A DNA stretch of 64,000 nucleotides from Cyanidium caldarium. Lineage: Eukaryota > Rhodophyta > Bangiophyceae > Cyanidiales > Cyanidiaceae. Positions 1-64,000 of the stretch are shown piece by piece. Under the pieces are notes generated by a model. It was not told the DNA's origin and did not search any database. It saw only the letters and a list, made by a program, of their open reading frames with translations. Where the stretch lies: positions 1-64,000 of the forward strand of contig JANCYW010000016.1 of assembly GCA_026184775.1 (NCBI GenBank). Direction: 5' to 3'. The stretch's first letter is position 1; each line of letters starts with the position of its first letter. A program made the position numbers and the translations under genes.

Positions 1-31
1 CCCATTCCCCCCCATTCCCCCCCATTCCCCC
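1..31. repeat. Telomeric repeat, C-rich strand
   Basis: Three ATT triplets are separated by runs of seven C, giving a 10-nt unit that reads AATGGGGGGG on the other strand. A C-rich strand at the 5' edge is what a left chromosome end should show. As I recall, Cyanidioschyzon merolae has AATGGGGGG, one G shorter. Only about three units are present, so the array is truncated by assembly or by the window edge. Confidence 0.75.
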
Positions 32-379
32 TAACTCACACCCCTTCGCCCGATCTCACCCAACTCACACCCCTTCGCCCGATCCCACCCAACTCACACC
101 CGGTCGCCCGATCCCACCCAACTCACACCCGGTCGCCCGATCCCACCCAACTCACACCCGGTCGCCCGATCCCCCCTAACTCACACCCGGTCGCCCGATC
201 CCACCCAACTCACACCCGGTCGCCCGATCCCACCCAACTCACACCCGGTCGCCCGATCTCACCCCGGTCGCCCGATCCCACCCAACTCACACCCGGTCGC
301 CCGATCTCACCCAACTCACACCCGGTCGCCCGATCTCACCCAACTCACACCCGGTCGCCCGATCTCACCCAACTCACAC
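32..379. repeat. Subtelomeric 29-bp tandem repeat
   Basis: About twelve head-to-tail copies of a 29-bp unit beginning AACTCACACCCGGTCGCCCG and ending in a C-rich stretch. The unit starts at 33, 62 and 91, and so on. The first two copies read CCCTTCGCCC where the others read CCGGTCGCCC. One copy near 253-270 lacks the AACTCACA segment. Copies touch each other without spacers, so this is a satellite array and not a CRISPR. Confidence 0.9.
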
Positions 380-382
380 GCG

Positions 383-2360
383 ACACAACTCCCAATCCCC
401 CAAATGCTCTCTCCCGTGCGCACGATCGCGCGCGCTCACATCGATCCCCAATAAAAAACAAATAACGAAACACATTCCCGACACTCGCTGCCCCACTCCC
501 CATGCCCGTTCCCCACCGCTCCAACAAGCCACACACGCTCCACTCCCGGGCAGGGCACGGCGCCGATCGGCGATACGCAACCACAAAAAACGCAATTGCG
601 GCTTGCCATGCCACACAACATCCATTCCATTCAGGTCACGCCACTCCCACACACACACACACTCCCAGCCACCACACCCGCTCCCACACATACACCTTCC
701 ACGCGCTTCATCATCGTCACCGTTCTCGGACTCGTAACATACACCCACCAACAGCAACAACACTACCCACATAGACACCGGAACCGCCGCCGCGCTGCGC
801 ACCACCACCATCGCTCTCTCTCACTTTCACCGGCGCTTTCCCACCAGGTGGCGCCCACACCGCATCCACCACTCCGCACCATCGTCGCGATCGCCGCCTC
901 TTGTCTACTGTTCTCGATCGACACAATCAACGCGCACCCTCACCTGCGCGCCGCCGCCGATCGGCGCGCGCGCACCCACAAGGCGCCGCCGCTCCCACAA
1001 CCGTCACCGATCCGCGTCATGGCGCCCCCTCTCGCGCTGCCGCTACCGATCGGCACACACACACACACAAGGCGACTCCGCTCCCATAACCGTTACCGAT
1101 CTGTGCGCATACACACACAAGGCGACCCCATTCCATACGCTTCCATACACCCGGCACTCCCCTCGTCTACAACCAGCCGCATCAACACCGACTCCTCTCG
1201 CACCCGCCAACACTCCAAAACGCTTTTCCCACCTCCCGCCACCGTCCCACCGTCCCACCGTCCGGCGCACACACACACACACACACGCCAACGAACCACC
1301 CCAGTAACACCCACTCAGGCAACACACGCTCATCCCACACACACACGCATCCACCCACCACAACCAGTTACTCACTCCCAAACGCATACACTCACTTACA
1401 CAAGCGCACACACACTCACAGCCGCCCTCCAACTTCACTCCACCAACACTCCGTCATCCACCAACACCAACACCTCCATTCATCTCACTCCAACCCACCA
1501 CCAACCACCAACAATCATTCACCTCCATCTCCACATCCATCAACACCCCATCCCACACACACCCATACTCACCCATACTCACCCATACTCACCCATCTCT
1601 CTTCACCTGCCCCGCTCGTTCCCCTGTAGCCAACCACCACCGTCACAACACTCACACACATGCACTCAAACACACGCCTCCCGACGCTGCGCGACGCCCA
1701 TCCCACACGCTCACCCCATCAATCGCTCATTCCTTCATTCCTTCCATCGATCCAGAGCTCTCAGCGTTCTTTTGCACTCCCAGACGCACGCGCAGCCACC
1801 GCTCCCCGCTTCCGCTTCCAACCACCCCAACGCACTCCCAACACACTCCACACCCACCAACCAACGCTCCCGCACGCCCATGACCCCTCTCCCACCACCA
1901 CCGATCATCAACCCATCAGGCGCTCACCCGCCAACACTCCCCCAGCTCCCAGCTCCCAACCGACCCGCTGGCCGTTCCCGCCCCAAACCGACCCCAACAC
2001 CCAACACACACTCATGAACACTCCAAACACTCCCAACACACTCCACACCCAACAACCAACGCTCCCGCACCCTCATGACCCCTCTCCCACCACCACCACC
2101 GCCCATCGTCGTCGGTCAGCCCAAGCCCTCATACGCCAGCGCCGCGCCAACGCCCACCGCCCACCGCGTGCCCACTGCACGCCCTTACGCCAGCACGTAA
2201 CACACTCGAAACACAACACCACCTCCCCCACTCACCCAAACACTCCATACGTATACTCACGCGCACACACACACACACGCTCTCTCACTCGACACCACTG
2301 CCCCCCACGCACTGCCCAATGGCGCCGCACGACACTCTTACCATTCCCCGCCCGCGCACG
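383..2360. other. AC-rich low-complexity subtelomere, no gene seen
   Basis: A strongly strand-asymmetric stretch, rich in A and C on the plus strand and full of (CA)n runs and CCCA/CACC words. Long open frames exist, including one of about 470 codons, only because this composition lacks stop codons. Their products are His/Thr/Pro-rich with no domain. I see no gene, RNA or mobile element here. Confidence 0.7.
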
Positions 2361-2364
2361 ATCG

Positions 2365-2403
<39 letters not shown>

Positions 2404-2440
2404 CCTTCAATCACTATTCCGTAATCGGCGATTGTCTTCG

Positions 2441-2486
<46 letters not shown>

Positions 2487-3126
2487 CCTTCAATCAGTAA
2501 TCCGTGATCGGCGATTTTCCTCGATCGGCAATCGGCAATCTCCTTCAATCTTTATTCCGTAATCGGCGATTTTCCTCGATCGGCAATCAGTGATCGGCAA
2601 TCGCCTTCAATCAGTAATCCGTAATCGGCGATTGTCTTCGATCGGCAATCAGTGATCGGCGATCGGCAATCGGCAATGGGCAATCGGCAATCGGCAATCG
2701 CCTTCAATCAGTAATCCGTAATCGGCGATTGTCTTCGATCGGCAATCAGTGATCGGCAATCGGCAATCGCCTTCAATCACTAATCCGTAATCGGCGATTT
2801 TCCTCGATCGGCAATCAGTGATCGGCAATCGCCTTCAATCAGTAATCCGTAATCGGCGATTTTCCTCGATCGGCAATCAGTGATCGGCAATCGGCAATCA
2901 GTGATCGGCAATCGCCTTCAATCAGTAATCCGTAATCGGCGATTTTCCTCGATCGGCAATCAGTGATCGGCAATCGGCAATCAGTGATCGGCAATCGCCT
3001 TCAATCAGTAATCCGTAATCGGCGATTTTCCTCGATCGGCAATCAGTGATCGGCAATCGCCTTCAATCAGTAATCCGTAATCGGCGATTTTCCTCGATCG
3101 GCAATCGGCAATCGCCTTCAATCGGC
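2361..3126. repeat. AATCGGC minisatellite with higher-order units
   Basis: The heptamer AATCGGC is iterated in short runs. Between the runs lies a recurring segment containing CGCCTTCAATCAGTAATCCG, then TAATCGGCGATTTTCCTCGA. The combination repeats about ten times with varying numbers of heptamers, so the higher-order unit differs in length. GATCGGCAAT and its partner ATCGGCGATT can pair locally, giving small hairpins. It is a subtelomeric satellite with no coding signature. Confidence 0.9.
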
Positions 3127-5606
3127 GTTGCCCTCTCTCAACCATCAACCATCCCACAGCGCGAAAACCCGAAATCCGCCATCCCGCATCCCTAACACCA
3201 TCCGGCCACGTAACCGTCTGCCCCAACACACACACACACAAAACCCAATGCGCAATACCACAATGATCCATTCGTCGCCCAATACTGCACCTCATACGCC
3301 ACATGCCTCTCTCTCACCCAACACTCCCATCACCTCCTCGCACATACACCAGCTCCATTCTTCACCCACCATCACCAACATCTCAGTGACCAGTACTGCC
3401 AGTGACGCCGGCATCGCATCCACCGTGACACAATGCGCCGGCCAAGCGTGCAGGCACCCCGACAATACTCTGGCGCGTCGGCGGCACGCCATCTCCTCGT
3501 CGACAGCGTCAGGTGTGTTTGTCGACAACGCGCCTGCCGTTGAATGACTAGAACCGCCACCAGCTGTGGACATTCGCGGAGGTGAGACAGTGCATGCGCC
3601 ACCGGCAACGCCTGCACTGCTCGATGCACGGACCTGCTTCGGGGCCAACTGCGCGGCGACAACAGATGTCTCCGACCGCCACCCGGTGCGCCCGGTGTCC
3701 CTGAGAGGGCGCACCCGAAGATCGACGACCATAGTGATGACGACGACACCGATGGTGATGATGACCACAACCACCACCTCGCACACACGAACACACACAC
3801 ATCACGCATCACCCCCAACTCCCTTCCTCTCACCACAGTCGTCGGGTGGATGTGGGCGCTGCCCCCCAGTCTGGGAGCAGCCACCTCTCCGTGACACGGC
3901 GCGGTGTGCCTATGTGCTTATGTGCGTGCCCGGTGGGTGCTCCCCACCGCTCATCAGAGATCGCTCTGGGTGCCGATAGGCGAGAGCGTGTGTGCGCGCC
4001 CATGCACACATACACACACCCTCAGCCGTTGGCCTCGGTCTCCACTACCATGTGCAATACCCTGGCACCGTGCTGGCGCTGATGTGGGCATTGACTGGGC
4101 TCGCCGTGCAATGCGCCTCGTTGACGGTTGTCAATGCCATTCGATTGCGGGAGTCGTTCTCGATCAGTGCGGGAGACGGGCGGCTGTGAGGGGCGTGGTC
4201 GCGGTCACCTGGGCGGCGTAGGCTCCAGTGGGGACGGCGACGGTGCAGCGTCAAGCGAGCGGTCACCGTGACCGGTGGACACTCGATGCAGTGCGCCCGG
4301 GGTGCCCACCATCCGCTCACCGACACGAACCGCCATTCTGGCAGGCGACATGGCTGGTGCCCGGCGATGAGCGCGCCTCCTCCACCACCACCACCCCAAC
4401 ACCGGCATCATCGCCGGGCCCATTGCGGAGGGGATGTGGGCGCCACTGCCCGGAGTCACCAGTGCACCGGGCACCAGGAGACAGGTCTTCCACCGGGCCT
4501 GCTGGGGTGTGCCGGGAGGGTGGTGTGTGTGTGTGCGGAGGCGCCGCTGCTGGCCCAGTCGATGTGGCCACCACTGCCTGTTCGCGGCACCACACACCGC
4601 GCCGACGGCCACACCCTCACACGCATACCGCTGGACAGTGCCGCGACCACCATCGATCGGTGCACCCGATGTGGCGATGGGTGCCGGGTCAGTGTCCGAT
4701 CGGGTGGTCGGATGCTCCACCGCGAGGTGAGTGCCGCGCTCCACCGGATGCCGGTGGCGTTGACCACTCGGCATGGCCGGACACTCTGGGTCTGCTGGGA
4801 TCCGCATCGACGCTCCCAGTGACCGTCGGTACCCACCCGATGCCGCACACGTTTACATTGAATATCGCATGGAGCCGAACACTCGATGGTCATCCTCATC
4901 ATCACCGGGTGCCACCAGCGCCCGAACAGACGGTCCCCACGCCAGAGCGGTCTCGGCGACAGCGCCCTGTGCGCGTGTGTCGAGCACGCTGCTGGGCGAC
5001 CGGCTGCGCCACTCGGTCTGCAGGGCACTCTGGCCTCGTCGGCACCGACAGCGCACACCACCGGCTCAAGTCGGTCATTGAACGCGCCAGTATCAAGAAG
5101 CGCGTCGTCCATGATGACTGCTGTGGGCGATGTCCGCTGCTCGATCGCACGGGCACACCGCTGCCACCCAAGGTGTGGGGCAACGCCACCACCTGCCTCC
5201 CTCCATACCCACTCCCCATCGCCCTCCACCGACGACTGGTGACACTCCCGACACCCACCCACTACTGTCACCATTCCCCAACAGATGCCGAACAGGTGCC
5301 GCAGACCACGCCACCTCCCTCCTCCATGCCGCACGCACGCCCTTCCCCGTCCACTCCGCAACACCGTGCGCGCCGATGCCCGATCAAATCTGGCGCCAAA
5401 ATGCGCGCGCCATTTTTCCCTTCCAGAGGACGGCTCGGTGGCTCGGTGGCGATCGCGGGCAATTCAAAACACATGGACGACGCGGAACGGCCCCGCACGT
5501 GCTTTGGAGTTGTGCGCGGGCGTTTGCGTGACCACTACTCCAAGAATCATTCCAAGTAGAGTCATCTTTCTCGTTCCGGGTGTGCTGGTGAGTGCTAGAG
5601 TGGCGT
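3127..5606. other. Subtelomeric DNA, no supported gene
   Basis: About 2.5 kb between the minisatellite and the first clear gene. Open frames overlap on both strands (for example a 443-codon frame ending at 5559 and a 302-codon minus frame), but they look like products of high GC and show no domain, no codon bias favouring one frame, and Cys/His/Pro-rich translations. The part from about 3900 to 5000 is enriched in GGTGCC and CACCGGG words, perhaps a decayed repeat. A very diverged or decayed gene cannot be excluded. Confidence 0.55.
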
Positions 5607-8168
5607 ATGGCTGCGTCGAGACTGCACGCCGTGCTGTTGGGGGTGCTGGTGGCGGCGTGTGTGGTGGGCGGGGTGGTGTGTCAGGTGTTGGGACGCGGGC
5701 CGGCGTTGGAGTGGGGTGGGGCGGGGCGCAGGCGGGTGGAGCGGGCAGCGACGGGAGTGTCAGCGGGTGTGCCGACGATCGAGTGGACGTGGGTGAGTGG
5801 CAACGACACGATCAACGTTGGAGGTGTGTATGGCACGAAGAACGTGTCTGCTGCCAGTAACATGCCGGGAGGGCGTTTCGGAGCGACTTCATGGACGGGC
5901 CTGGACGGTTTTTTGTGGCTGTTCGGAGGAAGCGGTTATCTCACTGGTAGCAGATTCGGCATTCTCAACGACTTGTGGGCGTACTCGCTGCAGCTGGGAC
6001 AATGGAAGTGGGTGAGCGGGAGCGACACGAGCACTGACGTTGCCGGCGAATACGGCACTCTGTACGTGCCAAGTCCGTCGAATGCGCCAGGCGGCCGCCA
6101 CTACGCTGCGAGCTGGGTTACCTCGAACGGGTCGTTGGTGCTCTTTGGTGGCTTTGGGTACGATACAAACGGCGAATTGAGCGACCTCAACGATTGGTGG
6201 CTTTTCGACACGCAGACGAACGAGTGGGTATGGATCGCTGGCAAGACGACCATCAATGCGGCTGGAGTGTACGGTACCAAGGGCGTGCCCAGCAGGAACA
6301 ACTACCCTGGCGCACGTTCGTTGGCATCGACGTGGACGCTGAGTGGTGACCGGTTGTTGCTGTTTGGCGGAGTAAGTTCCGAAGGTTTCCTCAACGACTT
6401 GTGGCAGTTGAACCTCACGTCGTTCGAGTTTGTGTGGCTATCGGGGTCCAGCGGGGCGGGCGACGCGGGATCCTACGGCACACTGGGCGTCGGTAGCGCG
6501 TCGACGCTGCCACCGAGTCGCTACGGCGCGACGTCGTGGACGCGCCCCACTGACCAGTTGTATCTCTTTGGTGGAGATGGCTCCATCGGTCTCTTGAACG
6601 ATTTGTGGGTGTACGATTACACGTCCACCATATGGACGTGGATCGCGGGCAATGACACCGTCAACGCTCGGGGTGTCTACACCGACAAAGGCATGCAGAG
6701 CACCAGCGCATATCCAGGAGCTCGTTCTTATGCGGTGCCGTTCGACGGGCCCAATGGCGAGCTGCAATTGTTTGGCGGTTTCAACTCTGGCGGGAACCTT
6801 AGGAACGACTTTTGGTCGTATGACGTGGCCACCGGGCTGTGGGCATGGCTGAGTGGGAGCAATGCGACCAACCAGCCAGGCATCTACAACCAGAAGGGCG
6901 TATTCAATGCGACCACCGTGCCGGGCGCTCGCTATGTAGCTGTGTCATGGACGACTGCCAGTGGCGACCCGTACTTGTTTGGTGGCGACGGATACGACGT
7001 TGATGGCGCAGAAGGCTTCCTGAACGATCTCTTTCTCCTGGCCGAGGTCACGGCAACGCCTACACCGACGCCGACCGCAACCGCGACTGCAACCGCGACG
7101 GCCACCGCAACCACAACAGCCACACCGACACCGACCGCAACCGCGACTGCCACCGCCACCACCACCGTATCTCCCACCGCCACACCGCTCTGCACCAACA
7201 CCACCTGCGGCAGCCCCAACCAATACACCAACGCCCAACAGTGCGAACAGGTCGGCTGCTGCTTCAACACCAACACCCAACAATGCACCCTGCGCAGCGT
7301 CTCCCAACAATGCGCGCTGGTGTCGGTGCACTCCCGCATCGCCTGCGGCTGGGCATACATCTACCCCGACGAGTGCCGCGCCATCCCCGGATGCTGCTGG
7401 CAACCGACGCCCAACGACGTCATCGCCCCGTGGTGCTTCTACGACGCCGAACAGGCTCCGCAAGCGTCGGCCGCCGCTCTCGAAGTGCAGGCCCCGGTGC
7501 CCCTGTGTTCCTCTTCGGACACCTCTTCCACCCGCCAGCCGTGCGGCCAGCCGGGCATCAACCGCTTCACCTGCCTCTCCCAGGGATGCTGCTACGACGC
7601 CGCCACCCACAGCGCCTGGGTGCAAAACGGCCAACACCACACCGAATACCTCTCCAAACCGTACTGTTACCAGGCAGAGCACACCTGTGCGGTGCCGCAG
7701 TTTGAGCGACAGCCCTGTCACCCGCACCACCACCAACAACAATCTTCTTCGACCACAACTACACCCACGGTGCAGCAGTGTCTGCAGGCGGGCTGTTGCG
7801 TGGGCTACGGCGGCGAGTGCTATCAGAAGGTGCCGCAGTTTGTGTGTCAGTCGGCGGGGTCAACGACGGCCACCGACAGCACCAGTTCGGGAACGAGCAA
7901 CTCTACCACGTATGTGCCGTGCGGTCCCGAGTGCTGCAACACCGCCACCCAGAACTGCGCCTACACCGCGGGAGCCAGCGGCAACTCGGGGTTATCATCT
8001 ACCACCACTACCACCTATGGCACCGCGGCCTCGTTCTGCGTGTGCCGGGACCCCTCCAAGCAGTGCGGCACCTACACCATACCTTCGGACAACTTTGTGA
8101 ACAAGGTGCGCTGTTGCACCGACGACGAGGTGTGTGTCAACGATACAGAGTGTGTGGCCATACGTTAG
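5607..8168 (+). CDS. Secreted Kelch-repeat and P-type trefoil-domain protein
   Basis: The 853-residue product starts at an ATG followed by a hydrophobic segment that reads as a signal peptide (about 1-26). About residues 55-475 hold six Kelch repeats of roughly 65 residues, each with a W-x-W-(V/I/L)-(S/A)-G opening, a GxYGT-type turn, a (P)GAR/GGR segment and a YLFGG-like strand; they should form a beta-propeller. A Thr/Ala/Pro linker (about 480-526) follows. The C-terminal 330 residues are Cys-rich with several P-type trefoil modules recognised by the doublet CC in contexts such as QGCCY and GCCW. The protein is probably secreted or cell-wall bound and binds glycans, but no ligand is known. 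The Kelch part strongly resembles bacterial secreted Kelch proteins, while trefoils are eukaryotic, so it may be a transfer-derived mosaic. A GTG 15 bp upstream is not a credible start. Confidence 0.85.
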   Translation: MAASRLHAVLLGVLVAACVVGGVVCQVLGRGPALEWGGAGRRRVERAATGVSAGVPTIEWTWVSGNDTINVGGVYGTKNVSAASNMPGGRFGATSWTGLDGFLWLFGGSGYLTGSRFGILNDLWAYSLQLGQWKWVSGSDTSTDVAGEYGTLYVPSPSNAPGGRHYAASWVTSNGSLVLFGGFGYDTNGELSDLNDWWLFDTQTNEWVWIAGKTTINAAGVYGTKGVPSRNNYPGARSLASTWTLSGDRLLLFGGVSSEGFLNDLWQLNLTSFEFVWLSGSSGAGDAGSYGTLGVGSASTLPPSRYGATSWTRPTDQLYLFGGDGSIGLLNDLWVYDYTSTIWTWIAGNDTVNARGVYTDKGMQSTSAYPGARSYAVPFDGPNGELQLFGGFNSGGNLRNDFWSYDVATGLWAWLSGSNATNQPGIYNQKGVFNATTVPGARYVAVSWTTASGDPYLFGGDGYDVDGAEGFLNDLFLLAEVTATPTPTPTATATATATATATTTATPTPTATATATATTTVSPTATPLCTNTTCGSPNQYTNAQQCEQVGCCFNTNTQQCTLRSVSQQCALVSVHSRIACGWAYIYPDECRAIPGCCWQPTPNDVIAPWCFYDAEQAPQASAAALEVQAPVPLCSSSDTSSTRQPCGQPGINRFTCLSQGCCYDAATHSAWVQNGQHHTEYLSKPYCYQAEHTCAVPQFERQPCHPHHHQQQSSSTTTTPTVQQCLQAGCCVGYGGECYQKVPQFVCQSAGSTTATDSTSSGTSNSTTYVPCGPECCNTATQNCAYTAGASGNSGLSSTTTTTYGTAASFCVCRDPSKQCGTYTIPSDNFVNKVRCCTDDEVCVNDTECVAIR

Positions 8169-8663
8169 ATGAGGAGGAGGAAGGCAGATTGGGGAGCGTG
8201 CACGGACCGACGGCGCTGGGGCAACGGGAACGAGAGCCGGACAATGGATTGCATGCACGGAACGGCAACGACCAGAATACACCCAGGAAAGACACACATG
8301 AATGAGGACAGTATCGAATGCGTACAGAGAGAGCACCAGCGCCATAAACACCGAATCATAAACTTGGATGTTGTTGAAAAGCAGGTAAGAGACAGAATTC
8401 ACCCACTAGGTCGTCGGCGACGCTCGGTGAAGGGGATGACGCAGAGTCACACGTGTTGTTGCTCTTCTCGACATACAACGACACCAACAGGTCCATCGCT
8501 GTGTGTAATTGACATAGGCCTCCCAACGATGGGCAGTCGGTTGCATACGGCGTTTTCGTCGCGCTGCAGCGTGCGGCGGCAGCTGATATTCCGACACCGC
8601 AACCGAGGCCACGCACAGCGTTTCTGGTCGGTGCGTCAATCGCGATACGGCTGACAGTGCTCG
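8169..8663. other. Intergenic DNA with diverged repeat junction
   Basis: From about 8560 to 8663 the sequence is a diverged copy of the tail of the 1,789-bp arsM unit (compare 10350-10452 and 12140-12241), sharing words such as CCGAGGCCA/C, GCACAGCG and CTGGTCGGTG. The rest, after the Kelch stop, shows nothing recognisable. A minus-strand open frame runs through 8356-8826 but has no ATG at its start and is broken in the sister copies. Confidence 0.6.
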
Positions 8664-10452
8664 GTCTCACCTGCACAAACGCCGTGGGGAGGACGAAAAC
8701 GCAAGCACCGTCAAGCGTCTGCTGCAGTGTCAGATCACGAAGTGTGAGTACATACACAGCCGCAACAGCAATACCGTATTCAACCTGCCACGAATCACGT
8801 TGGCCATTCCGCACGGCGTTCCACACCCCGCCTATCCGTGTCGCCCTCGTCGAGGTTCTACAAAGTTGAATTCTGCACCTGCTTTAGCGCAACGCCCAGC
8901 GCGCGGGCGCCGCCGCACGACCAAACCTGACACTCTAATCTTATCATCATCGCGCACTGCAGTGCCCGAACGACCCATCGCACCGCAAACGGGGGCACTC
9001 GCCGCGGTCAAGCCCGCTCAGACGACTACGTGGCAACCGCGTATTTCGCCCAGTCCGGAGTAGAGTGTCTGGACTGACGAAGGACGCAGCGGGGTCACCT
9101 CGCGGGTCGCGTGACACGCACTGCGCGTTTTTGACTGATACGAAGGCGCTTTAGAGGCTACTCCTCTCCGGTACTGTCCTTCCCGTTGGATCTGCCCCCA
9201 CCTGCCTTGAAGCAACGGAACGTGCACGAAAAATACCGCACCCCCTCGACCAGCTCCCGCAACCTCGCATCCTCCACCTCCACGGGCGCAGAACGCACCA
9301 GCCGCACATCCGAAAACCCGGCCTCCCGAATCAACCTTTGAAAGTCCTCCAAGCACAACGCGCCGCCCAAGCACTCCCCGTACAGCACCTTGTCCTGCCG
9401 CGCCGCCTCCGACAGTTGGCGATCGCAGTAAATGTCCGAAAAGTAAAACTCGCCGCCCGCCCTCAGCACCCGGTACACCTCCGCAAACACGCGCGCCTTG
9501 TCCGGCGACAAGTTGCAGACGCAGTTGCTCACCACCAGATCCACCGACGCGTCCGCCACCCCCACCGGCTCCGTCGACCGCAGATCCTCAATGTACCCCT
9601 TCAGAAACTGCACGTTGGACCGAGACGCATCCCCGAAAAACTTCTCCGCGTGGTACCCCACGTACCGCCGCGCCACCTCCAGCTGACTCTCCAACATATC
9701 CACCCCGATCACCCGACCCGACTCGCCCACCAGCTTCGACGCCAGGAACACGTCGCGCCCAGTGCCGCAGCCCAGATCCAGCACCGTCAGGCCCGCAATA
9801 GACCTGTCCCCGGGTATTGGCGAGCCGCAGCCGTAAAACTTCGCCTGCACCTCGTCGGCCACCTCAGCCAGCACCGCCCGGTGACTCGCCGGCATCGCCT
9901 CCGCCGGGCAGCACGCCGTCGTCTTCAAGTCGGCCGACGTCTTCAGCGTCTGCGAGTAGTACTCCGCCACGCCCGCCACCACATCGTTGTTGTCTCGCTT
10001 CTCCCCACAAGGCGACTTGCACTCACACGGGCTCATGGCGAGTTTGCGGCGCGCGTCACCGTCCCTCGCTCTCGCCTGCGCCCCAATCGCCCGACGAACG
10101 CCGCGGCTCTCGGGTCGAGCGTTGCGGGCAGCGGCTCCTGACGAGCACACCGAGCAAGATGGGTAGGGAGATACATGGAAACCCTCACCTATCCCACTCT
10201 CATCCAGCCTTCCTACCCCTGCTCCCCCTTCACCGCTGCAGTCGCTCCCATCACCCACCCGTCTCCCGCCAGCGACCCCTCCTGACCTCGTCGCACAGTT
10301 TGGAGCCGCCGTCGCTCAACACCGCGACCCCGCACTCGACCCACGGCACGGTGTGGCCGGTGCGGTGACAACCGGTATTCTGACGCGGCCACCGAGGCCA
10401 TGCACAGCGTATCTGGTCGGTGTGTTGGTTACGGCGCCGGTGGCAGTGATCG
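8664..10452. repeat. 1,789-bp tandem duplication, copy 1 (arsM unit)
   Basis: Starts at GGTCTCACCTGCACAAACGC. The identical sequence recurs at 10453, exactly 1,789 bp later. It contains one whole arsM gene on the minus strand with about 500 bp of 3' and 400 bp of 5' flank. I count six differences from copy 2, five of them clustered at about 8894-9010 downstream of the gene and one inside the CDS. Confidence 0.95.
9158..10036 (-). CDS. arsM: Arsenite S-adenosylmethionine methyltransferase, copy 1
   Basis: 292 residues from the first in-frame ATG; the frame is open further upstream but only with GTG. The enzyme transfers methyl groups from SAM to trivalent arsenic, giving mono-, di- and trimethylarsenicals. 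The SAM site is the L-D-L-G-C-G-T-G motif at about 86-93, with an acidic residue at the end of the next strand (V-D, 112-113). The arsenic-binding cysteines expected for the algal enzymes are present: C43 (after an adjacent C42), C70 (in FYGCG), C172/C174 (SNCVC) and C222 (GEC). These sit within two positions of the Cys44/72/174/224 set described for Cyanidioschyzon ArsM. The N-terminus has an extra CEC...C cluster. The twin gene lies in the next repeat unit on the same strand. Cytosolic location is likely because no targeting peptide is visible. Confidence 0.93.
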   Translation of the reverse strand: MSPCECKSPCGEKRDNNDVVAGVAEYYSQTLKTSADLKTTACCPAEAMPASHRAVLAEVADEVQAKFYGCGSPIPGDRSIAGLTVLDLGCGTGRDVFLASKLVGESGRVIGVDMLESQLEVARRYVGYHAEKFFGDASRSNVQFLKGYIEDLRSTEPVGVADASVDLVVSNCVCNLSPDKARVFAEVYRVLRAGGEFYFSDIYCDRQLSEAARQDKVLYGECLGGALCLEDFQRLIREAGFSDVRLVRSAPVEVEDARLRELVEGVRYFSCTFRCFKAGGGRSNGKDSTGEE

Positions 10453-12241
10453 GTCTCACCTGCACAAACGCCGTGGGGAGGACGAAAACGCAAGCACCGT
10501 CAAGCGTCTGCTGCAGTGTCAGATCACGAAGTGTGAGTACATACACAGCCGCAACAGCAATACCGTATTCAACCTGCCACGAATCACGTTGGCCATTCCG
10601 CACGGCGTTCCACACCCCGCCTATCCGTGTCGCCCTCGTCGAGGTTCTACAAAGTTGAATTCTGCACCTGCTTTAGCGCAACGCTCAGCGCGCGGGCGCC
10701 GCCGCACGACCAAACCTGACACTCTAATCTTATCATCATCGCGCACTGCAGTGCCCGAACGACCCACCGCACCGCAAACGAGGGCACTCTCCGCGGCCAA
10801 GCCCGCTCAGACGACTACGTGGCAACCGCGTATTTCGCCCAGTCCGGAGTAGAGTGTCTGGACTGACGAAGGACGCAGCGGGGTCACCTCGCGGGTCGCG
10901 TGACACGCACTGCGCGTTTTTGACTGATACGAAGGCGCTTTAGAGGCTACTCCTCTCCGGTACTGTCCTTCCCGTTGGATCTGCCCCCACCTGCCTTGAA
11001 GCAACGGAACGTGCACGAAAAATACCGCACCCCCTCGACCAGCTCCCGCAACCTCGCATCCTCCACCTCCACGGGCGCAGAATGCACCAGCCGCACATCC
11101 GAAAACCCGGCCTCCCGAATCAACCTTTGAAAGTCCTCCAAGCACAACGCGCCGCCCAAGCACTCCCCGTACAGCACCTTGTCCTGCCGCGCCGCCTCCG
11201 ACAGTTGGCGATCGCAGTAAATGTCCGAAAAGTAAAACTCGCCGCCCGCCCTCAGCACCCGGTACACCTCCGCAAACACGCGCGCCTTGTCCGGCGACAA
11301 GTTGCAGACGCAGTTGCTCACCACCAGATCCACCGACGCGTCCGCCACCCCCACCGGCTCCGTCGACCGCAGATCCTCAATGTACCCCTTCAGAAACTGC
11401 ACGTTGGACCGAGACGCATCCCCGAAAAACTTCTCCGCGTGGTACCCCACGTACCGCCGCGCCACCTCCAGCTGACTCTCCAACATATCCACCCCGATCA
11501 CCCGACCCGACTCGCCCACCAGCTTCGACGCCAGGAACACGTCGCGCCCAGTGCCGCAGCCCAGATCCAGCACCGTCAGGCCCGCAATAGACCTGTCCCC
11601 GGGTATTGGCGAGCCGCAGCCGTAAAACTTCGCCTGCACCTCGTCGGCCACCTCAGCCAGCACCGCCCGGTGACTCGCCGGCATCGCCTCCGCCGGGCAG
11701 CACGCCGTCGTCTTCAAGTCGGCCGACGTCTTCAGCGTCTGCGAGTAGTACTCCGCCACGCCCGCCACCACATCGTTGTTGTCTCGCTTCTCCCCACAAG
11801 GCGACTTGCACTCACACGGGCTCATGGCGAGTTTGCGGCGCGCGTCACCGTCCCTCGCTCTCGCCTGCGCCCCAATCGCCCGACGAACGCCGCGGCTCTC
11901 GGGTCGAGCGTTGCGGGCAGCGGCTCCTGACGAGCACACCGAGCAAGATGGGTAGGGAGATACATGGAAACCCTCACCTATCCCACTCTCATCCAGCCTT
12001 CCTACCCCTGCTCCCCCTTCACCGCTGCAGTCGCTCCCATCACCCACCCGTCTCCCGCCAGCGACCCCTCCTGACCTCGTCGCACAGTTTGGAGCCGCCG
12101 TCGCTCAACACCGCGACCCCGCACTCGACCCACGGCACGGTGTGGCCGGTGCGGTGACAACCGGTATTCTGACGCGGCCACCGAGGCCATGCACAGCGTA
12201 TCTGGTCGGTGTGTTGGTTACGGCGCCGGTGGCAGTGATCG
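10453..12241. repeat. 1,789-bp tandem duplication, copy 2 (arsM unit)
   Basis: Direct neighbour of copy 1 and about 99.7 % identical by eye. It is followed at 12242 by a third, diverged and truncated start of the same unit. Copy 1 is in turn preceded by a diverged tail. The pattern is that of unequal exchange between pre-existing short repeats. Confidence 0.95.
10947..11825 (-). CDS. arsM: Arsenite S-adenosylmethionine methyltransferase, copy 2
   Basis: The second 292-residue ArsM differs from its neighbour at one residue only, Arg248 to His, through one C-to-T change on the plus strand (9294 against 11083). That site is a CpG and lies away from the cysteines and the SAM motif. All catalytic cysteines are kept, so both genes should be active and the pair should mainly raise dosage. 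Having its own 5' and 3' flanks duplicated, it should carry the same promoter as copy 1. It lies about 0.6 kb from NAA15, where single-copy chromosome begins. Subtelomeric amplification of arsenic-detoxification genes fits life in metal-rich acidic springs. Confidence 0.93.
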   Translation of the reverse strand: MSPCECKSPCGEKRDNNDVVAGVAEYYSQTLKTSADLKTTACCPAEAMPASHRAVLAEVADEVQAKFYGCGSPIPGDRSIAGLTVLDLGCGTGRDVFLASKLVGESGRVIGVDMLESQLEVARRYVGYHAEKFFGDASRSNVQFLKGYIEDLRSTEPVGVADASVDLVVSNCVCNLSPDKARVFAEVYRVLRAGGEFYFSDIYCDRQLSEAARQDKVLYGECLGGALCLEDFQRLIREAGFSDVRLVHSAPVEVEDARLRELVEGVRYFSCTFRCFKAGGGRSNGKDSTGEE

Positions 12242-12606
12242 GTCTCACCTGAGGAAACGCCGTAGAGAGGACGAGAAGGCATGCATAGTCTAGCGTCTGC
12301 TGCAGTGTCTGATCATAGAGTGTGAATGGACACACAACCGCAACAGCAATACCGTATTCAACCTGCTGCGAATCGCTTTGGTCATTCTACACGGCACTCC
12401 ACACCCGGCCTATCTGTGCCTTCCTCCTTTTGGTGGCCCTGAAAGGAGGGAAGCGGCAGCACGTGACCGCGCATGTCAATGTATCGCCATCATCGAGCAT
12501 TGCAGAGCCCGAACAGCCGGAGACACGTGGTTTACACAGGACATCAACGGGTCTAGCTCGTCAACCGCGTGCGTTGCGCTTGCGGCTCACACAGAAGCGC
12601 CGGATA
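12242..12606. repeat. Diverged third start of the arsM repeat unit, then intergenic
   Basis: From 12242 to about 12420 the sequence matches the head of the 1,789-bp unit (8664 and 10453) with many substitutions and small indels, including the shared stretch CCGCAACAGCAATACCGTAT. After about 12430 similarity fades and nothing else is recognisable. It marks the centromere-side edge of the duplicated zone. Confidence 0.75.
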
Positions 12607-14934
12607 TTAATCCTCACTGGCAATGCTCTTCTGGCCTGATAAAGCCGGCGGCTGCAACGCGTCCGCCGTCATCACGCCCTGCGACACATCCACTCTCCGC
12701 CGCAGCGCCTCCACCTCCATCGTCAATACATCCCTCTCCTGCCCTCCCTTCCTATCCCACGCTCGCAGCAGCCGGCGTAACATCTCCAACGCCCCGGGCG
12801 TCAGCTCCCCCGTCGCCTGCGCCTCCCCGCACGCCGTGTACACCGCGTGCAGCGCCAGCACCCACTTCCCCCGCCGCAACGCCACCTCCAGCAACAGCTC
12901 CAGCACCGACTTCGGCACCGGCGTGTCCGCCGGCCACCGCTGCAACAGAGTCATCAGCAGCCGCTGTGCCTCCAGCAGCGGGTCCTCCACCCGCACCAGC
13001 TGCTCGCCGTCGGGATCGTCCTCTGCCCACTCCACCGATCCCGCCCTCTTGGCCGGCTTGCGCGCCTCCGACCCACCCCGGTGGTTGCCGGATGCCGTCA
13101 GTCGCAGCTGCGCCAGCCGTTGCAGCACCGCCTCGCCGCCCTCCTGCACTGCACAGTAGCACCGCACCGCGCCACACACCGCGCGCACATAGTGCTCGTG
13201 CGTGAACAGGCGATCTTGCCAGCGCACCGTGTCGATAAACGTGCCATGCGCCACCAGCTCCGCGTAGCGCGTCTCGCAGAACAGCTCGTCGCCGCGGAAA
13301 TCGTCAAAGTGCCGCAACACCGCCGTGTAGTTCTTCAGCGCCCGGTCTAATCGCTGCTCCCGCCAGTACGCGTCGCCGCGCGCCAACTCAAACCATATCA
13401 CCTGCAGATTGTACAGCGCCTGATTTGTGGGCAGCTCGCCGTCGTGCGTAAACGCCGCTATCAGCTCGGTGGCGCGCTCAATCTCCCCCGCCCGCAGCGC
13501 ATACTCCACGGTCAGCGAGTTGATGGCGCGGTCGCGCAGATCCAGCCGCCGCGCCGCATCCGCCGCCTCGTACGCCGGCCGGTACGCCCCACTGGCATAC
13601 AGTAGCCGGGCACGCGCCTCGTGGCACTCCAACGACTCTGGATGTCGTTCCAGAATCGCCAGTGCGCGTTCCCGATCGCCACTACGCCGGAACACGTGCT
13701 GCGCCTCCAGCAACGACAACGCCTCCGCGTGTCGGTGCTCGCGACGCCTTGCCTCCTGCAGATGCCGCTCGATGACGGCCACCTTGGCCTCGTCCCTGTA
13801 CAGCGGCTCCAGCACCGCAAATAACGACGGCACCGACGCCTCCAGAAAACGCTCCAGCATCTCGCCCGCCAGCGCATCCAACTCTGCGTCATCCGCCGGC
13901 AGGTGCTCCAGCAGTCCGCGACAGCACGCCAGCGGCGCCAGCCGCCACTGAGCCTCCGACTCCCTACACGCAGCCGCCACCTGCCGATACAAACTCGCCG
14001 TGTCCACCTCCGGCGACACACACCGCCGCAAGCCCTCAAAATAGGCGGCATTCTCCGGAAACACTCGCAGCAACGCCCGATAACAGCGCTCAGCGTCCGC
14101 CACCCGCTCCAACTGCTCGTACAGCCGCGCCACCCGCTCCAGCACCACCGACGCATACTGCTCCGGATGCTTTTCGTAGCGCTCCACGCACGCCCGTTTG
14201 CGCGCCGCATCGTCGCAGCATTCGGCAAACCGTAGTCGCAGCTCCAGCAGGTGCACCCGCTCGGTGTGCACCTCCCGATCGCCCGCCAGCTCGCGCACCG
14301 CCGCCTGCTTGGCACTAGCGCGATCCCACGCATCCAGCGTCTGCAGCGCCTCCTCATGCCGGTCCAACAGGTGGTTGATGATGGCCAGTGTCATCCAGTG
14401 ACTCTGCGCCCCCGCCCGCAACTGCACCACCTGCACCAGCCGCTGCTGCGTGGCCAGCGCCCCCTCCAGCTCCCGCAGGTGCAGCTGAATAGCCACCAGC
14501 TCCCGCAGCGCGTCCACCGCATCCGGCTCCAGTCGCACCACCTGCTGGTACGCCTTGCCCGCCTCGCGCAACTCCTGACCCTGCCGGTGCATCAGCGCCA
14601 GCATCCGCCACGCGTACGACGAACGCACGTCCTGCCGCAGCGCACGGTGCACCAGCGCGTGCGCCTCCTCCCGCTGACCCATACCCGCCAGCACCAACGC
14701 TCGCAACGCCAACGTCTCCCCATGATCCGGCACCCGTCGCAAGATCTGATCGCTTATCTTCAGCGCCTTTTTCAGCTGCCGCGTGTCGTGCAACCGCGCG
14801 GCCTGCTCGAACAGCGCCTTCTCCTTGGGCGGCAACGCTTCTTTCCGGTGTTGCCCATCGCCACCCGCATCCCTTTTCAGGTGGTCACCGGCCGAGTGAC
14901 CACGCCCGGAGGCCGCTGCCGAGCGGCGCGTCAT
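12607..14934 (-). CDS. NAA15: NatA auxiliary subunit (NAA15/NAT1), TPR protein
   Basis: The 775-residue protein is the ribosome-anchoring scaffold of N-terminal acetyltransferase A; it holds the catalytic NAA10 and acetylates Ser/Ala/Thr N-termini on nascent chains. The N-terminal part is characteristic: a [19 protein letters not shown]-like opening, then [10 protein letters not shown] and a string of TPR helices with the family's G-E-T-L-A-L-R and Y-A-W-R-M words. Further TPR-like helices run to about residue 620. Human NAA15 has 866 residues, so this form is slightly short. I took the ATG at 14934; the frame remains open upstream but without an ATG. It is transcribed divergently from eS30 across about 200 bp. 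Confidence 0.9.
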
Positions 14935-15134
14935 GGCGCCCCTGCGGAACGCTCTCCACACGCCTGCCCACACGACGCGCGGTGGTCTGCGCGCGTCCAC
15001 CGATCGACCGATCGATCGATCGACCGCGTTCGTCGGCGGCGGACGCGCCGTCGTCGCTGCCGTCCGTGCGCTGCCCTGCTCCCGCTCGCTCAGCTCCTCC
15101 ACACACACACACTCTCTCTCTCTGTCGTCTATTC
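14935..15134. promoter_or_regulatory. Divergent promoter region NAA15 / eS30
   Basis: 200 bp between the two start codons must hold both promoters. It contains repeated CGATCGATCGACC words (15000-15020) and a (CA)n(CT)n tract just before the eS30 ATG; the CT-rich stretch is pyrimidine-rich as in many ribosomal-protein mRNA leaders. No TATA box is evident. Confidence 0.45.
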
Positions 15135-15323
15135 ATGGGCAAGGTGCACGGATCGCTAGCGCGCGCGGGAAAAGTCAAGGCGCAGACGCCCAAGGTGGCC
15201 AAGCAGGAGAAGATCAAGAGGCCGCGGGGGCGCGCCAACCTGCGGGCCAAGTATGTGCGACGGTTCGTGAAAGTGGTGGCCGGCCCGGGACGCAAGAAGG
15301 GACCGAACGCGCAGTCGGTGTGA
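15135..15323 (+). CDS. RPS30: 40S ribosomal protein eS30
   Basis: 62 residues beginning [13 protein letters not shown], with the family hallmarks [10 protein letters not shown], a central RGRA segment, YVRRFVKVV and a C-terminal KKGPNAQ. It is a small basic protein of the 40S subunit near the A-site. In animals it is made as a fusion to the ubiquitin-like FUBI; here the ATG directly precedes the mature sequence, as in yeast and plants. An AATAAA hexamer at 15414-15419 is about 90 bp after the stop and could be its polyadenylation signal. Confidence 0.97.
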
Positions 15324-15416
15324 TGGGCGTGCGAGTCGATGAAAGGCTGGACAGGTTTATGGAGGGTCCGTGTGCGGACGCTGCAGGTTGCATGCGTGGG
15401 AGGTTCGGCGTCGCAA

Positions 15417-15593
15417 TAAACGTACACGTTGGTGATGGTGCGGTCGGCCGCGCCGCTACACCAGATCGTCACACAGCCACTGCAGGTTATTTTGTGGTGA
15501 TCGCGCAGCCACCTCTCGGGGCGGGGCGGGGCATCACCCTAAACGTACACGTTGGTGATGGTGCGGTCGGCCGCGCCGCTACACCAGATCGTC
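15417..15593. repeat. Direct repeat copying the 3' end of the adjacent gene
   Basis: A 54-bp sequence starting TAAACGTACACGTTGGTGAT occurs at 15417-15470 and again, identical, at 15540-15593, 123 bp later. The second copy includes the last four codons and stop of the N-formylglutamate amidohydrolase gene (15579-15593), so the first copy is a detached duplicate of that gene end inside the eS30 3' flank. Confidence 0.9.
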
Positions 15594-16907
15594 GTTCGGT
15601 CGGTGCGGGTTGTTCTTCCCGCGATCATGCTCCCACTTTTCGGGGTGCGGACGCGGCGCCGGCTCGTCGTCCTCGTCGTCGTTCGAGTCGGGATCGGACT
15701 CTTCGCCCGGACCGCCGGCATCGCCCAGCAGGCCGTTGCCGCCGTGCAGCAGCAGGCTCTTGGAGAGGTGCACGCCCTCGTTGCGCAGTCGGCGCGCCAC
15801 CGACGGCATCATCGCATCGGTACCGTCCACGACGTCGCCACGGCCGATAGGTCGGCGTCGCATCGATAACGCCCGCTGTGTGGTCCACTGCGCCACCTGC
15901 GCATACACCCGCTCCAACGATTCCAGCACCCGCTCGTACCGGCCGTCGCTGAAACACTCCACGCGCTCCTCGTCCAAATACAGCGCCCGATTCATCTCCA
16001 CCTGCAGACAGTGCACCCCGTCGCGGGGCGCTCCAAACCGCCGCAGAACGCCAGCACCGGCGTACGGCTTGTTGACGCTCACACTCCACCCCTCATCCTC
16101 CAGCGCCCGCACCACCATCTCGGTAAACTCCGGCTCGCAGGCGCTGCCGCGCAAGTCGCCCACCACAAAGTCGGGCCGCGTCGCTCCGGCCCCGTCGGGC
16201 GTCATGGCGTTGCCGTGCGACTTCATCGAGTGAAAGTCAATGTGGTACGCCACGCCAAACTCGCTGTGGAGCGCGTCAATGGTGTGCGACAGCAGCGCCA
16301 GGTACGGCTCGTAGTAGGCGGAGATGCGCGCGTGCACCTCCGCCACCGTCAGTCGGGTGTCCGGCGCATACACCGGCACGCCCGGAATGACATAACGCCG
16401 CAGCAGACCGAGGCCGCGCGCGGTCTTCTCCGACGGACGCACCGGGTACGGCCACGGCGACGCCAACAGCGCCGGGTCGATGTCGTTCTCGTGCCGGTTC
16501 ACGTCAATATACGTGCGCGGAAACAGCGCCGCAATGATGGACGCGCCGTACTTGAGCGCCGGCGCAATCAGCCGGTCGACGTACGCATCCTCGCCGCGCC
16601 GCAGCCGCACAAACTCCGGCGCGAACCGAAAGTCCCTCGGGTAGATCCGCCCCGAGTGCGGCGAGTCCAACAACAGCGGCACCCGCGCCCGCCGCGACGA
16701 CGGCGTCATCGCGCCCGGCTGCAAGTACACCGCCACGTGCGCATCCTGTTTACGCTCGCTGACGTCGTTAACCGCCGTCGCCGTCGTCAGCGCACTCGGC
16801 ACCACCCCGTTCACCGGCACCACCGCGTGATCTGCACCCGCCAATCGTATAGCATCCACCCGAATCCAGTCAAACGAGCCGTGCACCACCGGCACCACCG
16901 TACGCAT
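15579..16907 (-). CDS. N-formylglutamate amidohydrolase family protein
   Basis: 442 residues with a clean ATG. The family (FGase, PF05013) hydrolyses N-formylglutamate to formate and glutamate in bacterial histidine breakdown, and related members act on other N-acyl amino acids. Supporting motifs are LLLDSPHSGRIYP near residue 80, a zinc-type RGEDAYVDRLI, FPRTYIDVNRHENDID, and the strongly diagnostic HIDFHSMKSHGNA. The C-terminal 60 residues are acidic and low-complexity, absent from bacterial enzymes. This family is mainly prokaryotic, so an origin by transfer is possible. No other Hut gene is in the window, so substrate and pathway are uncertain. Confidence 0.85.
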   Translation of the reverse strand: MRTVVPVVHGSFDWIRVDAIRLAGADHAVVPVNGVVPSALTTATAVNDVSERKQDAHVAVYLQPGAMTPSSRRARVPLLLDSPHSGRIYPRDFRFAPEFVRLRRGEDAYVDRLIAPALKYGASIIAALFPRTYIDVNRHENDIDPALLASPWPYPVRPSEKTARGLGLLRRYVIPGVPVYAPDTRLTVAEVHARISAYYEPYLALLSHTIDALHSEFGVAYHIDFHSMKSHGNAMTPDGAGATRPDFVVGDLRGSACEPEFTEMVVRALEDEGWSVSVNKPYAGAGVLRRFGAPRDGVHCLQVEMNRALYLDEERVECFSDGRYERVLESLERVYAQVAQWTTQRALSMRRRPIGRGDVVDGTDAMMPSVARRLRNEGVHLSKSLLLHGGNGLLGDAGGPGEESDPDSNDDEDDEPAPRPHPEKWEHDRGKNNPHRPNDDLV

Positions 16908-16932
16908 CGCGCCTCAACGAAGAAAAAAAAGC

Positions 16933-17081
16933 GGGGCTAGCGGAGACTCGAACTCCTGGTCGCTCGCGCACGGCGAGCACGGACCTCTCGCACGCTCTCG
17001 AACGGGGCACACCCACCGCGCGATGCGTGTAAGCCCGTTCGACGACCCGAAGCGAGAATCATACCCCTAGACCACTAGCCC
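16933..17081 (-). tRNA. tRNA-Pro(CGG) with two introns
   Basis: Read on the minus strand, a 7-bp acceptor stem (GGGCTAG with CTAGCCC), discriminator C, a D-arm with GGTCTAGGGGTATGATTC, and an anticodon stem CTCGC/GCGAG with loop TT-CGG-GT identify tRNA-Pro. A 53-nt insert at about 17045-16993 sits at the canonical site 3' of base 37 and folds as a hairpin closed by CGAACGGG/CCCGTTCG. A second 24-nt insert at about 16980-16957, with its own GCTCGC/GCGAGC hairpin, interrupts the T-stem between positions 49 and 50. Removing both gives a 72-nt cloverleaf with a perfect T-stem CGGAG/CTCCG and loop TTCGAGT. Exact intron 1 ends are ambiguous by one base. Confidence 0.88.
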
Positions 17082-17219
17082 GCGTCGACGAACGATGGCG
17101 CGCCCGAATCGATTATAAAGCGATGGGGGAGGGCGTTTCTGCGGAGCGCAGCAGGGTGTGGGGCGGCATCGCTCGGAAATATTTACACACACACACACAC
17201 ACGCACACAGTTCTCTCGT

Positions 17220-18485
17220 TCACTTTCGGCAGCCGCCTTCGCCACGCTGCGTGATCCACTCGGGTGCACCCGACTGTCGCGGCCGTAGCAGCTGCGCGGT
17301 ATCCGCGTGGTTAGGGGTACACTCCTCTTCCGGGTCCGGATCGCTGGATCCGGCGTCGAAATCACCCCCTAATAACGACGCCAGCAACTGTAACAAGGTG
17401 TGCACATCATGCAAGTGTCCCGAATTCTGTTGGCGGCGCCGATCCATCTCCGGCCACTGTTCGCGCGGGGTGTACTGGCGGCTGCGGTCAGCCAGCACCA
17501 CCGCATTCTCATCGTCGCGGGCGCTCATGCCCAACACCCAGCTGAGGCGTTTGCCCCAGCCGCGAGCGTACAGCAGCGGCTGGTCAAGGGCCTCCTCGCA
17601 GGCGTCGGCGTGCACCCAGCGCTCCAGGGTGTCGCTCCAAAATTCGGTCCACACGTGGTCCTCGCAATCGAACACCATGCGCACCCGCTCCACCCCGCAC
17701 ACGCGCAGCGCCAGGGTGAACGCCTGCGCCCACTCGCCACAGCGACCGCAACGACTCGCCGTCAACAAATGGGCGGCGTCGTTGTAGCGCGCAAAGCGTG
17801 TCTGACCTGGACAGCCGGCGGCACAGCGATAAAGCTCCACCGTCCCGGCCAGCGCTTGCGCCTCTTGTGCATTCGGTGCATCCACACCGGCGCCCACCGT
17901 ATCGCCGCCACAACTGCGGCACGGCGGTCGCTGCACCCATCGAAAGTGCTCGCGCTTGAACCAGCGCAGTGCCGCTGCCACCCGCGCTGCCGTCCCACAG
18001 ACATCGGCCACCGCAAATGCCCCCTCCCCACCCGACACCGCCGCATGCGCCAACCGCGCATCCGCCTCCGCCACCAGTCGCGTCACCGGCACCGTACCCA
18101 GCGCCCGCACGCGCGCCGCCGCCTCCGCCCCCGTCGCCCGCAGCGCTATCGCATACTCGCCCAGCACGCGCCGCATCAACGCCAGTGGCCGCCCGCCGCA
18201 CCGCTCCACCAACACCAACATCCCACCCGATACCATTCGGCGCTGCTCCTCCAACGCATCCAACACCGGCACCATCGCCTCCACCGCCTGTACCTCCGCC
18301 CGCACCTCCGCCAACCGCACCGCACCGCCCCCACCGATCCACAGCAACAGCTGCTCCGCCGGCGCTATCGCCGTCCGCCGCGCCAACACCTCTCGAAACT
18401 CCCTCAACGACACACTGGCATCGCGCACCTCCTCATCAAACTCCATCACTTGCCCTCGGTGCCATATTCGTACCGGCAGCGCCAT
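17220..18485 (-). CDS. PNG1: Peptide:N-glycanase (PNGase), cytosolic
   Basis: The 421-residue enzyme cleaves N-glycans from misfolded glycoproteins exported from the ER, before proteasomal degradation. The transglutaminase-fold core is clear: the Cys-His-Asp triad is C249 (in RCGRCGEWA), H277 (in DHVWTE) and D294 (in WVHADACEEA), followed by PLLYARGWGKRLSWVLGMS, typical of the family. Two CxxC-like pairs upstream (CRSCG and CAAGC, about 185-215) are the zinc ligands. The N-terminal 80 residues resemble a ubiquitin-like fold, unlike the PUB domain of animals. The C-terminal tail is short and acidic; the mannose-binding PAW domain is absent. It is transcribed divergently from the MUB gene. Confidence 0.92.
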   Translation of the reverse strand: MALPVRIWHRGQVMEFDEEVRDASVSLREFREVLARRTAIAPAEQLLLWIGGGGAVRLAEVRAEVQAVEAMVPVLDALEEQRRMVSGGMLVLVERCGGRPLALMRRVLGEYAIALRATGAEAAARVRALGTVPVTRLVAEADARLAHAAVSGGEGAFAVADVCGTAARVAAALRWFKREHFRWVQRPPCRSCGGDTVGAGVDAPNAQEAQALAGTVELYRCAAGCPGQTRFARYNDAAHLLTASRCGRCGEWAQAFTLALRVCGVERVRMVFDCEDHVWTEFWSDTLERWVHADACEEALDQPLLYARGWGKRLSWVLGMSARDDENAVVLADRSRQYTPREQWPEMDRRRQQNSGHLHDVHTLLQLLASLLGGDFDAGSSDPDPEEECTPNHADTAQLLRPRQSGAPEWITQRGEGGCRK

Positions 18486-18810
18486 GCCACCCTACCCACC
18501 ATGCCCCTCTTTGACTGACCCCATGCCTGTCTCCGCCGTGCCTCCCACCCGCCCCCTCGTCTCTCCATCCGACCGACCGATCGGTGCGGCGGCGCGAGAC
18601 CCGGAGGACGCTCCGATGGGGTGTTGTTGTTGCTGCTGCGCACGCGTGTGAAAGAACAAGCGACAAGGGTGCCGAAAACCGCACTGCGTGGAACAGCTCT
18701 GTCTAGGGCTGGGCGGGCGCTAGACTGGACGGTGCGAGGACCGCCAACGGTGTGGAACGGGCGACTTGAACAGAGGCGTTGCGGTGTCGTCGCCGGGAAC
18801 GACTGCATCG
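18486..18810. promoter_or_regulatory. Divergent intergenic region PNGase / MUB-like gene
   Basis: 325 bp between two start codons, so it should contain both promoters. It has a short TTGTTGTTGCTGCTGC run near 18625 and CGATCGGTC words. I see no TATA box and no RNA gene. Confidence 0.4.
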
Positions 18811-19563
18811 ATGGCGGAGGTGGCTGACGGGCCAGTGCGGCCGTTGCTGGCAGAGGCCACCGGGGAAACGTCCCCGACCACCACGGATACATTGGATGGG
18901 TCGACGAGGGCGGAGTGGCGCGAGGACGTGGTGAGTGCAGACGACCTGGGCAGCGACCGAATCGGCAGCGAGGGCGAGGTGGACACCTGCACGCTGCGCT
19001 TCCTGACCAGCACCAGTCGGGCCTTCAAGGTGACCTTCCCGGCATACGCGTCGGTGAAGCAGGTGAAGCACGCGCTGGTGGGGTTGCAGCCGACGGAGTT
19101 GGAGGAGCACCAGCGGGAGCTCGGAGAGCCATCGGTGCGGCGCAGTCGGGATATTCGGTTATTGTATCTGGGGAACGTGTTGGGCGACGAGGATACACTG
19201 CTGGAGTGCGGATTCCGCGCCGATGAAGTACTGACGGTACACGTTGTGGTGCGGCGGGGGAAGGCGTCGACCGCCGGCGACGCGACGGGCGCTGCGGATG
19301 CCAAGGCCAAGGCGGCAGCAGTAACAGAGGCGCGACAGGCGACGGCCAATGGCCGCCTGCATCCCTCGGGGCGCGGCATTCCCTGTTGCGCCGGGGTGCA
19401 GCGCAGCGAACACGACACCGGCGAGCGGGTGCGGTGCGTGCGGCCGCCGAGAGGTGCCGCCTCTCGAACTTCACGACAATCCAGCGGGCACAGTGCGCGC
19501 GGCAGCACCACCGCCCCCGCCCCCACATCCACCAATCCGTGTGGCGCCTGCGCGGTCATGTGA
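18811..19563 (+). CDS. Membrane-anchored ubiquitin-fold protein (MUB/UBL3-like), CAAX-tailed
   Basis: 250 residues. A ubiquitin-like fold at about 58-145 has the MUB/UBL3 features: a TLRFLTSTSR first strand, KVTFPAYASVKQVK helix entry, a DIRLLYLGNVLGDEDTL segment and the closing TVHVVV that matches the THVVVQP end of UBL3. The protein ends in Cys-Ala-Val-Met, a CAAX box suited to farnesylation, so it should attach to membranes by a prenyl group, as MUBs do. MUB proteins recruit E2 enzymes to the plasma membrane, and UBL3 sorts cargo to vesicles. Plant and animal forms have about 117-120 residues; here there is an N-terminal acidic extension and a 100-residue low-complexity linker before the CAAX. 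The start used is the ATG, since the open frame begins at TTG. Confidence 0.85.
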   Translation: MAEVADGPVRPLLAEATGETSPTTTDTLDGSTRAEWREDVVSADDLGSDRIGSEGEVDTCTLRFLTSTSRAFKVTFPAYASVKQVKHALVGLQPTELEEHQRELGEPSVRRSRDIRLLYLGNVLGDEDTLLECGFRADEVLTVHVVVRRGKASTAGDATGAADAKAKAAAVTEARQATANGRLHPSGRGIPCCAGVQRSEHDTGERVRCVRPPRGAASRTSRQSSGHSARGSTTAPAPTSTNPCGACAVM

Positions 19564-19636
19564 CGCACACACGGACCAGCGCGCACGCGCCCATCGACTC
19601 CCCACCCTCAACCGCTCTCTGCGCATTCCTGGCTTT

Positions 19637-20242
19637 TCATTCATTATTGGAGACCGTAAATCCGGCCTGTCGCAGCCACGGCAACAGCACCCGCTTCCAC
19701 TCCGACCAGTGTCGCAGACGCAAGGCGTTGCGCGCCTGCCGATTGTAGCTCTGCTCGAACAGCACGTGCGCCCACTCGGGGTCGGCGAAGAAGCCGCGCA
19801 CCTCCGGCTTGTCATCGACGAGCAACGTGCCGCGCACACACGTCTTGTCGCGCACGATCATAACACGCGATAACCACTCCTCACCCAAGTGTCGCCGCAC
19901 CCACACGTACTTGTCGCGCACGCACGTCTCCCACTGCAGCGGGTGCGGCGCTGTGCACAGACGCACCTCCAGGCCGCACGCCAACATCTCCCGCAACGCC
20001 TCTACCGCGCCCTTGATCGGCTCCAACGACTCGTAAAAGCCGGGCGTGCCCATAATCCGCTCCACCAGCGGCCGTTCGCTCTCCGCGAAATTCTGCTCCA
20101 GCTCAAAGTGCTCCCGCTGGCGCACCCGCGAGGCATCCGCCCCCGCGTCCAACCGCTGCCAACGCTCGATGAACGCCTCATCAAACGACACGATGGTGTT
20201 GTCCATATCACACAGGATGAGCGGCACTCGATCCGACGCCAT
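19637..20242 (-). CDS. 5'(3')-deoxyribonucleotidase, NT5C family (HAD fold)
   Basis: 201 residues. The nucleophile motif DMDNTIVSFD (about 11-20) is that of the HAD-type 5'(3')-deoxyribonucleotidases, which dephosphorylate deoxynucleoside monophosphates and keep dNTP pools in check. Other HAD motifs follow: CTAPHP (T/S motif II, about 110), the Lys of MIVRDKT (motif III) and LLVDDKPEV (acidic motif IV). Length matches the ~200-residue family. A second in-frame ATG at 20392 would add 50 Arg-rich residues that could serve as an organelle presequence, as in mitochondrial NT5M; both starts are possible. It faces eIF2B-delta divergently. Confidence 0.83.
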   Translation of the reverse strand: MASDRVPLILCDMDNTIVSFDEAFIERWQRLDAGADASRVRQREHFELEQNFAESERPLVERIMGTPGFYESLEPIKGAVEALREMLACGLEVRLCTAPHPLQWETCVRDKYVWVRRHLGEEWLSRVMIVRDKTCVRGTLLVDDKPEVRGFFADPEWAHVLFEQSYNRQARNALRLRHWSEWKRVLLPWLRQAGFTVSNNE

Positions 20243-20485
20243 CGTTGAGACGGTTTGTTGGCGGCGGTGGTGATGGGACGGCCACTGGCGTTCCCGGCGG
20301 GCGCAACGATTCGACCGACCGCGCGATCGCGTGGGCGCCCGCCAGCGATCCGTCGCGCCAACCGCCACACGGCGCGCCTCCCGGCCGGGCATCGCTCCAC
20401 GGAGACGGTTGCGAACGGTGCGCGACAGAGTCGCCACTGCGGCGACTGGACGCTTTCACTTTTCCCCCGTTCGTCACGACGGGTC

Positions 20486-21943
20486 ATGTCCAGTTATGAG
20501 GAACGTCTGGCGGCGACGGAGCGGGCACTGGATGGGGGGCGGTCGCCGGGCTCGCCGCGGCACGGACGGGCTGCGGCGTTTGCGGTGGGCAACGGCCGAG
20601 GCGGCCGAGAGTCGTCTTCGAAGCGTGGCTCGACGAGGGAGACACCAGCGGGGAGCGACAAGGACACGAACGTTGTCGAAGCAGGTCGACAACGTGCAAC
20701 GACGGTTGCGACGCGGCGAAAAAAGGGCGGTTCCACGGCGGCGACGGCCGTCAGCGCAACCGCCTCCGCTCCGAGCACGCAACGTCTTCAGTACGACGAT
20801 CCGGCGGCGGTGGCCAGGGCGGAGAAGCGCGTTGTGGTGAAGCGGGTGCCGGCGGAGCGGCCGGTGCGGCTGTTCTCGCACTTGCCGCAGTACGAGCGGC
20901 TATCGTCGGTGGCCGCGGACTTGGGCCTGGCGCAGCGGCAAGCACTGCACCCGGCGGTGGTGCGGGTGGGTTTGCAGCTGGCGCGGCAGATGATCACCGG
21001 CGGCACGGCGCGGGTGGCGGCAGTGATCACGGCGTTGCGGGCGGTGGTGGTGGATTTCGCCCTCGACGGCGCCGACGCGCTGCCCTCGGGGGTGGTGCGT
21101 TCCGAGCTGGAACGCTGCCTCAACCGCCACGTGCAGTTTCTGGTCGATTGTCGGCCGATGTCGGTGGCCGCGGGCAATGCGGTGCGTCTGCTGAAACGGC
21201 GGCTGGCGGCGCTGCCGCTGGGTTTGACCGCGGAGGCGCTCAAGCGGCGTTTGGTGGCGGAATTGGACGAGCTGTTGACGGAGCGGGTGGAGTTGGCGCT
21301 GCGCACCATCGCCGACGCCGGCGCACAGCGCATTCGCGACGGCGACACCGTGCTCACCTACGGCTCGTCGCACGCGGTGGAGTGCATTCTGACGTACGCG
21401 GCCCGCGAGCCACGGCGGCGGTTCCGCGTGGTGGTGCTGGATGCACGACCAACGTACGCCGGCAAGCAGCTCGCCGAGCGGCTGGCGCAGGCGCAGATCG
21501 AGTCGTGCGAGTATGCGCCGCTCAATGCGCTGCCACACCTGATCGGCGACGCCAATCTGGTGCTGCTCGGCGCCGAGGCCTGCACCAGCAACGGCGCGGT
21601 GCTGGCGCAGGCGGGCACCGCCTCCGTGGCGCTGCTGGCTAAACGCGAGCGCATCCCGGTGGTGGTGGCGTGCGAGAGCATCAAGTTCACCGAACGCACC
21701 ATGATCGACTCGATCGGCTTCAACGAGGTCGGCGACGCCGATGACATGCTCGGCGGCGAGCGCATCGGGCCATCTGCACTGCATCCCAGCTGGCGCCGCG
21801 ACCATCCCACGCTGAAGTTGCTGCACCTGGCGCACGACCTCACACCCACCGACATGGTCGACGCGCTCATCACCGAAGTGGGCCTCATCCCGCCCTCCGC
21901 CGTGCCCGCCGTCCTCACCGACCTCCACCCCGACGGCATCTGA
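20486..21943 (+). CDS. EIF2B4: Translation initiation factor eIF2B subunit delta
   Basis: 485 residues. eIF2B is the GDP-GTP exchange factor for eIF2; delta belongs to the regulatory alpha/beta/delta subcomplex. After a 110-residue low-complexity, basic N-terminus, the delta-specific motif LFSHLPQYE appears (about 132-140). The Rossmann-like C-terminal half has DTVLTYGSSHAVE, RVVVLDARPTYAGKQLAE, LGAEACTSNGAVLAQAGT and ESIKFTER, all typical of the family. The last codons are part of an 88-bp tandem array that continues past the stop. ATG at 20486; the frame is open upstream without ATG. Confidence 0.93.
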   Translation: MSSYEERLAATERALDGGRSPGSPRHGRAAAFAVGNGRGGRESSSKRGSTRETPAGSDKDTNVVEAGRQRATTVATRRKKGGSTAATAVSATASAPSTQRLQYDDPAAVARAEKRVVVKRVPAERPVRLFSHLPQYERLSSVAADLGLAQRQALHPAVVRVGLQLARQMITGGTARVAAVITALRAVVVDFALDGADALPSGVVRSELERCLNRHVQFLVDCRPMSVAAGNAVRLLKRRLAALPLGLTAEALKRRLVAELDELLTERVELALRTIADAGAQRIRDGDTVLTYGSSHAVECILTYAAREPRRRFRVVVLDARPTYAGKQLAERLAQAQIESCEYAPLNALPHLIGDANLVLLGAEACTSNGAVLAQAGTASVALLAKRERIPVVVACESIKFTERTMIDSIGFNEVGDADDMLGGERIGPSALHPSWRRDHPTLKLLHLAHDLTPTDMVDALITEVGLIPPSAVPAVLTDLHPDGI

Positions 21944-22111
21944 CATACGTAAACCGAGGCGAAAGTCGATAGCCTGCTCGCAATACGCCTCGCCCGCCGT
22001 CCTCACCGACCTCCACCCCGACGGCATCTGACATACGTAAACCGAGGCGAAAGTCGATAGCCTGCTCGCAATACGCCTCGCCCGCCGTCCTCACCGACCT
22101 CCACCCCGACG
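21908..22111. repeat. 88-bp tandem repeat spanning the eIF2B-delta stop codon
   Basis: Copies start at 21908, 21996 and 22084 (third copy partial, 28 bp), each beginning GCCGTCCTCACCGACCTCCA. Copies 1 and 2 appear identical and both carry the final codons and TGA of eIF2B-delta. Copy 1 is the functional gene end; the others lie in the 3' flank. Confidence 0.93.
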
Positions 22112-22334
22112 AAGCTTTCTCTGGGCGCCGCTTGTCTGCTCCCGAGCCCAACATCCCCCGCTCCCGTCCGTCCGCGAGCTTGCGGATGCGCGCCCCTGTG
22201 CGCGGTGTCTTGCGTCATCGAGCGCGCGCTGCCCGCTGGCGGCGACAGCGATTGGTTTGCCTGCCCGCCGCGAGGCGCGACGACGCTTCGAGGGGAGTGT
22301 CGCTGCAAGTGGTGGTGGCGGTGCGGTGACGTCC

Positions 22335-25300
22335 ATGACGCGACGCACAGCTGCGGCGAACAGCGTTGGGAGTCACTCCGACGAGCGCTTGGAGGAGCAG
22401 GAGGCGGTGGAGGAGGAGGAGATGGTCTTGGCCGGGACGCCTGCGGCGACGCCGCGCGTGGTGGAGAGCGTCGGTCGGGCGCCGGGTGCGGCGGGTCGTC
22501 GCGCGGTGGATGCGGTCGGACGTGGTGGTGCGTTGGAGGCGTACGTGGACGAGGGCTGGAGCACGTTGTTGCGGCTGGGTTTCGAGCCGTACCAGCGGGC
22601 GCTGGTGCAGGAGGCCGAGCGGCTGATCCGCGACGGGCCAACGGCGGAGGCGGAGGCCAGTGGCAAGGCGCCGGCCAGCTCGCGGGCACCGGGCTCACCG
22701 GTGTCCTCCGGAGGAGGAGCAGGAGGTGGTGGTGGTGGTGGTGGCGGTGAGGCGGTGGCAGAGGAGACGCCCGGTGGCCGCGGCGCCGTCCAGCGGCTGT
22801 CGCCATCGTCGGCGTCGTCGGCGTCTTCAGTGGTGGAGGCGGAGGACGGCGACGGAACCGGTGTCTCGTCGGTGATCACCGCGCTGGAGTTGCCGCGGCC
22901 GCGGGGCGTGTTCACCCGCGCCACCTGGGCGCAGCTGTATCGGGCGGTGGTGCATATGTGCACGCGGCCGGGACCGGGCGTCCTCAAGACGGTACTGTAC
23001 GCGCGCGTTCAACAGCAGCTGGTGGCGTTTTGCATGGAGAGCGTGTTGCCGGCCATACGCCAGCAGACGGCGCGCATCGAGGCCGAGATGTCGTCGGCCG
23101 ATATGGAGGTGGACGGCGGCACCTCGCCGGTGCGACTGACGCGTCGCCGCGCCTCCGCCGAGCGTCGCCGCGCCCATGCCACCGCGGCTGTTGCGGCTGA
23201 GCCGGAAGCGCTGTCCATCTGTGCTGCCGATGCCGAGACGCTGTTGCGGACGTCGGTGGTGTGGTGGAACGCTTATCGGCGGCTGCTGGAGTGGGTGCAG
23301 CACATGTTCTGCTACCTGGACCGCTTCCACACCGAGCAGGACAAGGGCCCGCCCAAGCTGCAGCAGGTTGGACACGATGTGTTCTGGGAGGTGGTGCTGA
23401 ATCAGACCAAGCAGCCGATCCGATCGGCTGTGCTGAGTCTGGTGGAGCGTGACCGCCGCGGCGAGGTGGCGGACCGCGGGCTGATTCGATGCACCGCCGA
23501 AGTGTTCATGACCCTCAACCTGAAGGCAGTGTACGTGGTGGATTTGGAGGTGCCGTACCTGGACGCCATGCGCCGGTTCTATCGGCGCGAGTCGGCGCAC
23601 TGGGCGGCGCACGACACTCTGGCGCAGTTTCTGCAGCGCGCGGAGGCGGCGCTGGAGCGCGAGGATCACCTGGCGCGCTCGATCTTGCACGCGAGCTCGC
23701 TGGCCAAAGTGCACGAGGTGATCGACATGGAGGTGCTGCAGGCGCATCAGGCGTCGATGCTGGCGCAAGAGCGAACCGGCTTTGCGGCGCTGCTGGAGCA
23801 GGGCGAGGCGGAGCACTTGCGCCGGGCGTTTCGGCTATACCGCCGGGAGACGCTGGTCAGCGGCGGCGCGACGGAAGGCAGCGGCCGGCACGCGACCCCG
23901 ACGCGTCCGCATCGCGATACGGCACTGGCACCGCTGGCGGCCATCTTCGCAGAGAACGCTCGTCACAAAGGCGAGCAGGCTATTGAGAAGGCGCTGGAGA
24001 TGCTGGGCACGCCGTCGGCGAAGACCGGCACCGAGGGCGGCGATGCGGGCGCGGAGGAGGCGGAGAGCACCGCTGCCGCGAGCACCAAGAAGCGGCACGC
24101 CGACGGCAGCGAAAAGCAGGACGCCGCCGCCGCCGAGCCGGACCCCGAGTCCATCGACCGGGCGGGCGATTGGCTGATCGAGCAACTCATCGAGCTGCGC
24201 ACGCACCACTATCACGTCATGGCCGATTGTTTCGACAACCACGACGCCTTCCGCGCCGAGCTGCGGCCGGCGTTCGAGACGGTGGCCAACGCGTCGCTGG
24301 GCACGCTGTCGGTGGTGGAGCTGCTGACTGGCTACGTGGATCGGCTGTTGCGCAGCAGCGGCAGCAGCGGTGGCGGTGCGGCGGCAAATCGCCTCAGTGA
24401 GGAGGAGGCGCAAGCGCAATTCCGCCGCATCACCGCCTTTCTGGAGCACATGCACAACAAGGACGTGTTCGCGGAGTTTTACCGCAACTACCTCTACAAG
24501 CGGCTGCTGTTCGGGAAGAGCGTGTCGGAGGAACTGGAGCACGCTTTCGTGGCCGAGCTGAAGCGCGCTAACGGCAACTTTTTCACCGCCAAGCTGGAGG
24601 GCATGCTGCGCGACCTGGACATCTCGCGGCAGCATCAGAACCAGTTTGAGGAGTGGCGCACCGCGCTGCTGGCCGGTGGCATCGACGGCGCCAGCGAGAC
24701 CGCCCGCGTGAACGCCGCGTCCTGCGTGCCCGATTTCTCGGTGACGGTGCTGAACTGGGGCTCGTGGCCGTCCTTCCAAAACGACTCCGAGCTGCTGCTG
24801 CCGTACCGGCTGGCGGCGTCGGTGGACACTTTCAAGACGTTTTACGAGTGGAAGCACCAGCACCGCTTCCTCCGGTGGTACCACTCGCTGGGCACCGGCG
24901 TGGTGGAATGTTCGCGCGCCGCCTTTCCGGCCATGCGCTCGTTCGAAAAGGTGGACGTGGTGCTCAGCACCTACCAGATGTGCGTGCTGCTGCTGTTCGA
25001 GGAGAACGACTCGCTCACCTTCGAGCAGATACAGAGCGCGCTCAACGTCACCACCCCGGCGCTGGTGACGCAACTGAAGCGGTACGCACTCTCGCTGTGC
25101 ACCCGCAAATACCGCTTCCTCATCAAGACGCCAGCGGCGGCGCAGGTCAAACCGACCGACGCGTTCCAGCTGAACCGCGCGTTCGAGCCCGCCCAGCGCC
25201 GCATCCGCATCCCGGTCTCGCTGAGCAGCATCAGCAACGAGGAGCGCGAGGTGGCCCGCGGTAACGTGCAGGAGGACCGTCGCATGGCCATCGACGCGGC

Positions 25301-25490
25301 CATTGTGCGCATTATGAAGAGCCACAAACAGCTCACGCATCAGCAGCTGATGGCCGAGACCAGCCAACAGATCATGGCCACCTTCAAACCGGACCCGCGC
25401 CTGATCAAGGAGCGCATCGAGGACTTGATCCTGCGCGAATACCTCGAACGCGACGCCAGCAACACCTCGCTCTACCGCTACATCGCCTAG
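22335..25490 (+). CDS. Cullin, CUL1-like E3 ligase scaffold
   Basis: 1,051 residues against about 750 for typical cullins; the extra length is Gly/Ala/Ser-rich insertions (about 10-180 and 530-640). Cullin repeats appear from about 290: FYRRESAHWAAHD and an ALLEQGEAEHLRRAFRLYRR helix, closest to plant CUL1. The cullin-homology region includes a VLNWGSWP-type segment at about 806-813, where cullins have I-L-x-x-x-x-W-P. The C-terminal winged helix carries the neddylation motif IVRIMKS with the acceptor Lys995 and ends LYRYIA, the normal cullin end. It should bind RBX1 and, through a Skp1-type adaptor, form an SCF-like ligase. CUL3 is an alternative assignment because of the ERDRRGEVADRGLIR segment. 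Confidence 0.9.
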   Translation: MTRRTAAANSVGSHSDERLEEQEAVEEEEMVLAGTPAATPRVVESVGRAPGAAGRRAVDAVGRGGALEAYVDEGWSTLLRLGFEPYQRALVQEAERLIRDGPTAEAEASGKAPASSRAPGSPVSSGGGAGGGGGGGGGEAVAEETPGGRGAVQRLSPSSASSASSVVEAEDGDGTGVSSVITALELPRPRGVFTRATWAQLYRAVVHMCTRPGPGVLKTVLYARVQQQLVAFCMESVLPAIRQQTARIEAEMSSADMEVDGGTSPVRLTRRRASAERRRAHATAAVAAEPEALSICAADAETLLRTSVVWWNAYRRLLEWVQHMFCYLDRFHTEQDKGPPKLQQVGHDVFWEVVLNQTKQPIRSAVLSLVERDRRGEVADRGLIRCTAEVFMTLNLKAVYVVDLEVPYLDAMRRFYRRESAHWAAHDTLAQFLQRAEAALEREDHLARSILHASSLAKVHEVIDMEVLQAHQASMLAQERTGFAALLEQGEAEHLRRAFRLYRRETLVSGGATEGSGRHATPTRPHRDTALAPLAAIFAENARHKGEQAIEKALEMLGTPSAKTGTEGGDAGAEEAESTAAASTKKRHADGSEKQDAAAAEPDPESIDRAGDWLIEQLIELRTHHYHVMADCFDNHDAFRAELRPAFETVANASLGTLSVVELLTGYVDRLLRSSGSSGGGAAANRLSEEEAQAQFRRITAFLEHMHNKDVFAEFYRNYLYKRLLFGKSVSEELEHAFVAELKRANGNFFTAKLEGMLRDLDISRQHQNQFEEWRTALLAGGIDGASETARVNAASCVPDFSVTVLNWGSWPSFQNDSELLLPYRLAASVDTFKTFYEWKHQHRFLRWYHSLGTGVVECSRAAFPAMRSFEKVDVVLSTYQMCVLLLFEENDSLTFEQIQSALNVTTPALVTQLKRYALSLCTRKYRFLIKTPAAAQVKPTDAFQLNRAFEPAQRRIRIPVSLSSISNEEREVARGNVQEDRRMAIDAAIVRIMKSHKQLTHQQLMAETSQQIMATFKPDPRLIKERIEDLILREYLERDASNTSLYRYIA

Positions 25491-25801
25491 TACCCGGACA
25501 TAAAAGTGGATGGGAAGACAGGGAGGAGGGCGCATCGGTGGAGTCGCTCAAGCGTCCGCATTGCGGTCCCGTGGACGAGCCGAGAGAGGGCAACGGGCGG
25601 AGCGGCGTCGCCTTCCGTTTCGAATTTCGCGCGTCGCCGCCCGATTTCCGTCGCACGCGCGCTGCACGTTTGGCGCGAGCACGCGTTGTTGCGGCTGCGG
25701 GGAGCGGAATGGAGGGTGGAGGTACACGTGACACCCACAGTGACCTCCTATTGTAGCATACCGTGACACTGAGAAGATTCCCGACGGGTTCGGATTCCAT
25801 C
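25491..25801. other. Intergenic, cullin 3' flank and next 5' flank
   Basis: 311 bp between two plus-strand genes. It contains CGTTTCGAATTTCGCG near 25615, which recalls a tRNA T-loop but lacks a matching stem. I see no RNA gene and no repeat. Confidence 0.4.
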
Positions 25802-26944
25802 ATGAGCACCACATACCGCCGTCGTCCGTATCCTAGTCGCCCGCCGGCGCGACGAACGCGCTCCCCGGTGGGCGATTCCGCGCATCTCATGGAGGCGTTG
25901 GGGTATCCGGCAGCGCTGTCGATCAGCAAACCGCCGCGCAGCACGTACCGACTGAGTGTGCTGCTGCGATCGGAGCGGGCGGCGCGCGAATCGGTCTACC
26001 CGCTGGTGTCGCGTATACGACAGCAGCGACGGGCCGCGTCCCGGGCAGCTGTTGCTGCGCACAATTCTCCACCCCATCTGGAGGGAGTGGAGTCGTTGGT
26101 GCCGTCGCCGTCGGTCAAACGACGGGTGTACACCCCGGTCGACGCAGGCACGTGGTTGCGGTCGGCATGCGATACGTGGGAGGCGCCACTGCCACCCATC
26201 CGGGAGATTTTACACGCTGCTGCCAATGCGGAGGGACGGAACGAGGCCGACACTTCACCGACGTCCTCGCTCAGTTCGTTCGACTCGGCCGACGAACGAG
26301 CGTCGGTGGGCACGCTGTTGCGTATGTCGCTGGATCCGCCGCGGGCGCGGCAGTTGCGCGACGGCGCCGCCGCCGTTCCGTATCTGGTGCGCTGTCTGGC
26401 CAGCACCAGCGATGCAGCGGTGGCCACCCAGGCATGCGCCGCGCTGGTGAATCTGGATCCGCAACCGATACCGGTGCCGCAGCTGGCCACCGCCGTGGAG
26501 GCGCAATTGTCGCGTCTCAGCGCCGACGGCGCCGAACGCTTGGCCACCTACGTGCTGCCCGCCGACGACCGGGATGCCGGCGTCGCGGATGCCGTGGCCC
26601 TGGCGCAGACCGCCACCGCCTATCTGCCCCAGCATCTGTCGCTGCTGCGCCGCCTGGCCACTGCTCTGAACCAGCGCGCGGCGGATGGCATGCGGCCGTT
26701 GTGGACGGCGACCACCGTGCGCAAGGTCGCCGCCACCAAACCGGCCACCGCCGCCCAGGCCGAACAGCTGCTGGAGGTGCTGGCCACGGTGCCCGCGCGC
26801 TTGCTAACGCTGGCCCGCATCGACCTCGGCCGCGTCATCTCGGTCAACATCGCCGCGCGCTTCCCGCAACACGCTCCCGTGCAGCAACAGGCGGTGGCGC
26901 TGCTGGCCCGGACGCTCTCTGGCCACCTAGCCTGCCGTCAATGA
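25802..26944 (+). CDS. Hypothetical protein with ARM-like helical repeats
   Basis: 380 residues, not assigned to a named family. The first 60 residues are Arg/Pro/Ser-rich. From about 155 on it is almost all alpha-helical and Ala/Leu-rich, with the segment AAAVPYLVRCLAST...ATQACAALVNL having the spacing of an armadillo/HEAT repeat. It may be a scaffold. No membrane segment, cofactor motif or catalytic site is visible. The stop codon overlaps the 3' end of the convergent transporter gene by 7 bp. It is probably real because of its length, codon use and tight packing. Confidence 0.65.
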   Translation: MSTTYRRRPYPSRPPARRTRSPVGDSAHLMEALGYPAALSISKPPRSTYRLSVLLRSERAARESVYPLVSRIRQQRRAASRAAVAAHNSPPHLEGVESLVPSPSVKRRVYTPVDAGTWLRSACDTWEAPLPPIREILHAAANAEGRNEADTSPTSSLSSFDSADERASVGTLLRMSLDPPRARQLRDGAAAVPYLVRCLASTSDAAVATQACAALVNLDPQPIPVPQLATAVEAQLSRLSADGAERLATYVLPADDRDAGVADAVALAQTATAYLPQHLSLLRRLATALNQRAADGMRPLWTATTVRKVAATKPATAAQAEQLLEVLATVPARLLTLARIDLGRVISVNIAARFPQHAPVQQQAVALLARTLSGHLACRQ

Positions 26945-28410
26945 CGCTTTCGCTTCTTTTCGGGGTTCGTCGTCGGTGGCTCCTCCTCCGCTCCTTCCCC
27001 TCGATGCAGCACCGTCGACACCAGCGTGGACGCCAAAATAATCGCGCCGCCCAGCATACCCTTCCACCCCAACCGTTCGCCCAAAAACGCCACCGACAAC
27101 GCCGCCGCAAACAGCGGCTGCGTGGCCAATATCACGCCGCTCTCACTCGCCGACACCGTCTTTTGACACTTGGGCTGCGCATACCCGGTAAACGCCGACA
27201 CCAGTAGGCCAGTCCACGCCACCACCGCCACCGTCACCCCGGCATCGTGCCATCCGATGCCACCAACCTCCCCGTGGGCGCTGGCGGACGCAGCTGGCGC
27301 GGCGCCCCGGCTGGACAGCGCCCACCCGATGCTACACAGCGCCTGCACGGCGATCTTGGTGGCCGCCAGCGGCGTCGTGTTCTCGATGGCGTGCGCGTGC
27401 TTGTCCAGTCGCAACACGTAGATCGAGAAGAGAAACGCCGCCAGCACCTCCAACGCGTCGCCCACCAGATTCACCGGCACCGGCGACGCCTTGTCCTGTG
27501 ATAGCAGAAACACGCCCGCAAACGCCATGCCCGACGTGATCAGCGTCTGCCAGTTCAGTTGCGACGCGGACGCATCGATGAAGCCGACGCGGGCAAACAC
27601 CCCCGACAACAGCGGGATAAATACGGTCTGCAGCTGCACCAGGAACGCGGCGCGCGATGCGGGCGTGTACTCCAGCCCGATCACCTGCGTCACGTTGCCC
27701 AGGAACACGTACAGACCGAGCTCGAGTCCGCCGCGGAACCAGGCATACGTCTGCGAGCGCAGCAGTTGCCCGGCAGCGGCGAGACGGGCGCTCACGGTGG
27801 CGGTGGCGAGGGCGTCAGGCGCGCCGCCCAGCTGTTCGCGCAGTCGGCGTCGCAGCTGATGCCACTCCTGTCGCCACACCGGCCAGAACGTGGACGACGA
27901 CAACAGCAGCCGCGCGGTGTTGAACAGCGCCGGCGACGGCGGATGTCGCAAGGTGTACAACTCCCGCACTGCCGGGGCGAACGAGCCCCATAGAAACGCT
28001 ACCGAGTAGTAGAGCGCCCGTCCGGGCACTCGCACACCGGCGGCGACCTCCACCAGGCCGCGAGCCGCAGCTCGACGACCGGCGGCGGCGGGTTCAGCGG
28101 GGGTGGTGAAGGCGGCCGCGCCCACTCCATCCCGGGAAGCGTCCGCAGGCGCCGACGACGGGGCTTGGGTGCGCTCCCGCGGTCGCGGCGCCGAACCGCG
28201 TCCCGGTGGTGGTGGCGACCCGGAAGCGCGCACCTGCCACGTCAGCCGGTGCCCTCGACGAGGAGAGGCTCGGTGAAGCGGCTTGTTCCCCTCAACGCAC
28301 CTAGTGGAGCGTCCAGGTTGAATGAGAGGTGTTTGCGTCGACCATGCACACCAAGCGTAGCCGGAAGATCGGCCGGTTCGCCAGCGGGGACGGGAAGACG
28401 GCGCCGCCAT
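26938..28410 (-). CDS. Drug/metabolite-type (EamA) transporter, likely organellar
   Basis: About 490 residues from the ATG at 28410. After roughly 120 residues rich in Arg, Ser, Pro and Ala, which could be a plastid transit peptide, about ten membrane segments follow. They carry EamA-type features: FLWGSFAPAVRELY in the first helix, LGLYVFLGNVTQVIGLEYTPASRAAFLVQLQTVFIPLLS across helices 3-4, and EVLAAFLFSIYVLRLDKHA in the second half. The second EamA repeat ends SGVILATQPLFAAALSVAFLGERLGWKGMLGGAIILAS, and the tail is KRKRH. Members move small organic metabolites; the substrate is unknown. No ATG exists between 28410 and the middle of the protein, so the start either overlaps a plus-strand ORF or lies in an unseen exon. 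Confidence 0.82.
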   Translation of the reverse strand: MAAPSSRPRWRTGRSSGYAWCAWSTQTPLIQPGRSTRCVEGNKPLHRASPRRGHRLTWQVRASGSPPPPGRGSAPRPRERTQAPSSAPADASRDGVGAAAFTTPAEPAAAGRRAAARGLVEVAAGVRVPGRALYYSVAFLWGSFAPAVRELYTLRHPPSPALFNTARLLLSSSTFWPVWRQEWHQLRRRLREQLGGAPDALATATVSARLAAAGQLLRSQTYAWFRGGLELGLYVFLGNVTQVIGLEYTPASRAAFLVQLQTVFIPLLSGVFARVGFIDASASQLNWQTLITSGMAFAGVFLLSQDKASPVPVNLVGDALEVLAAFLFSIYVLRLDKHAHAIENTTPLAATKIAVQALCSIGWALSSRGAAPAASASAHGEVGGIGWHDAGVTVAVVAWTGLLVSAFTGYAQPKCQKTVSASESGVILATQPLFAAALSVAFLGERLGWKGMLGGAIILASTLVSTVLHRGEGAEEEPPTTNPEKKRKRH

Positions 28411-28730
28411 GCCGGCCGGACTCTCCGTCCCTCTCGCGAGATGTCCCCGACGGCACGCCGCTCTACAACACCCTGTACACTGGTGTGCGCGCACCGAACG
28501 TCACTGCCGTAGAGTGTCTCGACGCACTAACGCGCTGCCGCCATATCACTCACGAGCAGTATCGTCCGCGCAGGGTCGCGTCTGCCCCACCGACATTCGA
28601 AAGCCGTGCACGCCCAGGACGCGCCACGACGTCTCGGGCGCGAGTCGACCGAGACGCCGTTCCGGTGTGGGGACGGATCACCGCCGGTTCGATACGCGAG
28701 GTCACGGAGGGTGTGGTTATTGTTGTTTAG
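28344..28730 (+). CDS. Possible small gene overlapping the transporter 5' end
   Basis: 128 codons from ATG. It overlaps the first 67 bp of the DMT gene head-on. In the overlap the plus frame has a higher share of G/C in third codon positions (about 19 of 22) than the minus frame (about 14 of 22), which favours real coding on the plus strand. Its stop is only 14 bp from the stop of the convergent downstream gene, matching the packing seen elsewhere in the window. The product is basic, hydrophilic and of no recognised family. Confidence 0.35.
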   Translation: MHTKRSRKIGRFASGDGKTAPPCRPDSPSLSRDVPDGTPLYNTLYTGVRAPNVTAVECLDALTRCRHITHEQYRPRRVASAPPTFESRARPGRATTSRARVDRDAVPVWGRITAGSIREVTEGVVIVV

Positions 28731-28744
28731 ACTACCACAACGCC

Positions 28745-29782
28745 CTAGGCGATGGCTTGGATGGCATCCACCTCGGGTGACCACAACGGCATCGGGTCGT
28801 TCGACGTCACTTTGGCCGGATACAATTCTACGCGGTCCTCCCGCGACCCCGCGCCATCCCGCCCGACGTCGTGTATCTGTACAGTGGGCACTGCACTCGC
28901 CCCCTCCACCTCTAGCACTCCCGCGCCCGAGTCCCCATTTACGCCTCCACATCGAACGCGCCAACGCACGTACAACGCCAGCGGAACGGTGCCCGACAAC
29001 ACCGCCGCCAGCCACGACACCACGCAGCCGCGCCAGGCACCCCAGCGCGGATACGTCACACAGGCCAGACCGCAAAACAGCATCGGGGCGGTCATGCCCA
29101 GTATCATCGGTGACACCGCACCCGCCTGCACCGCCTCGCCCTGGGATATCCACATGGCCACCATGGTGGTCAGGAACACCGCCGGCCACACCGCCAGAAT
29201 GCCTGCTAGCGCAGGTGCTGCATGCGCGGCCAGCACCGCCGCACTCACGGCGGCAAACGCCAGCAGGCCGCGCGCCAGCTGCGTGCGCCAATCCACCGGT
29301 CGGGCGCCTTTGGGCGCGGGCGGCATCCGCCAGGTGCCCGCAACGCCCGCCATAAACACCAACGCCGCGCTGATCGCCGCCGCCACATACACGGCGGTGT
29401 GGTATCCGGCGCGGCGCGCCCAGTGCAATATCCACATGGTCGGGGCGGCCAGCGCCGCCCACAGCGCCAACGAACAGCATACCATGCACGCCAGCCGCGC
29501 CCACAGCGACACCAACGGCAAGTGCGGCGGCAGATGTCGCCAGCATAACAGAAAGCCCGCGTTGATCGCCAGGCCGATCGGTGCCGAGGCCACACTCTGC
29601 CGAAACGACAGCGTGCTCTCGCCGGCAAACCATAGGCCCACCGACGCCGGCGTTATGGTGCCCGGCACCGTGCCCAACACCCCGCCCAGTGCCCCGCCCA
29701 GTCGCTCGATCAACGTGCACACCAACACCGCCACGGCAGCCGCCGTCGCGCCGGACACCAGCGCCGGCCACGGGGAGATCAT
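28745..29782 (-). CDS. Unrecognised multi-pass membrane protein
   Basis: 345 residues with about ten predicted membrane helices (residues about 1-280) and a soluble 65-residue C-terminal tail. The two halves look like a diverged internal duplication. The first has GGVLGTVPGTITPASVGLW with a following FAGES. The second has AGILAVWPAVFLTTMVAMW with a following ISQGEA. Each shows the pattern G-(V/I)-L-x(3)-P-x(7)-V-x(2)-W at an equivalent place. Such an arrangement is usual for secondary transporters or channels. I do not recognise the family, and no substrate can be proposed. Confidence 0.75.
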   Translation of the reverse strand: MISPWPALVSGATAAAVAVLVCTLIERLGGALGGVLGTVPGTITPASVGLWFAGESTLSFRQSVASAPIGLAINAGFLLCWRHLPPHLPLVSLWARLACMVCCSLALWAALAAPTMWILHWARRAGYHTAVYVAAAISAALVFMAGVAGTWRMPPAPKGARPVDWRTQLARGLLAFAAVSAAVLAAHAAPALAGILAVWPAVFLTTMVAMWISQGEAVQAGAVSPMILGMTAPMLFCGLACVTYPRWGAWRGCVVSWLAAVLSGTVPLALYVRWRVRCGGVNGDSGAGVLEVEGASAVPTVQIHDVGRDGAGSREDRVELYPAKVTSNDPMPLWSPEVDAIQAIA

Positions 29783-30054
29783 GGGGAACGGGCGGGGAAT
29801 GGAAAAGATGGGACCACCGACTGAGGCATTCAGTAGCGGAGTGATGAATACGGAATGGGTGATTCTGTGTGCGAACGTGTCGAATGAACCTGTCCCTCTA
29901 CGTGTCTCGAGTTACGGACGTCGCATCATCACCCAACCGCCACCAGCCGGGAGGCGACGCAACACACGCTTTCGCCGAGGCGTGCGCGCACGCAACTCTC
30001 CACGGCGGATCCGTCGTCGGTGTTTTGTCCCCCCCACCCCCACCCCCGAGGCGC

Positions 30055-30336
30055 ATGGCGTTCCCCCGCAAGACCGTGAAGGGTCGAGCACGACTGCTGA
30101 CACCTCAGCAACCTTCCCGGCACGCTCCGGCATTCCAGCTGCCGCCGGACTATATCACCGTGTCGCTGGCAGGTGCGGTGCTGGTGGGCGTCGGGCTGCT
30201 GATGCGCAGTCTGGGCGATGTGATCGGTGCGGAGGCACAGTTGCCGTCGGCGGGGAGCGCCAAGGCGCAGCGGATATTCGGCCGCAACAAGCGCTTTCTA
30301 CAGCGCCAAAACAACAAGTCCGGCAGGAGGGGATGA
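30055..30336 (+). CDS. Small single-pass membrane protein, hypothetical
   Basis: 93 residues. A basic N-terminal stretch (MAFPRKTVKGRARLL) is followed by one hydrophobic helix (about 36-56, VSLAGAVLVGVGLLMRSLG) and a basic C-terminal tail ending in KSGRRG. Size and shape suit a small subunit of a mitochondrial inner-membrane complex, but no family is recognised. The stop is 30 bp from the convergent thioredoxin-like gene; the start region faces the multi-pass protein gene across about 270 bp. Confidence 0.6.
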   Translation: MAFPRKTVKGRARLLTPQQPSRHAPAFQLPPDYITVSLAGAVLVGVGLLMRSLGDVIGAEAQLPSAGSAKAQRIFGRNKRFLQRQNNKSGRRG

Positions 30337-30366
30337 GTGCGGACGGACGGACGGACGGACGGGCGT

Positions 30367-30969
30367 TTACTTGTGGTCACCCCTCGGTCGCAGTCGTTCG
30401 GCGGCCGGTCGGGCGTACTGCTCGAACAGCTCGCGCAGCTGCGCGAGGCGCTGCGGACCGAGTGTGACTTCCTCCACGCAACCGCTCTCGGGAGTGTACA
30501 CTTGAAAGAGCGGCAGGGTGGTGATGCCCAGCGACCGGAAGAGCGGTTTCTGATCCTCGAAGGTGGCGTGATAGCAGGCGACATGGCCACTGTCATGGTA
30601 TTCGGCCGCCAAGCGGGCATAATGCGGGTACACTTGGGCACAGGAACGACACCAGCGCGCTTTGAAGAGCACGATGCACGCTTGATCGGCGGCCGCGTGC
30701 GCGGTCAGCACCCGGCGCATATCGTCGACACCGCCCAGAGCGCGCAAATGGGAATCTTCCGGAGGCGGAGCTGGCACGTCGTTCATGCGCCATCGGGCGG
30801 CCGCTGGAGTGGCTCGCGGCCGCCAACGCGGCTTGTCGTGACGACTGCAGCGCCCTCGAGACGGCGAGGCGCCCCGGGAGGAAAAGCGGAGCGACGCAAC
30901 GGTCGTAAAGCCCAGGTCGTCGTCCATCACAACGCCTCCACTGCCGGTGTCCCTAAAACTCCACTGCAT
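30367..30969 (-). CDS. Atypical thioredoxin-like protein (ACHT-like), probably plastid
   Basis: 200 residues from the ATG at 30969. The C-terminal 125 residues form one thioredoxin domain with active site WCRSC in IVLFKARWCRSCAQVYPHYA and the cis-Pro in LGITTLPLFQVY. These features match the atypical Cys-His-rich thioredoxins of chloroplasts more than classical WCGPC forms. The first 60 residues are Ser/Arg-rich (SLRFSSRGASPSRGRCS), suiting a transit peptide. Another ATG at 30927 is in frame and equally possible; an ATG right before the domain would give a cytosolic form of about 140 residues. Probable role: redox transfer to target enzymes. Confidence 0.78.
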   Translation of the reverse strand: MQWSFRDTGSGGVVMDDDLGFTTVASLRFSSRGASPSRGRCSRHDKPRWRPRATPAAARWRMNDVPAPPPEDSHLRALGGVDDMRRVLTAHAAADQACIVLFKARWCRSCAQVYPHYARLAAEYHDSGHVACYHATFEDQKPLFRSLGITTLPLFQVYTPESGCVEEVTLGPQRLAQLRELFEQYARPAAERLRPRGDHK

Positions 30970-31377
30970 AACGCCGTGAAAAACGCTCCTCGCTCGATCG
31001 CCGTCGCGTCCGCGGTCGAGCACACGCACGAACAGGTACCACCGAGCAGTGCGCGATCCGTCGAGCACCCGAACGGCCCTCGTGCCTGCCTCGTTCGCTG
31101 GCGCAGGTCTCACGGGACGCCTCGTTTCCCTTACCAAATCCCTTACGGGATCCGATGCGACTCGGAAGAGGTTTGGGCGGGAAATCGGACCGCCTCGCAT
31201 TTCTATCTTTGGCCGCCTCGCTGACTCGCCGCTCACCCCTGAACGCGGGCGTCGACAAGTCGGTGCGTAGCGCGGGCAGCGGGCGTTTGTGGCGTTGGTG
31301 TGTGGTGGAGGTGTTGGCGGTGCGCGTTTGGGGGACGCCGCTACGGATCGGCACGGGCGGCGCATCATCTGGCGACC
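30970..31377. promoter_or_regulatory. Divergent intergenic region, thioredoxin-like / RBR
   Basis: 408 bp between the thioredoxin-like ATG (minus) and the RBR ATG (plus). The minus-strand frame stays open through it, but I see no conserved sequence. It should hold both promoters. A possible E2F-type site (TTTCCCTTACC and GGCGGGAA, about 31128 and 31178) is present; GGCGGGAA is close to the TTTSGCGC-type consensus but this is weak. Confidence 0.35.
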
Positions 31378-33915
31378 ATGGAGGTGCGGGCGGCCTCGGT
31401 GGCGAGCTCGACGACCAGCTCGTTTCGCGGGGTCGAATCGGCGGTATGGCGTTTGGCGCAGCGAGCGCAGCTGCCGGAGTCGATGGCGCGGGCGGCAGTG
31501 GCGTGCATCGCCAAGGTGAAGTATCCCGACGACGAGGAGTACTGGGCGGCGTGTGCGCTGGTCGCGGTGTGTGACTGCGACCAGCAGGTGGGGCAGGTGC
31601 TGACGGCGCTGCTGGCGCCACCAGAGAGGCGAGCGGAAGCGTCGCCAGATGTCTGCGGCAGTGCCAACGCTCGTGTCACCGACTTTTTCGAGCGTGTCAA
31701 GTTGTTGTCACCGCGGGCGCGGCAGCTGGAGCAGTACGTGACGGTGATGGCCAACGTGTTCCGCAAGTTTGACGAGATGGTCAGCGCCACTGCCGACGAG
31801 GCGGAGCGCGCCTGGGTGTACTTTCTGACGGCCGCAGCGCTGTTGTCGACGCGTGCCGGGCCGCTCGGTGAACTGCCCGACGTGGTGAGCGCGTATCACC
31901 TGATGGTGGCGGTGGCGCGGCAAATGCGACTGCCGGTGTCGTCGGCGGTGGACACGGTGGAGGGGGAAGTGCAGCGGTACGTGCAGCGCCTACAGACGCT
32001 GCCATTGGATGTCGGTGATTGGGCGTCCCTGCAGCGTGCGTATGCGCAGGCGGTGGTGGGTCGTTTCGGTTTCGACGGGCGTATTTTCCTCGGCGCCAAG
32101 GAGCTCAGCGACGCGCTGTCCACGTCGCCGACAGCGAGCGCGGCGGCGAGTGAGCGGACGGACGGTGGTGTGCTGGCGCGAGACTTGGCGCTGCGGCGGC
32201 GGCAGCGCGTGCAGCACTCGCCGCTGCCGCTGCAGCGCAAGCGAGCGCGCCTGACTGCACCGCTGCCGCCGCCGTATGCTGCGGCAACACCGACACCACC
32301 GCGGCTGCCGACATCGGAACCCACCGAATCCCGTAATGCTCTGGCGTGCTCGTCGTCGCCGTCGCCGCCCGCGGACGACCGCGGCGCCCTGGATGAATTG
32401 GCCGCCGCCGCCGCCGCCCTGCAGAATCTATCACAGAGCACGGAATCGAGAACAGCGCCGCGTACCCCGCCCGAAGCCTTGCGAGCGCGCTCGACGCCCA
32501 CTCGGCCGCCGCCGTCGCCGCGGCGTACGCCCATTCGTGGCGGTATCGCCTCGGTGCGCTGGGTGCGCGCCATGGTGGAGTTGTCGCGGGCCACGCGCGA
32601 CACGCTGCACAGCACCTATGCCCCGCACGGCGCCGACGCGGAACGCTTCGTGGATAGCGCCCGCCGCCTGTTGCATCTGTCGTTCGACCCGCGTTTCAAC
32701 GAGGAGACCGCCTCGCAACGCATCGAGGAGGCGCTGGCGGTCTACTTTCACGCGCTCGAGTCGGTGCTGCGCGCCGAGTCGCAGCGCCTGAATCGCTCGG
32801 TGGAGTTTGCGCCCAAGCTGCTGGCCATCGATGCCTTTCACAAATCGCTGCTGCTGTGCGCGGTGGAGACGGTGTGCGCGTCGTACGGCATCCGCGACGA
32901 GCTGCATTTCGACCGGCTGCTGGTGGAGTTTGACTTGTCGGCATTCGAGTTTCTCAAGGTGATCACGTCGTTTGTGAACACGGTGGAGAATCTGCCGCCG
33001 CAGGCCAAGCGTCGCCTGACCGCCTGTCAGGAGTGTGTGTTGTCGGTGCTGGGGTGGCATTCGACGTCGCCGCTGGTGACCGCGTTGCGCAGCGGCCGCG
33101 GCGAGTCGGAGTCGGTGCCGGCTGCCGCCGTAGACCTCTTCTTCAGCAAGCTGTTGACGCAGGTGAGTTATCGCCTGCTGTGCATCTGTTATCGGCTCGG
33201 ATTGCACGATGAGTCGTTCGAGTCGCGGGCGTGGGCGGTGTTCAAACACGCCCTGGCCGAGCAGTGGGAGCTTTTCGTGGGGCGGCACGTGGACACCATT
33301 GTGATGTGCTCGGTGTATGGCGCCGGCAAGGTGCTGCCGGAAGTGCTGCTCAAGTTTAGCGATGTGATCGCCGCCTACAAGGCGGTGGTGGCCGGTTCGG
33401 AGTGCGTGCGGCCGTGCGACTCGCTGCAGGCGGTGTTTCGGGACGTGCCGCTAGATGATGGGGAGCGCGGCGATGTGATCGCTTTCTACAACATGATCTT
33501 CATCCCGCACATGAAACGGTTTCTGTTGGGCGATACCGCGCCGACGACTACCAGTGACGCGGGCACGGTGGGCGGGCGCAGCGCCAGTCAGACGCCACAG
33601 CACCTGTCGCCAGTGTCGTCTCCGGGGCCGGGCTCGCGCCTGCGCGACAAGATCGTGTCGTCGCCGCTGCGGGTCCCGCGGGTGGCGGTGACCCCTGCAG
33701 CCGCGATGCCAAACGCGACTGTCAGTGCGGCTGCGGGCGCCAGCCCGATGACCCCGTGGGAGCCGTCGCCGCCGCCCGCCCTGCCGCCCAGCGGAGGAGT
33801 GCAGAGTGGTCAGGCGGCCACAACCGATGCACGGGCGACGCTGACGCCGGCCACACGCCAGTTGTACTCGTTCGGGTCGTCGCCGCTGGGGCGGCGGCGT
33901 CTGACGTTTTCGTAA
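31378..33915 (+). CDS. RBR: Retinoblastoma-related protein (RBR)
   Basis: 845 residues, the usual size for plant and algal pocket proteins. It represses E2F-driven G1/S genes until phosphorylated by cyclin-dependent kinase. The N-terminal cyclin-like domain is at about 20-240. A low-complexity linker with many SP/TP sites (about 250-390) precedes pocket A (about 390-570, starting IRGGIASVRWVRAMVELSRATRDT in two parts). Pocket B (about 575-720) includes FFSKLLTQVSYRLLCICYRL, DTIVMCSVYGAGKV and FYNMIFIPHMKRFLL, the last typical of RB proteins. The C-terminal tail has further SP/TP motifs (SPVSSPGPG, TPWEPSPPP) that are probable CDK sites. ATG at 31378. Confidence 0.92.
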   Translation: MEVRAASVASSTTSSFRGVESAVWRLAQRAQLPESMARAAVACIAKVKYPDDEEYWAACALVAVCDCDQQVGQVLTALLAPPERRAEASPDVCGSANARVTDFFERVKLLSPRARQLEQYVTVMANVFRKFDEMVSATADEAERAWVYFLTAAALLSTRAGPLGELPDVVSAYHLMVAVARQMRLPVSSAVDTVEGEVQRYVQRLQTLPLDVGDWASLQRAYAQAVVGRFGFDGRIFLGAKELSDALSTSPTASAAASERTDGGVLARDLALRRRQRVQHSPLPLQRKRARLTAPLPPPYAAATPTPPRLPTSEPTESRNALACSSSPSPPADDRGALDELAAAAAALQNLSQSTESRTAPRTPPEALRARSTPTRPPPSPRRTPIRGGIASVRWVRAMVELSRATRDTLHSTYAPHGADAERFVDSARRLLHLSFDPRFNEETASQRIEEALAVYFHALESVLRAESQRLNRSVEFAPKLLAIDAFHKSLLLCAVETVCASYGIRDELHFDRLLVEFDLSAFEFLKVITSFVNTVENLPPQAKRRLTACQECVLSVLGWHSTSPLVTALRSGRGESESVPAAAVDLFFSKLLTQVSYRLLCICYRLGLHDESFESRAWAVFKHALAEQWELFVGRHVDTIVMCSVYGAGKVLPEVLLKFSDVIAAYKAVVAGSECVRPCDSLQAVFRDVPLDDGERGDVIAFYNMIFIPHMKRFLLGDTAPTTTSDAGTVGGRSASQTPQHLSPVSSPGPGSRLRDKIVSSPLRVPRVAVTPAAAMPNATVSAAAGASPMTPWEPSPPPALPPSGGVQSGQAATTDARATLTPATRQLYSFGSSPLGRRRLTFS

Positions 33916-34396
33916 AGAGGAGGGCATGAGAGAGAAAGAGAGAGAGAGCGCGCGCGCATGAATACCGATGTCATAGAACGCATCGGCGTTCTTTTCGCAC
34001 GGACGCATTCGATCTTCTGCGTGCCGGTCTCTACGTCACACACACCGCACCCTATTCTGTCACGCGAGCAGCCTCCCATCAGACACGCGAATTCGCCGAT
34101 CGATTCCCTGCCCGCCCGCCTCGTCACGGGTGTCCGCGCGCGCGCAGATTCTCTTTCGCGCCCGCACACAGGTGTCGGTTCCGCTGCACGCCGCCCGCCG
34201 GCAGGGACAGTCGCGCCCGCCGCGTTGGTGCTCTTCCGAGCGAGCGCGCCGAGGGACAGCGAGCGCGGGCACGGTCGGGTGCGTAGTGCAGCAGCGGATC
34301 ACTGGAACGAGTTGGTGGCGAGGCGAGAGCGGAGAGGTCCAGGTGTTTGGCGCGGCACTTTTGCGCGGTCTTGCGCCCACGTCCACTCCCCTCTGC
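33916..34396. other. Intergenic, RBR 3' flank and ATP-grasp gene 5' flank
   Basis: 481 bp. A (GA)n tract and a (GC)n tract lie at 33925-33957. The plus frame of the next gene is open from 34130 but without an ATG before 34397. Nothing else is recognisable. Confidence 0.45.
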
Positions 34397-36520
34397 ATGG
34401 TGGACGGCGTGGCCGACGCGGCTTCTGCGCTCCCCTCCACCGCCACCGCCACCGCGGCTCAACCGGCGATGCAGCGCCCGCCGCCGTCCTCGAACACGGC
34501 GGTGCTGCGCCCACCAGCACCGAGTACCTCGTCTTCTGCCGGTTCGTCGCCGGCCACCAGCGAAAAAGCGCTGGCGACCTGGAAAGCGTTGACGGCGATG
34601 TCGCCGCTGCCTGACGGCACTGCACCGTCTGCCGCGACGGACGAAGGCGACGAGGCGGAGGCGGTGGCGGAGGCTGCCGCCAAGGCGGCATCGGCGGCCG
34701 CCTCCAAAGTGGCCTTCCGCTTTCGAGCGGTACGGCCGGGCGAGTTCGAACCGCAGCACCACTTTTACCCGCGCTGTCTCAATGCGCAAATCCACCCTTC
34801 GGTGCGCTTCTTCATGGGTCTGTCGCGCGAGCGCCTCATCTCCCGCTACACGCACCTGAACCCGCGTGTGGACCCGGTGGAGCTGCGGCGGATGTTGACG
34901 TACCAGCCGCGTTACCTGCGCTGGGCCGGCTGCGACCTGATGCATGTGGTGGACTCGCGCACACAGAGCAAGTCGATGGTGGTCATTGAGACCAACAGCT
35001 GCCCGAGCGGACAGAAATCGACGCCGCTGTTTGACGACCAGGACGAGTACGGCGGGTATCGGCTGCTGCTCCAGCGTGCGCTGCTGTCGCGACTGCAATC
35101 GGGCGACGAGCCGGTGGTGCCCGGCAAGTTGGCGGTGCTGTTCGATAAGAACCCGATGGAGGCGAGCGGGTATGCGGCGTGTTTGGCGGAACTGACCGAC
35201 GAGGAGGTGCTGCTGGTGCCGATGTTTGACGACGCGGCGGACGCCGAAGAGCCGGTCGCGGAGGCGGTTGCCGGCGCGACGCGACCGCATCGGCGACCGG
35301 TGAGCTTTTTCCGCGACGGCATCCTGTACGTGCGCCGGCCGCGGCCGACTAGCGGAGGCAATGGCGCAGCGGCGATCGACACCTGTAACGGGAACGGACG
35401 GGCCGGCCGCCGGCGCGACTCTATCGACCTCTCCGTCGCCGCCGCCGCCGCCGCCGACGCCGAGTGGGAGGAGGAGGAGGTACCGATCCGGGCGGCGCTG
35501 CGGTACGTGACGCAGCGTCCGTGGAACCGCATCCCCACCAACACCCGCACCATCATCACCAATTCGGTGGTGTCGTGCCTGGCCGGCGGCCGCAACAAAC
35601 TGGTGGCCGCCAAAGCGTACGACAACGCCAACGTGGAGCTGATGGCTTGCGGGCTGGAGATTCGCACCCCGCACACCATCCGCGACGTGCCGCTGCACCT
35701 CCTGTCCAAGTGGGTGGAGCGGCTGGGCGGTTTTGCGGCCATCAAAGTGCCCTACTCCAACGCCGGCCAGGGCGTGTACACCATCACGTCGGCCGAGGAG
35801 TTTCGCCACTTTTACGAGGCGGAATCGCAGCGCCCGAACCGCTACGACAAGTACATTGTACAGTCGCTGATATCCAACCACGAGTGGTCTTCGCACGCGG
35901 CCGGCCTGTCGCACCACCACGCGTTCGCCGAACCGCACGGCCGGCTGTATCACGTGGGCACCATGCCGGACAAGCGCGGCCACATCTACGTGAACGATTT
36001 GCGCATGATGGTGAGCGGCGGCACGGACGGTTTCGTGCCGGTGGGGTTGTATGCGCGGCGGGCGCGCGCCCCGCTCAGCAAAGAGCCCGGAAACAACAGC
36101 TGGGAACAGCTGGGCACCAACTTGTCGGTGAAGCTGGGCGAGGGCCTCTTCTCGTCCGAGTCGGAGCGGCTGATGCTGATGGACAGGAAGGATTTCAACG
36201 TGCTGGGACTGTCGCTGGACGACCTGATCGATGCGTTTGTGGAGACGTGTCTGGCGGTGCGCGCGATCGATATGATGGCGCGGTGGCTGTGCTCGGACGG
36301 CAGCCACGTCGGCGCCGGCGACGGGGTGCACGGCGCGGGCCGTTTCAGCCTGTCGCTGTTTCGGTCGGTGTGCGGTGACGATTCGCTGATTCGGGAGATT
36401 GTGCGCGGCAGCGAACACCAACACCAAACATCGGGAGAGACGGCAGCGTCCGAGGAGGTGGGGCAACAGGCGATGCCGGGACCGCCCCCCGTCGACCTGA
36501 GTAGCAAGTCGTCGATTTAG
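34397..36520 (+). CDS. ATP-grasp-like protein of unknown function
   Basis: 707 residues. The first 115 are Ala/Ser/Pro-rich. The rest is well structured and highly conserved in character. Central words are IETNSCPSGQKSTPLFDDQDEYGGYR (in two parts, about 198-225), an AGGRNKLVAAKAYD segment and a Gly-rich lysine strand FAAIKVPYSNAGQGVYTIT. There follow YDKYIVQSLIS, YHVGTMPDKRGHIYVNDLRMMV and NSWEQLGTNLSVK. The Lys-strand, Gly-rich loop and later acidic/basic strands suit an ATP-grasp ligase fold such as the PGM1-like peptide ligases. I recall similar uncharacterised proteins in other protists. The acceptor and product are unknown. A long minus-strand frame covering the same region is a shadow. 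Confidence 0.72.
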   Translation: MVDGVADAASALPSTATATAAQPAMQRPPPSSNTAVLRPPAPSTSSSAGSSPATSEKALATWKALTAMSPLPDGTAPSAATDEGDEAEAVAEAAAKAASAAASKVAFRFRAVRPGEFEPQHHFYPRCLNAQIHPSVRFFMGLSRERLISRYTHLNPRVDPVELRRMLTYQPRYLRWAGCDLMHVVDSRTQSKSMVVIETNSCPSGQKSTPLFDDQDEYGGYRLLLQRALLSRLQSGDEPVVPGKLAVLFDKNPMEASGYAACLAELTDEEVLLVPMFDDAADAEEPVAEAVAGATRPHRRPVSFFRDGILYVRRPRPTSGGNGAAAIDTCNGNGRAGRRRDSIDLSVAAAAAADAEWEEEEVPIRAALRYVTQRPWNRIPTNTRTIITNSVVSCLAGGRNKLVAAKAYDNANVELMACGLEIRTPHTIRDVPLHLLSKWVERLGGFAAIKVPYSNAGQGVYTITSAEEFRHFYEAESQRPNRYDKYIVQSLISNHEWSSHAAGLSHHHAFAEPHGRLYHVGTMPDKRGHIYVNDLRMMVSGGTDGFVPVGLYARRARAPLSKEPGNNSWEQLGTNLSVKLGEGLFSSESERLMLMDRKDFNVLGLSLDDLIDAFVETCLAVRAIDMMARWLCSDGSHVGAGDGVHGAGRFSLSLFRSVCGDDSLIREIVRGSEHQHQTSGETAASEEVGQQAMPGPPPVDLSSKSSI

Positions 36521-36605
36521 CATTCTCATCTTCGTCATCATCTGCGACGGTCTCTCACGTTCCACGCCCGGTCCCGGTACGATTCTTCACACATACACAT
36601 ACCTT

Positions 36606-38117
36606 TCATCCCATGGCGGCGGCGGCGGCCGCGGCGGCCGACGAGGTATCCGTCGCCGAGCGCGAGGCCGCCCTCCCGACCGATGCGCGCAGCGACTCTT
36701 GCGCCGCCCGCACGCTCTCCACATATCGACTGGCGAACGCGTCGCGCTGCGTGTCGTAGTCCACAAACACCGTCTTGCCCTCCTGACTGGGCAGGTCAAA
36801 CTGACAATCCAACAGGATGCGCTCCAGGATACCGCGCAGGCCGCGCGCGCCCACCCCTTTGTGGGCGGCTTCGCGCGCCACCGCTCGCAACGCCCGCTCC
36901 GATATGTACATGTCGCAGCCGTTCATGCGGAACATCTCCCGAAACTGGCGCATCAGCGCGTTCTTCGGCTCGGTGAGCACCTGCACCAGCTGCTCCTCGG
37001 TGAGCGCGCGCAGATTCACCACGACGGGCACGCGACCGACAAACTCCGGCACCAGCCCGTACTTGACCAGGTCGACCGACTCGACGTGATCTAGCACCGA
37101 GTCGGTGATGGAGTCGGTGGCCTGCACGTGCGCGCCGAACCCGATCGAGGCCGCCGCCAGGCGGTGGCCCACAATCTTCTCCAGCCCGGAAAATGCCCCG
37201 CCGCAGATGAAGAGGATGTTGCGGGTGTCCACAGCGATAAAGTCGGCGCGCGGGTTCTTGCGGCCGCCCTTCTCGGGCACGTTCACCACCGATCCCTCCA
37301 GCATCTTCAGCAACGCTTGCTGCACGCCCTCGCCGGACACGTCGCGGGTGATGCTGAGGTTTTCGGATTTGCGGGAGATCTTGTCGATCTCGTCGATATA
37401 CACAATGCCGCGTTGGGCGAGCGCCAGGTCGAAGTTGGCCGCCTGCAGCAGCCGGTGCAGGATGGACTCCACATCCTCGCCGACGTAGCCGGCCTGAGTG
37501 AGCGTGGTGGCGTCCACCATCACCAGCGGCACACGGCACTTGCGCGCCAACGACTTGGCCAACAGCGTCTTGCCCGAGCCGGTCGGTCCCAGCAGCAGAA
37601 TATTGCTCTTCTCCAGCTCTACCGCTGCGTCCATCAGCGACGACGAGGCGCCGCTGCTCATGTCGCCGGCGAAAAAGGGCGGCGAGCGCGAACCGCCACC
37701 GTACTGCGGAATAGCGGCACCGGCGTTGCCCACATCCAGAATCGATCCCATGCTGCTGCCGGTGCTGCTGCCGGAACTGTTGCTGTTGCTGTTGCTGTTG
37801 TTGCTGTGGACGTAGAGGGCGGCATCGTGGCGGCTGGAGAACAGACTGTCCAGGCTGTGGCCGGCGTCGCGACCGTCGCCCCATGACGCACCATCCGACA
37901 CCGATGACGAATACGACGAGCGGCTATCGCAGCTTTGACCGTTCGAGGCGGCCTCTTGTCGCCGCAGCCGCTCCGCGTACGCCGACCAGAAAGAGGCCGC
38001 GGAGGAAGCCGACGCGCCCGCCCGCGTGGGCACCGACTTGCGCCCGGCCACATCCGACATCATCATCAGCAGCACTTTGCTGGAAGTGGGCGACGGCTTG
38101 CCGCCCATACCCGGCGA

Positions 38118-38148
<31 letters not shown>

Positions 38149-38657
38149 AGGTCCTCGTCATCGAACGAGCTCATATACCGCACCACGCCATCGCCATCGT
38201 CCTCGGACACCGAGGTGGACACCGTGGAGGCGCGCATGCGGGCCACCAACTCACTGGCCAGCACTCGCTTGTAGTGGTTGTAGGTGGCCACCGCCAGCAC
38301 CCGTTTGGCGCGATCCTGACCCACGCAGAACTCGTTCAAGTGGTCGTAGATGGCGCGCGGCGTGGGCAGCGACGCCACCCGCTGTCGAATGAGTCGCTCG
38401 TACGAGGCCAGTAACAAATCGCGCGGTTCATCGTGATGACCACCGTTGCTGCCACCTCGCGGTGTCGCCACGGCCGCCGCCACCGACATTCCGCGCCAAC
38501 AGGCACCCGCGTCCGCCGAGGCATTCACGACAGTCGCTGCCGCAGTCGCCGCAGTCGCTCCCCATATGCCCCGCAGCCGCACTCCACCGCCCTGCCACCA
38601 CCAACTCCACCCGCCCGCACCACCCGTTCGTGCCCACGCCAGCGCGGCCATAACCAT
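36606..38657 (-). CDS. CLPX: ClpX AAA+ unfoldase, probably mitochondrial
   Basis: 683 residues. ClpX feeds substrates to the ClpP protease. Walker A GPTGSGKT is at about 356-363 and Walker B VYIDEIDK at about 420, with the ClpX signature [14 protein letters not shown] between them. The ASIGFGAHV segment contains the IGF loop that docks on ClpP. Sensor 2 lies in [17 protein letters not shown]. The N-terminal zinc-binding domain of bacterial ClpX is missing. A 190-residue Ser/Asn/Gly insert (about 150-340), including a Ser10 tract, separates the [20 protein letters not shown] segment from Walker A. The hydrophobic, Ala-rich N-terminus with two ATG codons could be a presequence. Confidence 0.95.
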
Positions 38658-39122
38658 TCACACTCCCAGCCACCCGCAGGTACAGAGCGCACCCCCGCCT
38701 CGCCTCCAACGGATTCGGAAAGAACGTCCGCCACCGGGGAGAGCGTGCCCACACACACACACACCGTTCACCCCGACCCAGTCCCCAGCGCCGCACCACA
38801 CACACGCACACACACAAGCAGGCCGCACCCGCGGGCCCAACACACACACACACACACACCTCTTCGCTTTCCCAAGCGGTGCCTCAGCGCTCGCCAGCTG
38901 CGACGTGACCGGTTGGCGCGCGCCTCCGCGCACAGATCGCGGAGATGACGAGGCGGAATCGCGCATCGGTGTTGCAGCGATTGTCACACACGATGGACAC
39001 AGAAAAGTGTCACACACACACACGCGCGCGCGCGCGTTGGACGGATCGTGGGGCGTGCATCGAGGCGGGGCGCGCACGGACCCTGTTCCGGAATATGCGG
39101 GAGTAGAGAGGGGTAGGGGAGT
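38658..39122. promoter_or_regulatory. Divergent intergenic region ClpX / lipase-like gene
   Basis: 465 bp between two starts, with several (CA)n runs (about 38750-38865 and 39010-39025) and (CG)n at 39024-39036. The octamer TGTCACAC occurs at 38982-38989 and 39008-39015; the same word occurs upstream of ATP synthase beta. No TATA box is clear. Confidence 0.4.
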
Positions 39123-39937
39123 ATGGGCGGGAGGTCTCGGTGCGCTTGGATGGGCGCGGTGTCGATTCGAGAGGGATCGCGGTGCAGAATGTCGGTGGCG
39201 GCCGACGTTGAGCACGTGTGTTTTCTGGTGCACGGGTTGCACGGCTCGCCGCGCGATTTCCGCTACATGGAGTGGGCGTTGCATCAGACGCATCCGGGGG
39301 TTCGAGTGCACGCGGTGCGATGCAATGAGCGGCGCACGCATGATGGCGTCGATGCCGGTGGTCAGCGGGTGGCGCGGGAGGTGCAACAGGTGCTGCAGCA
39401 GTGCGGCGAGCGGGTGCAGTACGTGTCGCTGGTGGGTTACTCGTTGGGCGGACTGTACGTGCGACGAGCGGTGGTGGATTTGGTGGACGAGCGTACCGGT
39501 CGCATAGCTGGTGCCCGTGCGCACACCCTCATGCTGGTCACGGTGCCGCATTTGGGCGTGCGCTCGTACGGCCTGTGGCGATACTTGCCGCGATGGCTGC
39601 TGCGGGTGGCGGCCGGTTGGCTGGTCGGTCGCACCGGCCGCGAACTGATGCTGGCCGACGCCGCCGACACTCCGCCCGGCACGTCCAATGAGCCCATACT
39701 GTTGCGCATGGCCACCGACCGTCGGTATCAGCGGGCGCTGCAAGTGTTCGCCGTGCGGGTGCTGGTGGGCAACGTCGCCTACGATTGGATGGTGAATGCG
39801 GGCACGGCGCTGTCGTTGGCGCGGCTGCAGGGTGTGGTGGCGGTGCGCGCCCACCATCTCCCGCATGCACGTCGGTTACGCCAATTGCCGCAGACGAAAA
39901 TATGGCACGTAGGAGAGGAGCACTCCCTAGAGGAAAA

Positions 39938-39975
<38 letters not shown>

Positions 39976-40382
39976 AAGGCGATCGCGGTGTGCTGGCGTG
40001 GCCGTGGCTGCTGGCGATGATGTGGTGGTCGGCGTGGAATACGTTGCTGGGGGCCATGGCCGCCGCCGTGGCGTTGAGTAGCAAATGGCGCCATCGCCCA
40101 CAGGCGTCAGCTGCGGGAAGGACGGCGCGAGCGCCCGACCGGTTGCGCCTCGAGCGGCGCATCGCCGCGGCACTCTCGGCTGTGGGTTGGGAGCGCATCG
40201 GCGTCGAGTTTGCCATGGGCTGGTTGATACCGGCGCATAACCGAGTGGTGGCCTGGAGTCGCAACCCGGTCGGCGCGTGGTTGTGGCAGAGCGGCCGCCC
40301 GGCGGTGCACTATTTGATCGAACGGATGCGGCTGACGGAGGCCGGCAAGGAGGCGGTAGAGATGGACGGAATGAAAGGATGA
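39123..40382 (+). CDS. Putative serine esterase/lipase, DUF676 type
   Basis: 419 residues, alpha/beta-hydrolase fold. The opening HVCFLVHGLHGSPRDFRYMEW supplies the oxyanion HG motif, and the nucleophile elbow is GYSLGG (about residue 109-114, Ser nucleophile), followed by LYVRRAV as in DUF676 proteins such as yeast ROG1. The rest of the triad is likely in MLVTVPHLGVR and WHVGEEHSLEE regions but cannot be fixed by eye. A tract of twelve Ala coded by GCC codons lies at about 39941-39973, then a hydrophobic segment (WPWLLAMMWWSAWNTLLGAM) that could anchor it to a membrane. Likely a monoglyceride or phospholipid hydrolase. Starts at 39150 or 39189 are also possible. Confidence 0.8.
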
Positions 40383-40610
40383 ATTCGGCGACGTGGAGGA
40401 GGAGGAGGAGGAGAAGCACGAGAGTCTCAGGCATTCAGAGACACCGCACCGCTAACAGCCGTCATTTATCGACAGGGATCATCCCGTGTTTCCTGTGCAC
40501 CGAAGTACGTATCGGTACACCCACGCCCGCACATCCCCCATTCGTGTACATCGCCCTCCATGCGGCCACATTCACTACGCTTCTCTTCTCCTCCTTTCTT
40601 TCCCTTCCCT

Positions 40611-42092
40611 TTAGTTGGCGACCATGTAGGCCTCTTCGGGCAGATTGATCACCAGCGACTTGAGTTTGGTCATCGCCTCGATGCTCCACTTGGCGCCCTG
40701 CGCGTTGATGCCCGAATCCTTGTGGCCCAGGAACAGAAAGTGGTCCGGCCCGCGGGCAGGCGCGCCGTTGACCTGAACGGTGCCGGCGGTCATGCGCGAT
40801 GCCACGATAATCGCCTGATTCACGTTTTGCGTGAACACGCAGCCCTGCAATCCGTACCGCAACCGGTTGGCGTACTGCACCGCCTCGTCCACGCTCTTCA
40901 CCCGCATCACCGGCAGGACGGGCGCAAACGGCTCCTCCCAGGCCAAGCGCATCTCCTCGGTGACGCGATCTACCACCAGCGGGTACACCAGGTTGCCGTC
41001 GCGCCGAAACTCCGTCAGCCACTGCGCACCTTTCTGTTTGGCATCCATCGCCAGCGCCTCGGCGTTGTCGGCGGCGTTGCGATCGATCAGCGCGGTCACC
41101 TCGCAGTCGTCCTCGGGGCGGCCCACGGTCAGCTTGCGCGTGCCCGCCAGCACCTTTTCCAGCAGCGCGTCGGCCACCTCCTGCACGACCAGCACCAACT
41201 TGACGGCGGTGCAGCGCTGGCCGGAATAGGAAAAGGCGCCCGACACGATACACTTGGCGGCCACGTCCAGATCCGCGTCCGCACACACGATGGCCGCGTC
41301 CTTGCCACCCAGCTCCATCTGCAACGGGATCATGTGCGCCTTCTTGGCCACCTCCAATCCGATGTTGCCGCCGGTGAACGAGATGCAATTGCACAGCGGG
41401 TGCGTCACCAGGTAGTCGCCGATCTCGGAGCCGCGGCCGGACACGAAATTCACCACCCCGGCCGGCACTCCGGCAAAGTGGAAAGCGGCAGTCAGGTACA
41501 GCGCCGCCACTGCGCCTTGTGTCGGACCCTTGACCACGCAGGTGTTGCCGGCGATGAGCGCCGGGGCCACCTTGGAGCCGGTCAAGTTGCACGGGTAATT
41601 AAACGGGCCCTGCGCCAGCACCACCCCCAGCGGCACCCGCTGCACCAAACACAGCTTCTTACGCGGCTGGCCGGTGAACGAGTCCGCAGTGAGCAGCTGG
41701 CCCTCCATGCGCACGCCCTCCTCGGCGATGTAGTCGCAGAGGTCGGCGGTGCGCAGCACTTCCTGTTTGGAGGCGGAGACGTTCTTGGCCACTTCGCGCA
41801 GAATGACCCCACCGATTTCATCGGCGTGTTCGCGGAGGATGGCAGCCGCTTTGTGCAGATATTCGGCGCGCTTCCACAACGGCACCCGACACCAGCTACG
41901 CTGCGCCTTGGTGGCCGCCTGATACGCCGCGTCGATCTGCTCGCGGGACGCGGCCTGGATGGTGTATGTCGGCGTGCCGTCAAACGGCGTCTGGCCGGTG
42001 ATGGTACGGCCGCTGTCCGACAGCACGAATTCGCCATTGATGAGCAGGAAATAGGTGGTGTCCTTGTGAATGGGGGCGAAGATGTCGCCCAT
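40611..42092 (-). CDS. GAPN: NADP-dependent non-phosphorylating glyceraldehyde-3-phosphate dehydrogenase
   Basis: 493 residues, ALDH superfamily (ALDH11). It oxidises glyceraldehyde-3-phosphate directly to 3-phosphoglycerate, giving cytosolic NADPH, and in plants works with triose phosphate export from the plastid. Evidence: the general base Glu in LQMELGGKDA, the nucleophile Cys in SYSGQRCTAVK, the cofactor loop ISFTGGNIGLEVAKKA, and the GAPN-type AQGPFNYPCNLTGSKVAPALIAGN. The C-terminus (GINAQGAKWSIEAMTKLKSLVINLP) closely follows plant GAPN. ATG at 42092 fits the plant N-terminus. No transit peptide is seen, so it is cytosolic. It is divergent from ATP synthase beta. Confidence 0.95.
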   Translation of the reverse strand: MGDIFAPIHKDTTYFLLINGEFVLSDSGRTITGQTPFDGTPTYTIQAASREQIDAAYQAATKAQRSWCRVPLWKRAEYLHKAAAILREHADEIGGVILREVAKNVSASKQEVLRTADLCDYIAEEGVRMEGQLLTADSFTGQPRKKLCLVQRVPLGVVLAQGPFNYPCNLTGSKVAPALIAGNTCVVKGPTQGAVAALYLTAAFHFAGVPAGVVNFVSGRGSEIGDYLVTHPLCNCISFTGGNIGLEVAKKAHMIPLQMELGGKDAAIVCADADLDVAAKCIVSGAFSYSGQRCTAVKLVLVVQEVADALLEKVLAGTRKLTVGRPEDDCEVTALIDRNAADNAEALAMDAKQKGAQWLTEFRRDGNLVYPLVVDRVTEEMRLAWEEPFAPVLPVMRVKSVDEAVQYANRLRYGLQGCVFTQNVNQAIIVASRMTAGTVQVNGAPARGPDHFLFLGHKDSGINAQGAKWSIEAMTKLKSLVINLPEEAYMVAN

Positions 42093-44669
<2,577 letters not shown>

Positions 44670-44743
44670 ACGATGCGGAGATGAGGATGAGTGAATCGTC
44701 GTCGTCGCCGTCGCCGTCGCCGCCGTCGAGGGCGTAGGCACGT

Positions 44744-44938
44744 TTACAACTTTTCGGGCGGTCGCTGGGTGAGCAGCAGGCCGAGGCGTTTCTTGGTGGT
44801 GAAGCGCTCGCGGGAGAAGCGGTCGTCCGGGCTAAAGCGCGCTGGATGCGCCGTGACAGTCGGTTCATGACACGTGGGACACGATTTTTGAAGCGTGTAC
44901 CCGTGCTGCTTGTCCCGGGAGCACCGCATCAGGTACAT
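44744..44938 (-). CDS. NOP10: H/ACA snoRNP protein NOP10
   Basis: 64 residues, exactly the family length. NOP10 is part of the H/ACA pseudouridylation complex with dyskerin, GAR1 and NHP2 and acts in the nucleolus. The hallmark [17 protein letters not shown] is present, followed by [12 protein letters not shown] matching the usual KKRFxxLxTQ. It starts MYLMRC. Three cysteines (C6, C18, C21, the last two as CPTC) recall the zinc ribbon of archaeal Nop10, which most eukaryotes have lost. It is convergent with ATP2, 74 bp away. Confidence 0.95.
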
Positions 44939-45202
44939 GGTCCGGAGGTGCCGTGGATTGAGCAGGCCGGAGCGGTTTTTCCAAGAGGAGTTTACCGCGA
45001 GCAAGAAGCACGATAGAGCGATGGATATGTGATGACCCGCACTGTCCACTCTCACAGCCGTCGCCCGTGCGATCCGTTCCTCGACGCGATGCACCGGCGA
45101 CAGCCCGGGTGGCGGGCACCGCCCGCGCCGATCCGGGCGCGTCGACGCAACCCGCCCGGCGAATCATCACGCTCGCCACGACGCGTTCCCCTTTGTGCGG
45201 TG

Positions 45203-46021
45203 ATGGGCTTCGTCAACCTGTTCGCTCCGCTACAACGCTCCCAATCCCACGCTCAAACATGCATTCGACCTTCTTCCCTCTCCACACGCAGTCGCCGCCC
45301 TCGCTTCTCCTTCTCCATGCTTTTTCACTGGGGTGCGCGGGCGGCCACCGAGCAACGGCGCAAAGCGTTGGAGCGACTGTTCCAGGAGCGCCCGTTCGCA
45401 CCGGAGTGGCCGTACAGTGCGGCCGACTTTGACCGGTTGGATAATTCAGTGGACGACGCCTTTTACGCTTATCCGCGCCTGGTGACGCATATCGACGATG
45501 CGGCTATCGCGGCGCTGACCGATTACTACCGCCGCACGCTGCGCGACGATACCGATCTGCTGGATCTGTGTTCGTCGTGGGTGTCGCACCTGCCGGACAC
45601 GTATCGCGGTCGTCGTGTCGTCGGATTGGGAATGAACGCCGAGGAGTTGCAGCGCAACCCGCAGTTGACCGAATGGGTGGCGTGCGACCTGAATCGGCAG
45701 CCGCGACTGCCGTTCAGCGACGCCTCCTTCGACTATGTCACGTGCGTGGTGTCGGTCGACTACCTCACCCGGCCGCTGGAGGTGTTCCGGGAGATCGGAC
45801 GGGTGTTGCGGCCCGGCGGCATGTGCATCGTGTCGCAGTCCAATCGGTGTTTCATGCAAAAGGCCATCGCGCTGTGGCTCTCCACCAACGACGTGGAGCA
45901 CGCGTACATCATCGGGTCGTACTTTCACTACGCGGGCGGTTTTGAGAACATTCAGGCGCGGGATATCACCCGCGGGGCGGGCGATCCGATGTTTGTGGTG
46001 TGCGCTACCCGCCAAGCCTGA
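45203..46021 (+). CDS. Class I SAM-dependent methyltransferase, probably plastid-targeted
   Basis: 272 residues from the ATG at 45203. That start gives MGFVNLF followed by Ser/Arg-rich sequence; an early Phe is characteristic of red algal plastid transit peptides. Starts at 45032 or 45317 (MLFHWGARA) are alternatives. The domain is a methyltransferase type 11 fold: DLLDLCSSWVSHLP replaces the usual LDLGCG, then VVGLGMNAEELQRNP, VACDLN, and LPFSDASFDYVTCVVSVDYLTRPLEVFREIGRVLRPGG in several steps. I recall algal and plant relatives with the same SSW motif but no known substrate. Neighbours give no pathway clue. Confidence 0.78.
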   Translation: MGFVNLFAPLQRSQSHAQTCIRPSSLSTRSRRPRFSFSMLFHWGARAATEQRRKALERLFQERPFAPEWPYSAADFDRLDNSVDDAFYAYPRLVTHIDDAAIAALTDYYRRTLRDDTDLLDLCSSWVSHLPDTYRGRRVVGLGMNAEELQRNPQLTEWVACDLNRQPRLPFSDASFDYVTCVVSVDYLTRPLEVFREIGRVLRPGGMCIVSQSNRCFMQKAIALWLSTNDVEHAYIIGSYFHYAGGFENIQARDITRGAGDPMFVVCATRQA

Positions 46022-46066
46022 AGCGAGCAAGCGGGGAAGGATGCGGGCGACGCGACGACTTTTCAT

Positions 46067-47761
46067 TTATGCCGAGGGCGTGGCGGTGGCCGGCTCCTCC
46101 GGCTTCTGCTGCGATTTGTCGGAGCGGTGCGCGTGCCGGAACATCGACGAGAAGAACGCTTTGTCGCGACGGTCCTGTTCGCGCAGCGCGCGTTTCACTT
46201 CGCGCAGCCGGCGGGCGGCCGCTGCATTGTCCGGCTCCACTTCTAGCAGGCGCCGGAGGTCGCGCTCGGCGCCTTCGTAGTCGCCGCGCTGGGCCATCGC
46301 CCCGGCCCGCCGAAACAGCGCTTTCGGCTGGGAGGTCTCGTGCTCCAGCACCTTGTTACACATCTCGAGAACCTTGTCGGGGCGCTGCTGCTTGTCGTAC
46401 ACCGCCGCCAGGTTCAGTCGAGCAGCGCGCACCAGTTCCGCCGCTTGCGCTTTCAGTTCTGGCGGCAGATCCGAATCGTAGTTGAACGCGTTGACGATAA
46501 AGTCGTAGTGCGGCTGGGCGCGCGCCACCTGCCCCTGCTTGAACAGCGCATTGCCCAGTTGTTTGTGGCGTTGCGCCGCCGCCAGCTTCTCCTCTGGCGA
46601 CATTTCGTACGTCTGCTGGCCGTTGGTGAAGCTGCGCAACACCACCTCATACACCATTGGCAGCGATAACGACTCGCGTGGCACCGCGGCATCGGCGTAG
46701 GCGGCATCGTGGATGGTCACCTGCGCGCGCTCGCCTTTCTTCATGCGCGACAGCGCCACCTCCAAACCCCAGCAGGTGATGCTGCCGTCGCCGAGCACCA
46801 ACTCGCGCTCCGGCTCGCCGTTGATCGCCACCGTGCAACGCGCGTCGATCTCGTTCGGTCGCTCCCATCCATCGCCCTCGTCCAGCGTCTTCACGGTGAC
46901 CTGGCCATCGGCCAGCGTCTTGGTGGTGAACCATTTCTCTAAACGCACCTCGATGGTGCTGCTGCGGTCATCGTCGTCGGCGGTGGGCACCGGCAAGTCG
47001 CGAAACTCGCGCGCATACTCGGCACGACACTCCAGCCGCGCCACCGCACCCTTCTTCATCCCCCGCAGCGTCCGATGCAACGCCCGCGGAATAAACGGCG
47101 ATGTGCCGCTCAGGTTCGGCTCGCGCTCCATCACGTAGGTGCGAGTGATGGGAGTCGCTTCCGGCACCGGCTGCCCGCCCACTGCCACCAACTGGTAGTG
47201 CACCAGCAGTTCGTCGCCATCGCGCGGGTGCTCCCACCCGCTGCCCTCGTCGATGGTCTTGCGAATCACGCCGCCGTCCTGGAACAGGTCGCGCACGCTC
47301 TTCCACGACAGCAACTCGATCTCGAACACCAGCGTGGCATCGGGCGGTATGTTGGGCGGCGCGCCCGCCTCACCGTACGCGTACGCCGGCGCGATGGTGA
47401 ACTCGGCCAGCTCACCCTTGGCCATCGAACGTACCGCCACGTCCCAGCCCTTGATCACGCTGCCGCTATCCAGCTTGAATTCGAACGGCTCATCACGGTC
47501 GCGCGACGAGTCGAACTGCGTGCCGTCCGCCTGCAACCGCCCCACGTAGTGCACGCTCACCTCGTCGCCCGACTCGGGCCGCTCCCACGACGTCTTCGAA
47601 CGCCGCACCACGCGCTTCACCACACCACCATCACCGGTCAGATCGCCCTCCGTGCGCATGGACGGCGGCGAGGTGTCCTCCATCACGTCGTCCACCGACG
47701 CCGCCGATGTCGTCTCCGACCGATCGTGCATCTCCGCCTGTTTACCTGCCATATCGCTCAT
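46067..47761 (-). CDS. FKBP-type peptidyl-prolyl isomerase with TPR domain
   Basis: 564 residues, the size and order of plant FKBP62/65 (ROF1/2) and animal FKBP4/5. Three FKBP domains follow each other: the first (about 45-155) is complete with HYVGRLQADGTQFDSS, VIKGWDVAVRSM and YAYGE, and should be active. The second (about 160-275) and third (about 280-375) are degenerate. A three-repeat TPR domain (about 395-520) has the QLGNALFKQG and NLAAVYDKQ helices and the K-x(2)-x-R carboxylate clamp (KALFRRAGA), so it should bind the HSP90 C-terminus. The role is as HSP90 co-chaperone, perhaps in heat response. Confidence 0.93.
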   Translation of the reverse strand: MSDMAGKQAEMHDRSETTSAASVDDVMEDTSPPSMRTEGDLTGDGGVVKRVVRRSKTSWERPESGDEVSVHYVGRLQADGTQFDSSRDRDEPFEFKLDSGSVIKGWDVAVRSMAKGELAEFTIAPAYAYGEAGAPPNIPPDATLVFEIELLSWKSVRDLFQDGGVIRKTIDEGSGWEHPRDGDELLVHYQLVAVGGQPVPEATPITRTYVMEREPNLSGTSPFIPRALHRTLRGMKKGAVARLECRAEYAREFRDLPVPTADDDDRSSTIEVRLEKWFTTKTLADGQVTVKTLDEGDGWERPNEIDARCTVAINGEPERELVLGDGSITCWGLEVALSRMKKGERAQVTIHDAAYADAAVPRESLSLPMVYEVVLRSFTNGQQTYEMSPEEKLAAAQRHKQLGNALFKQGQVARAQPHYDFIVNAFNYDSDLPPELKAQAAELVRAARLNLAAVYDKQQRPDKVLEMCNKVLEHETSQPKALFRRAGAMAQRGDYEGAERDLRRLLEVEPDNAAAARRLREVKRALREQDRRDKAFFSSMFRHAHRSDKSQQKPEEPATATPSA

Positions 47762-47979
47762 AACGACTGTGGAAAAGAAGAGAGATCAAGAGAGAAAGCG
47801 CGCGACGCACTCGAACGAGCAACAACGTTCGACGTTGCGACGGTTGTGGTGGCGGTGGTCGATCGTCTACAAGTGGTGTTCCCCGCCGGACACGCCCAAG
47901 CGACCACACGAGCGGAAGCGCCCGGAACGCGAACGACGCGCTGCGATTCCGCGGGAAACGATCGACGTGCCCAGACGTG

Positions 47980-48511
47980 ATGATGAGGCGCACCGCGGAA
48001 TGCGTCGTGCGAAGCGGGTGGCGTGTAGGGGGAGATGGGCTGGACGGTGCATGGCCGCCCACCGCCGACACCCCTATTCACGCTCTCTATCCTCTTCTTC
48101 CCCTCCGCCCCTATGATGAGGCGCACCGCGGAATGCGTCGTGCGAAGCGGGTGGCGTGTAGGGGGAGATGGGCTGGACGGTGCATGGCCGCCCACCGCCG
48201 ACACCCCTATTCACGCTCTCTATCCTCTTCTTCCCCTCCGCCCCTATGATGAGGCGCACCGCGGAATGCGTCGTGCGAAGCGGGTGGCGTGTAGGGGGAG
48301 ATGGGCTGGACGGTGCATGGCCGCCCACCGCCGACACCCCTATTCACGCTCTCTATCCTCTTCTTCCCCTCCGCCCCTATGATGAGGCGCACCGCGGAAT
48401 GCGTCGTGCGAAGCGGGTGGCGTGTAGGGGGAGATGGGCTGGACGGTGCATGGCCGCCCACCGCCGACACCCCTATTCACGCTCTCTATCCTCTTCTTCC
48501 CCTCCGCCCCT
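47980..48511. repeat. 133-bp tandem array, four complete copies
   Basis: Units begin ATGATGAGGCGCACCGCGGA at 47980, 48113, 48246 and 48379 and appear identical. The array lies between the FKBP start and the MED31 stop, so it occupies the promoter side of FKBP. The unit includes GATGGGCTGGACGGTGCATG and a pyrimidine-rich CTCTCTATCCTCTTCTTCCC tail. Every frame is open through it and none looks coding. Confidence 0.95.
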
Positions 48512-48529
48512 GCTCCCTAGGTCTCTCTC

Positions 48530-48931
48530 CTAGGTCTCTGCAAAATAGAGCAGGCGGGGATATTCGCGAGCGTAGAGCACGAGCTGCTGCTCACAGAAGG
48601 CGGCAAACTCCGGGCGCTTCATGGCGTCCCGGAACTCGGCATACTGTAGCCGCTCCAAGAAGAACAGGGAAAGTGGGTAGGATAGTCGTTCGGTGAGCGT
48701 TGGCTGCGTCCGCCACCGTTGCAGGCCCTGCAGCATGGCCAGCGCCGCCGGCGAGTCAAAGTAGCGAGTTTGGCACAGGTAGGCCACGTACGCGGGTGAG
48801 GCCAGCGCGTCGACAAACCGCCGCTCCGCCTCATGCCGAGACGATGGGGTCAGTGACGGAGGTGCGTCGGTCGGGACAGCGACAGAGGTGTCCTCTTTTG
48901 TGCGTCGACGCGTGCTCGCCTTCCGCTTCAT
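48530..48931 (-). CDS. MED31: Mediator complex subunit 31 (SOH1)
   Basis: 133 residues. MED31 is a small, highly conserved subunit of the Mediator middle module that links RNA polymerase II to regulators. The first 30 residues are basic and low-complexity. The core has the family landmarks: ERRFVDALASPAYVAYLCQTRYFDSPAALAML in steps, LQRWRTQP, LSYPLSLFFLERLQYAEFRDAM, and a FCEQQ...YPRLL end. ATG at 48931 directly precedes the basic tail. Divergent from the aminopeptidase gene across about 180 bp. The 3' end lies close to the 133-bp array. Confidence 0.9.
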   Translation of the reverse strand: MKRKASTRRRTKEDTSVAVPTDAPPSLTPSSRHEAERRFVDALASPAYVAYLCQTRYFDSPAALAMLQGLQRWRTQPTLTERLSYPLSLFFLERLQYAEFRDAMKRPEFAAFCEQQLVLYAREYPRLLYFAET

Positions 48932-49113
48932 AGTATGCAACTCGACACGTCCAGCTTTATATCTCACGCCTGTTGTGCATGCCCTCTCGTGCCGCGACGT
49001 TCGACCAGCGGCGACCTGCCTCCCTTCCGAGGCGCTCGAGTCCCAACGCTCCCCGTTTGCTCGGTCGTTCCCGCTTCCCCTCAAGCACGCACGCACGCAC
49101 GCACGCACGCGCT

Positions 49114-50538
49114 ATGCCCACCGATCGAGAGTTGCAGATAGCGCAGGCGTTGCTCGATTATATTCACCGCTCGCCGTCGCCTTTTCACGCAGTGCAGAAT
49201 GCGGTGCAGCGACTGGAGCAGGCAGGGTTCCGGGAGCTGCCCGAGAGCGTGCCATGGCACGGGCGCCTGCGACCGGGCGGACAGTACTACCTCGTCCGCA
49301 ACGGTACCACGCTGGCAGCTTTCTGTATCGGCAGTGATTGCGCGGCCACGCGCGGTGAAGCGTGTGCGTTCCATGTGGTGGGCGCGCACACCGACTCGCC
49401 GTGCCTGCGGCTCAAGCCGCGCACCGCCACCAGCGCGCAGGGATACCTGCAGACGGCGGTGGAGTGTTATGGCGGCGGCCTGTGGTACACCTGGTTCGAT
49501 CGCGATTTAACCTGTGCCGGTCGCGTTATGGTGCGTGCGGCTGACGGGCGTTGTGAACCACGGCTGGTGCACGTGCCGCGACCGGTGCTGCGAGTGCCGT
49601 CGCTGGCGATCCATCTGGACCGCGACGTGAACGCCGGTTTCGCGCCCAACAAGCAGACGCACCTGTTGCCGGTGCTGGCGCTGCACGACGTCGACACGCC
49701 AGATAGCAGCACCAAGGGTGGCGCGAAAAACCGGCACCATTCGGCGTTGTTGCAAGTGCTCGCCGAAGCGTTGCCGGCGGATGGCGGTGCCGATGCCACG
49801 CCAAACGGCGGCCGGTGCGCGGCGGATCAGCTTCAGGACTTTGATCTGTGTCTGGCGGATGTGCAGCCGCCGACGATAGGCGGCGCCCATTCCGAATTCC
49901 TCTTCGCGCCGCGGCTGGACAATTTGCACTCCAGTTTCTGTGCTCTCGAGGCGCTCCTTCGCAGCGCCCGCTCGGACGACGCGGCCGCATCGGCGGTGCG
50001 GCTGATGGTGCTGTTCGACCACGAAGAGTGTGGCAGCGGCAGCGCGCAAGGTGCCGCGTCACCGCTGCTGGAGAGTCTCCTGCGACGCATTCTGGCCTGT
50101 CTCGCCCCGAATGCCGCCGTCCTGGAAGACCTCTATCAGGCGTCCGTGTCGCAGTCGTTGGTGATCAGCGCCGACATGGCGCACGCGGTGCATCCCAATT
50201 ACGCCGACCGCCACGAGACCGAACACCGTCCGCGACTGGGCGGCGGCCCGGTGCTCAAAGTGAACGGCAACCAGCGGTACGCCACCGACGCGGCCACGGC
50301 ACAAGCGATACGCACCGCTGCCGCCGCCTGCGAGCCGCCGGTGCCCCTGCAGGAATTCGTGGTGCGCAACGATATGCCCTGCGGCAGCACCATCGGCCCG
50401 ATCACCGCCGCCCGCACCGGCATACGCACCGTCGACCTAGGCGCACCCTCGCTCTCTATGCACTCGATCCGCGAGATGGCCCACGTGGCCGACGTCGACC
50501 ACACCGTCCGCCTGCTGCACCGCTTCTTCACCGCATAA
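49114..50538 (+). CDS. DNPEP: Aspartyl aminopeptidase (M18 family)
   Basis: 474 residues, the usual size. It removes N-terminal Asp and Glu from peptides in the cytosol as a dodecamer with two zinc ions per site. Metal and catalytic motifs are in order: HVVGAHTDSPCLRLKP (first His and catalytic Asp), DHEECGSGSAQGA (Glu pair) and SMHSIREMAHV (last His), with NDMPCGSTIGPI between. The N-terminus LLDYIHRSPSPFHAV is the family opening. I used the ATG right after an (ACGC)n microsatellite (about 49086-49110). An upstream in-frame ATG at 48979 would translate that microsatellite and is unlikely. Confidence 0.95.
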   Translation: MPTDRELQIAQALLDYIHRSPSPFHAVQNAVQRLEQAGFRELPESVPWHGRLRPGGQYYLVRNGTTLAAFCIGSDCAATRGEACAFHVVGAHTDSPCLRLKPRTATSAQGYLQTAVECYGGGLWYTWFDRDLTCAGRVMVRAADGRCEPRLVHVPRPVLRVPSLAIHLDRDVNAGFAPNKQTHLLPVLALHDVDTPDSSTKGGAKNRHHSALLQVLAEALPADGGADATPNGGRCAADQLQDFDLCLADVQPPTIGGAHSEFLFAPRLDNLHSSFCALEALLRSARSDDAAASAVRLMVLFDHEECGSGSAQGAASPLLESLLRRILACLAPNAAVLEDLYQASVSQSLVISADMAHAVHPNYADRHETEHRPRLGGGPVLKVNGNQRYATDAATAQAIRTAAAACEPPVPLQEFVVRNDMPCGSTIGPITAARTGIRTVDLGAPSLSMHSIREMAHVADVDHTVRLLHRFFTA

Positions 50539-50543
50539 ACTCC

Positions 50544-50780
50544 CTAACCTCTTCGCTCACCACCACACCCCCGTATCGCCGTACCCACCGCCAGAAAGAA
50601 CCCAAACACCGCCGCACCGCCTAGTGTCGCCCGCGTGGCCATGCCCACCCGCTGCGACACCGACAGGCTCCGGTAGCGCGCCGCGTCCAACCCGCCGAAC
50701 AACAACCCGAACGTCGCGCCCACCGCCCCGCCCAGTATCGCACCCGACTGCACCTTGCGCACACAAGCGTCATCGATCAT
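50544..50780 (-). CDS. MGR2: ROMO1/Mgr2 family mitochondrial inner-membrane protein
   Basis: 78 residues. Two hydrophobic Gly-rich helices (about 12-31 and 50-68) carry GAILGGAVGATFGLLFGG and ATLGGAAVFGFFLAVGTAIRGC, the ROMO1 pattern including the GTFGxFMAIGxxIRC-like end. In yeast the protein Mgr2 couples and gates the TIM23 presequence translocase; in animals ROMO1 also affects reactive oxygen. The start MIDDACVRKVQ fits the family's D-C-x-x-K-V opening. Its stop is 5 bp from the convergent aminopeptidase stop. Confidence 0.88.
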   Translation of the reverse strand: MIDDACVRKVQSGAILGGAVGATFGLLFGGLDAARYRSLSVSQRVGMATRATLGGAAVFGFFLAVGTAIRGCGGERRG

Positions 50781-50943
50781 GAGAAGAGGACAGACCGCAG
50801 CCGATCTACGTATGTGAATCGGCGGTTGTCCACCAGGTGTATCCCGTGGCCCCGCACCTCCTGTTCGCGTCGGCCAAACCGAACGGGAGACGACAGCGCG
50901 CGCGCGCGCCGTGCACCGTCGACGGCGCGTGCACGCAGACACG

Positions 50944-50986
<43 letters not shown>

Positions 50987-51065
50987 GATGAACGGTGGAG
51001 AGGAAAGAGAGAGAGCAGGAGGTAGAACGGAGGAAACGGAAGGGAAACGTAGAGCGTACCAAAAC

Positions 51066-51491
51066 ATGGAATCGTCTCCTGTCGATCCACCACCACCACC
51101 AACACCAACACTGCCTCTCTCTGCACGCTCCGGGGCGTCCACGGAACGGCTCGAGTCGATCCGTCGGGTAGCCGAGGAGGTGCAGCGGGCGCACCGCGGG
51201 CAACGCATCGAGTTTACCGACGATACGCTTATTCTGTTACACGAGGTGTTGCGGGAGTATGTGCAGCGCAAGTACGCCTACGACTTGGTGTGTTTCGGGC
51301 GACACGCCAGGCGCAGTACGATCACCCGGGCGGACGCGTTGTTGTGCGCGCGGCACAACGCCGACCTGCTGCGGGTGTTGTGTGATGAAGGGACAATGCG
51401 CATAACAGCTCGAGGTGACACCCCACCGACAGCCGCTCCCGACCCCGTTGAGGAGGAGCAGGAGGAGGCAGAGGCGGGCGGCCTCTTCTGA
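51066..51491 (+). CDS. CENP-S / MHF1-like histone-fold protein
   Basis: 141 residues. A single histone fold at about 30-105: helix 1 IRRVAEEVQRA, then FTDDTLILLHEVLREYVQRKYAYDLVCFGRHARRSTIT in pieces, and a last helix with DALLCARHNADLLRVL. The words FARHAKR-x-T-I-N and LLARR-x-N-x-LL of CENP-S have clear counterparts (CFGRHARRSTIT, LLCARHNADLL). CENP-S pairs with CENP-X; the pair works at kinetochores and with the FANCM helicase in fork repair. The acidic C-terminal tail is low-complexity. An in-frame ATG upstream near 50988 would add 26 residues after a (GA)n tract and seems less likely. CENP-X is not in the window. Confidence 0.82.
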   Translation: MESSPVDPPPPPTPTLPLSARSGASTERLESIRRVAEEVQRAHRGQRIEFTDDTLILLHEVLREYVQRKYAYDLVCFGRHARRSTITRADALLCARHNADLLRVLCDEGTMRITARGDTPPTAAPDPVEEEQEEAEAGGLF

Positions 51492-51492
51492 A

Positions 51493-54234
51493 TCATATCC
51501 GCGTCCCATCGGTGTCGGTGGCCGGTCGGCCGAACGGGCGACGGCGTGCGTCTCTCGCGGGCACGTCGGGGCGGCGATGTTGTGGCGACGGTTCCGCGCT
51601 GCTCATAAACACCGCCCGCAACAGCATCGCGAACGGTACGTGCCAGCGTCGTTCCCACACCCCGTTCAGGTAGTAAAATGTGCCCGGTAAGAGCATGCCC
51701 ACCAGAAACGCACAGCTCCACAGCGCCCGCAGCGCACTCACTTGCAACGACAACAAATACGATGCGCCGCTCACCAGCCACGACGCCACCGAAGCCGCCA
51801 GCGTTGGCGACAAATAGCGCCCCAGCGCCTGAGGCAGGGCGGTCGCCGACTGCACCACCGCGGTGCAGGCGCGCACCACCAACGACTGCACCAGACCGCA
51901 AGCACCCGCCCACAACCCCAGCCGATACGCCAGCGTCGCCTTGGGGTGCACGCCGCGCCTCGGCTCGCCGTACCAGTACACCGACCGTCGCTCCCGATAC
52001 AGATCCGCGTACCGCAAACTGGTGCGCCTCCACCAAAAATAGTCCGACAGCATAATGCCCACCAGCGGGCCGACCGCAGCGCCCACAAGAGACAGGGTGA
52101 ATTCGGTCAGCCACGACCGGTGGAAGAAGAGCGTGTGCGCCAGCGGCGACAGCGCCAGCAGCGAGGCGGTCACCGCCAGACCGGCCATGGCGGCGCGCGT
52201 CACCAGACCGCGCCCGGCGAGCTTTTCCAACGACAGCCGCGCCGGCACCAGATTCATGTTGGCGTTGGAGAGCAGAATGCCGGTGGCGATGAGCGACGGC
52301 GCGCCGATGGCGGCCACCGCGCTCCACATGCTGCCGTGCATCGACGACGATGCGGAGGAGGCGGAGGCGGCGGCCGTCGTCGCAGGCGCCAGCCAAAAGG
52401 TCAGCAGGCCGTCGGACGCACCCAACGAGGCGCACGCCGCCATCAGCGCCATGAGCATCACCGTCGGCACCAGTCCCAGCAGCACTCCGGCCAGTTGATG
52501 CGATTGGTGCTTGGCGGCGCGCGCCAGATCCCCGTACACCAACAACATCAGCGCCAGCGCGCCCGTCAGCCAGGAAGTCACCGGCAGCAGCCGCGACGGG
52601 TCCAGCGCGCCGGCGCTCACCACCGACTCCCACAGCTGCCGCAGCGACAGCGCCCACAGACCGGAACCGCCCCCGGAGACGGCCGACTGCTGCAATGCAT
52701 GCCGTGCGGTCAACAGCACGCCGCTGAGCACCGCGGCCGGTGCCACCACGCGACTGGCCACCAGCGCCACGGCGGCCGCTCGCGTGTACGGCGGCAGCGG
52801 CGTACCCCGCGGCGGCACATACCCGAACAGTCGCCGCAACAGATACCACCCGTGATGCGGCCGCTCCTCGGCGTACGGCGTCACCGCGGTGTGCACCGCG
52901 GCGCGCTCCAGCACGCCGCTCATACCGATCCACACCGCCTGTAGCACACAAAACGCCACCTCGCCGGCGCGACACAGCCACGCCTCGGCGGGCACAACGC
53001 CACCCGGCCACCAGCCGCGCCCTCCCATCCACTGCAGCGCTGGTTGCAGCAACAGCGCGGTGGTCTTGCCGGTGCACACCGCACCCAACGCCGTAGCCAT
53101 GCAGAACATCAACACCGCCACGGCGATACGGGTGATGCCGTAGAGGTAACGGCCGCCGCGATGTCCGAAAGCCGCGCGCGCCACGACCCCCGCACTGGCG
53201 CCGTATCGCGCCGACGAATGCGTGAACAGCGCGATGAGCAGGGCGCAGATGCCGGCGGCGGCGCCCAACACCACTGCCGGCAGTGCCAGAGCGCCCAACG
53301 GCAATGGTTGCACGGCGGAGGCGGCGTGCAGGAGCGGCCGCCATTCCAGGGCACACGCCGCGCACAGCAACCACAGCGGCGCGCTGGTGAGCGCCTGCGC
53401 CATCCACCACAGCGCCAGCGACAGGCCGTCCTGCACGCGCTGGCGTGCCGGATGCCACTCGGCCACCGTGCACTTCCAGTCCAGCTCCGAAGGCGGCAGC
53501 TGCGGTACGTAGGGCGAGGCACCGCGCCCGCGGAACAGGTACTGGAACGCCAACAACACGCTGGCGCCCGCCCAGAGCAACAGCAGCGGCTGCAGCGGCC
53601 GCAGCACCGCCTGCCACCGCACCAACACCGGCGACAGCGTCCACGCCGCCGCCAGCGCCGCCGCCACCAGCCACGCCATGGAGACGTAACGGCCGAGTAG
53701 GCGAACGCGCGTGCGCACCTGCAACCACTTCCACCACTCGTCGGGGGAGAAGTACTCGCCGGGGAGTTGCTTGGCGGTGCTGTACGCGCGATGCGCCGGT
53801 GCAGGCGCTTCACGAGTTCGGTGAGAGCGGGCGCGGTCGGAGGGCGGCTCCGGTCCCTCCGCATTCAAGCGGATACCCCGCAAGGTGCCCGTTGCACCGA
53901 ACGGGTGTTTCACCCGGGCCCCGCAGATGACCTGCCCCCCGCATCCCGGCCACCGAGACAGCACTTGCCGAGGCGCACGGCCCGCCGCCGGAGAGGCCCA
54001 CACGAACCACGGTTCGCACATAGCGAAAGCCGTTTGCCGTGTTGGCGGCGATACGCACGCTGCCATGCGTCCCGACGGGTCCCCGACGGGCGACTGGCTC
54101 GCGGGCGAGCGCGCTCTCCGCTGTGGAGCGACCGCCGCCGCCGCCGCCCGAAATCGCGCACGCATCGCCATGGCGCGCGCGCGCCGCGACACGAAATCGG
54201 CGGCGGCGGCGGTGGAGACGGAGGCGGCGCGCAT
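51493..54234 (-). CDS. NCS1-family nucleobase:cation symporter
   Basis: About 913 residues if the ATG at 54234 is used, against about 500 for typical NCS1 carriers. The carrier core has the signature VVARAAFGHRGGRYLYGITRIAVA, corresponding to the family's RasFGirGa...lR segment, then NANMNLVPARLSLEKLAGRG. Next come GPLVGIMLSDYFWWRRTSLRYADLYR and VYWYGEPRRGVHPKA, which match the conserved helix 10-loop. About twelve to fourteen membrane segments can be seen. Substrates in the family include uracil, allantoin, purines and thiamine; selectivity here is unknown. The N-terminal 200 residues are Arg/Ala-rich and not conserved; a plastid transit peptide or a later real start are both possible, so the 5' end is uncertain. 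Confidence 0.82.
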   Translation of the reverse strand: MRAASVSTAAAADFVSRRARAMAMRARFRAAAAAVAPQRRARSPASQSPVGDPSGRMAACVSPPTRQTAFAMCEPWFVWASPAAGRAPRQVLSRWPGCGGQVICGARVKHPFGATGTLRGIRLNAEGPEPPSDRARSHRTREAPAPAHRAYSTAKQLPGEYFSPDEWWKWLQVRTRVRLLGRYVSMAWLVAAALAAAWTLSPVLVRWQAVLRPLQPLLLLWAGASVLLAFQYLFRGRGASPYVPQLPPSELDWKCTVAEWHPARQRVQDGLSLALWWMAQALTSAPLWLLCAACALEWRPLLHAASAVQPLPLGALALPAVVLGAAAGICALLIALFTHSSARYGASAGVVARAAFGHRGGRYLYGITRIAVAVLMFCMATALGAVCTGKTTALLLQPALQWMGGRGWWPGGVVPAEAWLCRAGEVAFCVLQAVWIGMSGVLERAAVHTAVTPYAEERPHHGWYLLRRLFGYVPPRGTPLPPYTRAAAVALVASRVVAPAAVLSGVLLTARHALQQSAVSGGGSGLWALSLRQLWESVVSAGALDPSRLLPVTSWLTGALALMLLVYGDLARAAKHQSHQLAGVLLGLVPTVMLMALMAACASLGASDGLLTFWLAPATTAAASASSASSSMHGSMWSAVAAIGAPSLIATGILLSNANMNLVPARLSLEKLAGRGLVTRAAMAGLAVTASLLALSPLAHTLFFHRSWLTEFTLSLVGAAVGPLVGIMLSDYFWWRRTSLRYADLYRERRSVYWYGEPRRGVHPKATLAYRLGLWAGACGLVQSLVVRACTAVVQSATALPQALGRYLSPTLAASVASWLVSGASYLLSLQVSALRALWSCAFLVGMLLPGTFYYLNGVWERRWHVPFAMLLRAVFMSSAEPSPQHRRPDVPARDARRRPFGRPATDTDGTRI

Positions 54235-54762
54235 TCGCGAAGGACGCTGCCCTCCACGCCGACGATAAGCGCGACCATGGAGAAGAGGCGCGCGCATCCA
54301 CGACACCCGCGCGCCTTTGATGCGTGCCACCGTGCAACACGCTGTGCGGAAGCATCGACGGGAGCGTTCGAGATCCGATTTTCGTCCCCGTGTGTTCATG
54401 GAGGGTGCCATCGTGTCGGCTCCGTGGGCGATGTTTCGACATCGCGACACGCACACACACACACACACGTGTGGGTGGCGCTTGCATCCGAGTGTTTCGG
54501 TGTTCGATACGGCGCCCACGTCAGCAGCGGCTTTTTCAGGGCGACGTGGCTACGAGTTTCGCATACACTGGCCACAGCGCGTGCTGGACGTGCGTCGTGC
54601 GTTACGACAGGCTGTGTGAGGTGTTGTGGAGAGGTGCTGGCTTGTGGTTATGTGCAGTGGGTGCGACGCTTGAGAGCCGCCGCGGTCACAACCGTCCGAC
54701 CCTATCGTCTCGCAGATGTGTGCGAGTCGGAGTGGTGGAACCCGTCTCTGGCAACGCGACCT
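54235..54762. other. Intergenic, NCS1 5' side and Gly-rich gene 5' side
   Basis: 528 bp between divergent starts as annotated. It contains a CA/CG dinucleotide run (about 54450-54472). Minus-strand NCS1 frame continues to about 54519 with possible ATG codons (for example near 54408), so part may still be coding. Confidence 0.4.
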
Positions 54763-55482
54763 ATGTACAGAATCAAGTGGGCGTCGCTGCTCGCGGTGGT
54801 GTGCGCGTTGTCGATCCTGGCGTCGCTCGTTCGCTACGTCAGTGGAGCAAGTGGCAGTGCCGGGGGTGATCATCGTCGCTGCTGTGGAAATTTCGGGGTC
54901 GGCAACGGCACGAGTGGTACCAACGGTACCGACGGAGGCGGCGGTGCTGGAGGTGTCGGCATTGGAAACAATAGAGGGAATGGGGGCATGGGTATTGGAG
55001 GCAACGGTGGCAATGGCGGTTCTGGCGGTGGTGGTGCTGGAGGCATCGGTATCGGTGGCACCAGCATCGACGCCGTCAATGGAACAGGTGGCAACAACTG
55101 CTGCTGCTGTGGAAGTCTTGGACTCCGCAATGATCGAGAGCTCGTTGTTGCTGTTGCTGTTGTTGTTGTTGTATGCAACGGCACCAACGGAACGGTCGAT
55201 ATGAACATTGGCTCCACCAACACCGGCAACTCTGGCAGTATCGGGAACGACAACGTGAGCATCGGCCCGAACGGCATCAGCGTCGGCCCTGGTGGTGTAA
55301 GCATCGGCGGCCCGGGCGGTGTCAGCATCCGCGAGACGCGTGGCCGTAGCTGCTGCTGCTGCTGCTGTGGTACTTTGGGACAGGTCGACGGTAGCCAGGC
55401 AACGATCTGCGACGGAGGCTACGGTGACGTGGACGGCGTAGCCGTTGGCGGTGCGGGCGGAAACGGTGGAAACGGCGGCTGA
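54763..55482 (+). CDS. Secreted Gly-rich protein with cysteine clusters
   Basis: 239 residues. A hydrophobic N-terminus (WASLLAVVCALSILASL, about 7-23) is a signal peptide or anchor. The rest is mostly Gly/Asn/Ser/Thr with irregular repeats of the type GxxGVSIG and GIGGNGGNGG. Single or grouped cysteines stand out: CC at about 40, CCCC near residue 110 and a run of six Cys near 200. Such proteins may be extracellular matrix or wall components cross-linked by disulfides. No family is recognised. Several N-glycosylation sequons (NGT) are present. It is the plus-strand frame that gives a signal peptide; the neighbouring frames do not. Confidence 0.6.
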   Translation: MYRIKWASLLAVVCALSILASLVRYVSGASGSAGGDHRRCCGNFGVGNGTSGTNGTDGGGGAGGVGIGNNRGNGGMGIGGNGGNGGSGGGGAGGIGIGGTSIDAVNGTGGNNCCCCGSLGLRNDRELVVAVAVVVVVCNGTNGTVDMNIGSTNTGNSGSIGNDNVSIGPNGISVGPGGVSIGGPGGVSIRETRGRSCCCCCCGTLGQVDGSQATICDGGYGDVDGVAVGGAGGNGGNGG

Positions 55483-55636
55483 GCGGCGGTCATACGTAGA
55501 AGACACGAGATACACGAGGACAGGCACTCATGCCGATGCGTGCCGAGTCACCAAGAATACACGCTCGTCTGATGGTGTCTGTGCCGCAAACGCACCCCGA
55601 GCGCCATCGGCACAGCTCCAGCCTTTACACCGCCGC

Positions 55637-56492
55637 TCACGCCTTTCTCCGACGCCTATAAAAGAAGATATACCCGCAATCCGACGAGGTGCCGCCGGTC
55701 ACGCTGCACCCACTCTCCGAGATGCCGTACACCTCTTGCAGCGAGTAGTCTTCCACCGCCTCGACTTGGTCGTCGTCGAACAGCACCCACGCGCCGCCGC
55801 TGCTCTTGGCCAACGTCACGTAGTGTCCGTGACTGGGTTCGGCGCCCACATGCACCACCACCGCGAACAGCTCGAACAGGGCATCGCCGTCGATGGCGTC
55901 TTCGCTGGCGTTGCACAGACGCAGTTCCAGCGGGAAGGCGATGTGGTAATTGAGTTTGCGCAACGCCTTCTGGGTGGCCTCGCTATACTTGAACCGTTTC
56001 AGGTGCAGCGCCAGCACCTGCGGTAACCGTCGCACCAGCATGCGCTTCTCGGCCTCTTGCAGCGTGCGACACACCTCGCAGTAGAACTTGTCGTCGGCGC
56101 GGAGCATCTCGCGCGCCGAAAAGTTGCGCAAGCACGCCGTAATCGACGTCTGCTGCTCGATATCCAGCGACAGATCCAGAAAGTGCTCTTGCCGCCGCGT
56201 GACCGTCTCGCATCCCAGACAGCGCGTCTCGTTCACCAGTTCGCCCTGAAAAATGTCCTCCACGAACGTGCGCCGCGGGTTGGGCAGCGGCGGTAGGCCG
56301 CGCACCGCCCGCTCGTCGTCACACAGCTGTCGATCCTGCGCGACCAGGTCGGAACACTGGTTCAGCAGGAAATTGAGCAGTTCATGCGAATCCTGGTGCA
56401 TGTGACCCGAGAAGAGGCCGTTCTCTTGCCGCAGGCGGGAGATGAAACTGCGCGGCTCCACCGTGCCCGTGTAGAGAATCGGACGGTGATGG

Positions 56493-56526
<34 letters not shown>

Positions 56527-56570
56527 GGAGGCGAGCGGGATGGCTCGGCGACGACGGCGAGTTGCCCAGC

Positions 56571-56609
<39 letters not shown>

Positions 56610-57001
56610 TCCTGTGTCGAGGCGCCGGCCACCCGATGACAGTTGCGGTGCATGTCCGCGAACAGATCCGCCAGCGCCGTCAGCATATTATCGTTCACCG
56701 GCAGCATGTCGTGACGATACGGATAGCCGTCGTCCGGCTCATCGGTGCCGTTCCCCCGCAACGCCGCCACACTCGACGCCTTACCCCGCCGCAATCGCTC
56801 CCGACGCCGTTCCAACTCGGCGTGGTACCGCAACACCTCGCTGCGGAACGGCTCGCAAAAGTAGAGCGCCTGAATCACCGAGTTGGCGTAGCAGGTGTTG
56901 CCATAGTTCAACAGACCGCAGTACCGCTCCCGCCTCGACGGCGGCAATGAGCGCGCGTGCGCCTCCAACCGTAACCGCGCCGAACTGCCGCCGTTTGACA
57001 T
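55637..57001 (-). CDS. Ubiquitin-specific protease, USP12/46 (plant UBP3/4) type
   Basis: 454 residues from the ATG at 57001. The Cys box GLLNYGNTCYANSVIQALYFC holds the nucleophile (about residue 36); the His box is SHGHYVTLAKS, followed by the third acidic residue in WVLFDDDQVE. Zinc-binding CxxC pairs occur in TRCLGCETV and FYCEVCRT. Between them a QDSHELLNFLLN segment is conserved in all USPs. The close match to USP12/46 suggests dependence on WD40 partners like WDR48. Insertions with Ser10 and Asn11 tracts, coded by (GAC)n and (GTT)n on the plus strand (about 56577-56606, 56491-56523), interrupt the N-terminal part. Confidence 0.92.
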
Positions 57002-57255
57002 GAGATCCAACGGCAGGCCACTCGTCACGCCCAACGACCGACCGACCGGCACGGGGGACCACACCACCCGAGCGCGGCGGCGAACGCGATGTTGCGCGCG
57101 CCCGCGAACGAATCGCTGCGCGCTGATCGACGCGCACCCACGCGGCGGCCCCGTTCGTGCCGCGCTCGGGTGCAGGAGGGTGCGTGAATGGATGGTGGTT
57201 CGCTGGGGTCGACACACCTCTCCGCCTCGGACGCTATCAGGCTCCCTCCATTTTC

Positions 57256-58452
57256 ATGCCGGAGGGCGATAACGACGTCTCCGCTTCTCCGGTGGTGACG
57301 CCGTGGAACGTGGAGGGCGCCGTCGACTATCACAAACTGGTGGCCGAGTTCGGCTCGACGCCCATCGAGCCGGCGCTGGTGCAGCGAATCGAACGAATAA
57401 CCGGGGAGCGGGCGCACACCTTTCTGCGACGGCAGATCTTCTTCTCGCACCGGGATCTGTCGCAACTGCTGGATTGGTATGAGGCGGGACAGCCGTTCTA
57501 CCTGTACACCGGCCGCGGACCGTCGTCGGACGCGCTGCACCTCGGTCACCTGGTGCCGTTCATGTTCACGCGCTATTTGCAGCGAGTGTTCCGCGCGCCA
57601 CTGGTCATCCAGATCACCGATGACGAAAAGTTCCTCTTCTCCAAACAGGACGCCGCGGTGCGGCCTCTGGAGGCGTATCGACAGCTCGGCCGCGACAACG
57701 CCAAGGACATCCTGGCTTGCGGTTTCGATCTCGAGCGCACGTTTCTCTTCGCCGACACCGACTACCTCGCCCACCTGTACCCGAACGTGTTGCGCATCCA
57801 GCGTGCGGTCACTTTCAGCCAGGCGCGCGGCATCTTCGGCTTTCAGGACGCGGACAACATCGGCAAGATCGCCTTCCCGGCGGTGCAGGCGGCGCCGGCG
57901 TTCAGCTCGTCATTCCCGCACCTGTTCGGCGACAACGCCCAAGTGCCGTGCCTCATCCCGTGCGCCATCGACCAGGACCCGTACTTTCGCATGACCCGCG
58001 ACGTGGCGCCGCGGCTCGGCTACCGCAAACCGGCGCTCATCCACAGCAAGTTCTTCCCGGCGCTGCACGGACACCAGGGCAAGATGAGCGCCAGCATACC
58101 CGGCTCGGCGATTTACGTGACCGACTCGGCGGCGGCCATCCGCAAGAAAGTGAACAAGTACGCGTACAGCGGCGGCCGCGACACCGTCGAAGAGCACCGC
58201 CGGCTCGGCGGCGACTGCGACCGCGACATCGCCTTTCAGTACTTGACCTTTTTTCTGGACGACGACGAGCGGCTGGCGGATATCGCCGAGGCGTACCGCT
58301 CGGGCCGCATGCTGAGCGGCGAGCTCAAGGCCGAACTCATCCGTGCGCTGCAGCCGATGGTGGCGCAGCACCAAGAGGCGCGCGCCGCCATCACCGAGGA
58401 GACGGTGGCGCGGTTCATGCAGGTGCGCCCGATGGCGACATGGGGCGCGTAA
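57256..58452 (+). CDS. WARS: Tryptophanyl-tRNA synthetase, cytosolic (class Ic)
   Basis: 398 residues. The HIGH-type signature is HLGH in [15 protein letters not shown] (about residue 95), and the KMSKS loop reads KMSAS (about 276-280), as in eukaryotic cytosolic TrpRS. Other typical parts are [33 protein letters not shown] and [10 protein letters not shown]. The N-terminus with TPWNVEG is the eukaryotic/archaeal form; the animal WHEP extension is missing. ATG at 57256 follows the promoter shared with the USP gene (about 255 bp). The stop is 6 bp from that of the convergent helicase. Confidence 0.96.
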
Positions 58453-58458
58453 GCGCAT

Positions 58459-61400
58459 TCAGGGTGGAATGCGAGCGGGCGCCTCGGCATCGACCTGGCG
58501 ATACCACTGCGGCGCCAGCTGCGCCAACCAACGGGCGTCGGGGACGGCCACGCAGCAGCGCAGGTACGGGCGCCGCGTCTCCACCAGCTCGTAGTATACC
58601 AGCAACGGTGGCGGGTTGTGAAACAGCGCGCTGGACGGGTGAATGTAGGCGACGCCGTCCGCGGCCGCCGCAGACCGGGAACGTCGGCCGTCCTTGCAGG
58701 TGGTGCGTCTCCCCGTGGCCGGCGCGGCGTCGACGGTGTAGGCGCCGACGCCCTCGTACAGACAACGTCGGGCGGCGTTCGCGAACAGCCCCGCGGTAAA
58801 CGCCGCATTCAATCGAGCGTCGCGGCTCGCCGCAGTGACCGCCCCGCCATCGCCGCACCGTTCCGTCCTTGTCGGCCACCGCCGTAAAATGTCCGCCAGT
58901 TGTCGGCGAATCTCGCGCGCCCGTTGCAACGCCCGCACCTGCACGTAATGCGCAGCGCACCAGCCGTCCGCGTACCCGCTGCACTCCCAGGCATCGTACA
59001 CTCGCACCAGCGTGCACGGATCGCCCGCCGGATGCTGCCACTCGGCGCGCACCCGCTCGGCCTCGCGTTGGGCGCTCGGATGTCGCGGCCGCAGGAACAC
59101 ATCGCCGCCCGAACCGCTATCGCCGCCGCTGCCCACGCACAACATCGCCACCGCGGTGAGCGCCTCCGACACGCACTGCAAGTCGACGCTGGCCAGCAGC
59201 ACGCGCGCCAGCCGCGGATCCAGCGGCAGGGCGGCCATACGGCGGCCGACGTCGGTGATACTGCCGCTGGGCCCGTCGAGCGCCCGCAGCGCCCACAGCA
59301 TCTGCATCGCCGCCAGGAGCAGCGCCTCGGCCGGCGCATCCAACCACTCCAGCCCGCCCTGACCGTGCAACAGCGCCGTGGCCCGCGGCACCACGCCCAT
59401 CTCCAGCAACGACAACACCACGCTGGCCACATCGGCGCGCTGCACCTCCGGCACCGGCTCTTCCAGCATCTCGGACGCGAAAGCGCGCGCCGAGTACAAC
59501 CGCACACATACACCGGGGGCGGTGCGGCCGGCGCGACCGGCCCGCTGCACGGCCGACGCGCGGGAGATGGGCGCGATGAGCAACCGCTCCACCCCGCCGC
59601 CCCCGTCCGTGGCGCAGAACACCCGCTGCTTGGACAGGCCGGTGTCCACCACGTAGCGCACGCCGTCGATGGTGAGCGACGCTTCGGCGATGTTGGTGGC
59701 CAGAATGCACTTGCGGATGTTCGGTGGTGCCGGCCGGAAAATGCGCTGCTGCTGTTCGGCGGGCATGGCCGCATACGCCGGCAACACCCCCAGACGAAGC
59801 GGTGCGCCGTCTGGGGCGGTATTGCCCGTATCATCCGCGCGCGAGATGTCCTCAAGTTGCCTCTCCAACGCGGCCGCCGCCGCCTCGATCTCCTCCTGGC
59901 CGGTCAGGAACACCAGGATATCGCCCGGCTCGCCACGCGCATGCACCTCCCGCACCTGCTGCACCGCCGCTTGCACGTAGTCGGCGGGGCGACGGGTCAG
60001 CGGCCGCCACACCACCTCCACCGGAAAGCTGCGCCCCGGGATGCGGAACACCGGCGCGCCCTGAAAGTAGTCCGCAAAGTGCGCGGCGTTCAGGGTGGCG
60101 CTGGTGACGATCACTTTCAGGTCGGGACGGTCGGGCGCACCGCCATCACCACCGCCCAACACACTACGCCTCAGCAACGCCAGCAGCACGTCGGTGTTGA
60201 TGGAGCGCTCGTGCGCCTCGTCGATCATAATGGCGCGGTAGGCCGAGAAGCGCACGTCGGCCATGGCCTCCCGCAGCAACATGCCGTCGGTCAGGTACGC
60301 GATGCGCGTCTCCGCCGAGGTGCGATCGTCGAAGCGGATACTGTAACCGACGCGTGTGCCCAGCTCGCAGTGCATCTCGGCGGCGACGCGTCGCGCCACC
60401 GACACCGCAGCCACCCGCCGCGGTTGCGTGCAGGCAATGCGTTGCGGAGGTGCGTGCCGGTCGCTACCGAAGCGCGGGTCCGCCAGCAGGTACTGCGGGA
60501 TCTGGGTGGTCTTGCCAGATCCGGTCTCGCCAACCACAATCACCACCGGATGCTGGTGCACGAGGTCGAGCAGCGCCTCGCGCAGCGGGGTGATGGGCAG
60601 GTCGGACGGCGATAGCGTGGCGGCGGCGTTGGGAGTGGATCGGTGCGGAGACGGTTGCCCCTGCTCCTTGCGGCGTCTGCTCTGGGATGACGTCGTCTGA
60701 CCGGCCTCCCCGGGGGCGGGATCGGCAGGAGCTCGTTGTCGTTGCAGGTGCCACCGCGACACCAGTTCGGATCCGGTGCGGGCGGCTGCCGACAGCTCGC
60801 CAAAGCTCTTGCGCAACAGCGAGGCGCCTGAGGCGACCCGAGTCGCTCGCCGCGGTCGCTGACGCGGTGGAGATGCTGGCGTAGCGTCCGCTGGGAATGG
60901 AGGAGATGTCTCGGCAGCGCGGTGGAAATAACGAAGCAGGAACGGCGGCAGCTCATTCGACCGTTCCACTGCCCTATCCGGCGCCGCCTCTCCGTAGCCC
61001 ATGTCGAGCGGGATTTCTGCGGCGCCACGCACTCCATCGCATGGTGGCGATGGTCCGGCGGCGCTCTCGGCGACGCCGGCGGCCCGCAAACGATTCTGCA
61101 ACCAGCCGTCGGCGGAGGATGCAGGTCGCCCGAGCATGCCATCCCAGCGCTGGTCGGTTCGTAGAACTTGTCGCAACGACTCCGTCGACAGACCGGATAC
61201 ACCTGCGCCCTCCACCGGTTGCGACGGTGGGGTGCTCCAACGAGAGACGCAAGCGCGCTTTCGCGCTCCCCTCACACTGGACGCTGCGGCAGCAGACACT
61301 TCCGTCACCCGTTCCGAATCGCTCCCAGCGCACTTCTGATACGCTTCCCACAACCGGCGACAGAGCACTGCACCCAGTGCTGAGCAGCGCCCTCCGGACG

Positions 61401-61560
61401 CTCCCTGCAACCGCCGCACAAACGTCTCCCGGTCCGGCGCGCTCGCCGCCAAGTGCGCCACAAACGCTGCCAAGGCGGCGTCGGTCACTCCCAGCGCCTC
61501 CAGCAACTCTGCGGCAATCGCTTCTCCATTATCCGGTGGCTTGACCATAGACTGTGTCAT
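58459..61560 (-). CDS. DEAH-box RNA helicase, PRP22/PRP2-like
   Basis: 1,033 residues. The helicase core has motif I GETGSGKT (about 343-350), motif II DEAH (about 447-450), SAT as TSATLN, and motif VI QRAGRAGRTAPG. These are followed by the winged-helix, ratchet and OB domains of DEAH splicing helicases, ending with LVYYELVETRRPYLRCC. The extreme N-terminus (LLEALGVTDAALAAFVAHLA) resembles the DHX8/PRP22 N-terminal helix, but I see no S1 domain, so PRP2 or PRP16 are alternatives. It is a likely spliceosome remodeller. The middle linker (about 190-320) is basic and low-complexity. ATG at 61560. Confidence 0.9.
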   Translation of the reverse strand: MTQSMVKPPDNGEAIAAELLEALGVTDAALAAFVAHLAASAPDRETFVRRLQGASGGRCSALGAVLCRRLWEAYQKCAGSDSERVTEVSAAAASSVRGARKRACVSRWSTPPSQPVEGAGVSGLSTESLRQVLRTDQRWDGMLGRPASSADGWLQNRLRAAGVAESAAGPSPPCDGVRGAAEIPLDMGYGEAAPDRAVERSNELPPFLLRYFHRAAETSPPFPADATPASPPRQRPRRATRVASGASLLRKSFGELSAAARTGSELVSRWHLQRQRAPADPAPGEAGQTTSSQSRRRKEQGQPSPHRSTPNAAATLSPSDLPITPLREALLDLVHQHPVVIVVGETGSGKTTQIPQYLLADPRFGSDRHAPPQRIACTQPRRVAAVSVARRVAAEMHCELGTRVGYSIRFDDRTSAETRIAYLTDGMLLREAMADVRFSAYRAIMIDEAHERSINTDVLLALLRRSVLGGGDGGAPDRPDLKVIVTSATLNAAHFADYFQGAPVFRIPGRSFPVEVVWRPLTRRPADYVQAAVQQVREVHARGEPGDILVFLTGQEEIEAAAAALERQLEDISRADDTGNTAPDGAPLRLGVLPAYAAMPAEQQQRIFRPAPPNIRKCILATNIAEASLTIDGVRYVVDTGLSKQRVFCATDGGGGVERLLIAPISRASAVQRAGRAGRTAPGVCVRLYSARAFASEMLEEPVPEVQRADVASVVLSLLEMGVVPRATALLHGQGGLEWLDAPAEALLLAAMQMLWALRALDGPSGSITDVGRRMAALPLDPRLARVLLASVDLQCVSEALTAVAMLCVGSGGDSGSGGDVFLRPRHPSAQREAERVRAEWQHPAGDPCTLVRVYDAWECSGYADGWCAAHYVQVRALQRAREIRRQLADILRRWPTRTERCGDGGAVTAASRDARLNAAFTAGLFANAARRCLYEGVGAYTVDAAPATGRRTTCKDGRRSRSAAAADGVAYIHPSSALFHNPPPLLVYYELVETRRPYLRCCVAVPDARWLAQLAPQWYRQVDAEAPARIPP

Positions 61561-61740
61561 TCTCCCACGCCTCGCCACTCCATCGTTCCCCGCCGGGCAA
61601 CACGAGCCTTGTGCGCGTGCGACCCACACGGTCTGCCGGTGGGGCTGCCCTCCGGCACGATCCACGGGTCGGTCGGTCAGTCGGTCGGTCGCTGGACAAC
61701 TCCCTGAAGCGGAGACGCGCGCCAGTTGGTGACGGTGTCC

Positions 61741-63741
61741 ATGACAGCGTCAGGGGAAAAAGAAGAGTCGAATGACATCACGGCGGAGACCGACGGACCG
61801 TCCGAGGTGCCTTTGGCGGCCGAGGCGTTCCGCGGCATGCTGCGGCACCTGGAGGGCAGCTCGTTGCCGATGATCACCGCACTGTCGTGGATAGCGACGG
61901 AGAACGTGGAGGCGGTGGACGCCATAGCGGTGGTGCTGGTGGAGCGACTGTCTTCGCCGCGAAACCAAGCAGGAAGCGTTGCGGGTGACGGCAATGTATC
62001 CCGCTCGTCGTCGTCGACCGCGTCCGACGATAGCGTACTGGCCACGCTGCACCTCGTGGACGCTATCGTGAAACGGGTGGGTCCGTCGGCGGCAGCTGCG
62101 CGGCGATATGCCGAGGCGCTGGTGCGAGTCGGGCTGCCTGAGGCGGTGGCGGGCGTGTATGCGCAGCGTCCGCTGTTGCAGGGCCGCTTGGATAAATTAT
62201 TACAGACGTGGGAGCAGGCGGGTCTCTTCGGGTCGTCATTCTGCCGGCGGGTGCGGACGCTGATCGAGACGAACACCTCACATCCACCGGATACGCACCG
62301 CTCGGGTTCGGAGACGCCGCCGATGCCACCAGCCTCGTATCACGCCGCCATCCAGGAGGCTACCGAACGCATCGTGGCGCACGCACAACAGGGCGTGCTG
62401 CCGCCGCCAGAGGACGTAGCGCACTTTGACCGCCTCATCGAGCTGCAGTTGGCGCAGACGCCGGCGCACGATACTGTGTCGCAGCAGCACTGGAGTCAGT
62501 TGCGCGCCCACATGCAGTCGTTGGTGTCCTCGGTGGTGGCGTCGGCGCGAGCACCGCCAGCATGGCCACCACCGGCCGCCGCGTACCCGCCGGCGTATCC
62601 ATATCCATCGTACGGCACCTGCATGCCGTATGCGCCCGCCGCCCCACCACCGCCGCCCTACCCGATGCCGGGCGCGATCACCTCGGCGCCATCGTCTGCG
62701 GCGGCCGCCGAGTCGTCCGAAGCGTCCTCGTCGGTGAGCGACGCCTCGAGGGCGCTGCGCACCGGTCATTGCACCTCGTTCCGCGACCTCAAACGCACCT
62801 CCACCCGAGCTGCCGTGGCCGCGCTGTACAACGAATTGCCGGTGCGGGCCGACGGCACCGGAGTGCGTTTCCGCACGCGTCGACAGCTGCGCGAACACCT
62901 CGACTGGGTGTTTGCAGACAATCAGCGGCGACGGCTGCGAGAGCGCGGCGCCGTGTCCCGCAGCTGGTACCTGCAGCAGGACGAATGGCTGGCGCGCGCC
63001 GGCCATCGCCCCGGAACCGGATTCGAGCGACCGACGGGCGATGCACGTGCTGGTGGTGCTGGCGACGACGACGTCGACGGCGACGCGTTTGTGCGGCTGG
63101 GCGCCAACTTTGCGCCACCCGATGCAGGCAGTGCGACCGCCGATGTGGATGCCGCTGCCGCCCGTAGCGCACCCGACGGCGGTTCTGGTACCGACGTGCC
63201 TGCCGGAGACGAGGATGCAGTGTGTCCGGTGTGCCGTGAGGAGTTTGAGAGCTACTTCGATCACCGCCAGAACGTGTGGATGTGGCGCGATGCGTTGCTG
63301 GATCCAGAGACGCACATGCACTTTCACCGCAAGTGCTACGGCACGGGGGTGAATTTGGATACAGTGCATGCGCCGGCGTCGCTTACCCAGTCGAGCGCCA
63401 CCGGGAGGGCGTCGCCGCCCAAGCGGAGAAAGGTGAAGGAGGAGGAGGAGGAGGAGGAGGAGGAGGAGAAAGATGGGGAAAGTGAGAGCGCGATAGGAAA
63501 CGTCACTCCTGCGGCCGAGGCGGAGACCGACAGCTCGGTTGCCAAACCGGACCGCGCGGAGTTAGAGCGCCAACTGGCACGGCACACGGTGGCGCAACTG
63601 CGCGCCCGACTCGATGAACTACATTATGACCATAGCCGGCTGAAGCGCAAGGCGGAGCTGATCGCGGCACTGGCGTCCCAACGGATGTCGGAGTGGGATC
63701 GCCCTCCAGCAAGCGCATCGGAACGGCCGCTAAACGCTTGA
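61741..63741 (+). CDS. PCF11: Pre-mRNA cleavage factor II protein Pcf11
   Basis: 666 residues. Pcf11 bridges the polymerase II C-terminal domain and the cleavage/polyadenylation machinery. An N-terminal CID (about 20-165) is recognisable by LSWIATENVEAVDAIAVVL and LHLVDAIVKRVG. The middle is Pro-rich. At about 360-430 lies the ELPVRADGTGVRF...REHLDW segment equivalent to zinc finger 1, and SRSWYLQQDEWL. The second finger is CPVCREEFESYFDHRQNVW...HFHRKCY (about 495-545), with all ligands. A Glu10 tract follows. The C-terminal SAP-like helix pair (LARHTVAQLRARLDEL and KRKAELIAAL) is unusual for Pcf11. Confidence 0.85.
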   Translation: MTASGEKEESNDITAETDGPSEVPLAAEAFRGMLRHLEGSSLPMITALSWIATENVEAVDAIAVVLVERLSSPRNQAGSVAGDGNVSRSSSSTASDDSVLATLHLVDAIVKRVGPSAAAARRYAEALVRVGLPEAVAGVYAQRPLLQGRLDKLLQTWEQAGLFGSSFCRRVRTLIETNTSHPPDTHRSGSETPPMPPASYHAAIQEATERIVAHAQQGVLPPPEDVAHFDRLIELQLAQTPAHDTVSQQHWSQLRAHMQSLVSSVVASARAPPAWPPPAAAYPPAYPYPSYGTCMPYAPAAPPPPPYPMPGAITSAPSSAAAAESSEASSSVSDASRALRTGHCTSFRDLKRTSTRAAVAALYNELPVRADGTGVRFRTRRQLREHLDWVFADNQRRRLRERGAVSRSWYLQQDEWLARAGHRPGTGFERPTGDARAGGAGDDDVDGDAFVRLGANFAPPDAGSATADVDAAAARSAPDGGSGTDVPAGDEDAVCPVCREEFESYFDHRQNVWMWRDALLDPETHMHFHRKCYGTGVNLDTVHAPASLTQSSATGRASPPKRRKVKEEEEEEEEEEKDGESESAIGNVTPAAEAETDSSVAKPDRAELERQLARHTVAQLRARLDELHYDHSRLKRKAELIAALASQRMSEWDRPPASASERPLNA

Positions 63742-63914
63742 CCCATTCACCGCCACGACTTGTCTGCATCGCCCTCCTCCAGCGTTACCACACTTCCTCT
63801 GCACATTGTGGTCGACCACCGCATCTCCTGTTCCTCCTCCGCGACGGGCCCGGATGCACGGGCGACGTATTCTCGCTCGCCGACCGGAGCCGCGCTACGC
63901 ATCCGAGACGCGTC
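63742..63914. other. Intergenic region before the last gene
   Basis: 173 bp between Pcf11 and the next plus-strand start. Nothing recognisable. Confidence 0.4.
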
Positions 63915-64000
63915 ATGCCGCCGAAGAAGCGCAAGGCGGTTGCGGCAGCAGCGGCAGAGACATCCACAGAGCCGCGAGCGGTCGCTGCACCCCAGACGGA
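63915..64000 (+). CDS. Start of a further gene, cut by the window edge
   Basis: An ATG at 63915 opens a frame without stop up to the last base. The first residues, MPPKKRKA, form a classical basic nuclear localisation pattern, followed by an Ala-rich stretch. The rest is outside the window, so no family can be proposed. Orientation and spacing (173 bp after Pcf11) suit a real gene. Confidence 0.5.
   Translation, partial: MPPKKRKAVAAAAAETSTEPRAVAAPQT

Follow-up and report, generated by a model that had tools for sequence, protein, structure and literature searches.

A nuclear tRNA-Pro(CGG) gene of Cyanidium caldarium with, very probably, two introns, one of them in the T-stem

The locus and its surroundings

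Cyanidium caldarium (Cd. caldarium) is a red alga of acid hot springs, and Cyanidioschyzon is its sister genus. The stretch of Cd. caldarium DNA analyzed here, hereafter the window, is 64,000 nt long. Its first 31 nt (positions 1-31, no strand assigned) are a telomere-type 10-nt repeat, a rotation of AATGGGGGGG, and its G+C content is 65.67%. For Cd. caldarium the published telomere unit is AATGGGGGGG and the published G+C is 65.7%; for Cyanidioschyzon and Cyanidiococcus the corresponding values are AATGGGGGG and about 55% (PMC13353863). By telomere unit and G+C, both of which agree with the published Cd. caldarium, the window is Cyanidiales nuclear DNA.

Several repeats are found in the window. 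Subtelomeric arrays of a 29-bp unit and ATCGGCA-type repeats lie near the telomere repeat (26-379 and 2365-3114). A 133-bp tandem repeat is present in four perfect copies (47980-48511), and an 88-bp tandem repeat in 2.4 perfect copies overlaps two listed ORFs without Pfam matches (21904-22111). On the minus strand, a tandem duplication of about 2.07 kb (9158-10258 and 10947-12047; 96.9% identical DNA) carries two arsenite-methyltransferase-like ORFs of 366 residues each, one residue apart. The best solved relatives of the first of these ORFs are the arsenic methyltransferases 4kw7 and 4fr0, which we take to be Cyanidioschyzon structures.

The subject of this report is a 149-nt tRNA-Pro(CGG) gene with two inserts, on the minus strand at 17081-16933. 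The original prediction had placed such a gene at 16933-17081 without naming the strand, and it is there. The gene and its flanks are composed as follows, in the 5' to 3' direction of the minus strand:

17113-17118, minus strand: TATA-like TTATAA, 32 nt upstream of the gene
17046-17081, minus strand: exon 1, 36 nt, tRNA positions 1-37 (acceptor 5' strand, D arm, anticodon CGG)
16993-17045, minus strand: intron 1, 53 nt, at the canonical 37/38 site, with a long internal hairpin
16980-16992, minus strand: exon 2, TGCGAGAGGTCCG, tRNA positions 38-50 (anticodon 3' strand, variable loop AGGTC, first two T-stem bases)
16956-16979, minus strand: intron 2, 24 nt, in the T-stem at 50/51 (or 49/50)
16933-16955, minus strand: exon 3, 23 nt (T loop, acceptor 3' strand, discriminator C; CCA not encoded)
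16944-16954, minus strand: B-box-like AGTTCGAGTCT, not interrupted by intron 2
16923-16930, minus strand: T8 run, likely an RNA polymerase III terminator, beginning two bases past the discriminator base

The tRNA obtained by joining the exons

When the exons are joined, the 72-nt product is folded as tRNA-Pro(cgg) by ARAGORN, with its score threshold lowered to 50%. The stems have 7 acceptor, 5 anticodon and 5 T-stem pairs. The two inserts, 53 nt at 37/38 (17045-16993) and 24 nt within the T-stem (16979-16956), are those that the original prediction had named, and their excision leaves the proline cloverleaf that it had foreseen; the assignment to Pro(CGG) holds as well, by the ARAGORN fold and by comparison with human tRNA-Pro. 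Calling the 72-nt cloverleaf perfect was slightly too strong, because one pair of the D-stem does not form, within a stretch that human tRNA-Pro shares.

Once insert 2 is taken out, C49 can again pair with G65, and the variable loop again reads AGGTC. Sliding either insert by one base leaves the product unchanged; for insert 2, the position 50/51 is favored over 49/50 because it gives the canonical spacing of the bulges described below. Other second excisions were also tried after removal of intron 1, with 0-44 nt cut out and 70-76 nt left in the product, and several of them also yield full acceptor, T and anticodon stems. Once the loop TTCGAGT and a 5-nt variable loop are required, the 24-nt cut alone survives; in the rejected excisions, either the variable loop measures 3, 4, 7 or 9 nt or the T arm carries a different loop.

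The exons are strongly conserved. Compared with the published human tRNA-Pro(TGG) (PMC12217144), 55 of the 72 bases are identical overall, and the identity rises to 40/41 over linear bases 8-48, where the sole difference is the first anticodon base (40/42 over bases 8-49). Exon 1 has an exact run of 25 nt in common with the human tRNA, and exon 2 matches human linear bases 37-49 at 12 of 13. The 12-mer of exon 2, TGCGAGAGGTCC, would be expected by chance about 1e-5 times in 112 positions at the base composition of the window.

ARAGORN with preset options finds no tRNA in the 64-kb window. Rfam at gathering cutoffs returns nothing from the window; in the 1 kb around the gene it has no tRNA match at E-values up to 10, and its three matches at loose E-values are all far under the gathering scores. 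Both strands of the window were also scanned for T-arm, acceptor and A-box-like anchors occurring as a pair; this locus alone matches, and the same scan matched none of ten shuffled sequences (one strand each). No other tRNA gene was found in the window, either by ARAGORN at its normal threshold or by a scan for plain, disrupted and permuted genes; with the threshold lowered to 80%, ARAGORN numbers 145 candidates, which we take as noise. A search for relatives by exact exon patterns in the collections genome_contigs and viral_contigs found none.

The splice-site folds

A bulge-helix-bulge (BHB) motif is defined by 3-nt bulges with a 4-bp central helix between them, and by flanking helices (PMC3978253). 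With intron 2 placed at 50/51, the elements of such a motif are:

16982-16985, minus strand: 5' strand GGUC of central helix H, in exon 2
16962-16978, minus strand: inner helix GCUCGC/GCGAGC with a 5-nt loop
16958-16961, minus strand: 3' strand GACC of central helix H, in intron 2

All four pairs of the central helix, GGUC with GACC, can form between exon and intron, and the inner flanking helix has 6 bp. The outer flanking helix has no pairs, so the motif departs from the strict hBHBh' form and belongs to the relaxed one. The frame fits 3-nt bulges CG|U at the 5' site and AG|G at the 3' site; when the fold is constrained to a cloverleaf, however, the final nucleotide of intron 2 is paired in the T-stem, beside pairs that were themselves imposed as constraint, and because of this pairing the bulge at the 3' site would need opening.

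How unusual is this pairing? Among 200,000 mononucleotide shuffles of insert 2, four central pairs are accompanied by an inner helix of at least 3 bp in 991 cases, at least 4 in 377, at least 5 in 153 and at least 6, as in the actual sequence, in 59. The precursor offers 8,256 site pairs. Four central pairs (G-U allowed) plus a flanking helix of at least 3 bp are possible at 44 of them, and the motif alone is therefore not specific. Intron 2 is the only one among the 8,256 to combine four Watson-Crick central pairs with an inner helix of at least 5 bp.

The original prediction had suggested that the second intron is a BHB substrate and that the precursor be folded to look for the motif. With only the cloverleaf pairs imposed, the intron 2 motif forms unasked, at -74.7 kcal/mol. 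The minimum free energy structure of the unconstrained precursor (-75.7 kcal/mol) has another shape, which is not a cloverleaf, and the pair probability of the central helix in the precursor is 0.34-0.35. Taken alone, the 31-nt motif of intron 2 folds at -13.8 kcal/mol, and 6 of 200 shuffles fold as well. In these models intron 2 fits a relaxed BHB splice site, and in that form the suggestion is supported.

Intron 1 follows base 37, and the anticodon stem forms its outer helix, as is canonical for a 37/38 intron. In the strict frame it can form 3 of the 4 central pairs, 7 outer pairs and 2 inner pairs. The central pairs would join the anticodon loop to the 3' end of the intron and include a U-G at position 32; the predicted fold leaves these loop bases unpaired. 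The hairpin within intron 1 is stable (-27.9 kcal/mol, z -3.17), and none of 200 shuffles equals it.

Other readings of the inserts

Both anticodon-stem strands (CTCGC/GCGAG) recur in the hairpin of intron 2. Such a repeat could be left by duplication of the anticodon arm, after which the gene could be spliced in two ways, by removal of 53 + 24 nt or of 77 nt. Two 72-nt forms of tRNA-Pro would then arise. They would differ at five bases, namely positions 38 and 49 and three of the variable loop. We consider this origin improbable, and the repeat was too weak to be claimed as a duplication: random 6-bp stems contain CTCGC in 0.43% of draws, and in 3.0% they include at least one 5-mer from the tRNA's own acceptor, anticodon or T stem.

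A rival reading, absent from the original prediction, has a single 77-nt intron in the anticodon loop, with the GCGAG of the second hairpin serving as the 3' anticodon strand. ARAGORN, with introns allowed and at its normal threshold, chooses this intron in 4/4 runs, and the Pro form of the product is likewise a 72-nt cloverleaf. Three of the four runs call tRNA-Thr(CGT) (cgt in the output), which makes the locus an annotation trap; the remaining one, with another option, gives Pro(cgg). A single intron would, however, lower the agreement with human tRNA-Pro at linear bases 37-49 to 7/13 (12/13 with two introns), turn the T-stem pair 49-65 into A-G, and leave TGCGAGAGGTCC within an intron by coincidence. 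As a splice site it also does poorly: placed at 37/38, the intron allows only 1 of the 4 central pairs, and a shift by one base gives 3/4 or 1/4; the inner helix is absent from all three placements. We regard the 77-nt intron as very unlikely.

We likewise regard it as very unlikely that the 53-nt intron alone is spliced and the 24 nt are kept as a long variable arm. The insert and its flanks do make a stable hairpin beside the variable loop. Retention, however, leaves an A-G mismatch at 49-65, and ARAGORN reads the product as tRNA-?(His|Ala) or, with introns allowed, excises the 24 nt and calls Thr(cgt). We know of no tRNA-Pro with a long variable arm, which also counts against retention. T-arm introns, on the other hand, exist in the clade, in C. 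merolae (PMC9602550). Both the single 77-nt intron and the retained arm fit worse than two introns and are disfavored.

Transcription signals

TTATAA occurs once in the window, upstream of this gene. The T8 downstream is the only run of eight A or T in the window and the longest of either base; the next longest is 6, and the longest T run on the plus strand is also 6. Within exon 3, the position of AGTTCGAGTCT is presumably that of a B-box. TTATAA and T8 flank the gene as they would a gene of RNA polymerase III. For most tRNA genes of C. merolae a TATA-like element lies within 50 bp, and its permuted tRNA genes are reported to have T-stretch terminators (PMC3978253).

On the same strand, the predicted start codon of an N-formylglutamate amidohydrolase (FGase) ORF follows 25 nt past the tRNA (spacer 16908-16932); the Pfam match of this ORF starts at residue 77. 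Given only 25 nt to the predicted start, the tRNA gene may overlap the FGase promoter region.

These signals bear on the idea that the locus is a dead copy with insertions and that the tRNA is supplied by another gene: a eukaryotic tRNA gene with a short insertion in the D or T arm has mostly been taken for a pseudogene (PMC4090602), and a second, intact tRNA-Pro(CGG) gene could lie beyond the surveyed 64 kb, but the conserved exons, the intact stems, the unique TATA-like and T8 elements in place, and the compactness of the genome (published mean intergenic length 319.7 bp; PMC9812998) make a dead copy very unlikely.

Proposed processing and its significance

We are confident in the view that this is a nuclear tRNA-Pro(CGG) gene of Cyanidium caldarium whose two introns are removed by the tRNA splicing endonuclease. 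The features read directly from the DNA are the two-insert anatomy, the conserved exons, the BHB-like pairing at intron 2, the TATA-like box and the T8; from these we infer expression and splicing. RNA polymerase III would transcribe the gene. The endonuclease would cut intron 2 at CG|U and AG|G, in the relaxed BHB motif, and intron 2 would probably leave ahead of the 37/38 intron. A ligase would join the exons, CCA would be added, and the mature tRNA-Pro(CGG) would read CCG. This is the commonest proline codon, with 188 of 276 in eight ORFs of the window (8/8 with Pfam matches). Among the 28 of the 75 listed window ORFs that were scanned with Pfam (20 with matches), none is a splicing endonuclease or ligase gene.

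In C. merolae, introns are removed in the order of motif stability, the 37/38 intron always being last; according to the review the cause could be either stability or position (PMC3978253). In the Cyanidium gene the hairpin of the 37/38 intron is the more stable (-27.9 vs. -13.8 kcal/mol), so the stability and position rules may predict opposite orders, with the caveat that the published energies may be those of the motif core, where intron 1 is the weaker. The gene would best be used to test which of the two, motif stability or position, determines the order in which introns leave.

This gene adds Cyanidium to Cyanidioschyzon as a genus with ectopic multi-intron nuclear tRNA genes. The published estimate for the split of the two genera is about 0.3 billion years (PMC13353863). 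As the gene type is present in both, an endonuclease of broad specificity may predate their split. By its sequence, with two introns and one of them outside 37/38, the gene belongs to the multi-intron class.

Comparison with known systems

The primary account of multi-intron tRNA genes in C. merolae is reportedly that of Soma et al. in 2013. In a literature search at the level of titles and abstracts, none of the matches listed describes a disrupted nuclear tRNA gene from Cyanidium. Two papers presenting Cd. caldarium genomes leave its tRNAs undiscussed in the main text: the word tRNA occurs zero times in PMC9812998 and once, in a reference, in PMC13353863.

The comparison with Cyanidiales made in the original prediction stands. 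In C. merolae over 62% of tRNA genes have introns, and no less than 12 have more than one, three of these with three introns (PMC9602550); T-arm introns of its nuclear genes are found at 53/54 in tRNA-Ile (PMC9602550) and at 55/56 in permuted tRNA-Gly genes (PMC3978253). These multi-intron genes are among the closest parallels. One of them, C. merolae tRNA-Ile(UAU), has introns at 12/13, 37/38 and 53/54: it is likewise nuclear and from the same algal group, and combines a canonical with a T-arm intron at BHB-type sites (PMC9602550). It differs in being another tRNA with another T-arm position, and its splicing intermediates have been seen by RT-PCR (PMC9602550), whereas splicing in Cyanidium is deduced from sequence. 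The permuted C. merolae tRNA-iMet has its junction at the same T-stem position, 50/51 (PMC3978253), but there the halves are permuted, unlike the Cyanidium intron.

More distant systems share some of these features. In the nucleomorph of Guillardia theta, inserts of 3-24 nt occupy non-canonical sites, including the D and T arms, with up to three introns per gene (PMC4090602); the nucleomorph, however, is a relict nucleus, and many of its introns have no defined BHB (PMC3978253). The archaeal introns outside 37/38 to which the original prediction also appealed are on record: crenarchaeal multi-intron tRNA genes have BHB introns at non-canonical sites (PMC3978253, PMC4033280), although in a different domain, Archaea, and with another endonuclease architecture (PMC3978253). 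In sum, multi-intron tRNA genes with T-arm introns were already known from C. merolae, and the Cyanidium gene is a new example in its sister genus.
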